This document shows positions 1 through 64,000 of a DNA stretch of 64,000 bases, in pieces. This DNA comes from Roseovarius sp. Its GTDB lineage: Bacteria > Pseudomonadota > Alphaproteobacteria > Rhodobacterales > Rhodobacteraceae. Position 1 is the first letter of the stretch; every line of letters begins with the position of its first letter. The stretch is from positions 620,001-684,000 of the forward strand of contig NZ_JAUCYU010000001.1 of assembly GCF_030373445.1 (NCBI RefSeq). Direction: 5' to 3'. The translations under genes and the position numbers were made by a program. The notes under the pieces are model-generated. The model saw only the letters and a list, made by a program, of their open reading frames with translations. It made no database searches and was not told the DNA's origin.

Positions 1-2
1 TC

Positions 3-425
3 CTCGACCAGCAGGAAGCCGACCTCCGCCGCCAGCTCGAGAATGACCGCATCGGCATTCGCAACACCGGCGACCGTCTGATCGTGACCATGCCGCAGGA
101 CATCCTGTTCGCCGTCGACAGCGCGACCGTGAACAGCTCGCTCCGCGGCGACCTGCTCACCGTGGCGAACAGCCTGCGCGAGTATCCGCGCTCGCGCGTG
201 CAGGTGGTGGGCCACACCGACAACACCGGCAGCGCCGCCTACAACCAGGGGCTCTCCGAACGCCGCGCCAATTCCGTGGCCGACGTGCTGACATCGGGTG
301 GCGTCTCCTACGACCGGATCCAGGCCTTCGGCCGCGGCGAGGATCAGCCGGTCGCCTCCAACCTCACCACCGAGGGCCGCGCCCAGAACCGCCGGGTCGA
401 GATCGTCATCCTCCCGACCTCGTGA
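3..425 (+). CDS. OmpA-family peptidoglycan-binding protein, C-terminal part (truncated by window start)
   Basis: Frame open from the window edge; OmpA C-terminal motif VVGHTDNTGSAAYNQGLSERRANSVADVL...GRGEDQPVASN...AQNRRVEI. Confidence 0.9.
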   Translation, partial: LDQQEADLRRQLENDRIGIRNTGDRLIVTMPQDILFAVDSATVNSSLRGDLLTVANSLREYPRSRVQVVGHTDNTGSAAYNQGLSERRANSVADVLTSGGVSYDRIQAFGRGEDQPVASNLTTEGRAQNRRVEIVILPTS

Positions 426-452
426 CGGCTCACCCGCACCCATCGACGGCCT

Positions 453-499
453 CGGAAAACAGGGTTTTCCGGGGCCGTTTTCTCGTGGGAAGAAAACGG
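453..499. terminator. Tandem hairpins downstream of the OmpA gene
   Basis: CGGAAAAC-AGG-GTTTTCCG (453-471) and CCGTTTTCT-N7-AGAAAACGG (475-499). Confidence 0.6.
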
Positions 500-573
500 G
501 GCGCCCGTGGGGCCGGCAGCTTAAGGGCCGAGACCTTGGCGCTTGCGGCGAATGCGGGAGCCTCCGGCGAGGA

Positions 574-622
574 GTTCGCGGGCGTCCCGGAAACGCTCCA
601 GTGGAGCGTTTTGCCCGCGAAC
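574..622. repeat. Nested inverted repeat in intergenic region
   Basis: Outer GTTCGCGGGC/GCCCGCGAAC (10 bp) enclosing AACGCTCC-AGT-GGAGCGTT (8 bp). Confidence 0.6.
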
Positions 623-904
623 GGGCGGAGCCCTTTGGCAAGATGAAGGTTGTTCACGGCCTGTTAACCGGGATCTGGTCTAGTGATCCCGCGTCACAGG
701 CTGGAAAGCCGATGGGCGTCCAAGGTGAAGCCCCGTTTCCCGTGCCCGTGGCAGCCAATCAACCTGGCCGGGGAACGGGGTGATCCGCGCCATGCGTCTT
801 CTTGGCCCAAATACTCCCGGGGGGAGCGTTGAAACCTGCAGGGTTTCATCGCGGGGGGCAGCGCCCCCGAACGCCGCGTCCCCGGCCGCATCGGCCGCGG
901 CCCC

Positions 905-1594
905 ATGCGCCTGATCCGCAACATCCTCCTTGCCCTCGTGGCGCTCGTCGCCGCCTACCTGCTGGCCGCCGTCGCCGGCGCGCTGATCCCCGGCCCGCTG
1001 CAGGACGCGCCGGAGACCGCCGGCCCGCCCGTCACCATCCGCCTCGTCTCCGGCCCGATCCACTATGACTTTCTCCTCCCCCTCACGCCCGAAACCCGCG
1101 CCGCCTTTGCCCCCCTGGCCCGCCACGGCCTGCCGCTGGACGCGCCCGGCGCCGCGTGGCTGATCGTCGGCTGGGGCGCGCGGGAGTTCTACACCACCAC
1201 CGGCAGCTATGCCGACCTCTCCGCCGCCGCCATCTGGCGCAGCTTCACCGGCGATGCCTCCGTTCTGCGGGTTGACGTGGCCGGCCCGCTGCGCGCGGGG
1301 CTCGACCTGCCCGCCCTGGCCCTCACCGCCGGGCAGTACTCCCAACTCCTCGCCGCCATCTCCGGCAGCTTCCGCCACGACGAGACCGGCGCGCCGATCC
1401 CGCTCGCCACCCCCGGCTTCGGCCCGACCGACCGGTTCTTCGCCGCCCATGGCCGGTTCGACATCCTGCGCACCTGCAACACCTGGGTCGCCGCCATGCT
1501 GCGCGCCGCCGGCCTGCGCTTCGGCGCCTGGACACCCACGCCCTACGCCGTCACCCTCTCGCTCGCCCGCTTCGCCCCCGACACACCCCGCTGA
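905..1594 (+). CDS. DUF2459 / TIGR02117-like membrane-anchored protein
   Basis: N-terminal TM segment, then VIVGWGAREFYTTTGSYADLS...TCNTWVAAMLRAAGLRFGAWTPTPYAVT typical of the family. Confidence 0.75.
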   Translation: MRLIRNILLALVALVAAYLLAAVAGALIPGPLQDAPETAGPPVTIRLVSGPIHYDFLLPLTPETRAAFAPLARHGLPLDAPGAAWLIVGWGAREFYTTTGSYADLSAAAIWRSFTGDASVLRVDVAGPLRAGLDLPALALTAGQYSQLLAAISGSFRHDETGAPIPLATPGFGPTDRFFAAHGRFDILRTCNTWVAAMLRAAGLRFGAWTPTPYAVTLSLARFAPDTPR

Positions 1595-1611
1595 CGGTCC
1601 CTGCGACCGGT

Positions 1612-1770
1612 CACCGTCCCACCAACCGGGCCTTCACAGTCCATGGCCGCGTCAACCTCCCGCGCAGATACACCACCTGGATCGCCGCCATGCCCCGCGC
1701 CGCCGGCCTGCGCTTCGGCGCCTGGATCCCCACGCCCTACGCCGTCACCCTCTCGCCCGCTTCGCCCCCG
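1612..1770 (+). pseudogene. Degenerate tandem copy of the 3' end of the upstream DUF2459 gene
   Basis: 1643-1770 aligns with 1449-1578 at constant 194 bp offset up to a 4-bp deletion; MPRAAGLRFGAWIPTPYAVTLS vs MLRAAGLRFGAWTPTPYAVTLS. Confidence 0.8.
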
Positions 1771-1925
1771 CCGCGACCGGCGGACACCGCCCGTCCCGCG
1801 CCGCGCCACAGGTTTCCGTGCAACACCACCGCCCGGCCCCGGGCCTTCAAGACATTCCGGGATTCAGTATTTCTCCCGAACGCTCTAGCCTGCCGCCACA
1901 TCGCGCAGTCACCAAAAGGACAGGC

Positions 1926-2300
1926 ATGGAAAAGAAGAAGCTCAGCGGCCTGCCGCGCCTCGCCGCCGCCTCGCGCAATTCGCTGGCCGGCTTCCGCGAC
2001 GCCTGGCGCGGGGAAGAGGCGTTCCGTATCGAGTTCACCCTCTTCCTGCTCTCGATTCCCGCCGCCATCTGGATCGCCCGCGACGCGCTGCATGTCGCCC
2101 TGCTGATCGGCTCGGTCCTGCTGATCCTGATCGTCGAGGTGCTCAACACCGCCATCGAGGCCGCGATCGACCGGATCGGCCCGGAACGGCACGAGCTGTC
2201 GCGCATGGCCAAGGACATGGGCTCGCTCGCCGTGGCGCTTTCGGCGCTGGTGCCCGGCCTGCTCTGGCTGGCCGCGCTCTACGAGAAATTCCTCGCCTGA
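1926..2300 (+). CDS. dgkA: Diacylglycerol kinase
   Basis: Small 3-TM protein with EVLNTAIEAAIDRI...HELSRMAKDMGSLAV motif. Confidence 0.9.
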   Translation: MEKKKLSGLPRLAAASRNSLAGFRDAWRGEEAFRIEFTLFLLSIPAAIWIARDALHVALLIGSVLLILIVEVLNTAIEAAIDRIGPERHELSRMAKDMGSLAVALSALVPGLLWLAALYEKFLA

Positions 2301-2318
2301 CCGCGCAACGCGCCCGGC

Positions 2319-2882
2319 CTATCCGCCCCTGAACCGCCGCTCGATCATCGCCCGCAGCCGGATCAGGTCGGACACGCAGGCGCCGATATCCACCATGACG
2401 TCCACGTCCGCCTCCCGCCAGGTCCGCCGCACCGTGTCGATGGCGCAAAGCGCCCCCACCGGCCGCGCCCCCGGCCCGTGGATCGGCACGCCAAGATAGG
2501 CCCGCACCCCAAGCTCCGGCACCGCGTGGTTGTCGCAGACCCGCGCATCGCTCGGCGCATGTTCCACCACCAGCGGACGGTTGCCGCCCGTCACCAGCCG
2601 GCAGAAGAAATGCGACAGCGGCGTCTCGCGCCGCTCGGCATAGGCCCCGGTCAGGCCCAGCGCACTCTTGAAGAACTGCCGCCCCTGCGCCTCGTCCACG
2701 ATCGAGACCAGCGACACCGGCACCGCCAGCACCCGCGCCACCAGCCGGGTGAACTTGTCGAACACCTCCTCGGGCGGGCTGTCCACCAGCTCCAGCGCGT
2801 GCAGTGTTTCGGCGAAATCGCGGAAGTACCTCTCGCCGCGTGTGTCCCAGTCGGCGCCGTCCATCATCGTGTTCTCGGCCAT
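2319..2882 (-). CDS. GAF-domain protein
   Basis: LVARVLAVPVSLVSIVDEAQGRQFFKSALGL...FCRLVTGGNRPLVVEHAPSDARVCDNHAVPELGVRAYLGVPIHGP...GALCAID; start at MAENTMMDG. Confidence 0.85.
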   Translation of the reverse strand: MAENTMMDGADWDTRGERYFRDFAETLHALELVDSPPEEVFDKFTRLVARVLAVPVSLVSIVDEAQGRQFFKSALGLTGAYAERRETPLSHFFCRLVTGGNRPLVVEHAPSDARVCDNHAVPELGVRAYLGVPIHGPGARPVGALCAIDTVRRTWREADVDVMVDIGACVSDLIRLRAMIERRFRGG

Positions 2883-3068
2883 GGTCTTTCTTCCTTTCCG
2901 GCTTGGGTCTTGTGCCCGACCATGCCCCGCCAAGGTGAACCAAAGGTAAATTCCCACGCTGACACCCCCTGTCAGCACCCCCGGCCCCGCCCGATTGCCC
3001 ACTGGCCCCCGGCCCGCACCCGTGGCATATCTGCGAAGCAATCAAATCCCCGACCACGGAGCGCGCGC

Positions 3069-5879
3069 ATGACATTCGGCAAAGGCTGCCACCTGCACCT
3101 GATCGACGGCTCGGCCTTCATCTTCCGCGCCTACCACGCCCTGCCGCCGCTCACCCGCAAGTCCGACGGCCTGCCCATCGGCGCGGTCTCGGGCTTCTGC
3201 AACATGCTCTTCCGCTACGTCTCCGACGATCACGGCGCCGATGCGCCCACCCATGTGGCGGTGATCTTCGACAAGGGTTCGCACACCTTCCGCAACGACA
3301 TGTATGACCTCTACAAGGCCAACCGTGACGAGATGCCGGAAGATCTGCGCCCGCAGATCCCGCTGACCCGCGACGCCACCCGCGCCTTCAACATCGCCTG
3401 CGAGGAGATGGAAGGGTTTGAGGCCGACGACATCATCGCCACCCTCGCCTGCCAGGCGCGCGACCTGGGCGGGCGGGTCACCATCGTTTCCTCCGACAAG
3501 GACCTGATGCAGCTCGTGGGCGACGGGGTCGAAATGCTCGACGCCATGAAGAACCGCCGCATCGACGTGGAAGGAGTCGAGGAGAAGTTCGGCGTCAGGC
3601 CCGACCGCGTGGTCGACGTGCAGGCGCTCGCCGGCGACAGCGTAGACAACGTGCCCGGCGCCCCCGGCATCGGCATCAAGACCGCCGCTTTGCTCATCAA
3701 CGAGTTCGGCTCGCTGGAAGAGCTTCTCGACCGCGCCGAAGAGATCAAGCAGCCCAAGCGCCGCGAAACCCTGATCGAGAAGCGCGAGCAGATCGAGCTG
3801 TCGAAACGCCTCGTCCAGCTCGACTGCAACACGCCGCTCACCTTCACCCTCGACGACCTCGAGATCAAAGAACCCGACCCCGAAACCCTGATGGATTTCC
3901 TCACCCAGATGGAGTTCCGCACGCTGACCAAGCGCATCGCCGACACGCTGAATGTCGAGGCCCCGGTCATCCCCGACACCAACCCCGCCGGCGCCAACCC
4001 GGCCGACGAAGCCCCCGACTGGCCCGCCATCGACCCCTCCACCTACGAGCACGTCCAGACGATGGAGGCGCTGCAGGTCTGGATCGACCGGATCACCGCC
4101 CGCGGCTACGTCGCCATCGACACGGAAACCACGTCTCTCAACGAAATGCAGGCGGCCCTCGTCGGCATCTCCCTCGCCGTCACCCCGGGCGAGGCCTGCT
4201 ACATCCCGCTGCGCCATACCGAGGGCGGCTCCGGCGGCGCCGATGACCTCTTCAACTCCGAGACCCGCGCCGAGGGCCAGCTTGACCCCGACACCGTGCT
4301 CGCCGCCCTCAAACCGATCCTCGAGGATGACGCCATCCTCAAGATCGGCCAGAACATGAAGTACGACGCCAAGATCTTTGCCCAGAACGGCGTGCGCATC
4401 GCCCCCATCGACGACACGATGCTGATGTCCTACGCGCTCAATTCCGGCATCCACAACCACGGGATGGACACGCTCTCCGAACGCTACCTCTCCCACGTGC
4501 CGATCCCCATCAAGGAGCTGCTGGGCACCGGCAAATCCGCCATCACCTTCGACAAGGTCGCCATCGACAAGGCCGTGGGCTACGCCGCCGAGGATGCCGA
4601 TATCACCCTCCGCCTCTGGCACATCTTCAAGCCGCAGCTGCACACCGCCCGCGTCACCACCGTCTACGAAACCCTCGAACGGCCCCTCGTGCCGGTGCTG
4701 GCCCAGATGGAACGCCACGGCATCCAGGTCGACCGCGACACGCTCTCGCGCATGTCCGGCAAGTTCGCCCAGAAGATGGCCCAGCTCGAGGAGGAGATCC
4801 ACACGCTGGCGGGGCGCAAATTCAACGTCGGAAGCCCCAAGCAGCTCGGCGAAATCCTCTTCGACGAGATGTCCCTCGAAGGCGGCAAGAAGGGCAAGAC
4901 CGGCGCCTATGCCACCGGCGCCGATGTGCTCGAAGACCTCGCCACCATGCACGAGCTGCCCGCCCGCATCCTCGACTGGCGCCAGCTCTCCAAGCTGAAA
5001 TCCACCTATACCGACGCACTGCAGGATCATATCGACCCCGACACCGGCCGCGTCCACACCTCCTATGTCCAGACCGGCGCCAGCACCGGCCGCCTCGCCT
5101 CGACCGATCCGAACCTGCAAAACATCCCCGTCCGCACCGAGGAAGGCCGCCGCATCCGCGAGGCCTTCGTCGCCCCCGAGGGCAAGACGCTCCTCTCCCT
5201 CGACTACTCCCAGATCGAGCTGCGCATCCTCGCCCATATCGCCGATATCGGGCAACTGAAGCAGGCCTTCGCCGACGGGCTCGACATCCACGCCATGACC
5301 GCCTCGGAAATGTTCGACGTGCCGCTGGCCGAGATGACCCCGGAAATCCGCCGCCGCGCCAAGGCGATCAATTTCGGCGTGATCTACGGCATCTCCGGAT
5401 TCGGCCTCGCCCGCCAGCTCCGCATCCCCCGCGGCGACGCGCAGGATTTCATCAACCGCTATTTCGAGCGCTTCCCGGGCATCAAGACCTACATGGACGA
5501 CACGGTGTCTTTCGCCAAGGAACACGGCTTCGTGCAAACCCTCTTCGGCCGCAAGATCCACACGCCGGAAATCTCCGCCAAGGGCCCCCGCGCCGGCTTC
5601 GCCCGCCGCGCCGCCATCAACGCGCCGATACAAGGAACAGCCGCCGACATCATCCGCCGCGCCATGATCCGCATGCCCGCGGCGATAGAGGGGCTGCCCT
5701 GCAAGATGCTCCTGCAGGTCCACGACGAACTTCTCTTCGAGGTCGACTCCGGCGCCGCCGACCAGGTCATCACCGCCGCCCGGGAGATCATGGAAGGGGC
5801 GGCCAAACCTGCGGTTCACCTCGACGTGCCGCTCGTGGTCGATGCCGGCCAGGGCATGAACTGGGCCGAGGCCCACTGA
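3069..5879 (+). CDS. polA: DNA polymerase I
   Basis: 5'-nuclease (HLIDGSAFIFRAYHALPPL), 3'-5' exo (VAIDTETTSL) and polymerase motifs (SLDYSQIELRILAHI, RRAKAINFGVIYGIS, LLQVHDELLFEV); start taken from ORF-track arithmetic at MTFGKG. Confidence 0.97.
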   Translation: MTFGKGCHLHLIDGSAFIFRAYHALPPLTRKSDGLPIGAVSGFCNMLFRYVSDDHGADAPTHVAVIFDKGSHTFRNDMYDLYKANRDEMPEDLRPQIPLTRDATRAFNIACEEMEGFEADDIIATLACQARDLGGRVTIVSSDKDLMQLVGDGVEMLDAMKNRRIDVEGVEEKFGVRPDRVVDVQALAGDSVDNVPGAPGIGIKTAALLINEFGSLEELLDRAEEIKQPKRRETLIEKREQIELSKRLVQLDCNTPLTFTLDDLEIKEPDPETLMDFLTQMEFRTLTKRIADTLNVEAPVIPDTNPAGANPADEAPDWPAIDPSTYEHVQTMEALQVWIDRITARGYVAIDTETTSLNEMQAALVGISLAVTPGEACYIPLRHTEGGSGGADDLFNSETRAEGQLDPDTVLAALKPILEDDAILKIGQNMKYDAKIFAQNGVRIAPIDDTMLMSYALNSGIHNHGMDTLSERYLSHVPIPIKELLGTGKSAITFDKVAIDKAVGYAAEDADITLRLWHIFKPQLHTARVTTVYETLERPLVPVLAQMERHGIQVDRDTLSRMSGKFAQKMAQLEEEIHTLAGRKFNVGSPKQLGEILFDEMSLEGGKKGKTGAYATGADVLEDLATMHELPARILDWRQLSKLKSTYTDALQDHIDPDTGRVHTSYVQTGASTGRLASTDPNLQNIPVRTEEGRRIREAFVAPEGKTLLSLDYSQIELRILAHIADIGQLKQAFADGLDIHAMTASEMFDVPLAEMTPEIRRRAKAINFGVIYGISGFGLARQLRIPRGDAQDFINRYFERFPGIKTYMDDTVSFAKEHGFVQTLFGRKIHTPEISAKGPRAGFARRAAINAPIQGTAADIIRRAMIRMPAAIEGLPCKMLLQVHDELLFEVDSGAADQVITAAREIMEGAAKPAVHLDVPLVVDAGQGMNWAEAH

Positions 5880-5985
5880 GCCCGCCCCGCCGACCTCGCG
5901 CGCCCTCCCCGCCCCGGGCCTGACCCGGGGCCTCGCCTCCTCCTCCCCGCCCCGGGCTCGACCCGGGACCTCGCGCCATCGCCTC

Positions 5986-6158
5986 CCCGCCGGGCGAGCG
6001 CCGGCCCGTGGGTAGGCGCTACAACGGTAACGGCCCACGCTTTATCGCGCCGAATACATCTTCCCTCTCAACGTCACGAAACACCCGCCAAATCGCCTGC
6101 CCGCCCTTACAGGCCGGCGCTCGCCCGGCGGCCTCCGGCCTTGTTCCGGGCGTGTGCC
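5986..6158 (-). repeat. Inverted-repeat-flanked intergenic element, copy 1
   Basis: 20-bp perfect arms CCGCCGGGCGAGCGCCGGCC (5987-6006) and its complement (6112-6131); interior and outer flank match copies at 37225 and 25351. Confidence 0.75.
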
Positions 6159-6250
6159 AGCCCACGATCACACAAACAAAAATTCCCCACAATATCATTG
6201 CGCCACCGCCCCCATCCATGCTTTCCTCAACCCGTTTCCGTAACGAAAAC

Positions 6251-7225
6251 ATGGGTATAAAAATGTTTAAAGCCAATCTATTGAAACTCACCTTCGGCCT
6301 CGCCGTCCTTATCACCGCAACCGCCGCCCCGGCACAGGACCGCTACTGGCAAAAGACCCGCTCGCCCGACGGCTCGGGCGCGTTCTACGAATATGTCTCC
6401 CCGGGCCTGTTCGAGGGCGAATACGCCCACCTCTTCCTGCCCATCACCGGCGAACCCTACCGACAGGCCCTCTACCTCCACGAACTCAGCAAAAGCGAAC
6501 GGCAATCCCGCAAGGCCCGCGAGGTCGAAGGGCGGCTCGTCGAAACCCTCGTCAAAGCCCACCGCCGCGACAAGTCCAGCCGCCTCGGCCGCGTCTACGC
6601 AACCTGCGCCAAGGAAGACCGCGACCTCGACCGCATGGCGGACATGATCTTCACCGACGACAACCCCTACACCCCCGAAAACTACGATCCCGACGCCGAA
6701 CTCACCATGCCGGTCAACTGTCTGGTCAGACGGATGATGAAGTGGTCCACCGCTCGCCTGCGCGTGGCGCTCCGCACGGATTTTTATGCCCGGAAACACG
6801 ACGTTGACCTTCCCAGCACAGCGCGGGTCAAACTCTTCGACAGCGATTACGGCGCAGTGCAATTGCCCAAGCAAGACGCCAACGCCTACATGTATGAATC
6901 CTGGTATCGGGGCAGCAAATCCGAATGTTTCAAAACCCTGGAAGAGACCCGGGACTATTCCGAGGTTCTTCTCGACCCCAAGCGCAAGCCCGAACACCGT
7001 GCCGAGTTCGATGCCGAGCAATTGTGCCGCATCTCCAGGCAAAAGGGGATCGTCTTCGCCATCGGCACCTTGTGGCTCCGCGCCGATCACCTAAAGCGCG
7101 AACTGAACCGCACGAACTCGCCGTTCCATGGTGTGGGTGTGACTTTCTATTATAAAGATATCAATGACAACAGGGTCCGCGTCCCCTTCCATAACCTCGG
7201 CAGCCTGATCCGCAAGGAACTCTGA
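6251..7225 (+). CDS. Hypothetical secreted protein
   Basis: Signal-peptide-like MGIKMFKANLLKLTFGLAVLITATAAPAQ; no family recognised. Confidence 0.65.
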   Translation: MGIKMFKANLLKLTFGLAVLITATAAPAQDRYWQKTRSPDGSGAFYEYVSPGLFEGEYAHLFLPITGEPYRQALYLHELSKSERQSRKAREVEGRLVETLVKAHRRDKSSRLGRVYATCAKEDRDLDRMADMIFTDDNPYTPENYDPDAELTMPVNCLVRRMMKWSTARLRVALRTDFYARKHDVDLPSTARVKLFDSDYGAVQLPKQDANAYMYESWYRGSKSECFKTLEETRDYSEVLLDPKRKPEHRAEFDAEQLCRISRQKGIVFAIGTLWLRADHLKRELNRTNSPFHGVGVTFYYKDINDNRVRVPFHNLGSLIRKEL

Positions 7226-7330
7226 CCGGCCCGGGGCCTCGGCGTAGGGTGGGTGAAACCCACCTCCCCCACGTCCCGCAATACCATGCAACCCGCCCCG
7301 GCCCCCGAGCCGGGGCCTCTCTCCCACCCC

Positions 7331-7753
7331 CTACTCCTCCCTATCCACCCGGCCGCGCAGGGCCTTCACCTCGCCGCGCTCCTTCTTCGCCTTCAACCGC
7401 CGCTTCTTCGACCCCAGCGACGGCCGCGTCGGGATGCGCCGTTTCGGCTTTTCGCAAGCCTTCTTGACCAGCTCCGCCAGCCGCTCCCGCGCGATCTCGC
7501 GGTTCCGCGCCTGGCTGCGGGTCTCCTCCACCTGGATCAGCACCGCCCCGTCCTTCGTCCAGCGCCGCCCGGCCAGCCGCTTCAGCCGCCGCTTCACCGG
7601 CTCCGGCAGGTTGGGCGAGCGTTCCGCCTCGAAGCGCAGCCCGACCGCCGTCGACACCTTGTTGACGTTCTGCCCGCCGGGCCCGCCCGAGCGGGTGAAC
7701 TGCTCGGTCAGCTCCCAGTCCTCGATGGTGATCTGGCTCGTGATGCGCAGCAT
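7331..7753 (-). CDS. arfB: Alternative ribosome-rescue factor ArfB (peptidyl-tRNA hydrolase)
   Basis: GGPGGQNVNKVST catalytic GGQ motif plus basic C-terminal tail RPSLGSKKRRLKAKKERGEVKALRGRV. Confidence 0.93.
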   Translation of the reverse strand: MLRITSQITIEDWELTEQFTRSGGPGGQNVNKVSTAVGLRFEAERSPNLPEPVKRRLKRLAGRRWTKDGAVLIQVEETRSQARNREIARERLAELVKKACEKPKRRIPTRPSLGSKKRRLKAKKERGEVKALRGRVDREE

Positions 7754-7791
7754 GGAATTCCTCTCGGGCAAAGTCTCGGGCGCGGTGGAAA

Positions 7792-7834
7792 CACCGACGC
7801 GATACCGACAAGATACCGACGTTATACCGACGTT
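7792..7834. promoter_or_regulatory. ATACCGAC direct-repeat array, site A (upstream of arfB)
   Basis: CACCGACGCGATACCGACAAGATACCGACGTTATACCGACGTTG; ~11 bp periodicity; near-identical array at 37514. Confidence 0.55.
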
Positions 7835-7850
7835 GAAAACCGGCAAATCA

Positions 7851-8030
7851 AAAGGGCCGCCCCGGCAAGGAAGCGGCCCTCTAGAGTTGTAGGAGGCGGT
7901 GCGGTTAGGCGCACCAATCCGGGGGCGTCACACGCCCAGGGGCTGCCCTAGACGAGACCCTCCCGAACTGTTCCGTCACCTCTCTCCAATACCTCTATAG
8001 ACACTGGATCACCTCCTTTCAAAATGTTGC
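7851..8030 (-). ncRNA. Candidate small RNA / mini-mRNA with full-length Shine-Dalgarno and terminal hairpin
   Basis: Minus strand: AAAGGAGGTGATCC (8019-8006), GTG-started 18-codon ORF (8004-7948), internal hairpins GGGCG-TGTGA-CGCCC and GGTGCG-CCTAAC-CGCACC, terminator AGGGCCGC-N12-GCGGCCCT-TTT (7881-7851); 5' boundary is a guess. Confidence 0.5.
7948..8004 (-). CDS. 18-aa mini-ORF VSIEVLERGDGTVREGLV
   Basis: GTG start 7 nt after GGAGG of a perfect SD; TAG stop. Confidence 0.4.
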   Translation of the reverse strand: MSIEVLERGDGTVREGLV

Positions 8031-8075
8031 CGTTATCCACAGCCTGACACAGAATTTCGCTTTGTCAAAACAAAA

Positions 8076-8699
8076 TCATGTGGCGCGGTTCGTCAGTGAC
8101 CTCACGATGATGCGAAACGGCACTAAAGTAAGCAGGGCCAGTCCCAGCTTGACCATCCAGTCCGCCACCGCCAGCGAGATCCACAGCGGCACGACCGGCC
8201 CGACCCCCAGAAGCGGCAGCGCCTCGTTGGCCCAGCCCACGTCGTTGCCGGGCTCCAGCATGACAAGGCTCGCGGAAAAGGCGATGGTGAAGAACAGCGC
8301 CGTGTCCACCGTGCTGCCGATCAGCGACGACACCATCGGCGCCCGCCACCACGCCCCGTCGCGCAGCCGGTCGAAGACCGCGATATCAAGCAGCTGCGCC
8401 GCCAGGAATGCCACGGCCGAGCCAAGCGCGATGCGAAGGGTCACCAGCGGCCCGAACTCGCCCGAGATCTGCGTGCCGACGAAGGAACAGGCCAGCCCGA
8501 CAACGAAGCCCGCGAACACCACCCGCCGCGCGGCGTCGCGCCCGTAGACCCAGTTCATCACGTCGGTCACCAGGAAGGCCAGCGGATAGGTGAACGCCCC
8601 CCATGTCAGCCACTGGCCGAACAGGAACTGCACCAGGATGTTCGAGGCCACGACGATCGCGGCCATGGCCAGGATGCCGGGAAGCAGGTGGTGTTTCAT
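8076..8699 (-). CDS. yhhQ: VUT-family queuosine precursor transporter
   Basis: Multi-TM protein; TYPLAFLVTDVMNWVYGRDAARRVVFAGF motif. Confidence 0.85.
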   Translation of the reverse strand: MKHHLLPGILAMAAIVVASNILVQFLFGQWLTWGAFTYPLAFLVTDVMNWVYGRDAARRVVFAGFVVGLACSFVGTQISGEFGPLVTLRIALGSAVAFLAAQLLDIAVFDRLRDGAWWRAPMVSSLIGSTVDTALFFTIAFSASLVMLEPGNDVGWANEALPLLGVGPVVPLWISLAVADWMVKLGLALLTLVPFRIIVRSLTNRAT

Positions 8700-8783
8700 G
8701 ACGTCGGACGATCCTTGCACAACTCCCCCACCGGGGGGCTGGCCGCCCTTACAGCCTGTCCTGCCGCGTGGCAAGGCCCGTGC

Positions 8784-9710
8784 CTATTCTGAGGTCAGCA
8801 CCGACACGCATTGCCCCGGCAGGTCGGCCATGGTCAGCTCGCGCCGCGGGTTGGGGCGCGGGGCGTTGGGGTCGGGCGGCGGCGGGTTGATGATGTTGTT
8901 CACCCATTCCTGCGCGTCGTCACAGCCATCGCCCGCCGGCGGCGCCGCCTGGTTCTCGCAGTTCTTGGCGCCCCGCGGACAGCTCAGCCTGACATGGAAA
9001 TGGTAATGGTGGCCGTACCACGGCCGGATCTTGCGCAGGTAGGAGCGGTCGCCCATCTCCTCCTTGCACATCCGCACCTTGGCGCCGGGGAAGACGAAGA
9101 TCCGCGCGGTGCGCGGGTCCTGCGCGGCGGCCTTGATGACCTCGTGATGCTGGCGCGTCCAGTTGTCATTGGTATAGGCCCCGTTCGCCCTGCGCAGCGA
9201 GATCGACGAAAGGTTCTCGCGCTCTGCCCGCGAAAGGTTCAGCCGGTTCGGCGGCAGCATCCAGATATCCACGTCGAGGCCGATCTGGTGGCTCCGGTGC
9301 CCGGTCAGCATTGGCCCGCCGCGCGGCTGGCTGATATCGCCGACATATAGGCCCGCCCAGCCCGGCTGCTGCGCCGCCTTGGCCGAGAGTTTCTTGATGA
9401 AATCGATGGTCTCGGGGTGGCCCCAGTTGCGGTTCCGCGACAGCCGCATCGCCTGCCATGTCGGCCCCGTCTCGGGCAATTGCACGCTGCCCGCCGCACA
9501 GCCCTTGGCATAGCTGCCGAACGGCGTGGGCGCCTGTTGCGAGCCCTGCGGCTTGGCCCCGAAGAGTTGTTTCGCCTCGACGCCCTGCATCGAGGCGGGA
9601 ATGCTCTGGGTCGAGAGGATCGGCTCACTCGCCGCATACTCCTGCGGCCCCGAGCCGCCACAGCCCGCAAGGCCGATGATGAGCGCGATCAGTTTGACGT
9701 GACGGACCAT
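8784..9710 (-). CDS. mepA: Penicillin-insensitive murein endopeptidase
   Basis: GPMLTGHRSHQIGLDVDIWMLPP and WYGHHYHFHVRLSCP motifs; lipoprotein-type signal. Confidence 0.95.
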   Translation of the reverse strand: MVRHVKLIALIIGLAGCGGSGPQEYAASEPILSTQSIPASMQGVEAKQLFGAKPQGSQQAPTPFGSYAKGCAAGSVQLPETGPTWQAMRLSRNRNWGHPETIDFIKKLSAKAAQQPGWAGLYVGDISQPRGGPMLTGHRSHQIGLDVDIWMLPPNRLNLSRAERENLSSISLRRANGAYTNDNWTRQHHEVIKAAAQDPRTARIFVFPGAKVRMCKEEMGDRSYLRKIRPWYGHHYHFHVRLSCPRGAKNCENQAAPPAGDGCDDAQEWVNNIINPPPPDPNAPRPNPRRELTMADLPGQCVSVLTSE

Positions 9711-11071
9711 GTGTCGCTGTCCCCTTCTGCTTTCACCCAGCGTAGCAGGACGAGGCCGATCAGGAAAAGAAGAATTACCGGCGAGACGCCGATCCGCGCA
9801 CTGCCGCTGAGCGTGGTGACCAGCCCGATCAGCGCCGGCGCCATGAAGGCCGTCGCCCGCCCCGAAAGGCCGTAGAGACCGAAACTTTCGGTCGGTGCCG
9901 CCGGGTCGGTATGGCGCACCATCAGCGTCCGGCTCGACGCCTGCAACACGCCGCCCAGACCCCCGATCAGCGCGCCACAGCCGAAGAACACCATGTCCGG
10001 CAGGGCCGAGCCCTCTTCCAGCGGGATGCCGAAGAACTGGTCCCGGTCCATCCCCACCACGGTGAAGCAGACCAGCATCAGCCCGAGGATCGACACGATG
10101 ATCACCGGCTTCGGCCCGAAGGCCCGGTCGAACCGCCCCCCGACCCAGCTGAACGCCGCCGCCGAGATCGCGCCGACGATGCCGAAAATGCCGACCGAGA
10201 TGATGGTCCAGTTCAGCACCAGCACCGCGTAGGTGCCCCCGAACCCGTAAAGCCCGTTCACCGCGTCGCGGTAGAACATCGACGAGCCAAGGTAGACCGA
10301 AAGGCTCACCCGGCGTTTCAGCGCCACGATCGACTTCTTCAGAAGCCGCAGCGCGTCACCCACCCCGCGCCCCTTCCGCGCCGGGCCAGTATCGCGCACC
10401 CACAGGAAATAGGGGATCATGAACACCGCGTACCAGGCCGCCGTGAACGGCCCGACAAAACGCGTGCCCTCCCGCGCCTCCGCATCGAGGCCCAGCGCCG
10501 GGTCGAGCCCGATCAGCGTCTTGCCGCCATCGTCGAAGAACAGCGTCAGCATGATCGCCAGAGAAACGATCCCGCCGACATAGCCGAAGGCGAAGCCAGA
10601 GCCCGAAACCGCGCCGGCCTCCTCCTTGGGCGCGAGCGAGGGAAGCTGCGAGTTGACGAAGATCAGCGCGTATTCCGCCCCGATGAACCCGATCCCGAAG
10701 CACGACAGCGCCCACAGCATGTTCGACCCGTCCGGCTGGGTCCACCAGATGCCGGTGGCGCCGACCACGTACATGACCGAGAAGGCCACGATCCACGGCA
10801 GCCGCCGCCCGGCGGTATCGGCCAGCGCGCCGATGAACGGCGCCCCGAACCCGATGATCAGCCCCGTCACCGTCAGGCACATCGACCACAGGCTCTGCGC
10901 CCGCGCATCCGCCGCTTCCTCTGCCAGCCCGGCATTCATGAAATATTCCGACGCCACCGAGGCGAAGAACGGCCCGAAGACGAAGGTGACCAGCAACGTG
11001 TGATAGGGCTGGCTGGCCCAGTCGAAAAAGTACCAGCCCCAGATGCGCTTGCGCCGCGACGGTTCCGCCAT
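9689..11071 (-). CDS. MFS transporter, UMF1/Atg22-like
   Basis: RKRIWGWYFFDWASQPYHTLLVTFVFGPFF and 11-12 TM segments. Confidence 0.9.
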   Translation of the reverse strand: MAEPSRRKRIWGWYFFDWASQPYHTLLVTFVFGPFFASVASEYFMNAGLAEEAADARAQSLWSMCLTVTGLIIGFGAPFIGALADTAGRRLPWIVAFSVMYVVGATGIWWTQPDGSNMLWALSCFGIGFIGAEYALIFVNSQLPSLAPKEEAGAVSGSGFAFGYVGGIVSLAIMLTLFFDDGGKTLIGLDPALGLDAEAREGTRFVGPFTAAWYAVFMIPYFLWVRDTGPARKGRGVGDALRLLKKSIVALKRRVSLSVYLGSSMFYRDAVNGLYGFGGTYAVLVLNWTIISVGIFGIVGAISAAAFSWVGGRFDRAFGPKPVIIVSILGLMLVCFTVVGMDRDQFFGIPLEEGSALPDMVFFGCGALIGGLGGVLQASSRTLMVRHTDPAAPTESFGLYGLSGRATAFMAPALIGLVTTLSGSARIGVSPVILLFLIGLVLLRWVKAEGDSDTWSVTSN

Positions 11072-11126
11072 ACTGTCCCCCCAAGCCTTGCCCGCGATAA
11101 GACAGGCTCAGAGCACGGCTTTCAAG

Positions 11127-11663
11127 TCAATCCTGCATCGGCGGCCACGGGCGCACATCGTCGGCCTCGATCCACGCCTTGACCCACTCCGGCGCCGGCG
11201 GCGACACCTCGTCGACCCCCAGTTCGCGGATCACCTCGCCCGGCGGCACGATCCCGTTCTTGCCCGTCACGGCCGAGCGATAGACGATGTGGTTCGCGCA
11301 TTCGCCGTTCTTCTTCCACATCGACTGTTCGATATAGAAGAACCGCTCGTCCCAGGACGCCAGCCGCGAGCGCATGTCGACCGTCTCGAACGCTTTCACC
11401 CGGCGCCGGTAGCGCACGCTCGCCCCGGCCATGGTCAGCCCCCAGCGCTTGCGCCTGAGTACCTCGACCAACCCCACGCGATAGGCCATCGGGATGCGGC
11501 CGAGGTCATACAGCATCAGCGTCCGACCGTTGTTCAGCTCCATCCACATGTCGATATCCCACGGCAGGCAGACATGCCGCGACACATGCGTGTCGAACAC
11601 CGAAAGCGGCGGCGCCTTGCGGTATTTCCACACCTGCCAGAACATCCGGATGAACGGGTACAT
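11127..11663 (-). CDS. Thioesterase-like (hotdog) protein
   Basis: DIDMWMELNNGRTLMLYDLGR...RYRRRVKAFETVDMRSRLASWDERFFYIEQ. Confidence 0.75.
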   Translation of the reverse strand: MYPFIRMFWQVWKYRKAPPLSVFDTHVSRHVCLPWDIDMWMELNNGRTLMLYDLGRIPMAYRVGLVEVLRRKRWGLTMAGASVRYRRRVKAFETVDMRSRLASWDERFFYIEQSMWKKNGECANHIVYRSAVTGKNGIVPPGEVIRELGVDEVSPPAPEWVKAWIEADDVRPWPPMQD

Positions 11664-11798
11664 CGGGCGTTGCCTCCTTCGCTTTGCCCCTGACCTCTGC
11701 CCGCCCGTCCGCGACGTCAACCGAAACCCTGCGTCAGACTTGCGATTCCGGACCCGCCCGCTTAGGTGTTGACCGGTCGCAGTTCGAGGAAGGTGCCG

Positions 11799-12086
11799 AT
11801 GACGTCGATTTTACAGATCCTGTTTCTTCTGCTGGATATCCTGTGGTTCTTCATCATTGCCCACGTGATCATGAGCTGGCTGATCAATTTCCAGGTGCTG
11901 AACCTGCATCAGCCGCTCGTCGCGCAGATCTGGGACATGCTCAACCGCATCCTCGAACCGATTTACCGGCCGATCCGCAAGATCCTTCCGCCGATGTCCG
12001 GCATCGACCTCGCGCCGCTGGTGGCCCTGATCGGGGTCTACGCGATCCGGATCATCCTGGCCAACAACGCGGCGGCGTTTTACTGA
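11799..12086 (+). CDS. YggT-family membrane protein
   Basis: MTSILQILFLLLDILWFFIIAHVIMSWL...ILEPIYRPIRKILPPMSGIDLAPLVALIG. Confidence 0.92.
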   Translation: MTSILQILFLLLDILWFFIIAHVIMSWLINFQVLNLHQPLVAQIWDMLNRILEPIYRPIRKILPPMSGIDLAPLVALIGVYAIRIILANNAAAFY

Positions 12087-12164
12087 GCCGGGTCTTGTTT
12101 ACCGAATCTTAGTGTGAAAAGGTTCTGCGTAAGAGCAGACAGATAAAATTCTACGGGCCTTTTC

Positions 12165-14204
12165 ATGCACAGCGCTGCCACGCTTCTGCACGATGTCTTC
12201 GGATTCCAGACCTTCCGGCCGGGGCAGGAAGAGATCGTTCACACCGTCGCCGAGGGCCAGAACACGCTGGCCATCATGCCCACGGGCGGCGGCAAATCCC
12301 TCTGCTACCAGCTGCCCGCGCTTCTGCGCGAGGGCGTGACCGTCGTGATCTCCCCCCTCATCGCGCTGATGCGCGACCAGGTGCGTGCCCTGCGCGCCGC
12401 CGGGGTCGAGGCCGGCGCGCTGACCTCCGGCAATACCGAGGAGGAGACCCGCGCGGTGTGGGAGGCGCTGGAAGAGGGCCGGCTGAAGCTTCTCTACATC
12501 GCCCCCGAACGCCTCGCCGCCGGCTCCTCGATGGGGATGCTCCGCCGCATCGGCGTTTCCCTCATCGCGGTCGACGAAGCCCATTGCGTCTCGCAATGGG
12601 GCCACGATTTCCGCCCCGATTACCTGCGCATCGGTGAACTCCGGCGCGCCCTCGACGTCCCGCTCGCCGCCTTCACCGCCACCGCCGATGCCGAGACGCA
12701 GGACGAGATCGTCCAGAAGCTCTTCGACGGCCAGACGCCCCAGACCTTCCTGCGCGGCTTCGACCGGCCCAACATCCACCTCGCCTTCGCCGAGAAGGAC
12801 CGCCCGCGCCATCAGGTCACCGCCTTCGTCGCCGCCCGCAAGGGGCAGTCGGGCATCGTCTATTGCGGCACCCGCGCCAAGACCGAGACGCTGGCCAAGG
12901 CCCTGCGCGACGATGGCCACAACGCCTGCCACTACCACGGCGGGATGGAGGCCGACGACCGCCGCCATGTCGAACACCGGTTCAGCACCGAGGACGGGCT
13001 GATCGTCGTCGCCACCGTCGCCTTCGGCATGGGGGTCGACAAGCCGGATATCCGCTGGGTCGCCCATGCCGACCTGCCCAAGTCGATCGAGGCCTATTAC
13101 CAGGAAATCGGCCGCGCCGGCCGCGATGGCGCGCCGGCCGAAACCCTCACCCTCTTCGGCGCCGACGACATCCGCCTCCGTCGCTCCCAGATCGACGAGG
13201 GCCTCGCCCCGCCCGAACGCCGCCTCGCCGACCACGCCCGCCTCAACGCGCTGCTTGGGCTGGCCGAAGCGCTGGAATGCCGCCGCACCACCCTCCTGCG
13301 CTATTTCGGGGAGGAAGCGCAGGGCTGCGGCAATTGCGACCTCTGCGACCGCCCGCCCGAAACCTTCGACGCCACCGAAGCCGTGCAAAAGGCCCTCTCC
13401 GCCGCGCTGCGCACCGGCGAATACTTCGGCGCCGGCCACCTGATCGACGTGCTCACCGGCAACGAAACCGAGAAGGTCCGCGCGCGCGGCCATGACGACC
13501 TGCCCACCTTCGGCGTCGGCCGCGACATCGACCGCCGCGGCTGGCAGGCGATCTTCCGTCAGATGATGGGCCACGACCTTGTCCGCCCCGACCCCGAACG
13601 CCACGGCGCCCTGCGCATCACCGAGGCCGCGCATCCCGTGCTGCGCGGCGAACAGGCCATCACGCTGCGCCGCGACACGATGCAGAAGACCCCCCGCCGC
13701 CCCGCCGCCAAGGCCCTGGTATCCGAGGAGGACGCGCCGCTTCTTTCCGCCCTCAAGGCCAAGCGCCGCGCATTGGCCGAGGCCGCGAAGATGCCCGCCT
13801 ATATCGTCTTCAACGACCGCACGCTCATCGAGATGGCCGAACGCCGCCCGCAGTCGCTTGACGACATGGCCCGCATCAGCGGCGTCGGCGCCAAGAAGCT
13901 GGAACAATATGGCGCCGCCTTTCTCGAGGTCATCCGGGGCGAGGCCGAGGCCATGCACCCCACCCGCCGCAAACTCGCCGGGCGCGAGGCGGGCGAGCTT
14001 TACGACCGCCTCCTCGCCGTGCAGGCCGATCTCGCCCGTGGCGAAACCGGCACCGACAAGCCGCTCAGCTGCTCCTCCTCGCTTCTGGCACGCGTCGCCT
14101 CGGCCCGGCCGGGCACGCTACAGGACATGGCCCGCCTTCTGGGCGAGAAACGATCCGACCGGTTCGGCGCGGCGTTTCTGGACGTTCTGCAGATGGCGGA
14201 TTAA
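12165..14204 (+). CDS. recQ: ATP-dependent DNA helicase RecQ
   Basis: MPTGGGKSLCYQLPALL, AVDEAHCVSQWGHDFRPDY, EIGRAGRDG, C-terminal HRDC. Confidence 0.97.
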   Translation: MHSAATLLHDVFGFQTFRPGQEEIVHTVAEGQNTLAIMPTGGGKSLCYQLPALLREGVTVVISPLIALMRDQVRALRAAGVEAGALTSGNTEEETRAVWEALEEGRLKLLYIAPERLAAGSSMGMLRRIGVSLIAVDEAHCVSQWGHDFRPDYLRIGELRRALDVPLAAFTATADAETQDEIVQKLFDGQTPQTFLRGFDRPNIHLAFAEKDRPRHQVTAFVAARKGQSGIVYCGTRAKTETLAKALRDDGHNACHYHGGMEADDRRHVEHRFSTEDGLIVVATVAFGMGVDKPDIRWVAHADLPKSIEAYYQEIGRAGRDGAPAETLTLFGADDIRLRRSQIDEGLAPPERRLADHARLNALLGLAEALECRRTTLLRYFGEEAQGCGNCDLCDRPPETFDATEAVQKALSAALRTGEYFGAGHLIDVLTGNETEKVRARGHDDLPTFGVGRDIDRRGWQAIFRQMMGHDLVRPDPERHGALRITEAAHPVLRGEQAITLRRDTMQKTPRRPAAKALVSEEDAPLLSALKAKRRALAEAAKMPAYIVFNDRTLIEMAERRPQSLDDMARISGVGAKKLEQYGAAFLEVIRGEAEAMHPTRRKLAGREAGELYDRLLAVQADLARGETGTDKPLSCSSSLLARVASARPGTLQDMARLLGEKRSDRFGAAFLDVLQMAD

Positions 14205-14241
14205 GTCACCGGCAACGGATACCGAATTGGGGGATCAATCA

Positions 14242-15003
14242 ATGCTGGTGGTGCTCTCGCCCGCGAAGAAACTCGACATGTCTGCGGTGGACATTCCCGC
14301 CACCGACCCGCATTTCGCGGACGACGCCAGGGCCCTTGCCAAGACCGCCCGCGGCCTCACGCGGAAAGACCTGCAAAAGCTCATGGGCATCAGCGAGACG
14401 CTCGCCAAGCTCAACGCCGACCGGTTCAAGGCCTTCGGCACGATGGAGACCAAGCCCGCCGCCCTCGCCTTCGCCGGTGACACATATACCGGGCTCGAGG
14501 CCGCCTCGCTCGACCCCGACGAACTCGACTACGCCCAGGATCACCTGCGCATCCTGTCGGGCCTCTACGGCCTGCTGCGCCCCCGCGACGCGATCGAGCC
14601 CTACCGCCTCGAAATGGGCAGCCGCCTGAAAACCCGGCGCGGCAAGTCGCTCTACGACTACTGGGGCGACCGCATCGCCAAGGCGCTCAACGACCAGGCC
14701 GAAACCCTCGGCACCGACACGCTGGTCAACTGCGCCAGCCAGGAATATTTCGGCGCCGTCAAACCCGGCGCGCTGAACCTCCGCGTCGTCACGCCGGTCT
14801 TCATGGAGGAAAAGCCCGACGGCCCCAAGATCGTCAGCTTCTTCGCCAAGCAGGCGCGCGGGGCGATGGCCCGCTTCATCCTCCAGCGCCGCCTGACCGA
14901 CCCCGACAGCCTGACCGGGTTCGACAGCGGCGGCTACCGCCACCGCCCCGACCTGTCGGAGCCCGGCAAACCCGTTTTCGTCCGCCCTCAACAGGCCGCC
15001 TGA
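14242..15003 (+). CDS. yaaA: Peroxide stress protein YaaA
   Basis: MLVVLSPAKKLDM...LSGLYGLLRPRDAIEPYRLEMGSRL. Confidence 0.96.
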   Translation: MLVVLSPAKKLDMSAVDIPATDPHFADDARALAKTARGLTRKDLQKLMGISETLAKLNADRFKAFGTMETKPAALAFAGDTYTGLEAASLDPDELDYAQDHLRILSGLYGLLRPRDAIEPYRLEMGSRLKTRRGKSLYDYWGDRIAKALNDQAETLGTDTLVNCASQEYFGAVKPGALNLRVVTPVFMEEKPDGPKIVSFFAKQARGAMARFILQRRLTDPDSLTGFDSGGYRHRPDLSEPGKPVFVRPQQAA

Positions 15004-17153
15004 ACCCCGGCCCCCGGCGGGCGCGCCCCCGCCGGACAGGCCGCCGCGATCTCGGCGGTGATCGCCGCCTTGCTCAGCGGCTTGGTCATGTACCGGTCAA
15101 GCCCGGCGGCCAGGATCTCCGCCTCGTCCCCGCCCATCGCGTGCGCCGTCATCGCCACGATGGGCACGTGCCGCCCGGTGCCCGCCTCGGCTTCGCGGAT
15201 ACAACGCGTGGCGGCCTTCCCGTCCATTTCCGGCATGGAAATGTCCATGAAGATCAAGTCGGGCGCGAAGTCCCGGTGCCCCTCCACCGCCTCCACCCCG
15301 TTCCCGGCGAAGCGCAGCTCGATATCCAGCGCCGCCACCATCTTTGAAAACACCAGCCGGTTGGTCCGGTTGTCCTCCGCCGCCAGTACCCGCATCGCCC
15401 GGCCCCCGCCCTCCGGCACACCCGGCGCAAACGCCCCTTCCAGCCCGCGCAACGCCGCGAAAACATCGCTCCGCTGCAACGGCCGGGCCAGCACCCCCTG
15501 CACATGCCCCCGCGCCGGGTCCCGCTCCGCCACCGAAGGCTCGGCGCTCAGCACCAGCACCGGCATGCCATACCCCTCCGCCCGCATCGCCTCGGCCAGT
15601 TCCATCCCGTCCATCTCGGCCATGGAATGCGCCGTCAGCACAAGGTCCACCGCCCCCGGCAGCGCCGCCAGCGCCGCCGCCCCGCTCTCCACGCTCACCA
15701 CCGCCAGCCCCAGCGCGCCCATCTGCCGTTCCAGCACCGCCCGCCGCGCCGCCTGCGGGTCGACGACCAGCACCGTGCGCAACCCCTCGGGCAGGTGCAC
15801 ATCCTCCGCCTCCAGAACCTCGGCCACCGGCAGGGTCAGCGTGAACCCGAAGGTCGAGCCCACGCCCTCCTCCGACTCCACCCAGATCCGCCCGCCCATC
15901 ATCCCGATCAGCTGCTGCGAAATCGCCAGCCCCAGCCCCGACCCCTCGAACTTGCGGTTCCGCGCCTCGTCGACCTGGTTGAACTCACCGAAGATATGCT
16001 TCGCCTTGTCCGCCGGTATCCCGATCCCGGTATCCTCGATGCTGACATGCAGCTCGGTCATGCCGTCCGCCCCCGGCACCCCGGTCGCCCGCACGATCAC
16101 GTGGCCCGCCTCAGTGAACTTCACCGCGTTCCCGATCAGGTTGGTCAGCACCTGCCTGATCCGCCCCGGATCCCCCGTGAACCGCCCCGGCAGGAACATG
16201 TCATATTCCACCGACAGCTCGACCCCCTTGTCGCGGCTGCTGGCCTGCATCAGCGTGACCAGCTCGTAGATACAGCGCTCCAGGTCGAAATCCTCCTCGT
16301 GCAGGTCCAGCTTCCCGGCCTCGATCTTCGAGTAATCCAGCACGTCGTTGATGATCACCAGGAGCGCCTCGCCCGAGCTCTTGATCGTGTCCGCGAACAG
16401 CCGCTGCTCCTCGTTCAGCACCGTGTCCATCAACAGCTCCGACATGCCGACGATCCCGTTCATCGGCGTCCGGATCTCGTGGCTCATGTTGGCAAGGAAC
16501 GAGGATTTCGCCTTGCTCGCCGCCTCCGCCTGCCGCCGCGCGTCCTTCAGCTGTTCCTCGTAACGCACCGTGTCGGTGATATTGAGCGCAAGGCTCACCA
16601 CGTCGCCGCCATGCCCGCGCTGATCGATCAGCTTGACGTATTCCCCGTTCCACAGCCGGATCACCTCGGCCTCGGGCCCGGGGCTCTGCCAGCGGTCCAG
16701 CATCGCCTCGCGCCACGCCGCCGGGTCCTGCCCGCCGATATCCACGATCCCCTCCTCGGTGGCGATCTGCAATATCTCGACATAGGCGATCCCCGGCTTC
16801 ACCTCCTCCAGCCCGTCGAACACCGACAGCCAGGCCTTGTTGGCGGCGATCATCCGGCCATCGGCGTCGAAAAAGGCGAACCCGTCCTGGATCGTCTCGA
16901 TCGAATGCCACAGCCGCCGCTCGGCGATCCGGATCTTCCGGTTCGCATCGCTCAGGTCCGAGCGGAAGCGCGCGTTCTCGTCGCGCACCACCTGCACCTC
17001 GGCGCGGGTCTCGACGATCTCCTCCGACAACGCCATCGCGTGCCGGCCCAGCTTGCGGTTCGCGGCATGCAGTTCCGCCTGTTTCTGCTCCAGCAGCCGC
17101 TCCGCCGCCAGCCGCGCGCGGCGCTCTTCGGCCAGTTTGTTGGCAAGGCTCAT
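14988..17153 (-). CDS. PAS-domain hybrid histidine kinase with two receiver domains (first one degenerate)
   Basis: SFLANMSHEIRTPMNGIVGMSELLMDT H-box, GSGLGLAISQQLIGMMGG, second receiver LIFMDISMPEMDG; first receiver LVLTAHSMAEMDG. Confidence 0.92.
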   Translation of the reverse strand: MSLANKLAEERRARLAAERLLEQKQAELHAANRKLGRHAMALSEEIVETRAEVQVVRDENARFRSDLSDANRKIRIAERRLWHSIETIQDGFAFFDADGRMIAANKAWLSVFDGLEEVKPGIAYVEILQIATEEGIVDIGGQDPAAWREAMLDRWQSPGPEAEVIRLWNGEYVKLIDQRGHGGDVVSLALNITDTVRYEEQLKDARRQAEAASKAKSSFLANMSHEIRTPMNGIVGMSELLMDTVLNEEQRLFADTIKSSGEALLVIINDVLDYSKIEAGKLDLHEEDFDLERCIYELVTLMQASSRDKGVELSVEYDMFLPGRFTGDPGRIRQVLTNLIGNAVKFTEAGHVIVRATGVPGADGMTELHVSIEDTGIGIPADKAKHIFGEFNQVDEARNRKFEGSGLGLAISQQLIGMMGGRIWVESEEGVGSTFGFTLTLPVAEVLEAEDVHLPEGLRTVLVVDPQAARRAVLERQMGALGLAVVSVESGAAALAALPGAVDLVLTAHSMAEMDGMELAEAMRAEGYGMPVLVLSAEPSVAERDPARGHVQGVLARPLQRSDVFAALRGLEGAFAPGVPEGGGRAMRVLAAEDNRTNRLVFSKMVAALDIELRFAGNGVEAVEGHRDFAPDLIFMDISMPEMDGKAATRCIREAEAGTGRHVPIVAMTAHAMGGDEAEILAAGLDRYMTKPLSKAAITAEIAAACPAGARPPGAGVQAAC

Positions 17154-17302
17154 CGCCCGGTCTCCGCACAACCCCCGGATAAGGCCGCCACCTTCCGTCA
17201 GGAAAATGAACAAGGCGTTAACCTTTCACCTCCCGCGTTGGAATCGTTGTGCAACGCCGTGGCGCGTGGCAAAATGAGACGTCTTTTGACCGGGAGGGTC
17301 CC

Positions 17303-20300
17303 ATGCTCCGTTTTATTGCTTCAGTTGTTTTCTTCGCCATCACCGCCACGATTTCCACGGCCCAGCAGGGCGCGGTTCCCGAACGGCGCGAGGTCATCAC
17401 CCTCGACACCGATTTCTACGGCGCCGACCTGCAACCGCTTTTCGACACCACGCGCACCGCCTGCCGCACGGCCTGTTTCGCCGATGCGAATTGCCGGGCC
17501 TACACGTTCAACTCCCGCTCCAACGCCTGTTTCCCGAAAAGCGCCGTGCAGGATTCGCAGGCCTACGAGGGCGCCGTCTCGGCCCGTGTCCTGAACACCG
17601 AGGCCGGCATCCTGTCACAGGCCGGCGCCCGCGCCGCCGATCTCGACTTCCTCTCGCCCGGCGACCTGAACAACGCCCGCTCGCAGGCCATCGACATCTC
17701 CTGGCGCCACCCCGGCGGCCAGTACGAGCCCGCCGCCATGATCTCGGCCGCGCAGCAGCAGATTTCGCAGAAGGATTTCCTCAACGCCATGCGCTGGACA
17801 GGCGCCATCGTCGCCGCCACCGACGCGGCCGACCAGTGGGTCGAATATGCCCGCCTCTCGATGCTGATCGACACCGACAAGCATTCCGAGAAACGCCAGA
17901 ACGCCACCCGCGCGGTCGAGGCCGCCACCAACGCCTATCTCCGCGCCGGCTCCGACCCGGTGCGCATCAACGCGCTGCTCACCATGGCCCCGGCACTGGA
18001 ACGGCTCGACCGCGGGCGCGACATGGTCCATGCCCTGCGCCTTGCCGAAAGCATCCAGCCGCGCGACGACGTGCTGTCAGAGCTTGAAAGCGCCGTCGCC
18101 AAGTACGGCTTCCGCATCACCGAACACCGCTCCGACAACGAAAGCGCCAGCCCCCGCATCTGTGCCGAGTTCTCCGAGGACCTGGTCCAGGCCGGCACCG
18201 ATTACACGCCGTACGTCCGCCTCCCCGATGCCGGGCTGGTGGTCCAGGCCGACGAGCGCCAGCTCTGCATCGACGGCGTCCAGCATGGCGAGCGCTACCG
18301 CGTCACCTTCCGCAAGGGCCTGCCCGCCGCCACCGGCGAGACGCTCCTCAAGGATGTCGAGATCACCCTCTACGTCCGCGACCGCTCGCCCAAGGTCGCC
18401 TTCCCGGGCCGCAACTACGTCCTCCCGAAGGCGGCTGACACCGCCCTGCCGCTTGAAACCGTCAACCTCGAGGAGGTCGACCTGGTCCTCCGCCGGGTGA
18501 GTGACCGCAACCTCCTCCGCGCCATCCAGGACGATTATTTCGCCCGCCCGCTCAGCTACTACGATGACGCCCGCTTCTCCGACGACATCGCCGAGGATAT
18601 CTGGCAGGGCAAGGGCGAGGTGCAGAACGAACTGAACCAGACCATGACCACCCGCCTGCCGCTGGGCGACGTGCTGGCCGACCAGCCGCCGGGCATCTAT
18701 ACGCTGACCGCCCGCGTGCCGGGCGTTGACCTCTACGACGATGCCGGCGCCACCCAGTGGTTCGTGCTGACCGATCTCGGGCTGACCACGCTCAAGGGCA
18801 CCGACGGCCTGCACGTCTTCGTCCGCGGCCTCAGCGACGCGGCGGCACAGGAGGGCGTGACGCTGACCCTGCTGTCCCGCAGCAACCGGGAACTCGGCCA
18901 GTTGCAAACCGATGCCGACGGCCACGCCCTCTTCGCCCCCGGCCTGACGCGGGGCACCGACGGCGCGGCCCCCGCCATGGTGCTGGCGAAACGGGGCGAC
19001 GAGGATATCGCCTTCCTCTCCCTCACCGACCCGGCCTTCGACCTCTCCGACCGTGGCGTCGAGGGGCGTCAGCCCGCCCCGCCGGTCGACGTGTTCCTTG
19101 CCACCGATCGCGGCGCCTACCGCGCGGGCGAGGTGATCCATGCCACGGCGCTGGCCCGCGACAGCGGCGCCGAGGCCGTGCAGGGCCTGCCGCTCACCGC
19201 CATCCTCAAGCGCCCCGATGGCGTGGAGTACTCCCGCCACCTCTCGGCCGAGGATTCCGCCGGCGGGCATGTCTTCACCCTGCCCGTCGCCGCCACCGCC
19301 CCGCGCGGCGCGTGGACGCTGGACATCAAGGCCGACCCCGACGCCGAGACGCTGGCCAGCCAGACCCTCCTCGTCGAGGATTTCCTGCCCGAGCGCATCG
19401 ACTTCACCCTCTCCCTCCCCGAGGGCGAGATCCGCCCCGGCGACGAACCCCCGCTCACCGTCGACGCCAAGTACCTCTTCGGCGCCCCCGGTGCCGGCCT
19501 CAAGGCCAACGGCACCGTCACCCTGCGCCCCAAACGCGCGCTCGACGCCTTCCCCGGCTACCAGTTCGGCCGCCATGACGAACAGGTCAACGCCCGCTCC
19601 GGCTATATCGACGGCGGCACCACCGGCCCCGACGGTATCCTCGTCACCCCCGTCGAGATGCCCGAAACCACCGTCACCGACCGTCCGTTCGAGGCGACGG
19701 TCACCATGTCGGTCCGCGAAGGCTCCGGCCGCCCGGTCGAGCGCCAGACGAAACGGATGCTGGCCCCCGCCGGCCCGATGATCGGCCTGAAACCCTCTTT
19801 CGACGGCGTCGTCGCCGAAGGCACCGATGCCACCTTCCAGGTCATCTCCCTCGGCACCGACCTCTCGCCGACACCCATGCAGGTGACATGGACGATGAAC
19901 CGCGTCGAAACCCGCTACCAGTGGTACCAGGATTACGGCTCGTGGAACTGGGAACCCGTCACCACCCGCAGCCGCGTCGCCACCGGCGAGGCCACGCTGG
20001 GCGGCGACCCGGTCACCGTCTCCGCCCCCGTCGAATGGGGCCAGTACGAACTGGTCGTCGAACGAACAGACGGCACCTACGTCGCCGCCTCCTCCGACTT
20101 CTACGCCGGCTGGTACGCCCCCGCCGACGCCTCCAGCACGCCCGACACGCTGGAACTGTCGCTCGACAAGCCCGGCTACCGCTCGGGTGACACGGCCCAA
20201 CTCCGCATCGTGCCCCGCTACGCCGGCACGGCGCTCATCACCGTCATGTCCAACCACGTGATCGACATGCAGGCGGTCGAAGTCACCGAGGGCGAGAACA

Positions 20301-22729
20301 CCATCCCCCTTCCCGTCACCGACGAGTGGGGCGCCGGCGCCTATGTCACGGCCCAGGTCATCCGCCCGATGAACGTCGCCTCCGGCCACAACCCGGCCCG
20401 CTCCCTCGGCCTCTCCTACGCGAAAATCGAGCCCGGCGACCGCCAGCTTGACGTCGCCATCGACGCCCCCGACATGTCCGACCCGCGCGGCCCGCTCGAT
20501 GTCACCGTCAATGTCGACGGCATCGGCGACGACGACACCGCCTATGTCACCCTCGCGGCGGTCGACCTCGGCATCCTCAACCTCACCGGCTTCGAAAGCC
20601 CCGACCCCTCCGGTCATTACTTCGGCCAGCGCCGCCTCGGCGTCGAAATCCGCGACCTCTACGGCCGCCTGATCGACGGCATGAACGGCGCCCAGGGGCA
20701 GGTCCGCTCCGGCGGCGACGCCTCGAACACCCAGTTCGACTCGCCCCCGCCGCAGGACGAGCTTGTCGCCTATTTCTCCGGCCCCCTCACCATCGGCCCC
20801 GATGGCTCGGCGCAGGCCAGCTTCGACATCCCCGATTTCAACGGCACCGTCCGCCTGATGGCCATCGCGTGGTCCCCCCGCGCCGTGGGGCAGGCCGAGC
20901 GTGACGTCATCGTCCGCGACCCGGTCGTCGTCACCGCCTCGCTGCCCCGCTTCCTCGCACCCGGCGACCAAAGCCGCCTGCTGCTGGAGATCGTCCACGC
21001 CGACGGGCCCGCGGGCCGCATGGGCCTCGACGTCACCGCCGAGGGGCTGACGCTGGGCGATGCCATCCCCTCCGGCTTCGACCTCGCCGAAGGCGAAAAA
21101 GCCACCTTCCGCCTGCCCGTCACGGCAGGCGAGGTGGGCGATTACGACCTTCGCGTCGCCCTCACCACGCCGGACGGCCAGCAACTGACCAAGAACCTCA
21201 AACTCGGCGTCCGCTCCAACGACCCGGAAGTCGCCGAAACCCGCCGCTTCTCCCTCGGCACGGGCGACAACTTCACCCTTGGCGCCGATGTCTTCGCCGA
21301 CCTCAAACCCGGCACCGGAAGCGCCATCCTCTCCGCCGGCCCGCTGGCCAAGATGAACGCCCCCCAACTCCTGACCGCGCTCGACCGCTACCCCTACGGC
21401 TGCACCGAGCAGGTCACGTCACAGGCCATGCCGCTCCTCTACTTCAACGCTGTGGCCGAGGCGCTGGGGCTGGGCGAGCAGGACCGCATCGACACCCGCA
21501 TCGAGCAATCCGTCACCCGCGTCCTTGCCCGCCAATCCACCGGCGGCGGCTTCGGCCTCTGGTACCCGGATTCGGGCGATTTCTGGCTCGACGCCTATGT
21601 CACCGACTTCCTCTCGCGCGCCAAAGCCAAGGGGCATGACGTCCCGCAACAGGCCTTCGCCATGGCGATGGACAACCTGCGCAACCGCGTCAACTATGCT
21701 CCCGATTTCGACGAGGGCGGCGAAGACGTGGCCTATGCGCTCATGGTCCTCGCCCGCGAAGGCGCGGCCCGCATGGGCGATTTGCGCTACTACGCCGACG
21801 TGAAGGCCGAGGCGTTCTCGACCCCCCTCGCACTGGCCCAGCTCGGCTCGGCGCTGGCCTCCTACGGCGACCAGACCCGCGCCGACCGGATGTTCGCGCT
21901 GGCCGTGCGCCGCGTCGTCGGCCAGTCTGGCGACGAAGGCCATGTCTGGCGCGCCGATTACGGCACCCGGCTGCGCGACCGCGCTGGCCTTCTGGCGCTG
22001 GCGGTCGAGGCAGGCAGCAACGTAGTCGACGCCTCGACCCTGGCCGACACCCTGTCCAACGTCGGCCCCAACATGTCGACCCAGGAACAGGCCTGGACCC
22101 TGCTGGCCACGCAGGCGCTGATCGACGATCCCTCGCTCGCCGGCCTCACCCTCAACGGCGAACCGGTCTCGGGCCCGCTGGTGCAGAAGGTGAGCGCCGA
22201 GATGTTCACCGACCAGACCATCGCCAATACCGGCGACCGCCCCGTCGACATCACGCTCACCACCATCGGCGTGCCCACCGTCGCACCCGACGCCGGCGGC
22301 TATGGCTACGCCATCGAGCGCAGCTACTACGACCTCGACGGCGCCCCCGTCACCCTCGACAGCGTGGAAACCGGCACCCGCCTCGTGACCGTCATCAAGG
22401 TCACCCCCTTCGAGAAGGGCGAGGCGCGGCTGATGGTCGACGACCCGCTGCCCGCCGGCCTCGAGATCGACAACCCCAACCTCCTGCGCTCCGGCGATAT
22501 CCGCGCGCTCGACTGGCTCGAGCCCGCCGATGCCCGCCATACCGAGTTCCGCGCCGACCGGTTTCTTGCCGCCGTCGACTGGCTCTCCGACCGGCCGTTC
22601 GAGCTGGCCTACATCGTCCGCGCCGTCTCGCCGGGGGAATACCACCACCCGGCGGTCTCGGTCGAGGACATGTACCGCCCACAATACCGGGCGCATTCGG
22701 CCACCGGGCGGATGCGCGTGACCGAGTGA
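17303..22729 (+). CDS. Alpha-2-macroglobulin family protein with N-terminal PAN/apple-like domain
   Basis: MG-domain protein of 1808 aa, thioester motif YPYGCTEQVTSQAMP; N-terminal CRTACFADANCRAYTFNSRSNACFPKS. Confidence 0.93.
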   Translation: MLRFIASVVFFAITATISTAQQGAVPERREVITLDTDFYGADLQPLFDTTRTACRTACFADANCRAYTFNSRSNACFPKSAVQDSQAYEGAVSARVLNTEAGILSQAGARAADLDFLSPGDLNNARSQAIDISWRHPGGQYEPAAMISAAQQQISQKDFLNAMRWTGAIVAATDAADQWVEYARLSMLIDTDKHSEKRQNATRAVEAATNAYLRAGSDPVRINALLTMAPALERLDRGRDMVHALRLAESIQPRDDVLSELESAVAKYGFRITEHRSDNESASPRICAEFSEDLVQAGTDYTPYVRLPDAGLVVQADERQLCIDGVQHGERYRVTFRKGLPAATGETLLKDVEITLYVRDRSPKVAFPGRNYVLPKAADTALPLETVNLEEVDLVLRRVSDRNLLRAIQDDYFARPLSYYDDARFSDDIAEDIWQGKGEVQNELNQTMTTRLPLGDVLADQPPGIYTLTARVPGVDLYDDAGATQWFVLTDLGLTTLKGTDGLHVFVRGLSDAAAQEGVTLTLLSRSNRELGQLQTDADGHALFAPGLTRGTDGAAPAMVLAKRGDEDIAFLSLTDPAFDLSDRGVEGRQPAPPVDVFLATDRGAYRAGEVIHATALARDSGAEAVQGLPLTAILKRPDGVEYSRHLSAEDSAGGHVFTLPVAATAPRGAWTLDIKADPDAETLASQTLLVEDFLPERIDFTLSLPEGEIRPGDEPPLTVDAKYLFGAPGAGLKANGTVTLRPKRALDAFPGYQFGRHDEQVNARSGYIDGGTTGPDGILVTPVEMPETTVTDRPFEATVTMSVREGSGRPVERQTKRMLAPAGPMIGLKPSFDGVVAEGTDATFQVISLGTDLSPTPMQVTWTMNRVETRYQWYQDYGSWNWEPVTTRSRVATGEATLGGDPVTVSAPVEWGQYELVVERTDGTYVAASSDFYAGWYAPADASSTPDTLELSLDKPGYRSGDTAQLRIVPRYAGTALITVMSNHVIDMQAVEVTEGENTIPLPVTDEWGAGAYVTAQVIRPMNVASGHNPARSLGLSYAKIEPGDRQLDVAIDAPDMSDPRGPLDVTVNVDGIGDDDTAYVTLAAVDLGILNLTGFESPDPSGHYFGQRRLGVEIRDLYGRLIDGMNGAQGQVRSGGDASNTQFDSPPPQDELVAYFSGPLTIGPDGSAQASFDIPDFNGTVRLMAIAWSPRAVGQAERDVIVRDPVVVTASLPRFLAPGDQSRLLLEIVHADGPAGRMGLDVTAEGLTLGDAIPSGFDLAEGEKATFRLPVTAGEVGDYDLRVALTTPDGQQLTKNLKLGVRSNDPEVAETRRFSLGTGDNFTLGADVFADLKPGTGSAILSAGPLAKMNAPQLLTALDRYPYGCTEQVTSQAMPLLYFNAVAEALGLGEQDRIDTRIEQSVTRVLARQSTGGGFGLWYPDSGDFWLDAYVTDFLSRAKAKGHDVPQQAFAMAMDNLRNRVNYAPDFDEGGEDVAYALMVLAREGAARMGDLRYYADVKAEAFSTPLALAQLGSALASYGDQTRADRMFALAVRRVVGQSGDEGHVWRADYGTRLRDRAGLLALAVEAGSNVVDASTLADTLSNVGPNMSTQEQAWTLLATQALIDDPSLAGLTLNGEPVSGPLVQKVSAEMFTDQTIANTGDRPVDITLTTIGVPTVAPDAGGYGYAIERSYYDLDGAPVTLDSVETGTRLVTVIKVTPFEKGEARLMVDDPLPAGLEIDNPNLLRSGDIRALDWLEPADARHTEFRADRFLAAVDWLSDRPFELAYIVRAVSPGEYHHPAVSVEDMYRPQYRAHSATGRMRVTE

Positions 22730-23301
22730 CGGAGCTTGTCGTCGCCACCGCCCACTGGCGCGCGCTCGACCGCGAGGGCGAGGACAAGTGCCGCCTCAGC
22801 CCCACCGCCAATGGCTGGCTACTGGTCGGCCACGCGCGGTTCCGTGACGAGGGCGGCTTCGCGGCGCTCGACTACGTGGTGCGCTGCGACGAGGCGTGGC
22901 ACACGCTCAGCGCCGACATCGCCGGCATCCATGACGACCGCGAGGTGCGCCTCCACATCCAGCGCGACAACGGCGCGTGGCTCCTGAACGAGGCCGAGCA
23001 ACCCGGCCTCGACGGCGTGCCGGATATCGACCTCTCCTTCACCCCCGCCACCAACCTCATGCCCCTCCGCCGCCTGCTCGAGGGGCGCGAAACCTCGCTC
23101 CAGTCTTCCGCCGCGTGGCTGCACTACCCCGAGCCTGCCCTGCAACGGCTCGACCAGACCTACGCCCGCACCGGCCAGCCCGACGTCATGTCCTACATGG
23201 CCGATCAGACCGGCTACGCCACCCAGCTCACCTTCGACCGGGCCGGCTTCGTCACCCTCTACCCCGAGCTCTGGGAAGGCGAGGTCACCCATGCGGGCTG
23301 A
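22726..23301 (+). CDS. Putative glycolipid-binding-like protein
   Basis: GTG start overlapping the A2M stop; VGHARFRDEGGFAALDYVVRCDEAWHT...DIDLSFTPATNLMPLRRL resembles PF06475-type proteins. Confidence 0.7.
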   Translation: MTELVVATAHWRALDREGEDKCRLSPTANGWLLVGHARFRDEGGFAALDYVVRCDEAWHTLSADIAGIHDDREVRLHIQRDNGAWLLNEAEQPGLDGVPDIDLSFTPATNLMPLRRLLEGRETSLQSSAAWLHYPEPALQRLDQTYARTGQPDVMSYMADQTGYATQLTFDRAGFVTLYPELWEGEVTHAG

Positions 23302-25336
23302 CCGCCTCCTCCTCGCGCTCACCGTCGCGCTCTTCACCGCCGCCCTTGGCCGCGACGCGTTCGATCGCTGGGTCGACGCCACCCAGCTGCCCGTGCTCGC
23401 GTCTGAGACCTCCACCGAGATGCGCGACCGGAACGGCGACCTCCTCCGCCTCTACACCGTCGAAGACGGCCGCTGGCGCCTCTCGGTCAGCCCCGACGCC
23501 GTCGACCGCCGCTATCTCGACATGCTCATCGGCTACGAGGACAAGCGCTTCTACCGCCACGCCGGCGTCGACCCCCGCGCCATGCTCCGCGCGGTCGGCC
23601 AGGCACTCTGGCACGGCGAGGTTGTCTCCGGCGGCTCCACCCTGACCATGCAGGCCGCCCGCCTTCTCGAAGACAGCGGCACCGGCCAGCTCTCCGGCAA
23701 GCTCCGCCAGATACGCGTGGCCCTCGCCCTCGAACGCCGCCTGTCCAAGGACCGCATTCTTCAACTCTACCTCGCCCGCGCGCCCTTCGGCGGCAACCTC
23801 GAAGGCGTCCGCGCGGCGACACTCGCCTATTTCGGCAAGGAACCGAAACGCCTGACCGCGGCCGAGGCCGCCCTCCTCGTGGCCCTCCCCCAATCACCCG
23901 AGGCCCGCCGCCCCGACCGCAACCGCCAAGCCGCCGGCGACGCCCGCGACCGCGTTCTCGAACGGCTCGGCCGCGCCAATCTCCTCAGCCAAAGCGAGAT
24001 TACCGCCGCCTACTCCGAACCCGTCCCCTTCGCCCGCAAACCCTTCCCGGCCCTCGCCCCCCACCTCACCGACCTTGCGCTCGCGGAAAACCCCGTCGCC
24101 CCGCGCCACACGCTCACCCTCGACCGCCCCCTGCAGCAAAGCGTGGAATCGCTCGCCCGCGACAGCCTCCGCACCCTGCCCGATGGCGTCTCCGTCGCCC
24201 TCGTCATCGCCGACCACCGGACGGGCGAGATCCTCGCCTCCGTCGGCTCCGCCAGCTACGCCACGGGCGACGGCCGGCAGGGCTATGTCGACATGACCCG
24301 CGCCCTGCGGTCCCCCGGCTCGACCCTGAAACCGCTGGTCTACGCCATGGGCTTCGACCGCGGCCTCGCCCACCCCCAGACGCTCATCAACGACCGCCCC
24401 GTCGCCTTCGGCAGCTACGCCCCGCAGAACTTCGACGGCGCCTTCCGGGGCGAGCTTTCCGTCACCGACGCCCTGCGCCAGTCGCTCAACATCCCCGTCA
24501 TCCTGCTTTTGAACGAGATCGGGCCGGCCCACCTGATGGACGCCCTGCGCAAATCCGGCCTCTCCCCCGAGCTTCCCGGCGACCAGCCAGGCCTCGCCGT
24601 CGCCCTGGGCGGCGTCGGCATCACCCTCACAGACCTCGTGCAGCTCTACGCCATGCTCGCCAACGAGGGCCGCACCCGCCCCCTCCACTGGCAGGAAACA
24701 CCGTCTACAACCCCCATCCACAACGTCATCAGCCGTTCCGCCGCGTGGCAGGTCGGCGACATCCTCGCCGGCCTCACCCCGCCCCCCGGCGCGCCGCGCG
24801 GGCGCATCGCCTACAAGACCGGCACCTCCTACGGCCACCGCGACGCCTGGGCGGTGGGCTTCGACGGGTCACACGTCGCCGGGGTCTGGATCGGCCGCGC
24901 CGACGGCACGCCGGTGCCCGGCGCCTTCGGCGGCGACCTCGCGGCGCCCATTCTCTTCGAAGCCTTCCAGCGCCTCAAGCCCGAGGCCGACCCCCTGCCG
25001 CCGCCCCCGCCCGAAACGCTCATCGTCTCGACCGCCGAGCTGCCCCAGCCCCTCAAGCGCTTCACCGGGCGCGAGGCCGTCTTCCGCCCTGACGAGGACG
25101 CCCCCAAGCTGGTCTTCCCCCCCTCCGGCGCCCGCCTGCCGGTCGACGGCATCGGCCTCGCCGTCAAACTCCGCGACGGCACGCCGCCCTTTACCTGGAT
25201 GGCCAACGGGGCCGCCGTCCTCACCGGCATCCACCGCCGCGACACCGTGCTGAACGGCCTGTCGCGCGGCTACTCCACCCTCTCGGTGATCGACGCCGAG
25301 GGCCGGGCGGACCGGGTCACCGTCTGGATCGACTAG
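23291..25336 (+). CDS. pbpC: Penicillin-binding protein 1C
   Basis: Transglycosylase GYEDKRFYRHAGVDPRAMLRA, GGSTLTMQAARLL; transpeptidase SPGSTLKPLVYAMG, KTGTSYGHRDAWAVGF; C-terminal PbpC domain. Confidence 0.96.
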   Translation: MRADRLLLALTVALFTAALGRDAFDRWVDATQLPVLASETSTEMRDRNGDLLRLYTVEDGRWRLSVSPDAVDRRYLDMLIGYEDKRFYRHAGVDPRAMLRAVGQALWHGEVVSGGSTLTMQAARLLEDSGTGQLSGKLRQIRVALALERRLSKDRILQLYLARAPFGGNLEGVRAATLAYFGKEPKRLTAAEAALLVALPQSPEARRPDRNRQAAGDARDRVLERLGRANLLSQSEITAAYSEPVPFARKPFPALAPHLTDLALAENPVAPRHTLTLDRPLQQSVESLARDSLRTLPDGVSVALVIADHRTGEILASVGSASYATGDGRQGYVDMTRALRSPGSTLKPLVYAMGFDRGLAHPQTLINDRPVAFGSYAPQNFDGAFRGELSVTDALRQSLNIPVILLLNEIGPAHLMDALRKSGLSPELPGDQPGLAVALGGVGITLTDLVQLYAMLANEGRTRPLHWQETPSTTPIHNVISRSAAWQVGDILAGLTPPPGAPRGRIAYKTGTSYGHRDAWAVGFDGSHVAGVWIGRADGTPVPGAFGGDLAAPILFEAFQRLKPEADPLPPPPPETLIVSTAELPQPLKRFTGREAVFRPDEDAPKLVFPPSGARLPVDGIGLAVKLRDGTPPFTWMANGAAVLTGIHRRDTVLNGLSRGYSTLSVIDAEGRADRVTVWID

Positions 25337-25350
25337 GGACACGTCTCGGA

Positions 25351-25545
25351 GCCGCGCATCGGCGGGCCGTGGTGCGGCGTTCCGACGATAGTGGCGGCCA
25401 CTTTATCCCCGCCAAACACATCCAAGCTCACGACGTCGCGCCTACCTCACCAAATCGCCGTGCCGGGGGGCGGCCCACCTCTCGGCGATTGCAGGCAATC
25501 GCCTGCCGGCCAGCGGTCGATGCGCGGCGGCCTTCGGCCTCGATT
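25351..25545 (-). repeat. Inverted-repeat-flanked intergenic element, copy 3
   Basis: Arms GCCGCGCATCG (25351-25361) / CGATGCGCGGC (25518-25528); outer flank CGGAATCGAGGCCGAAGGCCGCC shared with copy 2, interior shared with copy 1. Confidence 0.7.
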
Positions 25546-25699
25546 CCGCGCTTGGCAATCCCCTTCATCCCACGAAAAACGGCCCCGGAAACCCATCCGA
25601 GGCCGCCTGTCCAGAAATCTCTCTCCACCCGTCCCGGGCTCGGCCCGGGACCTCGGCGACAAGAGTAAGGCCCCGGGTCAGGCCCGCGGCGCGAAACCC

Positions 25700-26875
25700 T
25701 TAAAGCCGCTCGATCGCCAGCGCGATCCCCTGGCCACCGCCGATGCACATGGTAATGAGCGCCGTCTTCCCGCCAATCCGCTCCAGCTCGTACAACGCCT
25801 TCACCGTCAGGATTGCCCCCGTCGCCCCGACAGGGTGCCCCAGCGCAATCGCCCCGCCATTCGGGTTCACCTTGGCCGGGTCCAGCCCCAGCCCCTTGTT
25901 CACGGCAATCGCCTGCGCGGCGAAGGCCTCGTTCGATTCCACCACGTCGAAATCGCCCGCCTTCAGCCCCGTCTTCTCCATCAGCTTCTCGACCGCCGGT
26001 ACCGGGCCGATGCCCATCACCTCGGGCCGCACGCCCGCCACGGCATAGCCCAGCACGCGCGCCTTGGGCTTCAGCCCGGCCTTCTCGGCCGCCTCCGCCC
26101 GCGCCAGCACCACGGCCGCCGCGCCATCGTTGATGCCGCTGGCGTTGCCCGCCGTCACGCTGCCATCCTTCTGGAACGCCGGCCGCAGCCCGGCCAGCCC
26201 CTCGGCGGTGGTCGGCTTGGGGTGCTCATCCGTCTCGAACGGCACCATGTCGCGCTTCACCTTTACCTCGATCGGCGCGATCTGCGACTTGAAATAGCCC
26301 TCCTCGATGGCCTTCGCCGCCCGGTTCTGGCTTTCCAGCGCGAACGCATCCTGGTCCTCGCGGCTCACGTCATGCTCGCCCGCCACGTTCTCTGCGGTCA
26401 CCCCCATGTGCCCCGTCCCGAACGGACAGTTCAGCGCGCCCAGCATCATGTCGAGCGTGCGCACATCACCCATCTTCGCGCCCCAGCGCTGATCGGGGAT
26501 GATGAAGGGCGACCGGCTCATGTTCTCGGCCCCGCCGGCCAGCCCGAACTCGGCATCGCCCAGCATCAGCGCCTGAACCACCGACACGATGGCCTGCGCG
26601 CCCGACCCGCACAGCCGGTTGACGTTCATCGCGGGCGTGGTGTCGGGAATACCCGCCTCGATCATCGCCACCCGCGACAGGTACATGTCGCGCGGTTCGG
26701 TATTGATGACATTGCCGTAAACCACGTGCCCGATCTGCCCCGGCTCGACGCCCGAACGCTCCATCGCGGCCTTGGCCACATGCGCGCCCAGCGCGGTCGG
26801 CGGCGTGCCGGCCAGCGATCCGCCGAAAGTGCCGATGGCGGTACGCGCGCCGTCGAGAAGAACGATGTCGGTCAT
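25700..26875 (-). CDS. Acetyl-CoA acetyltransferase / beta-ketothiolase
   Basis: NRLCGSGAQAIVS, NGGAIALGHPVGATGA, ITMCIGGGQGIALAIE. Confidence 0.95.
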   Translation of the reverse strand: MTDIVLLDGARTAIGTFGGSLAGTPPTALGAHVAKAAMERSGVEPGQIGHVVYGNVINTEPRDMYLSRVAMIEAGIPDTTPAMNVNRLCGSGAQAIVSVVQALMLGDAEFGLAGGAENMSRSPFIIPDQRWGAKMGDVRTLDMMLGALNCPFGTGHMGVTAENVAGEHDVSREDQDAFALESQNRAAKAIEEGYFKSQIAPIEVKVKRDMVPFETDEHPKPTTAEGLAGLRPAFQKDGSVTAGNASGINDGAAAVVLARAEAAEKAGLKPKARVLGYAVAGVRPEVMGIGPVPAVEKLMEKTGLKAGDFDVVESNEAFAAQAIAVNKGLGLDPAKVNPNGGAIALGHPVGATGAILTVKALYELERIGGKTALITMCIGGGQGIALAIERL

Positions 26876-26960
26876 GGGAATCTCCTGCAGGATTCGATGT
26901 TGTTGCCCACGGTATACTGCAGGATGCCGGACGCAAACAGACCCTCGCGTCGCACCCCGG

Positions 26961-27653
26961 TCAGGGCGTAAGCGGCACCCGTCCCTCCGCCGTCAGCAGC
27001 CAGGCCTCGCGCCCCTCGATCTCGGCCACGTTGAGCGGCCGCCCGAACCCCGCCCCGGCATCGAGGTTGATCCGGTTGCCGTAATGCGCGGGCCGCTCGA
27101 CGGGCGTGTGGCCATGCACGATCAGCTTGCCATGGTCACGCGTGTCGCCGTGAAACTCCTGCCGGATCCACAGCAGGTCGTCGATCTCCTGCACGTCCAG
27201 CGGCACGCCGGGGCGGATGCCCGCATGCACGAAGAACTGCGCCTCCGTCTCGTGGCTGAAGGGCAGCCCGGCCAGGAACTCGCGGTGGGCCCTCGGCACG
27301 CAATCCGCCGCCGCCAGCCAGTCACCCGCCGCCATCGCCTCGGCCGCACCGTAGGAGCGCAGCGTCTCCGACCCGCCGATATTCCCGTTCAGCCACCGCG
27401 CCCCCGGCCCCGGACCACGCAGGAAATCGAGGAACATCTGGTCATGGTTGCCGCGCAGCACGACCCAGTCGCGCCCCGCCTCCAGCCCTTCGATCAGCCG
27501 GTCAATCACCCCCCGGCTGTCCGGCCCCCGGTCGGTCAGGTCGCCGAGAAAGACGATCCTGGCCTCCGCGCCGCACTGCGCGTCGGCCAGCGCCAGCACG
27601 CGGTCAAGCTCGGACCGGTAGCCGTGGATATCGGGGATGGCGAGTATGCTCAT
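26961..27653 (-). CDS. Serine/threonine protein phosphatase-like metallophosphoesterase
   Basis: IPDIHGYRSELDRVL, FLGDLTDRGPDSRGVIDRLI, LRGNHDQM, IVHGHTPV. Confidence 0.92.
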   Translation of the reverse strand: MSILAIPDIHGYRSELDRVLALADAQCGAEARIVFLGDLTDRGPDSRGVIDRLIEGLEAGRDWVVLRGNHDQMFLDFLRGPGPGARWLNGNIGGSETLRSYGAAEAMAAGDWLAAADCVPRAHREFLAGLPFSHETEAQFFVHAGIRPGVPLDVQEIDDLLWIRQEFHGDTRDHGKLIVHGHTPVERPAHYGNRINLDAGAGFGRPLNVAEIEGREAWLLTAEGRVPLTP

Positions 27654-27829
27654 GCGCCATTGGTGGCCGGTCTCGCAGCGCGGCGCAACCCGGTTCGGCG
27701 CACGGCCCCCTCATCGAAAGGGTATGGCATGGCGGTCGCACTTCCCGGCAACCCGCCCCTCACGGGTTTCCTTACGTCGCGTTATGTCGCAGTCTGCCGC
27801 GCGGGGGAAGACACGGAGATAGCAGAAAA

Positions 27830-28201
27830 ATGAACGGACTGGCGCTCTGGTTCATGGTGCTCGGCCTCGTCGCGGCGCTCGCGGGGATGAGCTGGGGCCT
27901 CTACATGTCGGGGATCGAGGATCACTCGCTCTCCCCCGCCCACGGCCATCTCAACCTGCTGGGGTTCGTGGCCTTCTCGGTTTTTGCCTTCTACTACCAC
28001 GCGGTGCCGGGCGCCGATGTGGGGCTCCTGCCCCGGCTGCATTTCCTGTTGTCGGTCGCGGGGCTCGCCCTGATGGTCCCCGGCATCGCGCTGGCCATCC
28101 AGGGCGGCACCCCCGCCTTCGCCATCGCCGGCTCGATCACCTCGGCGCTGGGGATGCTGTCGTTTCTCGTGGTCGTCCTGCGCGGGGCGCACGCGGGGTA
28201 G
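27830..28201 (+). CDS. Small multi-TM membrane protein with conserved-looking His residues
   Basis: Four hydrophobic segments; SPAHGHLNLLGFVAFSVFAFYYHAVPGAD. Confidence 0.75.
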   Translation: MNGLALWFMVLGLVAALAGMSWGLYMSGIEDHSLSPAHGHLNLLGFVAFSVFAFYYHAVPGADVGLLPRLHFLLSVAGLALMVPGIALAIQGGTPAFAIAGSITSALGMLSFLVVVLRGAHAG

Positions 28202-28256
28202 GAGAGGCACGGGGTGCCCGAAGAGCCGCGCAGGGCCCGCCCCTTCACCGACAAGA

Positions 28257-28282
28257 AAACGCCGCCCCGAAAGGCGGCGTTT
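28257..28282. terminator. Bidirectional terminator between 27830 gene and serA
   Basis: AAACGCCGCC-ccgaaa-GGCGGCGTTT. Confidence 0.8.
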
Positions 28283-28306
28283 CCCTCGTCCAATGACGAA
28301 ACCCCG

Positions 28307-29902
28307 TCAGGCCACGTCGAACTGCAACGGCGCGATCTGCTGGAACTTGCCCGTCTCGTGCAGCTTGGCGATCACGTCCTTGCCCACCGGCGCATCCACG
28401 TAAAGAAGCGCAATCGCCTCGCCCCCTGCCGCCGACCGGCCCAGCGTGAAGTTGGCGATGTTCACGCCGTTCTCGCCCATGGTGTTGCCCAGCGTGCCGA
28501 TGATCCCCGGCTCGTCCTTGTTGGTGGTGTAGAGCATGTGCGCCCCGATCTCGGCATCGATGTTGATCCCCTTGATCTGGATGAACCGCGGCTTCCCGTC
28601 CGAGAACACCGTGCCCCCGATCGACCGCTCCCGCTTGTCGGTCACCACCGTCAGCTTGATATACCCCTCGAAGGCGCCCGACTTGTCCTGCCTTGTGGTC
28701 GAGATCTTCACGCCCTTCTCCTTCGCCATCAAGGGCGCGGAGACCATGTTCACCTCGGGGTTCACCGATTTCATGATCCCCGCCACCGCCGAACAGGTCA
28801 GCGCCTCGAGGTTCATGTCGGCCACCACACCGTCATACAGGATGTTGATCGCCTTGATCGGCTCGTCCGTCATCTGCCCGATGAACCCGCCCAGGTGATC
28901 CGACAGCTTGATCCACGGGCCCATCACCTTGGCTTCCTCGGCGGTCACCGACGGCATGTTGAGCGCGTTGCTCACGGCGCCCGTCAGAAGGTAATCCGAC
29001 ATCTGCTCGGCCACCTGCAGCGCCACGTTCTCCTGCGCCTCGGTCGTCGCGGCGCCTAGGTGCGGCGTGCAAACCACGTTGGGCAGGCCGAAGAGCGGGT
29101 TCTCCGTCGCCGGCTCCACCGTGAACACGTCGAAGGCGGCAGCGCCGATATGGCCCGACTTGATGAGATCGGCCAGCGCCTCCTCGTCGACCAGCCCGCC
29201 ACGGGCACAGTTGATGACGCGCGCGCCCTTCTTCATCTTCTCCATGTTCTCGCGGGACAGGATATTCCTGGTCTGATCCGTCAGCGGCACGTGCAGCGTG
29301 ACGAAATCCGCCCGCTTCAGCAGCTCGTCCAGCTCGGCCTTCTCGACGCCCATCTTGTCGGCCTTCTCCTGGCTCAGGAACGGGTCATAGGCCACCACCT
29401 TCATCTTCAGCCCGCGCGCCCGGTCGCACACGATGCCACCGATATTCCCGGCACCGATCACGCCCAGCGTCTTGCCGGTCAGCTCGACGCCCATGAACTT
29501 CGACTTCTCCCATTTCCCGGCCTGGGTCGAGGCGCTCGCCTCGGGGATCTGGCGGGCAACCGAGAACATCATCGCGATGGCGTGCTCGGCCGTGGTGATC
29601 ATGTTGCCGTAGGGCGTGTTCATCACGATGATGCCCTTTTTCGACGCGGCCTCCTTGTCGACATTGTCGGTGCCGATCCCGGCCCGGCCGATCACCTTCA
29701 GGTTCGTGGCGTTCTCGAGAAGCTTCGCCGTCACCTTGGTGGCCGAGCGGATGGCAAGGCCGTCATAGTCGCCGATCACCTCGGCCAGCTTGTCCTTGTC
29801 CTTGCCCAGGTCGGGCATGAAGTCGACATCGATCCCCCGGTCGCGGAAGATCTGAACTGCGGTGTCCGACAGCTTGTCGGAAACAAGTACCTTGGGAGCC
29901 AT
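28307..29902 (-). CDS. serA: D-3-phosphoglycerate dehydrogenase
   Basis: GRAGIGTDNVDKEAASKKGIIVMNTP, NCARGGLVDEEAL, C-terminal ACT domain NKDEPGIIGTLGNTMGENGVNIANF. Confidence 0.97.
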   Translation of the reverse strand: MAPKVLVSDKLSDTAVQIFRDRGIDVDFMPDLGKDKDKLAEVIGDYDGLAIRSATKVTAKLLENATNLKVIGRAGIGTDNVDKEAASKKGIIVMNTPYGNMITTAEHAIAMMFSVARQIPEASASTQAGKWEKSKFMGVELTGKTLGVIGAGNIGGIVCDRARGLKMKVVAYDPFLSQEKADKMGVEKAELDELLKRADFVTLHVPLTDQTRNILSRENMEKMKKGARVINCARGGLVDEEALADLIKSGHIGAAAFDVFTVEPATENPLFGLPNVVCTPHLGAATTEAQENVALQVAEQMSDYLLTGAVSNALNMPSVTAEEAKVMGPWIKLSDHLGGFIGQMTDEPIKAINILYDGVVADMNLEALTCSAVAGIMKSVNPEVNMVSAPLMAKEKGVKISTTRQDKSGAFEGYIKLTVVTDKRERSIGGTVFSDGKPRFIQIKGINIDAEIGAHMLYTTNKDEPGIIGTLGNTMGENGVNIANFTLGRSAAGGEAIALLYVDAPVGKDVIAKLHETGKFQQIAPLQFDVA

Positions 29903-29992
29903 TTTTCCTGGTCCTTTAGATTGAGAATGTATTGAGCAATTGGGGGGGCAGGCCCCACCCTACGCCGCCGTAGGGTGGGTGAAAACCCACTA

Positions 29993-31147
29993 TCACGCCG
30001 TCTCTGACAACGCCTCGATCTCGGCCTCGAAGGCCCACTTGATCCACGGCATCAACGCGACGACATCCGATGTCTCCACCGTGCCACCGCACCAGATGCG
30101 CAGGCCGGCCGGCGCATCGCGGTACGACCCGATGTCGAACGCCACCTCTTCCGCCTCCAGCCGCTTGGCCACGGCCTTGGCGAAGCCGGCACCGTCCTTG
30201 ATCCGGTCGTCGGTGAACTTCAGGCAGACCGACGTGTTCGACCGGATCGCCGGGTCCTTCGCAAGGAACGCGATCCAGTCATTCTCGGCCACGAAGCTCT
30301 GCACCGCGGCAAGGTTGGCATAGGCCCGCTCGCGCAGCCCCTCCATGCCACCCACGTCCCGCGCCCAGTCGAGCGCCAGCAGGTAATCCTCGACCGCCAG
30401 CATCGACGGCGTGTTGATCGTCGCGCCCTCGAAGATGCCGTCGATCAGCTTGCCGCCCTTGGTCAGCCGGAAGATCTTCGGCAGCGGCCAGGCCGGGGTG
30501 TAGCTTTCCAGCCGCTCCACCGCCCGCGGGCTCAGGATCAGCATGCCATGCGCGGCCTCGCCGCCCAGGACCTTCTGCCAGCTGAACGTGGTCACATCCA
30601 GCTTGTCCCAGGGCAGGTGCTGCGCAAACGCCGCCGAAGTAGCGTCGCAAATCGTTAGCCCGGCGCGATCTTCCTTGATCCAGTCGCCATTCGGCACCCG
30701 AACGCCGCTCGTCGTGCCGTTCCAGGTGAACACCACGTCATTGTCGGTATCGACACTGTCGAGGTCGACGATCTCGCCATACTCGGCGGTCTTCACCTCG
30801 GCATCGAGTTTCAGCTGCTTGACCACGTCCGTGACCCAGCCCGAGCCGAAGCTTTCCCAGGCCAGCATCTCGACCTTGCGCTCGCCCAGCAGGTTCCACA
30901 TCGCCATTTCCACCGCGCCGGTATCCGACGCCGGCACGATGCCGATCTTGTAGTCTTCCGGAATGCCCAGAACCTCGCGCGTGCCTTCGATGGCGGCCTT
31001 CAGCTTGGCCTTGCCCACACCGGCACGGTGAGAGCGGCCCAGCGGCGCGTCCTTCAGGTTCTCGAGCTTGAAAACGGGGGGTTTGGCACAGGGGCCAGAG
31101 GAGAAACGCGGATTACCCGGCCGCGTTGCCGGTTGCGAAATAGCCAT
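29993..31147 (-). CDS. serC: Phosphoserine aminotransferase
   Basis: [57 protein letters not shown]. Confidence 0.97.
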
Positions 31148-31235
31148 TTTTGCTACCCTTCCAGATAAGCGCCCCTCGTTGGGGAGGGGTGTCCCACGGC
31201 AAGGGGTAAGACCCTTCGCGCGCCTTTGCAAGCGC
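31148..31235 (-). promoter_or_regulatory. Candidate structured serC 5' leader (serC-motif-like)
   Basis: Minus strand: AAGGG-TCTTAC-CCCTT (31216-31201), CCCCTC-CCCAAC-GAGGGG (31189-31172), SD GGAAGGG (31162-31156) directly before ATG. Confidence 0.55.
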
Positions 31236-31423
31236 AGAAATCGCCCCCCAGCGCCGGTTTGATGTCGATTTGCGACGCTTTCGGTTCCGATCGGAAACCG
31301 CCGCGTCGCAATCCGGCCAGAGCACGGGTGCCGACCTGCTAGGCTGCCGCCACGTCAACGCAACGTCCGCCCGCCCCGACTCGTGAAAGGAAAACCGGGG
31401 CCCGGACCATCAGGATCAGCCAG

Positions 31424-32281
31424 ATGCGTCTTTCCGCGCTCATTGCCACGCTTGCCCTTTCCACCTGTCCCCTCGCCGTCACCGCCGAAACCCCCGAGGA
31501 ACGCGGCGCCTACCTCGTCGAAGGCCCCGCCGGCTGCGGCAACTGCCACTCGCCCATCGACCAGGCGGGCCAGCCCCTGCCGGGCCAGGCCCTCGCCGGC
31601 CGCCTCGTCATCGAGCTGCCCGAGTTCACCGCCCGCGCGCCCAACATCACCCCCGGCGGTCCCGTCGCCGGGTGGAGCGATGCCGAGCTCGCCCGCGCCA
31701 TCCGCGAGGGCCTGCGCCCCGACGGCTCGCTGATCGGCCCGCCGATGCCGTTCGAGATGTACCGCGACCTCTCCGATACCGACCTCGCCGCCATCGTCGC
31801 CTATCTCCGCACCGTACCGGCGGTCGAGAACACCATGGCCGCCTCCGAATACCGCATCCCCCTGCCGCCGGCCTGGGGCCCGCCGGTCGAGTCCGTCGCC
31901 GACATCCCCCGCGGCGTGACGGCCGAATACGGCGCCTACCTCGCCAGCGCGGTGGCCCATTGCGTCGACTGCCACACCCCGCGCGGGCCGCAAGGGGCAC
32001 TGCTGCATGACGAGCTCGGCCGCGGCGGCTTTGCCTTCGAGGGGCCGTGGGGCATCTCCGTCGCGCCCAACCTCACCAGCCATGCCGACGGGCTGGCCGA
32101 GTATTCCGACGCCGATCTCGCCGGCATGATCACCAGGGGCCAGCGCCCCGACGGCGCGCCGATGATGCCGCCCATGCCCTACCGCTACCTCGCGAAGATG
32201 ACCGGGGACGATCTGTCCGCCCTCATCCTCTACCTGCGCACCCTGCCGCCCCTGCCCGACGCCGAAACGGGCGGCAGCTAA
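31424..32281 (+). CDS. Diheme cytochrome c
   Basis: Signal peptide; CGNCH and CVDCH haem motifs. Confidence 0.92.
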   Translation: MRLSALIATLALSTCPLAVTAETPEERGAYLVEGPAGCGNCHSPIDQAGQPLPGQALAGRLVIELPEFTARAPNITPGGPVAGWSDAELARAIREGLRPDGSLIGPPMPFEMYRDLSDTDLAAIVAYLRTVPAVENTMAASEYRIPLPPAWGPPVESVADIPRGVTAEYGAYLASAVAHCVDCHTPRGPQGALLHDELGRGGFAFEGPWGISVAPNLTSHADGLAEYSDADLAGMITRGQRPDGAPMMPPMPYRYLAKMTGDDLSALILYLRTLPPLPDAETGGS

Positions 32282-32352
32282 AACCCGCTGGCCCTCCGCC
32301 GGTGCCTGTGGTCTATCCCGCACCGACACCTGAACCGACGGAGGGCCGCCCA

Positions 32353-33219
32353 ATGTACATCGCCACCCTGATCGCCCCGCGCGGCACGCTGCAGCCCGCG
32401 CTCGTCGACAGCCTGCGCAACGCGTGGGGCGGCGGCAACGCGCAGTGGCTTTCCCCCGACGAGGCCGCCGAATTCCCGATGGAGGCGCTCCCCGGCAACC
32501 GCTGGGAAGTGTGGGACGACCTCCAGAAGGGCGCGACCGACCTCGTCATTCAACCGGCCGAAAACCGCGCCAAGAAGATGCTGCTGGCCGACATGGACAG
32601 CACCATGATCCAGCAGGAATGCATCGACGAGCTGGCCGAGGAAGCCGGCGTCGGCCCCCATGTCCGCGACATCACCGCCCGCGCCATGAACGGCGAGCTG
32701 GACTTCGAAGGCGCGCTGACCGAGCGCGTCGCCCTGCTCAAGGGCCTGCCCGAGACCGTCATCGCCGAGGTGCTCGCCTCCCGCATCACCTACATGCCCG
32801 GCGGGCGCGAACTGCTCTCGACCATGAAGGCCCACGGCGCCCATGCCGCGCTGGTCTCCGGCGGCTTCACCAACTTCACCGCGAAAGTGGCCGAGGAGCT
32901 CGGCTTTCACGAGAACCGTGCCAACACTCTCCTGATCGAGAACGGCACGCTGACGGGCCACGTCGCCCAGCCCATCCTCGGCCGCGACGCCAAGGTGCAG
33001 GCGCTCCACGACATCACCGCCCGCCTCGGGATCACGCCGGCGGACGTCATCGCCGTGGGCGACGGCGCCAACGACCTCGGGATGCTCGAGCTGGCCGGCA
33101 CCGGCGTCGCCCTCCACGCCAAACCCTCCGTCGCCGCCCAATGCGACGTGCGCATCAACCACGGCGACCTGACGGCGCTCCTGTTCCTGCAAGGCTACGC
33201 GCGCAGCGACTTCGCCTGA
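32353..33219 (+). CDS. serB: Phosphoserine phosphatase
   Basis: LLADMDSTMIQQECIDELAEEAGVG...VSGGFTNFT...AVGDGANDLGML. Confidence 0.96.
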   Translation: MYIATLIAPRGTLQPALVDSLRNAWGGGNAQWLSPDEAAEFPMEALPGNRWEVWDDLQKGATDLVIQPAENRAKKMLLADMDSTMIQQECIDELAEEAGVGPHVRDITARAMNGELDFEGALTERVALLKGLPETVIAEVLASRITYMPGGRELLSTMKAHGAHAALVSGGFTNFTAKVAEELGFHENRANTLLIENGTLTGHVAQPILGRDAKVQALHDITARLGITPADVIAVGDGANDLGMLELAGTGVALHAKPSVAAQCDVRINHGDLTALLFLQGYARSDFA

Positions 33220-33235
33220 CCCGTCGGGCGCGCCA

Positions 33236-33281
33236 GCCCGTTTTCTTCGAAGAAAACGGGCCGGAAAATTCCAATTTTCCG
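33236..33281. terminator. Tandem palindromes after serB
   Basis: GCCCGTTTTCTTCGAAGAAAACGGGC (perfect 26-nt palindrome) + CGGAAAATT-CC-AATTTTCCG. Confidence 0.65.
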
Positions 33282-33378
33282 CCCCCCACCCCGCCCGACC
33301 GCCGACCATACCCGCCCCGGGCCTGACCCGGGGCCCCTGACCGGCCGAGGTCCCGGCTCGGAGGCCGGGACGGGCCGG

Positions 33379-33506
33379 CGCCGCCCTCCACACCAAACCC
33401 TCGGTCGCCGCCAAATATGACGTGTATTGCCACGAAGACCGGAAGGCACTCCAGTTCCTGCAGGACCACGCGCGGACAGAGTTCGCCTGGCGAACCGGGC
33501 GCACGA
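33379..33506 (+). pseudogene. serB C-terminal tail remnant
   Basis: Translates AALHTKPSVAAKYDVYCHEDRKALQFLQDHARTEFAW vs serB VALHAKPSVAAQCDVRINHGDLTALLFLQGYARSDFA-stop. Confidence 0.8.
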
Positions 33507-33552
33507 GCCCGTTTTCTTCGAAGAAAACGGGCCGGAAAATTCCAATTTTCCG
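33507..33552. terminator. Second copy of the serB tandem palindromes
   Basis: Same sequence as 33236-33281. Confidence 0.6.
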
Positions 33553-33767
33553 CCCCCCACCCCGCCCGACCGCCGACCATACCCGCCCCGGGCCTGACCC
33601 GGGGCCCCTGACCGGCCGAGGCCCCGGCTCGGAGGCCGGGACGGGCCGGCAGAATCATGCTATCCTTGCCGTCTGGCACACGCCCGGAACAGAGCCACGC
33701 CTCCCCGCGAACCGGCACTCGCCCCGCCTATTGCGGTCCCACCGAAGCCAACCCCAAAAGACCGCGC

Positions 33768-34856
33768 CTACCCCACCCCCAGTACCCGGCCCATACCGTC
33801 ATCGACCCGCGCCGCCGTCTCCCGCCGGGTCAGCAGCGGCCGCGCCGCCCTTTCCGGCCCGGCACCCTCGCGCGACAATCCCCAAAGCGCCAGCACCTCC
33901 GCCCGGTCCTCCGCCCCCAGCAGCCGCAGCGCCATCCGCCCCGGAAAGAAACTCTCGCAGACCAGCCCGTCGGCCCACAACAACTCGTGCCGCGCCAGCA
34001 GCAGGTGCACGTAGGTCAGCTTTTGCCGCCCCCGCACCCGCGACACCCCCGGCAACCGCATCAGGCCCAGCGCCGGGCCCAGCGCACCGCTCCCAGTGCG
34101 GCAACCCTCCCCGACCAGCACCCGGTGCTGGGGCGAGACCAGGACATCGCGCCCCGGCTGCCCCTCGCCCAGCGCCCCGGCCCCGATCCTGACCGGGCGC
34201 CGCCGGTCGTCGGGGCCGGAAAACACCACTTCCCGCCGGCCGGTCCAGATCAACGCCTGCGGCCCGTGATCCACCGTCAGCACCATGTCTCCCGCGCGCA
34301 ACGCCCCGGCCCGCACGTCACCTCCCGGCGTGGCAATCCGCACCCCGGCGCCGAAGCAGATGACATTGTTGTACGCCTCCTCGTTCGTGCCCCCGTCACC
34401 GCTGTTCTCGGCCAGCCCGTCGCGGCTTGCGGTGGGGCTGAACTGCGCCCCCGGAAACGGCTCAGGCAGGTCCGAGGCCGGCACGAAACCGATATTGTCG
34501 TCCCCCAGCCGCAGCACGTAGACCTCGATGAACCCGTCCTGGATCAGCGCGAACTCGTTCTCCACCGGCGTGCCCGCGGGGTAGGTCACACCGTTCACCG
34601 TCACCGGTTCCATCAGCACCTGGCCCGCCCCGGTATCGTTCATACCGTCATCGAAACTGCCGTCATCGTCGGAGACGACGATCTGCACGGGCGGCGCGCC
34701 GGTATAGGTATAGGTCACCCCGGTCCAGCTCGTCCGGCCCGGGTCGTAATTCTCCGAGGCCGGGTCGTTGGCATGGTCGTCACTCGTGAGCTGTTCGGCG
34801 GTCAGCGCCCCGTCATGGCTCACCACGCTCCAGTCGTAGACGGCAATCGTCGGCAT
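33768..34856 (-). CDS. Hint-domain (Hedgehog/intein-type, PF13403-like) protein
   Basis: VICFGAGVRIATPGGDVRAGALRAGDMVLTVDHGPQALIWTGRREV...LVSPQHRVLV. Confidence 0.88.
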   Translation of the reverse strand: MPTIAVYDWSVVSHDGALTAEQLTSDDHANDPASENYDPGRTSWTGVTYTYTGAPPVQIVVSDDDGSFDDGMNDTGAGQVLMEPVTVNGVTYPAGTPVENEFALIQDGFIEVYVLRLGDDNIGFVPASDLPEPFPGAQFSPTASRDGLAENSGDGGTNEEAYNNVICFGAGVRIATPGGDVRAGALRAGDMVLTVDHGPQALIWTGRREVVFSGPDDRRRPVRIGAGALGEGQPGRDVLVSPQHRVLVGEGCRTGSGALGPALGLMRLPGVSRVRGRQKLTYVHLLLARHELLWADGLVCESFFPGRMALRLLGAEDRAEVLALWGLSREGAGPERAARPLLTRRETAARVDDGMGRVLGVG

Positions 34857-34988
34857 ATCGCGCTCCCGGTCCTGCAAACACGGGGAAGACCTACCCTTGC
34901 CGGTTTAAGATGCGCCTAATTGCCCAAATCACCGCCACCGGTGCATTAACCGCCCTCCGCGCAACGGGTTTCTCTGAGACCGTTTAGG

Positions 34989-37115
34989 ATGTACACTTTG
35001 ATGAATTGTTCCTCGATGGCGGGAAATACGGTGGCGAACCAAGCACATGACGGAGGGTCGATCCATGGCTTCCACGCCATCGACCCGCCTCGTCTCGGCC
35101 TCTTCCTCGCGACCGTGGCCGCGCTCGGTGCGGCGCTGGTGCTGGTCTTCGGCTGGGGGTTCGAGGTCGACTGGCTCCGCCGCATCGCGCCGGGCCTGCC
35201 GGCCATGGTCCCCGCCACCGCCCTTACCCTGCTGGCCGGCGGGCTCGGCGCGGCGGCCCTGCTGATCGGCGCGCCGGCGCTGCTGGCCCTGCTGGCGGCG
35301 GCGGCGATCTTCGCTTTCATCCTTCTCGAACAGACCATCGGCCTCACCCCCGACCCGCACCGCGGGTTCGACGGCATGTCACTGGCCAGCGCCCTCTGCG
35401 CCACGCTGCTGGGGCTCAGCCTGCTGTTGCGCGCCCTGCGCATCGGCACGGCCTCGGTCGTGGTCGACACCACCGGGCTGGTCGTCGCCTTCATCCCGCT
35501 GATCGGCTACGTCTTCGGCGCGCAGACCCTGTTCCACAACCCGCTCTACACCATGATGGCGCTGCACACGGCGCTGGGGCATGTGCTGCTCTTCATCGCG
35601 CTCCTGCTCACCGAGCCCGGCCGCGGCTGGATCGAGGTGCTGCTCTCGCAGGAGCCGGGCAGCCGCATGGCCCGCCGCGTCCTGCCCGTGGCGATCATCG
35701 TGCCGCTCTTCTTCGCCCTCGTCGTGGCCGAGGCGGTCGAGCGCAACATCATGACGATCGAGTTCCGCCTCGCCATGCTCACCTTCATGATCATCTTCTG
35801 CACGGTCTCCGCGGTGATCGGCTTCGCCCACCTCACCAACCGCGCCGAACGCCGCAGCACCGAGGCCGAGGCCGCCTATCTCCGAAGCGAGATGCAGCGC
35901 CAGCAGACCGAGCTCGCCGCCGCCCGCTCGGAAAAGGTCGCCGCGCTGGGCAAGCTGGTGGGCGGCGTGGCGCATGACTTCAACAACACGCTCAACGTCA
36001 TCCTCGGCAACCTCGAACTGCTCGACGAGGACCCCGACAGGAAGATGCACCGCACCTACCTGTCCGAGGCGATCGGCGCCTCCAACCGCGCCGCCGACCT
36101 GACCCGCCAGCTCCTCGCCTATGGCCGCAAGTCACAGCTTCGCCCGGTCCTCACCGACCTCGAAACCGAGGTCGAGACCGCCATTGCCATGTTCCGCCGG
36201 GTCTGCCCGGCCAACATCACCATCACGCGGGCGTTCGACACCCCCGGCCTCTCCGCCCGGCTCGACCCGGCGGCGCTGCAGCAGGCGGTGCTCAACGTCC
36301 TGATCAACGCCCGCGACGCCCTCCCCGAGGGCGGCGAGATCCGCGTTTCCGGCCGGCGCGAACATCTCGAGGGCGCCGCGGTCACCGGCTTCCACGGCAG
36401 CGAAACCCTGCCCTCCGGCACCTACGCCACCCTCGCCATCGAGGATACCGGCACCGGCATGACCCCGGAAGTGGCGGAACTGGCCACCGAGCCGTTCTTC
36501 ACCACCAAGAAGGTGGGCGAGGGCACGGGGCTGGGCCTGTCCACCGTCGCCGGCTTCTGCCGCCAATCCGGGGGCGGGCTGCGGATCGACTCGGCGCCGG
36601 GAAGCGGCACGCTGGTCGCCATGGCCTTCCCCGCCGCCACGGCCACGACCTGCCCCGCGCCCGCCCGGGGCGCGGCCGAACCCGCCGACACCGCCGAGAC
36701 CACGACGCTCACCACCACGCCCCGCGGCGTGCTGATCGTCGACGACGACGAGGCGCTCACCCGCGTCATGGCCACCCAGCTCGAACGCGCCGGCCACACC
36801 GTGCGGGTGGCCCTGAACGCGGCCAGGGCGCTCGAAACGCTCGAGGCCGGCCCGCTCCCCGAGGTCGTGCTGACCGATATCGTCATGCCGGGCGAGATGC
36901 AGGGCCACCACCTCGCCGCCCGCATCCGCCAGCGCTACCCGGATATCGAGGTGATCCTGATGTCCGGCTTCGCCTCCGCCACCCAGCGCGAGGAGATCGC
37001 TGCGCTGGCCGGCCTGCCCTTCCTGCAGAAACCGATCGACGTCCGCACCCTGCGCACCATCGTCGGCCGCTCGTCCGCCCCGGCGCCCGACCCGGAAAAC
37101 GGCACCGAAAGCTGA
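34989..37115 (+). CDS. Membrane hybrid histidine kinase with C-terminal receiver
   Basis: Multiple TM; GGVAHDFNNTLNVILGNLELLD H-box, GLGLSTVAGFCRQSGG, VVLTDIVMPGEMQG; start uncertain. Confidence 0.9.
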   Translation: MYTLMNCSSMAGNTVANQAHDGGSIHGFHAIDPPRLGLFLATVAALGAALVLVFGWGFEVDWLRRIAPGLPAMVPATALTLLAGGLGAAALLIGAPALLALLAAAAIFAFILLEQTIGLTPDPHRGFDGMSLASALCATLLGLSLLLRALRIGTASVVVDTTGLVVAFIPLIGYVFGAQTLFHNPLYTMMALHTALGHVLLFIALLLTEPGRGWIEVLLSQEPGSRMARRVLPVAIIVPLFFALVVAEAVERNIMTIEFRLAMLTFMIIFCTVSAVIGFAHLTNRAERRSTEAEAAYLRSEMQRQQTELAAARSEKVAALGKLVGGVAHDFNNTLNVILGNLELLDEDPDRKMHRTYLSEAIGASNRAADLTRQLLAYGRKSQLRPVLTDLETEVETAIAMFRRVCPANITITRAFDTPGLSARLDPAALQQAVLNVLINARDALPEGGEIRVSGRREHLEGAAVTGFHGSETLPSGTYATLAIEDTGTGMTPEVAELATEPFFTTKKVGEGTGLGLSTVAGFCRQSGGGLRIDSAPGSGTLVAMAFPAATATTCPAPARGAAEPADTAETTTLTTTPRGVLIVDDDEALTRVMATQLERAGHTVRVALNAARALETLEAGPLPEVVLTDIVMPGEMQGHHLAARIRQRYPDIEVILMSGFASATQREEIAALAGLPFLQKPIDVRTLRTIVGRSSAPAPDPENGTES

Positions 37116-37224
37116 GACCGCCCGACAAGTTGCACACCCCGCCCCGGGCCTGACCCGGGGCCTCCGCCGGCCCAAGGTCCCGGCTCGAAGGCCGGGACGG
37201 ATCGAGTGCATCGGCTCGGCATAC

Positions 37225-37396
37225 CACACGCCCGGAATCGAGGCCGAAGGCCGCCGGGCGAGCGCCGGCCCGTCCGGGCGGGCAGGCGCTTTGGCAAGCG
37301 TCGAGCGCCGTTGTCAGGTAGGAAGTACGCGGCACCATAAACTGCCATCCCCCCCGTTGCAGCGCCTCCCCACGGGCCGGCGCTCACCCGGCGGGG
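37225..37396 (+). repeat. Inverted-repeat-flanked intergenic element, copy 2
   Basis: Arms CCGCCGGGCGAGCGCCGGCCCGT (37251-37273) / ACGGGCCGGCGCTCACCCGGCGG (37372-37394), one mismatch. Confidence 0.75.
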
Positions 37397-37513
37397 CGAC
37401 GTCGAGAATGGCTCGGGGCCGACACCGGACCACCACCCCCCGTTGCGCCCCCCACAAGATCCAGCGTGTTGCGCACCGCCCGCCACATCAACCAACGCCT
37501 TCACAGACCCCCG

Positions 37514-37555
37514 CACCGACGCGATACCGACAGAATACCGACGTGATACCGACGT
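37514..37555. promoter_or_regulatory. ATACCGAC direct-repeat array, site B (upstream of YCII-like gene)
   Basis: CACCGACGCGATACCGACAGAATACCGACGTGATACCGACGT; close match to 7792-7834. Confidence 0.55.
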
Positions 37556-37666
37556 CCATTCCCCAGCAAAATATGGCCGTTAACCCCTTCTTCCGGCCGC
37601 TGCCCTGAATCTCCGCCCCCCGCCGTGGTATCCTGCCCCCTCGAACCGCAAGAGGAGGAGCACGAT

Positions 37667-38002
37667 ATGCCGAAATACATTTTCGCCTATCACGGCGGAA
37701 ACGCTGCAGAATCCGGGATTTCCGAGCAGGAGGAACAGGCCCGCTGGCAGGACTGGCGCAACGTCATGGGGCAGGCCTGCCTCGACGAGGGCGGCCCCGT
37801 CGGCTGGTCCAAGACCGTCCGCGCCGCCGGCATCGCCCACAATGGCGGCACGAATCCGCTCGCCGGCTACACCATCGTCGAGGCCGAGGATATCGAGACC
37901 GCCTGCGAGATCGCCAAGGGCTGCCCGATCCTCGCCAACGGCGGCTCGGTCGAGGTCGCGCCCATCGGCGAGTCGTCCGAGACGCCCGCCACCGCCGCCT
38001 GA
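37667..38002 (+). CDS. YCII/DGPF-related small protein
   Basis: KYIFAYHGG...GYTIVEAEDIETACEIAKGCPILANGGSVEVAPI. Confidence 0.8.
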   Translation: MPKYIFAYHGGNAAESGISEQEEQARWQDWRNVMGQACLDEGGPVGWSKTVRAAGIAHNGGTNPLAGYTIVEAEDIETACEIAKGCPILANGGSVEVAPIGESSETPATAA

Positions 38003-38110
38003 TCCGCAAACCCGGCCCCCGATCACTGGCCCCGAACATTGGCCAGTGGCGCCCCGGCGCCCCTGGCCCCCCTTGCCTTCCCCCTCCGCTGGCCCTAGTT
38101 TCCAGCCTAC

Positions 38111-38202
38111 CTCGGGGTGCCCGTGGGCCAATGGCCCATGGGCTGAGATGCCACCGGCAAACCCGTTGAACCTGAACCGGCTAGAACCGGCGGAGGGAAG
38201 GT
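38111..38202 (+). ncRNA. TPP riboswitch (THI element)
   Basis: CTCGGGGTGCC...GGGCTGAGATG...ACCCGTTGAACCTGAACCGGCTAGAACCGGCGGAGGGA directly upstream of thiB. Confidence 0.95.
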
Positions 38203-38247
38203 AAAGGTCGCATCCGCCCTTGCCCTCGCGCCGCAAAGGAGGATGAC

Positions 38248-39225
38248 ATGAAGCATCTTGCATTTGCAGCGGCAATTCTGAGTGCCACGGCCGCCACGGC
38301 CCAGACACCGGAACTGACCGTCTATACCTATGACAGTTTCGTCGCCGAATGGGGCCCCGGCCCCAAGGTCGAGGCGGCGTTCGAGGAGGTCTGTGACTGC
38401 GACCTCAAGCTCGTCGGCGTCGAGGATGGCGCGGCGCTCCTCGCCCGCGTCCGCCTCGAGGGCGAACGCTCCGACGCCGACATCGTGCTCGGCCTCGACA
38501 CCAACCTGACCGCCGCCGCCAAGGAAACCGGCCTCTTCGCCGAACACTCGGTCGACGCCACCTACGACATGCCCGTCACGTGGGACGACCCGGTCTTCGT
38601 CCCCTACGACTGGGGCTATTTCGCCTTCATCCACGAGGCCGGCACCGACGCGCCGAAAAGCTTCCGCGAACTGGCCGACAGCGACCAGACCATCCTGATA
38701 CAGGATCCCCGCTCCTCCACCCCCGGCCTCGGCCTGCTCTTGTGGGTTAAATCCGCCTATGGCGACGAGGCGCCCGAGATCTGGGAGGGCCTCTCCGACA
38801 ACATCGTCACCGTGACGAAAGGCTGGTCCGAAGCCTACGGCCTCTTCATGGAAGGCGAGGCCGACATGGTGCTTTCCTACACCACCTCCCCCGCCTATCA
38901 CCTGATCGCGGAAGAGGATGACACCAAGGCCGCCGCCCCCTTCGACGAGGGCCATTACATGCAGGTCGAAGTGGCCGCCAAGCTGGCCGGCACAGACCAG
39001 CCCGAGCTCGCCGACCAGTTCCTGCAATTCATGGTCTCCGACGCCTTCCAGTCGATCATCCCCACGACCAACTGGATGTACCCCGCCGTCATGCCGGAGG
39101 ACGGGCTGGCAGACGGCTTCGACACCCTGATCACGCCGGAGAAATCGCTCCTCATGTCCTCCGAGGACGCCGCCGCCATCCGTGACGAGGCGCTGTCCGA
39201 GTGGCAGACCGCGCTCAGCCAGTAA
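38248..39225 (+). CDS. thiB: Thiamine ABC transporter substrate-binding protein
   Basis: Signal peptide, ELTVYTYDSFVAEWGPGPKVEAAFEEVCDCDLKLV; TPP riboswitch upstream. Confidence 0.95.
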   Translation: MKHLAFAAAILSATAATAQTPELTVYTYDSFVAEWGPGPKVEAAFEEVCDCDLKLVGVEDGAALLARVRLEGERSDADIVLGLDTNLTAAAKETGLFAEHSVDATYDMPVTWDDPVFVPYDWGYFAFIHEAGTDAPKSFRELADSDQTILIQDPRSSTPGLGLLLWVKSAYGDEAPEIWEGLSDNIVTVTKGWSEAYGLFMEGEADMVLSYTTSPAYHLIAEEDDTKAAAPFDEGHYMQVEVAAKLAGTDQPELADQFLQFMVSDAFQSIIPTTNWMYPAVMPEDGLADGFDTLITPEKSLLMSSEDAAAIRDEALSEWQTALSQ

Positions 39226-40757
39226 GCGCGCGCCCCGGCATCGGCGCGGCGGCCTGCATCGCCGCGCTGGTCCTCGGCACGCTGGCCGCCGTGGCATGGC
39301 GGGCCGAACCCGGCGGCGGCCTCTCCGCCGCCGACTGGGCGGCGGTGCGCTTCACCCTGCTGCAGGCCACCCTCTCGGCCCTCTTCAGCGTGGGCCTCGC
39401 CATCCCCGTGGCCCGCGCCCTCGCACGCCGCCGCTTCGCCGGGCGCTCGGCCCTCATCGCCCTTCTCGGCGTGCCCTTCATCCTGCCGGTGATCGTCGCC
39501 ATCCTCGGCCTGCTCGAGGTCTTCGGCCGCGCCGGCCTGATCAGCCAGCTTCTCGGCCTCTTCGGCCTCGACCCGATCCGCATCTACGGGCTGCACGGGG
39601 TCGTGCTCGCCCATGTCTTCCTCAACCTGCCGCTGGCCACCCGCCTGATCCTCCAGGGGTGGCAGGAGGTGCCCGCCGAACGCTTCCGCCTCGCCGCCCA
39701 GCTTGGCTTCGACGCGCCCGCCATGTTCCGCCTTATCGAATGGCCCCTCCTGCGCCAGGTCATCCCCGGCGCGCTGGCCGTGGTCTTCGCCATCTGCCTC
39801 ACCAGCTTCGCGGTCGCCCTCACCCTCGGCGGCGGGCCGAAAGCGACCACCATAGAACTCGGCATTTACCAGGCCTTCAGGTTTGAATTCGACCTTGGCC
39901 GCGCGGCATTGCTGTCGGGTCTGCAGATCCTGCTCGCCACGGGCGCCGCGATGGTGGCGATTCGACTGGCGCAAGGCACCGGATTCGGCACCGGCCTTGA
40001 CCGTTCGTTAAGACGTTGGGACGGGCGCACGACCTTGGCGAGAACGACCGACGCGGTCTGGATCGCCCTCGCAGCAGCCTTCCTGCTGCTCCCGCTCGGG
40101 GCCATCGTCGCCTCGGGCGTGCCCGGCTTTGCGGGCCTGCCCTTCGTCGTCTGGAAGGCCGCCGGCGTCTCCCTCCTCGTCGCCACCGCCTCCACCGCGC
40201 TCCTCCTCCTCGCCGCCCTGCCCATGTCCGCCGCCATCGCCACCGGCCGCCATACCGCCATCGAACTCGCGGGCCTCCTCGGCCTCGCCGCCTCCCCCCT
40301 CGTCATCGGCACCGGGCTCTTCATCCTGATCCGCCCCATCGCCGACCCGTTCCTGCTGGCCCTGCCCGTCACCGCCCTGGTCAACGCCCTGATGTCGCTG
40401 CCCTTCGCCATGCGCATCCTCGTCCCCCGCGCCCGCGACATCGTCGAGCGCTATGGCAAGCTCGGCCTATCGCTGAACATGGCGCACGGCCCCTTCCTCT
40501 GGCGGGTCTTCCTGCCCCGGATGCGGGCGCAGATCGGCTTCGCCGCCGGGCTCGGCATGGCCCTTTCCATCGGCGATCTCGGCGTCATCACCCTCTTCGC
40601 CGACCCCGACATCGCCACCCTCCCCCTCCAGATCTACCGCCTCATGGGCTCCTACCAGATGGAGGCGGCGGCGGGCGGCGCGCTCTTGCTTCTCCTCCTC
40701 TCGGTCGGCACCTTCTGGCTTCTCGACAAGGGAGGCCGCCACCATGCTGAAATTTGA
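39201..40757 (+). CDS. thiP: Thiamine ABC transporter permease
   Basis: Two-lobe permease with EAA-like motifs; between thiB and thiQ. Confidence 0.93.
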   Translation: MADRAQPVSARPGIGAAACIAALVLGTLAAVAWRAEPGGGLSAADWAAVRFTLLQATLSALFSVGLAIPVARALARRRFAGRSALIALLGVPFILPVIVAILGLLEVFGRAGLISQLLGLFGLDPIRIYGLHGVVLAHVFLNLPLATRLILQGWQEVPAERFRLAAQLGFDAPAMFRLIEWPLLRQVIPGALAVVFAICLTSFAVALTLGGGPKATTIELGIYQAFRFEFDLGRAALLSGLQILLATGAAMVAIRLAQGTGFGTGLDRSLRRWDGRTTLARTTDAVWIALAAAFLLLPLGAIVASGVPGFAGLPFVVWKAAGVSLLVATASTALLLLAALPMSAAIATGRHTAIELAGLLGLAASPLVIGTGLFILIRPIADPFLLALPVTALVNALMSLPFAMRILVPRARDIVERYGKLGLSLNMAHGPFLWRVFLPRMRAQIGFAAGLGMALSIGDLGVITLFADPDIATLPLQIYRLMGSYQMEAAAGGALLLLLLSVGTFWLLDKGGRHHAEI

Positions 40758-41442
40758 CGATTGCACCATCGACAATGGCGGTTTCCACCTCGCCGCCGAT
40801 CTCTCGGTCTATACCGGGCGGATCGTCGCGGTGATCGGCCCCTCCGGCGGCGGCAAGACCACCCTGCTCGAAGGCGTCGCCGGCTTCCTGCCCCTGACCT
40901 CGGGCGAAATCTACTGGAACGCTAACCCCTTGTCCGACACCGAGCCCGGCAAGCGCCCCGTCGCCATGCTCTTTCAGGACGGCAACCTCTTCCCCCACCT
41001 GACCGCCGCCCAGAACGTCGGCCTCGGCATCGACCCCCGCCTCCGCCTCTCGACCGAAGACAAGACCCGCATCGACGCCGCCCTTACCCGCGTCGGCCTC
41101 GAGGGGCTCGGCCCCCGCAAGCCCGGCGCCCTTTCCGGCGGCCAGCGGGCGCGCGTGGCCCTGGCCCGCCTCATGGTGCAGCACCGCGAGATTTTCCTGC
41201 TCGACGAACCCTTCGCCGCCCTCGGCCCGGCGCTGAAGGCCGAGATGCTCGACCTCGTGGCGGAGCTGGCCCGCGAATCCGGCGCCACCGTACTGATGGT
41301 CAGCCACGAGCCCGACGACGCCCGCCGCGTCGCCGATGAGGTGATCCTGGTGACAGACGGCAAGGCCCACCCCCCGGCGGCAACGGACCGGCTCTTCGCC
41401 GATCCGCCCGAGGCCTTGCGCGCCTACCTGGGTGACGCCTAG
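40744..41442 (+). CDS. thiQ: Thiamine ABC transporter ATP-binding protein
   Basis: GPSGGGKTTLLEGVAG, LSGGQRARVALARLM, IFLLDEPFAALGP. Confidence 0.95.
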   Translation: MLKFDDCTIDNGGFHLAADLSVYTGRIVAVIGPSGGGKTTLLEGVAGFLPLTSGEIYWNANPLSDTEPGKRPVAMLFQDGNLFPHLTAAQNVGLGIDPRLRLSTEDKTRIDAALTRVGLEGLGPRKPGALSGGQRARVALARLMVQHREIFLLDEPFAALGPALKAEMLDLVAELARESGATVLMVSHEPDDARRVADEVILVTDGKAHPPAATDRLFADPPEALRAYLGDA

Positions 41443-41879
41443 GCCGCCGCGCTCAACCCCTCGCGGGTCTTGCCGATCATCAGCGCGGCCCTCGCCGCCT
41501 CCCGCCCCTTCTCGACGAAATGCGCCTTGAAAATAGCGGTGTGATGCTCGGTCTCCTGGTACTGGTGCGGCGTCAGCGACACCGACAATACCGGCACGTC
41601 GCTGTCCATCCCCGCCCGCATCAGCCCGTCCACCACGGCCTGCGCCACGAAGTCATGCCGGTATATCCCGCCATCCACCACGAAGGCCGCCGCCGCCACG
41701 GCGGCATAGCGCCCCGTCCGGGCCAGGTCGCGTGCCAGAAGCGGCATCTCGAACGCGCCGGGCACGTCGAAGACATCCACCTCGCTTTCGGGGATAAGCT
41801 CACAGAAACCGGCCAGCGCCTGATCGACGATCTCGGCGTGCCAGTTGGCCTTGATAAAGGCGTATCGGGTGCGTGTCAT
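41439..41879 (-). CDS. ribH: 6,7-dimethyl-8-ribityllumazine synthase, RibH2-type
   Basis: YAFIKANWHAEIVDQALAGF...DVPGAFEMPLLARDLARTGRYAAVAAAAFVVDGGIYRHDFVAQAVVDGLM. Confidence 0.92.
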   Translation of the reverse strand: MTRTRYAFIKANWHAEIVDQALAGFCELIPESEVDVFDVPGAFEMPLLARDLARTGRYAAVAAAAFVVDGGIYRHDFVAQAVVDGLMRAGMDSDVPVLSVSLTPHQYQETEHHTAIFKAHFVEKGREAARAALMIGKTREGLSAAA

Positions 41880-41960
41880 GGGGTGCTCCTTTCCATCATC
41901 GACACTTCTCACCCAAGGCGCAGGACGACGGGAAAGGCAGGGGCAGACCCCTGAAACCCG

Positions 41961-42107
41961 GCGTTCTCTTCCATCCGGACTGTCACCGTCGGCTCCGGAA
42001 TCGCACCGGATCTGCTTGACCACCGAAGCCATGAAGCCCCGGTGCGCTCGCGGGCTTGGGGCAGGCGCCCCTTACCGCCGGTGGGGAATTGCACCCCGCC
42101 CTGAGAA
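41961..42107 (-). ncRNA. FMN riboswitch (RFN element)
   Basis: Minus strand: CAGGGCGGGGTGCAATTCCCCACCGGCGGTAA...AGCCCGCGAGCGC...CAGATCCGGTGCGATTCCGGAGCCGACGGTGACAGTCCGGATGGAAGAGAACG. Confidence 0.95.
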
Positions 42108-42156
42108 CGTGGTCGATGATGTTGGAAAACCGCCCTTGCGGCAAGCCCCGAAATAA

Positions 42157-42187
42157 GATGCCGCGCCGCCAGTGGCGACGCGGCATC
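42157..42187. terminator. Strong hairpin between EF-hand gene and FMN riboswitch
   Basis: GATGCCGCG-c-CGCC-agt-GGCG-a-CGCGGCATC, followed on the minus strand by TTATTT. Confidence 0.55.
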
Positions 42188-42359
42188 CGACCCGGAGTGG
42201 AGCGCTGTCAAACCAGATGTAGCTGCACAGACGCTGGCTGGTTATTGCCAATCGCCGGTCGGGATTTGGGGGTGTCCTTGACCGGCCTCAGGGCTAGGCG
42301 CGCCTGCAAGCATGACCGCACACCCTCTCCGGGAACTCGGGAGGAGGAACGAAGTGACC

Positions 42360-42620
42360 CTAGCCCCGAGAAGACATGTCCGGCAGCACACCCGCTTCGG
42401 TCGCCGCCGAGATTTCCTCTTCGCTCAAGGCACCGTTCGCGTCGGCATCGATTTCAGCGAAGACTTCCGTGCCCGCATCGGGCATCGCCTCGTTGAATTC
42501 CGACATGGTCACGGCGCCGTCGCCGTCGGCATCCATCGACGCTTCGGCTTCCTCCGCAAGTACTGCGGTCGGTGCCACCAAGGCGAGGATGAGGCCTGCA
42601 GATGTCAGTTTCTTGAACAT
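42360..42620 (-). CDS. Secreted EF-hand protein
   Basis: Signal peptide; DADGDGAVTMSEF and DADANGALSEEEI loops. Confidence 0.88.
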   Translation of the reverse strand: MFKKLTSAGLILALVAPTAVLAEEAEASMDADGDGAVTMSEFNEAMPDAGTEVFAEIDADANGALSEEEISAATEAGVLPDMSSRG

Positions 42621-42924
42621 GAAATCGTTCCTTTTCGGTTTCTGCGTTCCGAGAGTGGTGCTCTCGTCCACAGAACATGGTGACCCGAAAGCCACTTGTC
42701 TGCGGCGATCACGAAACCGGCCCCGAACCTGCGGGAAAGAGCCCAAACCGGTCTGTCATGTCAGCGGGAGATTGCCACGGGCCCCTTTACGGCAACTGGA
42801 CGGCGGGAACCTGCGGATGCGGCGTGCCTTAATGGGCGGAAACCGTCGGCCGCACCGGACAAGGCGCGAAACAACCGCCCTTAGGGTTGAAATTGGCACA
42901 CGCCCGGCGGCTTCCCTCGACAGG

Positions 42925-43920
42925 TCAAAGCAACCCCTCAACCGGTCTGATCCGCCCGGTCTCGATCCCCCGGCGGTTGTAGATCGGCGCGTTCAGGTAC
43001 CGCCGCGCCGCCGGGTGCAGCGGGTCGAGCACGCCCAGCCGCACCAGCAGCGCCGCGATCGTGCACTCGGCCGCCCGCGTCGCCCCGTCGGCCACCTTCA
43101 GGGCAATCCCCATCTCCCGGCTCGGCAGGATGGCGACGAAGAATCCCTCCGCCCCTGTCTTGAGTGCCACCGGCTCGGTACAGGCCCGCATCAACCCGGT
43201 ACAGGCCCGCCCCTCGCCCGCCACAAGCTCCGGATGCGCCACCATCGCCTGCCACAGCCGGTGCTGCGCGCTCTGCCGCGCATCCGCCCCCTCTTGGGCA
43301 CAGGCAAACCGCGCCATCGCCCGGGCCATGCCATGCACCGTGGTGATGAAGTTCGGCGCCGAACACCCGTCGATCCCGTAGCCGGGGCTGGCCTCGCCCG
43401 TCACCTCCTCGAAGGCGGCGAGACAGGCCCTCTGCACCGGGTGATCCGCCTCGACATACTCCGGCCCGGCGCCCATGTGCCGTGCCAGCGTCAGGAACCC
43501 GGCATGCTTGCCGGAACAGTTGTTATGCACCTGGCAGGGCTGCTCATGTGCCCGGATCAACCCGTACCGCGCCTCCTCGTCATCCGGCATCTGCGGCCCG
43601 CAGCGGAAATCATCGTCCGACAATCCCAGCTCGGCCAGCCAAGCGTTCACCCGCTCCGTATGCATGAACGCCCCGTTATGCGAGGCACAGGCCAGCGCCA
43701 GCCGCTCGGCATTCAGCCCGTGCTTCGCCGCCGCCCCGCTCTCCACCAGCGGCAGCGCCTGGATCATCTTGGCGGAACTGCGCGGCAGAACCGGCTCCTC
43801 CGGATTGCCCCACGCCTCCACGATCTCGCCCTTGCCGTCGCAGATCACCGCGTGGCCAAGATGCCGGCTTTCCGCCAGCGGACCGCGCCAGATTTCGGTC
43901 AGGGGGGTCGCACCGCTCAT
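42925..43920 (-). CDS. Asparaginase (PF06089-type, L-asparaginase II family)
   Basis: RSSAKMIQALPLVESG, CASHNGAFMHTERV, NNCSGKHAGFL, GIDGCSAPNF. Confidence 0.9.
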   Translation of the reverse strand: MSGATPLTEIWRGPLAESRHLGHAVICDGKGEIVEAWGNPEEPVLPRSSAKMIQALPLVESGAAAKHGLNAERLALACASHNGAFMHTERVNAWLAELGLSDDDFRCGPQMPDDEEARYGLIRAHEQPCQVHNNCSGKHAGFLTLARHMGAGPEYVEADHPVQRACLAAFEEVTGEASPGYGIDGCSAPNFITTVHGMARAMARFACAQEGADARQSAQHRLWQAMVAHPELVAGEGRACTGLMRACTEPVALKTGAEGFFVAILPSREMGIALKVADGATRAAECTIAALLVRLGVLDPLHPAARRYLNAPIYNRRGIETGRIRPVEGLL

Positions 43921-44116
43921 GTCATGCCTTTCCGGCAAGGGTTCACACCCTCGCGAGGGCGCGCGAAAACTTGCCAATTGATCCTTTCATATCTCGCCAC
44001 TTTCAGGCTAATATTGCAATGTCGAGGGAAAACGGCCGACCCGCAAGATAAATCCGGTAAGCGGCAAGGGCGGCTGAAGAATTTGAGGCCAAGGACAGCT
44101 TTGGAGGCTGGATAGA

Positions 44117-44659
44117 ATGGGATCACCGATGGGACGTCTGACTGCCCTGCGCCTTTTGGCGGGCGCCCTGCTGGCAGCTACTGCAACCGGCGTGGCTGCG
44201 CAGGAAGAAAGCACCAACCAGGTCGCCGCGAACACGGCATGGAGCGTGTTCGAGGATAACGATCCGCGCGAATGCTGGGCCGTGTCCTCGCCGACCGAAA
44301 CGGTCAATACCAAGGATGGCCGCGTCGTCGCGGTGCGGCGGGGCGACATCCTGATGATGACGTTCTACCGTCCCGATGCCGGCGTCGATGGCCAGCTCAC
44401 CTTCACCGGCGGCTATCCCTTCGCCTCCGGCTCCACCGTCAACCTTAATGTCGGCGGCACCGAGTTCGAGCTCTTTACCGAGGGCGAATGGGCGTGGCCG
44501 GCCAGCACGGCGGACGATGCCAAGATCATCGCGGCCCTCAAGCGCGGCACCGACGCGGTGCTCACCGCGCGGTCCAGCCGGGGCACCACCACGAAAGATA
44601 CCTTCTCGCTGCTGGGCTTCACCGCGGCGGTCGAAGAGGCCGAGAAACGCTGCCAGTGA
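44117..44659 (+). CDS. Invasion-associated locus B (IalB)-like secreted protein
   Basis: Signal peptide; WSVFEDNDPRECWAVSSPTET...GTTTKDTFSLLGFTAAVEEAEKRC. Confidence 0.8.
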   Translation: MGSPMGRLTALRLLAGALLAATATGVAAQEESTNQVAANTAWSVFEDNDPRECWAVSSPTETVNTKDGRVVAVRRGDILMMTFYRPDAGVDGQLTFTGGYPFASGSTVNLNVGGTEFELFTEGEWAWPASTADDAKIIAALKRGTDAVLTARSSRGTTTKDTFSLLGFTAAVEEAEKRCQ

Positions 44660-44691
44660 CGGCCTGACGGGCTTCACTAGCACAACCCCAC

Positions 44692-44723
44692 AAGGGCGCG
44701 CACCCCTCCGGTGACGCGCCCTT
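44692..44723. terminator. Bidirectional terminator between ialB-like and tsaC
   Basis: AAGGGCGCG-N14-CGCGCCCTT then T. Confidence 0.75.
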
Positions 44724-44724
44724 T

Positions 44725-45669
44725 CTAATCCCGCGGCGCGGCGGCCCGGCGCAGCCGGTCATTGATCGCCCGGCCCAACCCCCGCTCGGGAATAGGCGAC
44801 ACCGCGATCGGCTTGCCCGTTTCATCCAGCGCGTGCAGATGCGCAAAAAGGTTCGCCGCCGCCTCGGTCAGGTCGCCCGACGCCGACAGGTTCAGGTCGC
44901 AATCCACCCGGCCGAAGCCCAGCAACACCTCCCCCGGCTCCCGCCTCTCGGCCTCAAGCCGCACCATCGCGCCGGGCGCATAATGCGAGGCCAGCTGCCC
45001 CGGCGCTGTCACCGGCTCACCCTCGCCTTGCCGCGCCAGCGCCTCGCCCAGCGCCTGCTCCACCGCCTCTGCCGGCAACCCGCCGGGGCGCAACAGGATT
45101 GGCCCGTCGGTCAGCCCGACGATGGTCGATTCCACCCCCACGTCACAGGCCCCGCCATCAAGCACCGCCGCGATCCGCCCGGCCAGCCCGGCCTCCACAT
45201 GCGCCGCCGTCGTCGGGCTGATCCGGCCCGATGGGTTGGCCGACGGCGCCGCCACCGGCCCGCCGAAAGCCTTCAGCAATTCCCGCGCCACCGGGTTCGC
45301 CGGCACCCTGACCGCCAGCGAGGGCAGCCCTGCCGTCACCAGCCCCGAAATCCCCGTCCCCGGCCTGATCGGCAGCACCAATGTCAGCGGGCCGGGCCAG
45401 AACGCGCTCGCCAGAACTTCCGCCGCGTGCGACCACTCGACGTAGTCCCGCACCGTCTCGATCCGGTCCACATGCACGATCAGCGGGTTGAACCGCGGCC
45501 GCCCCTTCGCCTCGAAGATCCGCGCCACCGCCATGTCGTTCGTCGCATCGCCCCCCAGCCCGTAAACCGTCTCCGTCGGGAAGGCGACAAGCTCTCCGCC
45601 CCGCAACAACTCGGCGGCGCGGGCGTACCCGTTCGGGTCGGCGGTCAGAAGGGCGGTCTCTTGGTTCAT
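44725..45669 (-). CDS. tsaC: L-threonylcarbamoyladenylate synthase (Sua5/YciO/YrdC)
   Basis: GELVAFPTETVYGLGGDATND, AKGRPRFNPLIVHV, APSANPSGRISPTTAAHV. Confidence 0.95.
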   Translation of the reverse strand: MNQETALLTADPNGYARAAELLRGGELVAFPTETVYGLGGDATNDMAVARIFEAKGRPRFNPLIVHVDRIETVRDYVEWSHAAEVLASAFWPGPLTLVLPIRPGTGISGLVTAGLPSLAVRVPANPVARELLKAFGGPVAAPSANPSGRISPTTAAHVEAGLAGRIAAVLDGGACDVGVESTIVGLTDGPILLRPGGLPAEAVEQALGEALARQGEGEPVTAPGQLASHYAPGAMVRLEAERREPGEVLLGFGRVDCDLNLSASGDLTEAAANLFAHLHALDETGKPIAVSPIPERGLGRAINDRLRRAAAPRD

Positions 45670-45805
45670 GATCGGTCTGACGCGGCGTTTTGATTGATGG
45701 AAGTCCGTCACCCGCTAGGCTATGCCTTGGCCGACTGCATAAAGGCCACGGCGCGCGAAGCCAAGCCGCCGCGCCGCCGCAACTGACAAGATCAGGAGAT
45801 TTCCG

Positions 45806-47524
45806 ATGCCCTATCGCGCCCCTGTCGAGGAATTCAATTTTCTGTTTTCCCACGTCGTGAAACTCGAAGACGTCGCCGCCACCGAACGCTTCGCCGACGC
45901 CACCCCCGACATGGTCACCGCCATCCTCACGGAGGCCGGCCGCATGTGCGAGGCGGTGCTCGCCCCCCTGCAACGCAACGGCGACCTGCACCCCGCCCGG
46001 CTCGAAAACGGCGTCGTCCGCACCAGCCCCGGCTTCGACGAAGGGTACAAGGCCATCGCCGAGGGCGGCTGGGTCTCGATCTCCGCCTCTCAGGAGAACG
46101 GCGGCATGGGCCTGCCCATGGCCGTCACCACCGCCGTGAACGAGATGATGAGCGGCGCCTGCCTCAGCCTGCAACTCAACCCGCTGATGACCCAAGGCCA
46201 GATCGAGGCACTGGAAAACCACGCCAGCGACGCGATTCGCGAAACCTACCTGCCCAAGCTCATCTCCGGCGAATGGTCCGGCACAATGAACCTGACCGAG
46301 GCGCAGGCCGGCAGCGACGTGGGCGCGCTCCGCACCCGGGCCGAGCCCAACGATGACGGCTCCTACGCCATCACCGGGCAGAAGATCTACATCAGCTGGG
46401 GCGACAACGACTTCACCGAGAACGTCTGCCACCTCGTCCTCGCCCGTCTGCCCGACGGTGTGCCCGGCACCAAGGGGATCAGCCTGTTCCTCGTGCCCAA
46501 GTACATCCCCGACGAAAACGGCGCTCCCGGCAAGGCCAACGATCTCAAGGTCGTCAGCCTCGAACACAAGATGGGCCTGCATGGCAGCCCGACCGCCGTC
46601 ATGCAGTATGACGGCGCCAGGGGCTGGCTCATCGGCAAGGAACATGACGGCATGCGCTGCATGTTCACCATGATGAACAACGCCCGCCTCGGCGTCGGCG
46701 TCCAGGGCATCGGCGCGGCCGAGGGCGCGCTGCAACACGCCATGGCCTACGCCCAGGAGCGCAGCCAGGGCAAGACGCCCGTCGAGAACGGCGCCGGCAC
46801 CATCATCGACCACGCCGACGTGCGCCGGATGCTGACCACCATGAAGGCCGAAACCGCCGCCGCCCGCGCCATCGCGCTGGCCAATGCCGTGGCGATCGAC
46901 ATGGCCCACGCCACCGGCAAGCCCGACTGGGCCGCCCGCGCCGCCTTCCTCACGCCCATCACCAAGGCCTTCGGCACCGACACCGGCATCGCGGTCAGTG
47001 ATCTCGGCATCCAGGTGCATGGCGGCATGGGTTACATCGAGGAAACCGGCGCCGCCCAGTATGCCCGCGACGTCCGCGTCACCGCCATCTACGAGGGCAC
47101 CAACGGCATCCAGTCGATGGACCTTGCCGGCCGCAAGCTGATGGACGGGGGCGAGGCCGCCTATGCCCTCCTCGACGAGATCGAGCGCCACGCCGAAAGC
47201 GCGCGGAGCACCCTGCCCGAGCTGGCCGAGCCGGTGTGGAACGCCACCGAATCCCTCCGCGAGGCGACCGAGTGGATGGTGTCGCAAAAGAACATGACCG
47301 ACCGCTTTGCCGGCTCCGTCCCCTTCCTGCGGGCCTGGGCGCGGGTGCTCGGCGGCCATTTCCACCTCTGCGCCGCCCAGGCCGAGGGCGGCGAGGGCAA
47401 GCGCACGCGGCTCGCGCGGTTCTACATCAAGCGCCTCCTGCCAGAGCACGCGGGCCACATCGCCCATGCCACCGCCGGGGCCGACGACCTCTACGCGCTG
47501 ACACCGGACGACCTCGTCGCATGA
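45806..47524 (+). CDS. Acyl-CoA dehydrogenase, DmdC-like (3-methylmercaptopropionyl-CoA dehydrogenase family)
   Basis: MNLTEAQAGSDVGALRTRA, YEGTNGIQSMDLAGRKL; N-terminal MPYRAPVEEFNFLFSHV. Confidence 0.88.
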   Translation: MPYRAPVEEFNFLFSHVVKLEDVAATERFADATPDMVTAILTEAGRMCEAVLAPLQRNGDLHPARLENGVVRTSPGFDEGYKAIAEGGWVSISASQENGGMGLPMAVTTAVNEMMSGACLSLQLNPLMTQGQIEALENHASDAIRETYLPKLISGEWSGTMNLTEAQAGSDVGALRTRAEPNDDGSYAITGQKIYISWGDNDFTENVCHLVLARLPDGVPGTKGISLFLVPKYIPDENGAPGKANDLKVVSLEHKMGLHGSPTAVMQYDGARGWLIGKEHDGMRCMFTMMNNARLGVGVQGIGAAEGALQHAMAYAQERSQGKTPVENGAGTIIDHADVRRMLTTMKAETAAARAIALANAVAIDMAHATGKPDWAARAAFLTPITKAFGTDTGIAVSDLGIQVHGGMGYIEETGAAQYARDVRVTAIYEGTNGIQSMDLAGRKLMDGGEAAYALLDEIERHAESARSTLPELAEPVWNATESLREATEWMVSQKNMTDRFAGSVPFLRAWARVLGGHFHLCAAQAEGGEGKRTRLARFYIKRLLPEHAGHIAHATAGADDLYALTPDDLVA

Positions 47525-48570
47525 CGGACGGCCCGAACCAGACCCTGCGCTACCCCTTTCCGGATCCGCCAGAGAACGGTGCCGCCCTCGAGGTGGCGCC
47601 GGGCGTGCTCTGGATCCGGCTGCCCCTGCCGATGGCGCTCGACCACGTCAACGTCTACGCGCTCGACGACGGCGACAGCTGGACGCTCGTCGATACGGGC
47701 ATGAAGACCGACCACAGCGTCGCCTTGTGGGAGGGCCTGCTCACCGGGCCGCTCAGGGGCAAACCCGTCTCGCGCATCATCCTCACCCACCACCACCCCG
47801 ATCACGTCGGCATGGTGGGCTGGCTGATGGAGCGTTTCGGGGCCGAGCTGATCACCACCCGCACCGCCTGGCTCTTCTCCCGGATGCTGATCCTCGACAC
47901 CGAGGAAAAGCCTACCCCGCAGGCGCTCGACTTCTGGCGCGCCGCCGGCATGGACCCCGAGATCTACGAGACCCGCAAGGCCGAACGCCCTTTCAACTTC
48001 GCCGATGTCTGCCACCCCCTGCCGGTGGGCTACACCCGCGTCAAGGAAGGCGACACGCTCCGCGCCGGCGGCCGCAAGTGGGACATCCATATCGGCAACG
48101 GCCACGCCCCCGAACACCTCACGCTTTGGAGCCGCGACGACAATCTCGTCATCGCCGGCGACCAGATCATCTCCTCCATCAGCCCCAATATCGGCGTCCA
48201 TCCTACCGAGCCCGAGGCCGACCCCGTCGCCGACTGGCTGGAAGCCTGCGGCCGCTTCCGCTCGCTCGCCCGTGAACATCACCTCGTCCTCAGCGGGCAC
48301 AAGCGGCCCTTCCTCGGCCTGCCCATGCGGATGCGCCAGCTCATCGAGAACCACCACGGCGCGCTCGACCGCCTCCGCGCCCACCTGGCCGAGCCCCGCA
48401 CCGCCGCCGAATGCTTCCCCCCGCTCTTCAAGCGCCCGATCGACGCGGGCATCTACGGGCTTGCATTGGTCGAGACGGTTGCACATCTCAATCATCTCCA
48501 CCACGCTGGCGAAATCACGCGCCGCCGCCGCGACGATGGCGCCTGGCTTTGGCAGAGCAGCCCGGAGTGA
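47521..48570 (+). CDS. MBL-fold metallo-hydrolase
   Basis: ILTHHHPDHVGMVGWLMERF; ATGA overlap with upstream ACAD gene. Confidence 0.92.
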   Translation: MTDGPNQTLRYPFPDPPENGAALEVAPGVLWIRLPLPMALDHVNVYALDDGDSWTLVDTGMKTDHSVALWEGLLTGPLRGKPVSRIILTHHHPDHVGMVGWLMERFGAELITTRTAWLFSRMLILDTEEKPTPQALDFWRAAGMDPEIYETRKAERPFNFADVCHPLPVGYTRVKEGDTLRAGGRKWDIHIGNGHAPEHLTLWSRDDNLVIAGDQIISSISPNIGVHPTEPEADPVADWLEACGRFRSLAREHHLVLSGHKRPFLGLPMRMRQLIENHHGALDRLRAHLAEPRTAAECFPPLFKRPIDAGIYGLALVETVAHLNHLHHAGEITRRRRDDGAWLWQSSPE

Positions 48571-48578
48571 GCAGACAC

Positions 48579-49034
48579 ATGGACGACGAGATCAGAACCG
48601 CGGCCGAAGCCGCCGAAGACGCCGCCATCCCGCGCTGTCACGAGGTCCATGCCGACCCCGAAACCTGCAAGGGCGGGCGCGACGTGACCGAGGGCGTCCG
48701 GCTCACCCCCGTCAAGGAAAAAAGCGAGGCGCAGTGGGCCTATGAACGGCTGATCCTCTACATCCAGAACTTCGAGAAGACCCTCGACAACGAGCACGAG
48801 ATCGCCATCGGCTTCGCCGGCGGCGACACCGGCGTCATCCGGATCGAGGGGATGGGCTTTTTCGACCCCGACATCGTCACCTTCTACGGCAGCGACGCGG
48901 GCGGCGTGAAAACCCAGCTCATCCAGCACGTCACCCAGCTCAGCGTCATGCTGCGGGCCCTGCCGAAGAAGATCGACCACGTCGAACCCAACCGCATCGG
49001 CTTCCGCCTGGTGGAAGACCTCGAAACCGCCTGA
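48579..49034 (+). CDS. DUF6173-like protein
   Basis: EAQWAYERLILYIQNFEKTLDNEHEIAIGFAGGDTGVIRIEGMGFFDPDIVTFYG. Confidence 0.75.
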   Translation: MDDEIRTAAEAAEDAAIPRCHEVHADPETCKGGRDVTEGVRLTPVKEKSEAQWAYERLILYIQNFEKTLDNEHEIAIGFAGGDTGVIRIEGMGFFDPDIVTFYGSDAGGVKTQLIQHVTQLSVMLRALPKKIDHVEPNRIGFRLVEDLETA

Positions 49035-49148
49035 GCCCCGCGCCTTGCGACATTTCGGGCCACAGGGCGCACAGGGTGGTGACAGCCCCCCGCAAATGCG
49101 CTATCCACACCTCCGACCGCGTAATTTCCAAGCAGGGAACGACCCCAG

Positions 49149-49283
49149 ATGGCTGACCACAAACATGGCGAAATGGATATCGAAACCCACGAGAAGACCT
49201 TCGAGGGCTTCATCCGTTTCACGGCCTGGAACTGCGTTCTGATCGTCGTCGTGCTGATCTTCATGGCGCTGGTCAACGCCTGA
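49149..49283 (+). CDS. aa3-type cytochrome c oxidase subunit IV-like small protein (44 aa)
   Basis: MADHKHGEMDIETHEKTFEGFIRFTAWNCVLIVVVLIFMALVNA; below ORF-track cutoff. Confidence 0.88.
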   Translation: MADHKHGEMDIETHEKTFEGFIRFTAWNCVLIVVVLIFMALVNA

Positions 49284-49404
49284 GGCGCCACCGGCCCTTT
49301 CCTGAAAGTCCTGCCCGCGGCCCGCAATCCGCCGTGACTTGACCTCGCTCCCGCGCTATACTCGGCCAAACGGCGCCGCGAAGAGCGTGAAGAGGCACAA
49401 AGGC

Positions 49405-51147
49405 ATGGCAACAGCGGAAAAGCTGACCGCGCGCTGGACGCGGTTCCAGAACCGGGTCGCCGCCCGACGGGCGGTGCTGGGCCGGCCCGCCACGGCCTTC
49501 GTCTCGCGCCCCGAACCCCGCACCATCGGCAGCTATGCCCGCGGGCGCCAGCTGGCCGCCGGCAATTTCCTCTTCGCCGGCCACCTGCTCCAGCAGCCCG
49601 AGACCGACATGTGGGAACTCACCCCGCCCGACCACGCCTTCGCCGAGGCGCTGCACGGTTTCGGCTGGCTCGACGATCTCGTCGCCGCCGGCGACGCCAC
49701 GGCCCGCGCCCGTGCCCAGGAGTGGCTCCGCGGCTGGATCGAGCTCTACGGCCGTGGCCGCGGCCCGGGCTGGACACCGAACCTCACCGGCCGCCGCCTG
49801 ATCCGCTGGATCAGCCACGCCTTCTTCCTGCTCAACGGGCTGGACAGCGAACACTCCCACGCCTTCTACCGCTCGATGGCGGCGCAGACCGTCTTCCTCG
49901 GCCGCCGCTGGTCCGCCACCTCCCCCGGCCTGCCGCGCTTCGAAGCGCTGACCGGGCTGATCTATGCCGGCATCTCGCTGGAAGGCATGGAAGACCAGGT
50001 CGACTCCGCCGTCACCGCTTTGGGCCGCGAATGCACCGAGCAGATCGATGCCCAGGGCGGCCTGCCCACCCGCAACCCCGAGGAACTGCTCGACGTCTTC
50101 ACCCTTCTGACATGGGCCGCCGTCGCGCTCGGCGAATCCGGCAAGGGCGTCAGCAACGCCCACTGGTCGGCCATCGAACGCATCGCTCCCACCCTGCGCA
50201 CCCTGCGCCACGCCGATGGCGGGCTCGCCCGGTTCCACGGCGGCGGCAAGGGGCTGGAAGGGCGGCTCGACCACGCGCTCGCCAACAGCGGCGTGAAAAG
50301 CCGCGCGGCGAACGGCCTCTCCATGGGGTTCCTGCGGCTCAGCGCCGGCCGCACCAGCGTCATCGTCGATGCCGCCCCGCCGCCCCAGGGCAAGGCCTCG
50401 GCCGAGGCCCACGCCTCCACCCTCGCCTTCGAGCTGACCTCGGGCCGCCGCCCGCTGATCGTCAACTGCGGCTCGGGCGTGAATTTCGGGCAGGAATGGC
50501 GCCGCGCCGGCCGCGCCACCCCCTCGCATTCCACCCTCGTCCTCAACGAACAGTCCAGCGCCCGGCTCGGCGCCCCCCGCGACGGGTTCGACTACCTCGT
50601 CAGCGCCCCCCGCCGCGTGCCCATCGAGATCAGCCACGCCTCCGACGGGCTGCGCTTCGAGGGCGGGCATGACGGCTATGTCCGCGATTACGGCCTGACC
50701 CACGTCCGCAAGCTGGAACTCACCTTCGACGGGCGCGGGCTGGCGGGCGAGGACATGCTGGTCACGCTCGACGACGGCGACAAGGAACATTTCGACAAGG
50801 CACTCGACGCCTCCGGGCTCGAGGGCATCCCATTCGACATCCGCTTTCACCTTCATCCGGATGTCGACGTCTCGCTCGACATGGGCGGCACCGCGGCGTC
50901 TATGGCGCTGATGAGCGGCGAAATCTGGGTCATGCGGGTCGACGGCAACGTCGAAATGTCCATAGAAGGCAGCGTTTACCTGCAAAAAACGCGGCTCAAG
51001 CCCCGTGCGACCAAACAGATTGTTCTCTCCGGCCGCATGATGGAGTATGCGACCCGCGTGAGATGGTCACTGGCCAAGCCGCAGGACTCGCCGATAGGCA
51101 TCCGCGATCTGGCGCGCGACGGGCTCGACCCGGTGACCGAATACTGA
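49405..51147 (+). CDS. Heparinase II/III family protein
   Basis: ARGRQLAAGNFLFAGHLL...WIELYGRGRGPGWTPNLTGRRLIRWISHAFFLL; C-terminal beta region RRPLIVNCGSG...PSHSTLVLNEQSSAR. Confidence 0.9.
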   Translation: MATAEKLTARWTRFQNRVAARRAVLGRPATAFVSRPEPRTIGSYARGRQLAAGNFLFAGHLLQQPETDMWELTPPDHAFAEALHGFGWLDDLVAAGDATARARAQEWLRGWIELYGRGRGPGWTPNLTGRRLIRWISHAFFLLNGLDSEHSHAFYRSMAAQTVFLGRRWSATSPGLPRFEALTGLIYAGISLEGMEDQVDSAVTALGRECTEQIDAQGGLPTRNPEELLDVFTLLTWAAVALGESGKGVSNAHWSAIERIAPTLRTLRHADGGLARFHGGGKGLEGRLDHALANSGVKSRAANGLSMGFLRLSAGRTSVIVDAAPPPQGKASAEAHASTLAFELTSGRRPLIVNCGSGVNFGQEWRRAGRATPSHSTLVLNEQSSARLGAPRDGFDYLVSAPRRVPIEISHASDGLRFEGGHDGYVRDYGLTHVRKLELTFDGRGLAGEDMLVTLDDGDKEHFDKALDASGLEGIPFDIRFHLHPDVDVSLDMGGTAASMALMSGEIWVMRVDGNVEMSIEGSVYLQKTRLKPRATKQIVLSGRMMEYATRVRWSLAKPQDSPIGIRDLARDGLDPVTEY

Positions 51148-51165
51148 CCTGAACCGACCAAGGAC

Positions 51166-52764
51166 ATGCTGCCGATGACCGATCTTGCGCCCCTTCGCCG
51201 CGCCCTGCTTTCCGTTTCCGACAAGACCGGGCTGGTCCGGCTGGGCAAGGCCCTGTCCGAACGCGGCGTCGAGCTGCTCTCGACCGGCGGCAGCGCGAAA
51301 ACCCTCCGCGAAGCCGGGCTCGAGGTGCGCGACGTGGCCGATGTGACAGGCTTCCCCGAGATGATGGATGGCCGCGTGAAAACCCTGCACCCGATGGTCC
51401 ATGGCGGCCTGCTGGCGCTCCGCGACAACGCCGATCACGTGGCGGCCATGGAACAGCACGGCATCGGCCCGATCGACCTTCTGGTCGTCAACCTCTACCC
51501 GTTCGAGGAAACGGTCGCCAAGGGTGCCGACTACGACACCTGCATCGAGAACATCGATATTGGCGGCCCGGCCATGATCCGCGCGGCGGCCAAGAACCAC
51601 GCCTTCGTCTCCGTCGTCGTCGATGTCGAGGATTACCAGCCACTTCTGGACGAGCTCGACGCCAATGACGGCCAGACCACCTACGAATTCCGCCAGCGCC
51701 TTGCCCTGACCGCCTATGCCCGCACCGGTGCCTACGACGCCGCCGTCTCAAGCTGGATGGCACAGGCGCTGGGCGACAAGACCCCCCGCCGCCGCGCCTT
51801 CGGCGGCACGCTCGCGCAAACCCTCCGCTACGGCGAGAACCCGCACCAGTCCGCCGCCTTCTACAAGGACGGCTCCGCCCGGCCCGGCGTGGCCACCGCC
51901 ACCCAGCACCAGGGCAAGGAACTCAGCTACAACAACATCAACGACACCGACGCCGCCTTCGAGCTGGTCAGCGAATACCCCACCGACGAGGGCCCTGCCT
52001 GCGCCATCATCAAGCACGCCAACCCCTGCGGCGTGGCCCAGGGGCCGACATTGCGCGACGCCTACAGGCGCGCCTTCGACTGCGACCGCACCAGCGCCTT
52101 CGGCGGCATCATCGCACTGAACCAGCCCCTCGACGGCGAAACCGCCGAGGAGATCGCCAAGATCTTCACCGAGGTGGTCATCGCCCCCGGCGCCGATGAC
52201 GACGCCAAGGCGATCTTCGCCGCCAAGAAGAACCTCCGCCTGCTGACCACCGACAAGCTCGCCAGCCCCACGGCCTCGCTGCTGGCCATCAAGCAGGTCT
52301 CCGGCGGCTTCCTCGTGCAGGACAAGGACACCGGCCAGGTCGACGTGACCGACCTTCGCGTCGTCACCAAGCGCGCGCCCTCGGACCGCGAGATGACCGA
52401 CATGCTGTTCGCATGGAAAGTGGCGAAACACGTCAAGTCCAACGCCATCGTCTACGTCCAGGACGGCGCCACCGTCGGTATCGGCGCGGGCCAGATGAGC
52501 CGCGTCGACAGCTGCCGCATCGCCGCCCGCAAATCGCAGGACATGGCCAGGGAACTCGGCCTCGACGCCGCCCTCACCCAGGGCAGCGTCGTCGCCTCCG
52601 ATGCCTTCTTCCCCTTCGCCGACGGCCTGCTCACCGCGGCCGAGGCCGGGGCGACCGCCGTCATCCAGCCCGGCGGCTCGATGCGCGACGACGATGTGAT
52701 CGCCGCCGCCGACGAGGCCGGGCTCGCCATGGTCCTCACCGGCATGCGCCACTTCCGCCACTGA
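51166..52764 (+). CDS. purH: Bifunctional AICAR transformylase/IMP cyclohydrolase
   Basis: [43 protein letters not shown]. Confidence 0.97.
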
Positions 52765-52793
52765 CACCGGCGCCACGCGGCAAGGAGAGCCCC

Positions 52794-53264
52794 ATGCGCA
52801 CGCTCATCATCGCAGGCATCCTGACCTTCCTGATCGACCAGGTGTCGAAATACTGGGTTGTCCACATCCTCGAGCTCGACCGCGTGCGCGAGATCGACAT
52901 ATTGCCGCCCTTCCTCAACTTCCGGATGGCGTGGAACTACGGCATCAATTTCGGCCTGTTCCAGGGCGACACCGACACCACCCGCTGGATCCTCATCGCC
53001 ATCGCGGTGGTGATCTCGGGCGTCGTGCTGTGGTGGATCCGCCGCGAACCCGGCGGCCTCTGGCAGCACATCTCCGCCGGCCTGCTGATCGGCGGGGCGA
53101 TGGGCAACGTGGTCGACCGGCTGGTCTACGGGGCGGTCGCCGACTTCCTCAACATGGCCTGCTGCGGCATCGACAACCCCTACGCGTTCAACGTGGCCGA
53201 TATCGCGGTTTTCGCCGGTGCCCTCGGTATGGTATTATTCACGGGCGAGAAAAAGGCCGCGTGA
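52794..53264 (+). CDS. lspA: Signal peptidase II
   Basis: [44 protein letters not shown]. Confidence 0.95.
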
Positions 53265-53318
53265 CCTTTGCCGCGTGATGCGTTAGACACGGCGCGACGA
53301 GTGTGGGAGATTGGCAAG

Positions 53319-53843
53319 ATGATGTTGCCGAGAAAGATCATGATGGTTGGGCTGGTGCTTGTGGTGGCCGCGTGTTCGCGCGACCGCGATATCACGCTGA
53401 CCCGGTTCAAGAACACCGGCAACGGGCCGGACGAGTTCGCGATCGCCCCCGGCAAACCGCTCGAGGCCCCCGAAAGCTATTCCGCCCTGCCCACGCCGCA
53501 ACCCGGCGCCGGCAACCGCACCGATCACAACACCAAGGCCGACGGCATCGCCGCACTCGGCGGCAACCCGGCCGCCACGGCCGATACCGGCGTGGCCCCG
53601 GGTGACGCGGGCCTCGTCCGCCACGCCGGCCGCTACGGCACCGACCCGGCGATTCGCCAGCGTCTCAGCGTCGAAGACCAGCAGATCCGCCGCAACTACG
53701 GCCGCCGCAACATCCTGCGCATCGGGCCGCGCGACAACTACACCGACGCCTACAAGCGGCAGTGGCTCGATTCGGAAGCCGAACAGCGCCGCATGCGCAA
53801 CGCCGGTGTCATCACCCCCACCGCGCCGCCGCCCTCGCGCTAG
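53319..53843 (+). CDS. DUF3035-like lipoprotein
   Basis: Lipobox VLVVAACS; FKNTGNGPDEFAIAPGKPLEAPESYSALPTPQPGAGNRTD. Confidence 0.85.
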   Translation: MMLPRKIMMVGLVLVVAACSRDRDITLTRFKNTGNGPDEFAIAPGKPLEAPESYSALPTPQPGAGNRTDHNTKADGIAALGGNPAATADTGVAPGDAGLVRHAGRYGTDPAIRQRLSVEDQQIRRNYGRRNILRIGPRDNYTDAYKRQWLDSEAEQRRMRNAGVITPTAPPPSR

Positions 53844-53954
53844 GCTGGCGCGGCCATTCACAACCCGTTCAGATGGATTGAATTGCGATGGTACGCCCGT
53901 ATCTTCGCTAGTATAGCCATGGGGCAAAGGAATTTGATGGCAGGGAGGCAGGCC

Positions 53955-55286
53955 ATGACGAGATTTCTGGCCATGCTCGCCGTGGTTCTCACGGCAGCGG
54001 GCGCGGCACGGGCCGACGAACAGGTAACGTCCTACATGCTCGACAACGGGATGGAGGTCGTCGTGGTCGAGGATCACCGCGCCCCCGTCGTCGTGCACAT
54101 GGTCTGGTATAAGGCCGGCTCGGCCGATGAAGAGCCCGGCGTCTCCGGCGTGGCGCATTTCCTCGAACACCTGCTCTTCAAGGGCACCAAAACGGTGGCC
54201 GACGGGGAATTCTCCGCCACCGTGGCCCGCAACGGCGGGCGCGACAACGCCTTCACCAGCTACGACTACACCGCCTACTTCCAGCGCGTCGCCGCCGACC
54301 GTCTCGAACTGATGATGAAGATGGAGAGCGACCGCATGGTCAACCTCCAGCTCGACGAGTCGGTCATCGCCACCGAACGCGACGTGATCATCGAGGAACG
54401 CAACATGCGGGTCGAGAACAACCCGGGCGCCCTCTTCCGCGAACAGGCCACCGCCGCGCAGTATCTCAACCACCGCTACGGCGTGCCCATCATCGGCTGG
54501 CAGCACGAGATGCGCGACCTCGACCTTCAGGATGCGCTGGCCTACTACCAGACCTATTACGCCCCCAACAACGCCGTGCTGATCGTCGCCGGCGACGTTC
54601 AGCCGGACGAGGTCAAGGCGCTGGCCGAGCAGTATTACGGCGCCCTGCCCCGCAACCCCAACCTGCCCGAACGCGCCCGCCCGCAGGAACCCCGCCAGAT
54701 GGCCGAGCGCCGGCTGATCTACGAAGACCCCCGCGTCGGCCAGCCTTACGTGATGCGCAGCTACCTCGCCCCCGAGCGCGACAGCGGCGACCAGGACGAG
54801 GCCGCCGCCCTCACCGTGCTGGCCGAGATCCTCGGCGGCGGGATCACCTCGCTCCTCTCCGAGAAGCTCCAGTTCGACGAAAGCAAGGCGGTCTACACCT
54901 CGGCCTATTACAGCGGCAAGTCGCTCGACGACACCACCTTCGACCTGATCGTCGCGCCGGCCGCCGGCGTGACCCTGCAGGAGATCGAGGACGCCATGGA
55001 CGAGGTCATCGCCACCTTCCTCGAAGAGGGCATCAACGAGGAACAGCTCGAGCGCATCAAGATGCAGCTCAGGGCCGACGAGATCTATGGCCGCGACGAC
55101 GTCAACCAGGTCGCCAACCGCTATGGCCGGGCGCTGACACAGGGATTGACGGTCGAGGACGTGCAGGCCTGGCCCGGCGTGCTCCAGGCGGTCACCGCAG
55201 ATGACGTGCTCGCCGCAGCCCGCAAGGTATTCAACCGCGACAAGGCCGTCACAGGCTGGATGAAGGCGCCGGAGGTGACCCAATGA
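53955..55286 (+). CDS. M16 family metallopeptidase (active-site subunit)
   Basis: HFLEHLLFKGT (HXXEH) after signal peptide. Confidence 0.95.
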   Translation: MTRFLAMLAVVLTAAGAARADEQVTSYMLDNGMEVVVVEDHRAPVVVHMVWYKAGSADEEPGVSGVAHFLEHLLFKGTKTVADGEFSATVARNGGRDNAFTSYDYTAYFQRVAADRLELMMKMESDRMVNLQLDESVIATERDVIIEERNMRVENNPGALFREQATAAQYLNHRYGVPIIGWQHEMRDLDLQDALAYYQTYYAPNNAVLIVAGDVQPDEVKALAEQYYGALPRNPNLPERARPQEPRQMAERRLIYEDPRVGQPYVMRSYLAPERDSGDQDEAAALTVLAEILGGGITSLLSEKLQFDESKAVYTSAYYSGKSLDDTTFDLIVAPAAGVTLQEIEDAMDEVIATFLEEGINEEQLERIKMQLRADEIYGRDDVNQVANRYGRALTQGLTVEDVQAWPGVLQAVTADDVLAAARKVFNRDKAVTGWMKAPEVTQ

Positions 55287-56614
55287 GCTTTGCAAGAACC
55301 CTTTTCGCCCCCGTGATGCTGGTGGCGCTCATGGTCGCCGCCCTGCCCGCGCGGGCCGATGTCGACATCCAGGAAATCACCACCCCCGGCGGCATCGAGG
55401 TCTGGCTGGTCGAGGAGCATTCCCTCCCCTTCGTCGCGCTGGAACTGCGCTTCCGCGGCGGCACCTCGCTTGACGCCGAGGGCAAGGACGGCGCGGTCAG
55501 CCTGATGACGTCCCTGCTGGAAGAGGGCAGCGGCGACATGGATTCCCGCGCCTTCGCCCGCGCCGCCGAACAGATCGCGGCCGAGTTCTCCTACCGGGCC
55601 GGCGACGACGCGGTCAGCGTCTCCGCCCGCTTCCTGACCGACACACGCGACGAGGCCGCCGACCTCCTGCGCGCCAGCATCGTCGAGCCCGCCTTCAACC
55701 CGCCGGCCCTCGAACGGGTCCGCGCCCAGATGGTCTCGATCCTGCAATCCAGCCTCAAGGACCCGGACGAGATCGTACGCAACGCCTTCTCCGAGCTGGT
55801 CTTCGGCGATCACCCCTATGGCGGCCCCGAAGACGGCACCATCGAATCCGTCAGCAGCCTCACGCGCGAGGATATCCAGGCCGCCCACAAGGCCGTCTTC
55901 GCCCGCGACCGGGTCTTTGTCAGCGCCGTGGGCGACATCACCGCCGACGAAATCTCGACCCTCGTCGACGACCTGCTCGGCGACCTGCCCGCCACCGGCG
56001 CGCCCCTGCCGCGACCGGCCGACACCAACATGCCCGGCGGCGTCAAGGTGATCGACTACGAGACCCCGCAATCCGCCGTGATCTTCGGCCAGCCCGGCAT
56101 AGAGCGGGACGACCCCGACTTCTTCGCCGCCTACGTCCTCAACCACATCATCGGCGGCGGCGGCTTCTCGTCCCGGCTGATGACCGAGGTGCGCCAGAAA
56201 CGCGGCCTGACCTACGGCGTCTATTCCTACCTCTCCCTCAAGGACAACGCGCAAACCTGGATCGGCTCGGTTTCTTCAGCCAACGACCGCGTGGCCGAGG
56301 CCATCGAGGTGATCCGCGACCAGTGGACCCGCATCAAGGAAGAGGGCGTGACCGCCGAGGAACTGGAAGACGCCAAGACCTACATCACCGGCGCCTACCC
56401 CCTCCGCTTCGACGGCAACGGCCCCATCGCCGACATCGCGGTCGGCATGCAGGTCGACGGCCTGCCCCGCGACTACATCGCCACGCGCAACGACAAGATG
56501 AACGCCGTGACCCTGGAAGACGTGAACCGCGTCGCCCGCGAATGGCTCGACCCCGCGAAGCTCACCTTCGTGGTCGTGGGCCAGCCTGAAGGGCTCGACT
56601 CGACGATCAACTGA
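55283..56614 (+). CDS. M16 family protein lacking HXXEH (partner subunit)
   Basis: GAVSLMTSLLEEGSGDMDSRAFA in place of HXXEH; GGGGFSSRLMTEVRQKRGLTYGVYSY. Confidence 0.93.
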   Translation: MSFARTLFAPVMLVALMVAALPARADVDIQEITTPGGIEVWLVEEHSLPFVALELRFRGGTSLDAEGKDGAVSLMTSLLEEGSGDMDSRAFARAAEQIAAEFSYRAGDDAVSVSARFLTDTRDEAADLLRASIVEPAFNPPALERVRAQMVSILQSSLKDPDEIVRNAFSELVFGDHPYGGPEDGTIESVSSLTREDIQAAHKAVFARDRVFVSAVGDITADEISTLVDDLLGDLPATGAPLPRPADTNMPGGVKVIDYETPQSAVIFGQPGIERDDPDFFAAYVLNHIIGGGGFSSRLMTEVRQKRGLTYGVYSYLSLKDNAQTWIGSVSSANDRVAEAIEVIRDQWTRIKEEGVTAEELEDAKTYITGAYPLRFDGNGPIADIAVGMQVDGLPRDYIATRNDKMNAVTLEDVNRVAREWLDPAKLTFVVVGQPEGLDSTIN

Positions 56615-56628
56615 CCGGTTGCGGGGGT

Positions 56629-56694
56629 CGTTTTCCGCGCGGAAAACGGGGTAGAAAATTCGAATTTTCTACCCCGGAATTTTCCAAAATTCCG
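56629..56694. terminator. Three consecutive perfect palindromes between convergent genes
   Basis: CGTTTTCCGCGCGGAAAACG; GGGGTAGAAAATTCGAATTTTCTACCCC; CGGAATTTT-CC-AAAATTCCG. Confidence 0.7.
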
Positions 56695-56703
56695 GCGCGC
56701 CCC

Positions 56704-57594
56704 TCAAAGCGTCCCCGCCAGCCTCTCCCCCAACGCCGGGTCCGCATTCTCCAGCGGCGGCCGCAGGGTCAGCCAGCGCGCATCCCCCGACTGGTACGCC
56801 TTCAACGCCTTCAGCGCCGGGATCAGCCCGCCATCCTGCACCGCCTTGCGATGCAGGTTCACGGGCTCCAGCGCCGCCTCGGCCGCCTCCCACTTCCCGG
56901 CCACCACGAGGTCATACACCCCCCGGATCGCCGCCACGTTCGAATTGCAACTGGCCGAGATGCACCCGCCCCCGCCCAGCTTGCCCGCGTCCACCAGGAA
57001 ACTCTCCGACCCCGGGAACACCGAGATCCCCGGCGCCGCCTCGATCACCGCCTTCGTGTTCTCCCAGTTGCCGGAACTGTCCTTGTAGGCCACCACCACC
57101 TCCGGAAATGCCTCGTTCAGCCGGGCGGCCAGCGCGGGCGATATCCCGATCCCCGCCATCTGCGGAATATGGTACAGACACACCTTCAACTGGTCCGACC
57201 CCACCCGCTCGATCAGCCCGCTGAAATACCGGTAAAGCCCCTCGTCCCCGGCATTGACGAAGAAGAACGGCGGCAGCACCATCACCGCCGCACAGCCCAG
57301 CTCCACCGCATGCCGGCACAGCGTCGCCGTCTCCTCCATGTTGCACAGCCCCGTGCCCGGCATCATCTGACCCGGCCTTGCCGTGCCGGAGCTCGCCAGC
57401 CGCTCCACCATCGCCATCCGCTCCCGCATCGACTGGCTCAGCGCCTCCGACGTGGTGCCGAACGGCGAGATGTAATGCGCCCCGCCCTCGAGGCAGGCGC
57501 CGGCATGCTCAAGGTATAGATCCTCGGCTATGCTGAAATCGTCGTTATAGGGCGTCAGGATCGGCGTGATCACGCCGCGAAACCGCTCTGACAT
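56704..57594 (-). CDS. Dihydrodipicolinate synthase / N-acetylneuraminate lyase family protein
   Basis: RGVITPILTPYNDDFSI, GTTSEALSQSMRER, YHIPQMAGIGIS, VVAYKDSSGNW. Confidence 0.92.
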   Translation of the reverse strand: MSERFRGVITPILTPYNDDFSIAEDLYLEHAGACLEGGAHYISPFGTTSEALSQSMRERMAMVERLASSGTARPGQMMPGTGLCNMEETATLCRHAVELGCAAVMVLPPFFFVNAGDEGLYRYFSGLIERVGSDQLKVCLYHIPQMAGIGISPALAARLNEAFPEVVVAYKDSSGNWENTKAVIEAAPGISVFPGSESFLVDAGKLGGGGCISASCNSNVAAIRGVYDLVVAGKWEAAEAALEPVNLHRKAVQDGGLIPALKALKAYQSGDARWLTLRPPLENADPALGERLAGTL

Positions 57595-57606
57595 GGGCCT
57601 GCCTCC

Positions 57607-58581
57607 TCAGTATCCGCGCCCGGGGTCGACCACGTTCCTCAATCCCTCGCCCCGCTGCCACCGCTTCAAATTCTCGATGAACATGTCGAGGGAATTCAGA
57701 TCCCACCCCTCGTAAACGCCCGAGCTGTGCGGCGACAGGATGATGTTGTCGAGATCCCAGAACGGGCTCTCCTCCGGCAACGGCTCCTCGGCGAACACGT
57801 CGAGCCCCGCCCCGGCGATCCGGCCCTCCTGCAACGCCTCCAGCAGCGCCGCACCGTCGATCACGCCGCCGCGCGACACATCCACCAGCACGGCCGAGCG
57901 CTTCATCGCCGCAAAATCCTCCGCCCCGATCATGCCCCGCGTCGACGGCAGCAGCGGCACGGCGACCACGATCATGTCCGCCCGCCCCCAAAGCTTAGGC
58001 AACTCGTCCGCCGCATGCACCTCGTCGAGATGCTCCATCGGCTCCGGCCGCGCCCGCGTGCCGATCACGTGCATCCCGAAGGCCTGCGCCCGCGCGGCCA
58101 CTGCCTGCCCGGTCTGGCCCAGCCCCACGATCAGCAGCGTCTTCCCCTTCAGCGGCACCATCATCCGCGACCCGCGCCAATGCCTGTCCGCCTTGTCCCG
58201 CGCCAAGCCCTCGATATCGAGCGAGAAATGCAACGCGCACCCAAAGGCATATTCCGCCATCATATGCGCCGCCACGCCCGCGGAATTCGTCACCGTCACC
58301 CGCCCCGCATCCCATGTCCCGAGGTGATCGCACCCCGACCCCCCGACAGAAATCCAGCCCGGCCCCTCCGGCCCGAACAGCGCCTCCACCGGAAACCCCT
58401 CGTTCCCGGCGAACTTGATCGAATACACCACGTCCGGCCGAAATTCCGCCAAGAGCGCTTCGGTCTCCTCGTACCGCGTCAGCTCGGCCACCTCCGCCTC
58501 CGGGAGGGCCTCGCGCAGCCGCGCCACCATCGGCCCGGCAGTGTCGTTCATGATGATGACTCTCGGGGCGTCCTTGGTCAT
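57607..58581 (-). CDS. NAD-dependent D-2-hydroxyacid dehydrogenase
   Basis: GKTLLIVGLGQTGQAVAARAQAFGMHVIGT, VLVDVSRGGVIDGAALLEAL, ILSPHSSG. Confidence 0.93.
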   Translation of the reverse strand: MTKDAPRVIIMNDTAGPMVARLREALPEAEVAELTRYEETEALLAEFRPDVVYSIKFAGNEGFPVEALFGPEGPGWISVGGSGCDHLGTWDAGRVTVTNSAGVAAHMMAEYAFGCALHFSLDIEGLARDKADRHWRGSRMMVPLKGKTLLIVGLGQTGQAVAARAQAFGMHVIGTRARPEPMEHLDEVHAADELPKLWGRADMIVVAVPLLPSTRGMIGAEDFAAMKRSAVLVDVSRGGVIDGAALLEALQEGRIAGAGLDVFAEEPLPEESPFWDLDNIILSPHSSGVYEGWDLNSLDMFIENLKRWQRGEGLRNVVDPGRGY

Positions 58582-59960
58582 GCGTCTCCTTCCGGGGTGA
58601 CCAACCGAGCCAGCTCGGCCAGCGTCACCGTCTCGTCCAACATCGCGTCCCGCATCGCCCAGATGGCCCGGATGCGGGCCGGGGAGAGCACGCCCTCGCA
58701 GAAATCGTGGAACTTCGCCTCGACCTCGGCATCGGTGCGCCACGCGCCGGGGCCGCCACTGGCGGGCACATCGCCCGAGTGCAGCTTGCGCCCATCCCTC
58801 AGCGTCACCTCGATATCCGACCAGCGCGCCGCGGGAAAGCGGGCATTGTGCTTGTCCGTCGCCACGGCTGTGATCCGGGGGATGATCGCGGCCACGTCCG
58901 GGTCATCCAACCCCTCGTCCGCCACGTGCCGGGGCGCCAGCGTGCCATGCTGCAACATCACCGCCACCACGTAATGCAGCGAATACTGCGCCTGCGTCGT
59001 CGTCTCCGGCATCCCCGAATAGAGCCGCGCCGCCTCGTCAAACGTCCGCACCTCGACCGCCGCAACCTGATCGGCCGTCAGCCCGTGCTCTTCCCGCAAT
59101 TTCCGCATCGCATCCACCGCCGGATGGCCCCAGCGACAGCTCGGATAGGGCTTGATGTAATTCTCCGCCACCGTCCACTCGGCCCCGAGGTCGTCCCAGT
59201 ACACCGCAACCTCCGGCGCCTCGGCGGTAATCGCCGGCGCCCCGGTAAAGCCCCGCATCGCCAGAAGCGCCGCGTTCACCCCCACCAGCGCCCCCATGCC
59301 CGAGCCATCATGCAGCATCGTGGGGTTGTCGATCTCCCGCATCATCTGGCTGCGCGGCCCGTGATACTCCGCAATCCCCAGCGCGTGCCGCAGCACCTCT
59401 GTCCCGGCATTCTCCAGGTGACAGCCCAGCGCCGCCACCCCCAGCCCGTTCCACGCGCCCGACGTATGGTAATCGCTCACCGTCCCGTGCAGCGCCACCG
59501 CCGCCCGCGTCGCCACCTCGTAGGCCATCACCATCGCCCTCAACGCCTGTGGCCCGGTCAGCTCGGGGTGCCGCTCGGCATAGGCGAACAGCGCCGGCAC
59601 CACGGCACAGCCGATATGCCCCTTGGTCGGGTAATACCCGTCATGCCCATCAAGGTTGTCGATCTGCGTCGCCAGTGCCCAGGCGGCCCCCGGCATACTC
59701 ACCACCCGCCCGTCGAACAGCATCGGCGCGGCATACCGGCCCGCACCCGCCCCGTGGAAATCCACCGCGAAATCCCGCGCGATCCGCCCCACCTTCAGCC
59801 GCGTCGCACCCGCCGCCACGCCCAGCGTGTCGATCAGCAACGTCGCGGCATGGCGCATCACCGGCTCCGGCACGGCCAACTCACGATCCAGCGCGAATCC
59901 CGCGATCCGCGCGATCTGTTCCGCCCCGGGCCGGGCAATCGGGCTGAGGGGGCGGTTCAT
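58578..59960 (-). CDS. MmgE/PrpD family protein
   Basis: TLLIDTLGVAAGA, ALATQIDNLDGHDGYYPTKGHIGCAVVPAL; ATGA overlap with 58581 gene. Confidence 0.93.
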   Translation of the reverse strand: MNRPLSPIARPGAEQIARIAGFALDRELAVPEPVMRHAATLLIDTLGVAAGATRLKVGRIARDFAVDFHGAGAGRYAAPMLFDGRVVSMPGAAWALATQIDNLDGHDGYYPTKGHIGCAVVPALFAYAERHPELTGPQALRAMVMAYEVATRAAVALHGTVSDYHTSGAWNGLGVAALGCHLENAGTEVLRHALGIAEYHGPRSQMMREIDNPTMLHDGSGMGALVGVNAALLAMRGFTGAPAITAEAPEVAVYWDDLGAEWTVAENYIKPYPSCRWGHPAVDAMRKLREEHGLTADQVAAVEVRTFDEAARLYSGMPETTTQAQYSLHYVVAVMLQHGTLAPRHVADEGLDDPDVAAIIPRITAVATDKHNARFPAARWSDIEVTLRDGRKLHSGDVPASGGPGAWRTDAEVEAKFHDFCEGVLSPARIRAIWAMRDAMLDETVTLAELARLVTPEGDA

Positions 59961-60224
59961 GGCATTGGCCTTTCAATAGAGGAGAGGGAGGAGACGATAT
60001 GGAACACAGGGGCATCTGTCATGGCAGGCCCTCCTTTCCCCCCGATCCTTCCGGAGCGCGCGCCGCAAATCCATGTCATTTGCGACACCCGCCGTCGCCC
60101 GCGGGCCAGCTTCAGACTCCTCGGCGGAATTCACGCCGCCGTCACGCCCGCAGCGGCAACGATGTCAGCCTGTCGCCTAATGCTGCACCAGAAAGCGGAA
60201 GCCGCGCAATCCGGGATTCGGCCG

Positions 60225-60986
60225 TCACGACCTCCCGATCGCCGTCTCGCTCACCAGCCGCATGCCAAGATGCGCCGGGGGCGAGCCGACAGCGCATCCA
60301 CCCCGCGCCGGGTCGCGGATAAGGTAGGACATCGCGGCGACATGCTCGCCGCCAACGAAAAACGCCGGACACCGCGCCGGATCGACCGGACCGGACGCGC
60401 CGGAATAACACTCCTGCGTCCATTCCCAGACGCTGCCGTCAAGATCCGCAATGCCCTCGGGAGAGGTCGAGAAACTGCCCCGCGGCTTCAGCGCCCGCGG
60501 CGTCGAACCCTCGGTCAGGTAGGCCGACGCCCAGGTGAGCGACGGGTCGGTGAAAATCGGGTCGGCCTTTTCCGGCAGAACGGCGGCCGCCATCTCGCTC
60601 CACTCGCCCGCCGTGGGCAGGCGGAAGGCGGCGCCGGTCGCCTGGTTGATCCATCGAAGGTATTCGCCCACATCGACATGGCTCAGGCCCGTGGCCGGCG
60701 TCGCCCCGGCCGCCTGCCCGGGCCGCACCCGCAGGCGAAGGCTGCAACCGCCCCTGTCGTGACAGGTGTTCCACTCGGCCACCGTCACCTCGTATTTCTG
60801 CACGTACAGCAGCGCGCCGGTCGACAGGGTCACGGGGCTCGGCGCCATTTCCGGCAGAAGCGCCGGGTCGTGCCCGGCGCCGCGCCCGTTCAGCGCGGCG
60901 CCGAGAAGAACCGCCGCAAGGACCGTCAGCGCAACCAGAAGAAGGGACGCCTTCAGGCCGGGCTTGGGGATCCTTGCGGCGGTCAT
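60225..60986 (-). CDS. nirV: NirV, formylglycine-generating-enzyme-like protein
   Basis: SUMF1-type EVTVAEWNTC...RLPTAGEWSEMAAAVLPEK...GIADLDGSVWEWTQEC; immediately downstream of nirK. Confidence 0.88.
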   Translation of the reverse strand: MTAARIPKPGLKASLLLVALTVLAAVLLGAALNGRGAGHDPALLPEMAPSPVTLSTGALLYVQKYEVTVAEWNTCHDRGGCSLRLRVRPGQAAGATPATGLSHVDVGEYLRWINQATGAAFRLPTAGEWSEMAAAVLPEKADPIFTDPSLTWASAYLTEGSTPRALKPRGSFSTSPEGIADLDGSVWEWTQECYSGASGPVDPARCPAFFVGGEHVAAMSYLIRDPARGGCAVGSPPAHLGMRLVSETAIGRS

Positions 60987-61003
60987 GTCAACGCTCCCGT
61001 CGC

Positions 61004-62215
61004 TCAGCTTTCGAAGGGTCGCGGTTCAACCACCTGTTCCATCAGGGTGTTGTTCCACTCGCCCTCGACGACGAAATGCGCCGTCCCGCCCAGCATCGCG
61101 CCGATGATCAGGTTGTGGTTCACGTAGGCATAGACGCCCGGCTGCTCGAAGGTATACATCGCCGCCGCCGCGCCACCGCCGCGCACGAACCATGTTTCCA
61201 TCCCCGTCAGCGGCGGATCGGTGAACGAGCTTTCCCAGACATAGTTGCCATGCCCGCCGATCAGGTGCGGGCGACTGTCCACGTTGCACGAGTTGTGGAC
61301 CATCAGGACCGTCTCGCCGACCTTGGCCTTGAGCGCGTGTTCCCCGGTCAGCGCACCGACCGCGCCGTTGAACACCTGGTGCGTCGGCACGAGCGACCGC
61401 ATCGCCTCCAGGCTGTCGGCATAGTCGTCGCCGGCGGCGTCATAGCTCTTGTAATCGCCGCTTTCGTCCATCGGCAGGTAGTAATCCTGCTCACCGATAT
61501 AGGCGATGCTGTCATAGCGCAGCGGATTGCCCTGCGCGTCCTTCAGCCCGTCGCGCGGCAGCACCATGATGGCGCCGTTCATGCCGTGGGTCACGTGGTA
61601 GGGGATCATCGCGCCGCCCGGGGCACAGTGATAGGTGAAGCAGCCGGGCTTCGTCGCCTTCCAGCGAAGCACGCATTCCTCGCCGGGGTAGACATGGGTC
61701 AGGCCACCGCCGCCCAGCGCGCCGGTCGAGGCGTGGAAGTCGATGTTGTGCTCCATCATGCTGTCGGCCGGGTTGCGCAGCGTCAGCTCGACCATGTCGC
61801 CCTCGTGGACGATGATCAGCGGGCCGGGCACCGAGCCGTTATAGGTCAGGGCCCAGACACTGGCGCCGGTATCCTCGTCGACGACCATCAGCCGTTCCTG
61901 GGTTTCCATGGTGATCTCGACGATCTTCGGGCCGCCGGTGGCCACCTGCTCGTGCTCGGGCGCGAACGGGGGCGCGACAAGCTCCTGTTTCACGCGGGTG
62001 TAGCCGGACAGGTCGGCGGGTTTCGCCTTGGCTTTCGCCTCCGCCTCGGCCTTGATCACGTCGGCGCCGGGCTGGCGCGGCGTCGGCACGGGGGCGCGGC
62101 GCGGGGTGGCAAAGGCAGCGGCCCCGCCCATGGCGGCGGCACCGGCAAGCATCGAGCCGCGCAGCACGTTGCGGCGGCTGACCTGTTTGAGGCCGGGATT
62201 GAGTAACTTGGTCAT
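61004..62215 (-). CDS. nirK: Copper-containing nitrite reductase
   Basis: Tat-like [78 protein letters not shown]. Confidence 0.97.
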
Positions 62216-62244
62216 TATGTCCTCCATCGGGTCTGGTCCCTGGA

Positions 62245-62263
62245 ACCCGCCCCAGCGGGGCGG
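62245..62263. promoter_or_regulatory. Intercistronic hairpin between pseudoazurin gene and nirK
   Basis: CCCGCCCC-AGC-GGGGCGGG. Confidence 0.6.
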
Positions 62264-62279
62264 GCCGGGACAGGTTGGG

Positions 62280-62711
62280 TCAAAGGTTGGAAAGCTGTTC
62301 CTCGAGGCGTTCCTTGGCTTTCTTCGGAACGCGGCCTTCGAGGAAGCCGTCGGGCGCGGTCTCGACATCGCCGACAGCGATGGTCATCACCATGCCCATG
62401 GCGTAGTGCGGCTTGCACATGACGGCGTAGAGGCCCTCGGTCTCGAGGGTGACCTCGATCTCCTCGTTGATCTTGCCGGCGAAGCCTTCGGCACCATCCG
62501 GGATCATGCCCTTGACGGTTTCGGCGTTGTGGCCCTTGCTGGCGGCCACGAACTTGATCGTGTCGCCGGGGGCGGCGGCCACGAAGGCCGGCTCGAACAC
62601 CATACGGCCGTTTTCGCCCTTGTTGAGCATCTGCACTTCGTGGGTTTCGGCGAGCGCGGCGCTGCCCATGAGGGCGGCGAGGGCGAGGCCAGTTGCCAGT
62701 GTGCGGAACAT
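62280..62711 (-). CDS. Pseudoazurin
   Basis: Signal peptide; [21 protein letters not shown]...[48 protein letters not shown]. Confidence 0.95.
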
Positions 62712-62778
62712 CGTCTTGTCCTTTCAGGTTTTCCGTTGTCGTCTGGGGAGTGTTCTAGCGATTTTCGCCGGGCGGACT

Positions 62779-62792
62779 TTGCGCTGGCGCAA
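62779..62792. promoter_or_regulatory. NnrR/Fnr-type box TTGCGCTGGCGCAA
   Basis: TTGCG-N4-CGCAA between pseudoazurin and the crp/fnr gene; identical to 63841-63854. Confidence 0.8.
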
Positions 62793-62866
62793 ACTGCCTG
62801 CGCTTCCGTGACGTCCTCCGAAATCGCGTGAACTTCGGCCGATTCACCGGTAGACTCGAAGGCCAG

Positions 62867-63592
62867 ATGACGGATAACGCGCCCCGGAAAACCCTCCCCC
62901 GTCTCGACGAAAGCCTGCTGACGCACATGCCCCCCTTCTCGCGGCTGGAGCGGCGGCAGATTCGCGAGATCCTCGACCAGGCCAGCTCGCGCCGGTACGA
63001 CGCGGGCGTCGCCGTGTTCGACGAGGGCGCGCCGGCCGAGCGGTTCTTCATGCTGCTCGATGGCTATATTCGCGTCGTCAGGGTGACGGCGACGGGCGAA
63101 CAGGTGATCGCGCTGCACATTCCCGCCGGTCAGCTGTTCGGCATCGCCAGGGCCCTCGGGCGCGACACCTACCCGGCCACGGCGGTGACGGCGGCGGAAT
63201 CCATCGCGCTGAGCTGGCCCATGCGTCTTTGGGACGAGTTCGTCCGGCAATACGACGGGTTCGCCACCGAGACCTACAAGACGGTCGGCCAGCGCATCGG
63301 CGAGATGAACACCCGCATCGTCGAGATGGCGACCCAGCAGGTCGAGCAGCGGGTGGCCAACGCGCTCCTCCGCCTGATCAACCAGACCGGCCGCAAGGTG
63401 CCCGAGGGAATCGAGATCGACTTCCCGATCACCCGCCAGGACCTGTCGGAACTGACCGGCACGACGCTGCATACCGTCAGCCGGCTGTTGAGCGGCTGGG
63501 AAAAGCAGGGGCTGGTCAAAAGCGGGCGCAAGCGGATCGTGGTATGCGACGCGCACCGGCTCGTGGTGATCAGCGGGGCGCAACTGCCCTGA
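62867..63592 (+). CDS. Crp/Fnr-family regulator (NnrR/Dnr-like, no Fe-S cysteine cluster)
   Basis: cNMP-binding fold FFMLLDGYIRVVRVTATGEQVIALHIPAGQLFG; HTH ITRQDLSELTGTTLHTVSRLLSGWEKQGLV. Confidence 0.9.
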   Translation: MTDNAPRKTLPRLDESLLTHMPPFSRLERRQIREILDQASSRRYDAGVAVFDEGAPAERFFMLLDGYIRVVRVTATGEQVIALHIPAGQLFGIARALGRDTYPATAVTAAESIALSWPMRLWDEFVRQYDGFATETYKTVGQRIGEMNTRIVEMATQQVEQRVANALLRLINQTGRKVPEGIEIDFPITRQDLSELTGTTLHTVSRLLSGWEKQGLVKSGRKRIVVCDAHRLVVISGAQLP

Positions 63593-63791
63593 TCGCGTCG
63601 AGGATTTCCTGAAAGAAGACGTCTTCGTCGAGCCCGTATTCGGCGCAGGCATCCATCACCGTGTGGAACGGGTTCACCAGGCAGCCCACGCACAGCATCC
63701 TGTGGCGCAGGAAGACGGGGATCGTCTCTGGCCAGTGGTCCATCAGTTCGCCCAGGGGCAGGTCGGGGTCGTCGGGGCGGGGGTCGCGCAT
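63570..63791 (-). CDS. DUF1858-domain protein
   Basis: PETIPVFLRHRMLCVGCLVNPFHTVMDACAEYGLDEDVFFQEILDAI. Confidence 0.85.
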   Translation of the reverse strand: MRDPRPDDPDLPLGELMDHWPETIPVFLRHRMLCVGCLVNPFHTVMDACAEYGLDEDVFFQEILDAIRAVAPR

Positions 63792-63840
63792 GGGCTATTC
63801 CTTTCGCCGTCGACGATAGGCGGGCGACCTGTTGCGAACG

Positions 63841-63854
63841 TTGCGCTGGCGCAA
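63841..63854. promoter_or_regulatory. NnrR/Fnr-type box TTGCGCTGGCGCAA
   Basis: Between DUF1858 gene and norC start; an extra TTGCG half-site lies just upstream. Confidence 0.8.
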
Positions 63855-63915
63855 ACTTCCCCCTCACCGATCCGGTTAACCCTTCGGGCATCGTGAACCC
63901 AAGGGAGGCCGAGAC

Positions 63916-64000
63916 ATGGCTGAAATCCTGACAAAGTCGCGGGCGCGGAACGTGTTCTACGGAGGATCGCTGTTCTTCGTGGCCGTGTTCGTCGTCCTGA
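63916..64000 (+). CDS. norC: Nitric oxide reductase subunit C (truncated by window end)
   Basis: MAEILTKSRARNVFYGGSLFFVAVFVVL matches NorC N-terminus. Confidence 0.9.
   Translation, partial: MAEILTKSRARNVFYGGSLFFVAVFVVL

Follow-up and report, generated by a model that had tools for sequence, protein, structure and literature searches.

Known small RNAs with related features

Long Shine-Dalgarno (SD) sequences near the RNA 5' end occur in the stabilising leaders of Gram-positive bacteria (cry3A type), in which the boundaries of an open reading frame (ORF) are not conserved. The element studied here lies in a window of 64,000 nucleotides (the whole stretch of DNA that was analysed) from a Roseovarius genome. 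It shares the long 5' SD with these leaders but differs from them by the conservation of a whole structured RNA and of ORF boundaries. Small RNAs with a short translated ORF are also represented by the dual-function sRNAs, e.g., SgrS/SgrT and rnTrpL/peTrpL of Sinorhizobium, of which rnTrpL is leaderless (PMC10117765). However, their peptides are functional, whereas the peptide of the window element is unconstrained and its SD is far longer. The sRNAs with CCUCC anti-SD motifs, i.e., SmelA075/A099 (PMC3927594) and SisA-D of Caulobacter (PMC12559287), carry the motif in exposed loops and target mRNAs. Elements of the Rhodobacteraceae type also hold an internal CCUCC, but in the predicted fold of the window element it is paired with its own SD. 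The likeness to 6S RNA is one of concept only, that of an RNA which would use mimicry to engage a central machine of gene expression; the target is a different one and there is no relation in sequence or structure.

Relationship to RF01867

In the searchable literature, RF01867 (Caulobacter sRNA CC2171) is represented by table entries only, with no SD, ORF or function given; the original Caulobacter survey (Landt 2008) lies outside that literature. The family is a table entry in an Rfam structure-refinement paper, and the Mesorhizobium sRNA MH_s33, assigned to it, is reported as transcribed, with a product of 215 nt from sequencing (PMC5596092). CcnA, CrfA, RusT and SisA-D were considered as possible Caulobacter names for the element and rejected, as none is described as such an RNA in its paper.

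No family was named at the window element by Rfam at the gathering threshold. Below the threshold, the covariance model of RF01867 matched over its full length (model positions 1-159 of 159; E 1.3e-8) with 45.6 bits, compared with a gathering cutoff of 75 bits, and the element should therefore be regarded as a divergent homologue and not as a formal member of the family. The reciprocal model (R1) matched RF01867-type loci with E values of 1e-6 to 1e-11. An extended SD, or a one-change variant of it, together with a start codon was present in all of the 30 RF01867 loci examined from other alphaproteobacteria. These loci carry both features at the 5' end and also have a terminator, and the window element shares the 5' AAAGGAGGTGATCC and start codon with members above the cutoff. 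The Rfam cutoff recognised just 3 of 18 diverse loci, these being of the SHCH type, and the Sphingomonadales, Rhodobacteraceae, Phyllobacteriaceae and Gemmatimonadota elements among the 18 were unannotated at that cutoff. The lineage types named here (Rhodobacteraceae type, SHCH, etc.) are working groups sorted by ORF and not a phylogeny. The homology to a known Rfam sRNA family, an internal mimic that pairs with the SD and a covarying helix that encloses the ORF are all beyond the view of the first-pass annotation.

Extended SD and its complementarity to the 16S rRNA tail

A perfect 14-nt anti-16S SD had been proposed for the minus strand of this region. The match is confirmed and is in fact longer. 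With the closest relative G412 taken as the 16S reference (the 16S gene is absent from the window's own assembly), the complement is the 17-nt GAAAGGAGGTGATCCAG, because the 16S tail of G412 ends in ...GGCTGGATCACCTCCTTTCTAAGGA. The predicted duplex with 16S reaches about -31 kcal/mol, compared with -9 kcal/mol for AGGAGG, a good ordinary SD, and both the 14-mer and its 12-mer core AAAGGAGGTGAT occur only once in the 4.8-Mb genome. Its description as an extreme SD thus holds good: the sequence is strong and under selection.

Variation of the SD among relatives is mostly compatible with the 16S tail through G:U pairs; for example, a AAAGGAGGTGGTCC variant is common in same-genus genomes and keeps the pairing in this way. 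For the variant GGTGGTCC, a compensatory change in 16S was considered and rejected. The 16S sequence is still GGATCACC in G406 and G418, which both carry the variant, and the pairing is therefore made by G:U. A 16S fragment or pseudogene was also rejected as the origin of the element, since the match to 16S is limited to the 17-nt tail complement and the remainder is a conserved RNA.

Table 1. Positions in the window of the features of the element, in order along the minus strand
Feature	Position	Strand	Basis or remark
TTGACA, candidate -35 of the sRNA promoter	8063..8068	-	invariant in 20/20 same-genus loci
Whole RNA as modelled	7850..8028	-	homologous to RF01867, full length
Extended SD, perfect complement of the 16S 3' tail	8004..8020	-	sequence match, duplex energy, conservation; 14-mer AAAGGAGGTGATCC at 8006-8019, then one base, then GTG 8004-8002
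Start-codon hairpin UCCAGUGUCU/AGGUAUUGGA	7985..8008	-	minimum-energy and centroid fold
GTG-started 18-codon ORF	7948..8004	-	boundaries conserved, peptide not; TAG stop 7948-7950
P1 helix 5' arm (codons 3-5)	7993..7997	-	covaries with 3' arm across lineages; forms when SD is held open
Central GC-rich hairpin, stop codon in its 5' side	7914..7970	-	fold
Internal 16S-tail mimic CGCCUCCU, pairing with SD 8010-8017	7891..7898	-	fold; enriched over shuffles, Rhodobacteraceae type
P1 helix 3' arm, just ahead of terminator	7882..7886	-	covariation; opened-SD fold
Terminator-like GC hairpin with short U-tract	7850..7881 (stem 7881-7852)	-	fold; compensatory stem changes in relatives

Distribution of the element

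With a covariance model trained on 47 relatives, the element was found in 184 of 200 same-family genomes, sampled at one per genus, with a second or third match in a minority. Within the genus, a 231-nt block was present in nearly all genomes at 74-94% identity, and the exact 18-mer AAAGGAGGTGATCCAGTG occurred in 165 of 397 genomes of the family, with no match of the reversed control among those listed. Across the class, the AAAGGAGGTGRTCCNDTG pattern was recovered in 61 of 289 genomes drawn evenly over families. The exact extended SD with a start codon was found in 68 of 121 Alphaproteobacteria vs 0 of 178 other members of the phylum, both subtotals being hand-counted from a phylum-wide draw. 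Named loci came from Ruegeria, Gemmobacter, Sphingomonas, Novosphingobium, Mesorhizobium, Bradyrhizobium, Methylobacterium, Bosea, Brevundimonas and Inquilinus. The same combination was present in 7 of 121 Gemmatimonadota, which without exception start with TTG and have an ORF pattern in common. Some matches outside the class were discarded as chance, e.g., those in Flavobacteriaceae, which sit within a long reading frame.

The conservation search that the first-pass annotation had suggested as a check thus shows SD and ORF kept in relatives, and the SD is not a chance feature because it is so conserved. As judged from these comparisons, the element is a real, single-copy small RNA gene that is widespread in Alphaproteobacteria.

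Several divergent versions were seen. The Gemmatimonadota elements (L228-L230 and L233-L238) always start with TTG, mostly have 20 codons and use all three stops; most of them share GGCAAGCGATCGCC, which is able to pair with the SD and start region including UUG. At L156 (3530, minus strand; Rhodospirillaceae), the 16S tail is copied exactly over 11 nt inside the element (GGATCACCTCC), and this copy pairs fully with the element's own SD. In L218 and L219, from one alphaproteobacterial family, the extended SD stands ahead of an ORF of 54-57 codons with the look of a signal-peptide protein and not ahead of a short ORF. In the alphaproteobacterial L206 (1500, minus strand), it precedes a 39-codon ORF of another type, followed by a terminator-like hairpin. 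In a metagenome-assembled genome labelled Planctomycetaceae (L112, 4750-4924, minus strand), the Rhodobacteraceae-type model matched over its full length (E 1e-6) at a locus that has a 16-codon ORF and a terminator; transfer, a mislabelled contig or chance are all possible.

Boundaries and product of the short ORF

The GTG-started ORF of 18 codons, VSIEVLERGDGTVREGLV, which had been noted at suitable distance from the SD, was found as described and its spacing is normal. In 30 loci from sets found without a start-codon constraint, the start triplet was always ATG, GTG or TTG (14, 15 and 1 loci, respectively). The start and spacing statistics rest on such sets, found by model and by similarity, since searching by pattern biases these figures. 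All 20 same-genus loci have GTG, including 2 with a shortened SD. A stop occupies codon 19 in 49 of 51 Rhodobacteraceae-type elements (TAG 29, TGA 12, TAA 8), and TGG never occurs there in the 51 elements, though G is common at the last two positions of this codon. The stop likewise lies at codon 19 in 28 elements of Sphingomonadales, a set picked for 18-codon length.

No purifying selection on the peptide was detected by pN/pS in either the Rhodobacteraceae type or Sphingomonadales. The in-frame value for codons 2-12 of the Rhodobacteraceae type was 0.70, with no clear edge over the other two frames (0.76 and 0.79), and that of Sphingomonadales was 1.31; in reading these values, it should be considered that the sequences are related and that the codons are also under RNA-pairing constraint. 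Between orders, the peptides are unrelated. The ORF therefore shows, at the level of sequence, the marks of a translated frame whose boundaries look selected and whose product does not. Of the small-transcript gene that had been suggested, the discrete gene, the extreme SD and the selected ORF boundaries could be retained, while the functional micropeptide offered as one of its possible products is not supported.

Gene neighbourhood and promoter

The element is flanked by yhhQ (PF02592) upstream and arfB (PF00472, RF-1 domain) downstream. In Rhodobacteraceae-type loci, yhhQ precedes the element in 50 of 62 and arfB follows it in 53 of 62, the latter on the same strand, mostly about 180-350 nt from the SD and soon past the terminator. 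The arrangement was found in 0 of about 130 loci in other lineages, and the neighbours differ between orders. The gene thus seems to be autonomous, and arfB is unable to explain the family. The proximity to arfB, which had been called suggestive only, is accordingly a true feature of the Rhodobacteraceae type but is absent elsewhere. The TTGACA upstream of the RNA is invariant in the genus and may be part of the sRNA promoter; a consensus promoter scan scored none on the minus strand.

Elsewhere in the window, a penicillin-insensitive murein endopeptidase (PF03411, Peptidase M74) is encoded upstream of yhhQ (8784-9710, minus strand). An FMN riboswitch (41959-42112, minus strand), a TPP riboswitch (38103-38215, plus strand) and a serC leader (31148-31199, minus strand) are also present, all above the Rfam gathering scores.

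RNA folding and the P1 helix

The predicted folding energy of the RNA between 8035 and 7850 is -86.4 kcal/mol, lower than in 200 of 200 dinucleotide shuffles (z -3.7). In both the minimum-energy and the centroid folds, the SD is held in a AGGAGGUG helix with the internal CGCCUCCU and the start codon lies inside a hairpin. The latter hairpin is without covariation support because its arms are nearly invariant in relatives. The terminator-like hairpin with a T-run that had been reported does exist as a GC hairpin, but its U-tract is short and it was not scored in a consensus terminator scan.

The long-range helix P1 joins codons 3-6 with the bases that immediately precede the terminator. The two arms change together between lineages, as in the pairs CATTGTC/GACAATG, CATGGT/ACCATG, AGTGAG/CTCAC, GAGAA/TTCTC and GAAAG/CTTTC. 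When arms were swapped between elements, the observed pairing energy was reached by 0 of 2000 permutations with all elements, by 0 of 3000 with one element per distinct arm, and by 17 of 3000 within the Rhodobacteraceae type, all of these permutations ignoring phylogeny. Sphingomonadales and Bradyrhizobium give no P1 signal of their own because the arms hardly vary there. No fixed-column covariation of P1 was seen in the SHCH lineage because its core is nearly invariant, and RNAalifold found little covariation outside the terminator in the Rhodobacteraceae-type alignment.

Compared with shuffles, internal complementarity to the ribosome-binding site was stronger in three types, with mean z values of -1.9 (Rhodobacteraceae), -1.6 (SHCH) and -2.3 (Bradyrhizobium), whereas Sphingomonadales showed no such excess. 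The SD and start codon were less accessible than in shuffles in 20 of 20 Rhodobacteraceae-type RNAs. Over the whole ensemble, two types alone, Rhodobacteraceae and Bradyrhizobium, showed an SD less accessible than in shuffles, and SD sequestration is the minimum-energy state in these two only; elsewhere the SD was as open or more open. For the window RNA, opening the SD is predicted to cost 7.2 kcal/mol, far below the gain from the 16S duplex (31 kcal/mol), and the opened RNA is predicted to refold into P1. A two-state behaviour is proposed for these reasons.

Possible functions of the element

The conservation of start and stop in an ORF whose peptide is not conserved suggests that ribosome engagement, and not the peptide, is the function. 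The reading preferred here, to which we give about an even chance, is that an autonomous structured RNA captures 30S subunits and is translated, and in this way reads out or titrates the available 30S. A free 30S subunit would pair with the SD and displace the internal mimic, upon which the RNA would adopt the P1 fold. Translation of the ORF would follow, with the ribosome terminating inside the RNA. The fold, the stability or the exposed CCUCC segment of the RNA could then shift with 30S engagement. Candidate outputs would be 30S titration, an internal CCUCC set free to act on mRNAs, or control over how long the RNA itself persists.

A ribosome bound at the 5' end would shield an RNA from 5' decay, as the stabilising SD does in some Gram-positive leaders. 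The element could accordingly be a conventional trans-acting, base-pairing sRNA in which the 5' SD and short ORF are mainly protective. The SD near the predicted RNA 5' end, the structured body with a terminator, which is typical of sRNAs, and the cataloguing of the homologous Rfam family as an sRNA are all in line with this. However, a stabiliser role requires neither a conserved start or stop nor 14-17 nt of pairing, and no conserved unpaired seed was recognised outside the ribosome-binding site, so we consider this explanation unlikely. A pure decoy, in which the SD sequesters small subunits, P1 blocks accommodation and translation is incidental, would fit the extreme predicted duplex strength and the beginning of P1 two codons past the start, where it would sit inside the initiating ribosome. 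Against it, a stop selected at a fixed position implies that elongating ribosomes reach the stop, and titration of 30S from a single gene copy would call for very high RNA levels; the decoy is less probable again.

The location of arfB downstream on the same strand in most Rhodobacteraceae-type loci could also point to a cis-acting leader, in which the state of the ribosome on the short ORF governs read-through into arfB. Since arfB is downstream in no other lineage, this could at most be a lineage-specific addition, and no alternative antiterminator pairing was seen; such a role is very improbable. The 18-residue peptide itself as the functional product has a slighter probability still. It is favoured by the conserved start, length and stop and by N-terminal residues conserved within lineages (VSR..LERGVGT; MSHGS), but the pN/pS values of 0.7-1.3 with no clear edge over other frames, as well as the unrelated peptides of different orders, argue against it. 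RNA pairing can account for the changes at codon 4, because this codon lies in the 5' arm of P1, an arm that covaries with the partner strand.

Returning to ribosome engagement, a more specific and rather doubtful extension would be a pan-alphaproteobacterial RNA, present also in some Gemmatimonadota, that takes the ribosome as its input. It would combine 14-17 nt of 16S pairing with an internal copy of the tail in some lineages, would be translated for no other purpose than to let the passing ribosome set its fold, and might serve to sense or buffer free 30S. The RNA is kept by nearly all sampled genera of the family and by much of the class, and its most conserved feature is the match to the mRNA-binding tail of 16S. 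The sole annotation found for it is that of an Rfam family which is uncharacterised and fails to cover most lineages. Should ribosome engagement indeed be its function, the element would act as a regulatory RNA on translation capacity, conceptually akin to what 6S RNA is for RNA polymerase.

Follow-up and report, generated by a model that had tools for sequence, protein, structure and literature searches.

The window, that is, the whole 64,000-nucleotide stretch of Roseovarius DNA analysed here, carries a palindromic element, named copy 3, between the 3′ ends of two convergent genes. The neighbouring ORFs are predicted to encode a penicillin-binding protein 1C-like protein and an acetyl-CoA C-acetyltransferase-like protein, respectively. 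On the minus strand, the sequence of copy 3 reads GCGCGGAATCGAGGCCGAAGGCCGCCGCGCATCGAC...CCGATGCGCGGCT (25350-25551). The features of the locus, listed in the order in which copy 3 reads, and the other elements of the window to which we refer below are the following:

23291-25336, plus strand: predicted penicillin-binding protein 1C-like ORF, separated at its 3′ end by 13 nt from copy 3
25350-25551, minus strand: copy 3, whole element, 202 nt, made of a 163-nt core and an inserted 39-nt module
25546-25551, minus strand: box A of copy 3 (GCGCGG), its first six bases, equal to box C and complementary to box B
25529-25539, minus strand: small 5′ hairpin of copy 3 (GGCC-GAA-GGCC), with the strongest covariation among the helices of the family
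25516-25528, minus strand: box B and outer 5′ arm of copy 3 (GCCGCGC-ATCGAC)
25477-25515, minus strand: extra 39-nt hairpin module of copy 3 (CGCTGGCCGGCAGGCGATTGCCTGCAATCGCCGAGAGGT), which only some copies have
25454-25476, minus strand: inner 5′ arm of copy 3 (GGGCCGCCCCCCGGCACGGCGAT)
25380-25453, minus strand: interior of copy 3, poorly conserved apart from TTGG and GGC-n4-ATAAA
25351-25379, minus strand: 3′ arm of copy 3 (CGCCGCACCACGGCCCGCCGATGCGCGGC), ending in box C (GCGCGGC)
25700-26875, minus strand: predicted acetyl-CoA C-acetyltransferase-like ORF, in convergent orientation on the opposite flank, at 148 nt from copy 3
5988-6151, minus strand: copy 1, whole element, GCCCGG subfamily
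37230-37393, plus strand: copy 2, whole element, GCCCGG subfamily
31148-31199: serC leader, above the Rfam gathering score
38103-38215: TPP riboswitch, above the Rfam gathering score
41959-42112: FMN riboswitch, above the Rfam gathering score

The first-pass annotation had placed copy 3 at 25351-25545. The element itself is real and the letters quoted for it are present on the minus strand, with an exact match of the arms GCCGCGCATCG / CGATGCGCGGC, but these borders omit the GCGCGG at 25546-25551 and the final T. The arms also continue inwards (GCCGCGCATCGAC..GGGCCG / CGGCCCGCCGATGCGCGGC) with one A-C mismatch.

A fixed, sharp-ended unit in two coexisting subfamilies

A DNA search of the assembly recovered the unit of copy 3 elsewhere in its own genome with E-values down to 1e-54, a recurrence far beyond chance. 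Using a covariance model built from 16 plain copies, we obtained 66 matches at E<=0.001 in this genome, which correspond to ~55 distinct places once the opposite-strand echoes of the palindrome are removed. The aligned copies share a constant architecture of ~164 nt. On the 5′ side, box A (GCGCGG) and AATCNA lead to the small hairpin, box B (GCCGCGC) with the outer arm, and then the inner arm; ~73 nt of interior separate this half from the 3′ arm, which box C (GCGCGGC) closes. Within the interior, four of the five positions of ATAAA were conserved in 106-107 of 107 copies, as listed by alignment column. The borders of the unit are sharp: across 206 copies, conservation dropped from ~1.9 to ~0.2 bits at the 5′ base and was lost within 2 bases at the 3′ end, and outside the ends only a weak preference for C at -3/-2 was seen. 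Target-site duplication was absent from these 206 copies, since repeats of 2-9 nt abutting the ends were not above the level of shuffled pairing.

Two subfamilies coexist in the genome. GCGCGG arms were found in 28 of the 47 copies compared, copy 3 among them, and GCCCGG arms in 19, including copies 1 and 2, whose arms are of the type GCCGGGCGAGCGCCGGCC / GGCCGGCGCTCGCCCGGC. When the interiors of these copies were compared alone, 46 out of 47 had their nearest neighbour in a copy sharing their arm type, and all the nearest interiors to that of copy 3 came from GCGCGG-armed copies. The proposal that copy 3 has its interior in common with copy 1 is therefore true only in a loose sense, and the idea that its arms had been replaced has to be given up: arm type and interior go together, as expected of a difference between subfamilies and not of a swap. 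The two subfamilies diverged as whole units. Because arm type and interior travel together, the contrast between copies 1 and 2 and copy 3 counts as a single ancestral difference, and the agreement in 46/47 copies points to amplification from source copies.

Additional modules were found in part of the copies. The 39-nt module of copy 3 had escaped the first-pass annotation. Its core pattern was found nine times in the genome, next to a copy in one case and, in the other eight, inside copies of the element or a shortened derivative of it. A 40-nt version is present in L002 and missing from the orthologous L174 of the sister species G016, with near-identical flanks, which represents the gain or loss of the module. 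A different, double-hairpin module of 44 nt (GTCGCACCGGAGGTGCGCCGCCTATACACGGCACGCCTTTGGCGT) was observed in the inner arm of other copies of the same genome (L020, L025, L027 and L016/L028).

Pairing of the arms and the three boxes

In an alignment of 107 copies, 91.5% of the cells were paired and 35 out of 41 pairs showed changes on both sides, and none of the shuffled or slid versions of this alignment came near the real pairing. In a second set of 95 copies, drawn mainly from plasmids or other genera, 90.0% of the cells were paired and 31 out of 41 pairs had both-sided changes. These values bear out the proposal that pairing of the arms is a kept feature, with Watson-Crick complementarity maintained through repeated changes. 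Since both alignments had been fitted to the model, which favours it, we built a tree-aware null, for which a tree was inferred for each set and every column was simulated on that tree, keeping its number of changes. All column pairs were then scored by an APC-corrected G-test, using an R-scape-like implementation of our own and not R-scape itself. Four pairs in the first set and three in the second reached E<0.05, all of them in the small hairpin or the long stem, and no pair outside the proposed stems was significant in either set, all column pairs having been tested. Pair 15-36 of the small 5′ hairpin reached E=1e-4 and 9e-6 in the two sets, while the interior helices predicted by RNAalifold had no covariation support. 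The covariation check put forward in the first-pass annotation, run in this R-scape-like form, thus agreed with its expectation, the significant pairs under a phylogeny-aware null being all in stems. The case for kept pairing rests on the many independent changes across the wider family and not on the comparison of copies 1 and 2 with copy 3.

The 5′ box repeats the sequence of the 3′ end, so that box B has two possible partners, box A and box C. Box A equals box C, and both are complementary to box B, in the GCGCGG, GCCCGG, GGGCGG and GCACGG types; in the GCCGG type the agreement of the three boxes is partial. The A:B stem was 96% paired, with pair 3-44 being GC in 89 copies, CG in 14 and AU in 1, and its pairs were below significance in the all-pairs tree-aware test. 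The long stem was 95-98% paired and the local palindromes b and c were 88% and 75% paired, respectively. The arms are themselves palindromic (ATCGCC...GGCGAT twice) and, where local and long-range pairing conflict, the long-range pairs are kept, as seen in 17 sequences of the G/A/T/C and G/T/A/C classes (defined at columns 59/76/205/216).

Arms could also co-vary for mutational reasons, if template switching or intramolecular conversion copied the changes of one arm into the other without any selection on structure, in which case the element would be an ordinary dispersed repeat. Such a process would account for the strict Watson-Crick nature of the changes and the scarcity of one-sided intermediates, whatever their kind, for the four ATCGCC/GGCGAT-based segments changing together, for extra modules that are again hairpins of the same words and for the interior deletions between short repeats inside the palindrome that we observed between strains. 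Free conversion, however, should erase the bulges and internal loops of the long stem, as well as the G/A/T/C class, in which long-range pairs hold and local ones break, and both have been kept over many genera. Moreover, box A follows the changes even though it stands apart from the long stem. We consider this explanation unlikely.

DNA or RNA pairing and placement among genes

Nearly all the cells of the supported stems (5965 out of 6240) were Watson-Crick pairs, and only 36 were G-U and 133 A-C. The TPP riboswitch, used as control in the same genome set, presented 24 G-U and 2 A-C in 618 cells. The A-C cells were clustered at a few helix-end positions, and for this reason no conclusion about the strand is drawn from them. 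Placement was determined with genes from a simple codon-model gene caller. Intergenic positions were occupied by 197 of the 199 evaluable copies, with 81 copies between convergent genes versus 11 between divergent ones. Between co-directional neighbours, 51 copies were in sense and 54 in antisense orientation, indicating no strand preference. Within 30 nt of the copies, there were 56 gene 3′ ends and only 5 gene starts.

A structured RNA selected for its folding, such as a 3′ UTR element, an sRNA or a riboswitch-like element, would explain the strong fold, the significant co-variation and the frequent location just behind stop codons. Nevertheless, the stems are almost devoid of G-U pairs, unlike those of the riboswitch control, neither strand is preferred, and Rfam searches of the element at gathering or loose E-value thresholds matched no family. 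Native sequences were also not clearly more stable than their shuffled versions (z=-0.72 for a plain copy and z=-1.86 for copy 3). An RNA origin of the pairing is thus quite improbable, and the RNA fold, one of the two options of the first-pass annotation, was abandoned on account of the near absence of G-U and the lack of a preferred strand. The element does not look like RNA; it looks like mobile DNA. Covariation by itself is no proof of RNA, and the combination of three-way arm complementarity and near-absent G-U pairs provides a direct way to separate selection for DNA pairing from selection for RNA folding.

A bidirectional transcription terminator, or a barrier at mRNA 3′ ends, kept for its function between convergent genes would fit the position of copy 3 and of many other copies, some of them less than 20 nt from each stop codon. 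It would also fit a hairpin that is the same from both strands and sites that can be re-occupied by another subfamily. This explanation is still less probable, because copy 3, the copy examined for such signals, has no terminator-like site and no U-run after the hairpin, and L158/L176 and L164/L192 lie behind a gene with an apparent intrinsic terminator of its own. In addition, the corresponding gene pairs of sister species are without the element, and more than half of the copies are not located between convergent genes.

Spread, empty sites and the search for a mobilising enzyme

The family was present in 34 out of 35 other Roseovarius species (E<=0.001). Across the Rhodobacteraceae, matches were found in at least 105 of 296 other genera (E<=1e-6, one genome per genus), a lower bound because the filters were strict; the element thus occurs in about a third of the tested genera of a large, mostly marine group. 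No match (E<=0.001) was found in 24 genomes, one from each of 24 other families, and a search of sequenced phages gave no match. Records with the element came from Roseovarius, Sediminimonas, Salibaculum, Actibacterium, Natronohydrobacter and Litoreibacter, and it was also found on Pseudosulfitobacter and Salipiger plasmids. A whole element was present at 901-1065 of L077, a short contig binned as a MAG of the gammaproteobacterium Thioalkalivibrio, which represents either transfer or a binning error, the latter being more likely. Clusters of two to three elements in the same orientation, with mixed subfamilies and a spacing of ~240-285 nt, were observed at G027:C6 11603-16309 (L202), L212 and L194.

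Presence and absence of the element at orthologous sites was observed. In the sister species G016, the sites corresponding to copy 3, L003, L008 and L009 are devoid of the entire unit; as this is a between-species comparison with diverged junctions, it provides no exact insertion footprint and does not distinguish gain from loss at each site. Other orthologous sites carry unlike subfamilies (L158/L176, and L164/L192 together with the corresponding sites of L240, L269 and L278). On Pseudosulfitobacter plasmids, the same intergenic site carries oppositely oriented elements in different strains, of the GCGCGG type in one and GCCCGG-like in the other (P. pseudonitzschiae, L282 19860-20260 and L286 450-780; L283 and L290; flanks >95% identical).

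Regarding the enzyme, PF01797 (Y1_Tnp) is absent from the genome of copy 3 (G000) and from the copy-rich G016, G012, G006 and G035. Some species bearing Y1, such as G010 and G020, have few copies; G027 is an exception, combining Y1 with many copies. PF04986 (Y2) is also absent from the genome of copy 3, and a Y2/IS91 mobiliser was rejected there on this basis. ORF clustering revealed no gene family recurring beside the copies, yielding mostly spurious ORFs that overlap the element and unrelated paralogues, and a non-exhaustive inspection of the own-genome matches noticed no longer, autonomous version. The recombinase substrate, the second option of the first-pass annotation, is the better of the two readings, albeit with no enzyme found.

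We compared the element with known systems. Like the REPIN/REP sequences of Pseudomonas and E. coli, which are mobilised by RAYT (a Y1 HUH transposase), it is intergenic, occurs in many copies and has inverted, imperfectly palindromic ends around a spacer that together form one hairpin. It also shares with REPINs the frequent compensatory changes, the two alternative folds (hairpin and clover) and the absence of target duplication (PMC3116915). In contrast to them, our element lives in a genome without RAYT/Y1 and has no GTAG/GTGG guide (GT[AG]G within 10 nt of either end in 0 out of 47 copies). Its unit, furthermore, is fixed at 164 nt, carries an additional hairpin on the 5′ side and the same terminal box at both ends, and conserves ATAAA in its interior; it is also common to a whole family, whereas REPINs are species-specific. 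Since RAYT and the guide motif, two defining features, were both searched for and found missing, REPIN membership was rejected, and it is scarcely credible that copy 3 is a true REPIN. The main text of a comprehensive REP survey contains no mention of Rhodobacter or Roseovarius (PMC12306157).

ERIC/RU elements of enterobacteria resemble the element in size (127-168 bp; RU sizes from PMC2759123) and in their long imperfect palindrome, a likeness of design. They differ in belonging to another bacterial class. ERIC/RU elements share with the element described here their intergenic placement, copies with inserted modules and the lack of a known enzyme; the TA target duplication of ERIC has no counterpart in our element. 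MITEs with terminal inverted repeats, for instance Tn3-derived TIMEs, are likewise non-autonomous and intergenic with inverted ends, and the arms of our element, which start 24 nt inside its 5′ border, are complementary over ~27 bp. However, it has no target-site duplication, the non-exhaustive inspection revealed no related autonomous transposon, its ends are asymmetric, with an extra hairpin on one side, and its subfamilies differ in the arms themselves. A weak likeness to Helitron/IS91 (Y2) elements lies in the sharp ends without target-site duplication and in a short hairpin ~12 nt before one end on the opposite strand; the own genome, as noted, has no Y2 transposase. Integron attC sites were also considered and were rejected because the copies are dispersed and not in arrays.

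Altogether, copy 3 is probably a palindromic DNA element of ~164 bp, non-autonomous and mobile now or in the past, whose subfamilies, each with an arm sequence of its own, have spread through the intergenic DNA of Rhodobacteraceae. The best reading is that of a single-stranded DNA-hairpin-type element, REPIN/ERIC-like in design and yet not a REPIN. Against mobility stand the lack of a linked transposase and of target-site duplication; in addition, no autonomous version was noticed and movement was not directly seen. If the element is mobile DNA, its paired arms would be read at the DNA level by an enzyme that other parts of the cell supply; the structure recognised would most likely be either a single-stranded hairpin like that of REPINs or a cruciform. 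The alternative pairings, A:B in the small hairpin and B:C in the long one, could represent open and closed states of the substrate. Copies may persist mainly behind gene 3′ ends because selection removes insertions near promoters, and the long hairpin in transcripts from either side may, as a secondary effect, protect or separate mRNA 3′ ends.

A more specific version, which we put forward tentatively and regard as rather doubtful, is that an enzyme distinct from both RAYT/Y1 and Y2 moves these Rhodobacteraceae-wide mini-elements in single-stranded form. The box repeated at the ends would compete for its partner (A:B or B:C), switching the element between open and closed, and the arms could drift as long as the three boxes agree.

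Elements of this kind shape intergenic DNA, and their best-known class, the REPINs, is tied to the RAYT transposase. An abundant family without RAYT in most of its copy-rich genomes therefore implies either a new mobilising enzyme or a palindrome that spreads without one. A literature search found no paper describing the element, which is weak evidence of absence. The element is a palindromic mini-element of REPIN-like design that occurs across the family, has its terminal box in duplicate and has no enzyme assigned to it.

The window also contains other repeats. Tandem 11-nt repeats, TACCGACGTNA (CACCGACGCGATACCGACAGAATACCGACGT), are located at 7781-7844 and 37503-37566. The same repeat flanks the element copies L006, L015 and L159 and occurs at ~25 places in the sister species G016, being a second dispersed repeat family. 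Finally, a tandem pair of 221-nt copies with 90% identity at 33159-33650 contains CCCGCCCCGGGCCTGACCCGGGGCC motifs, which recur at 5904-5979 and 37134-37200.
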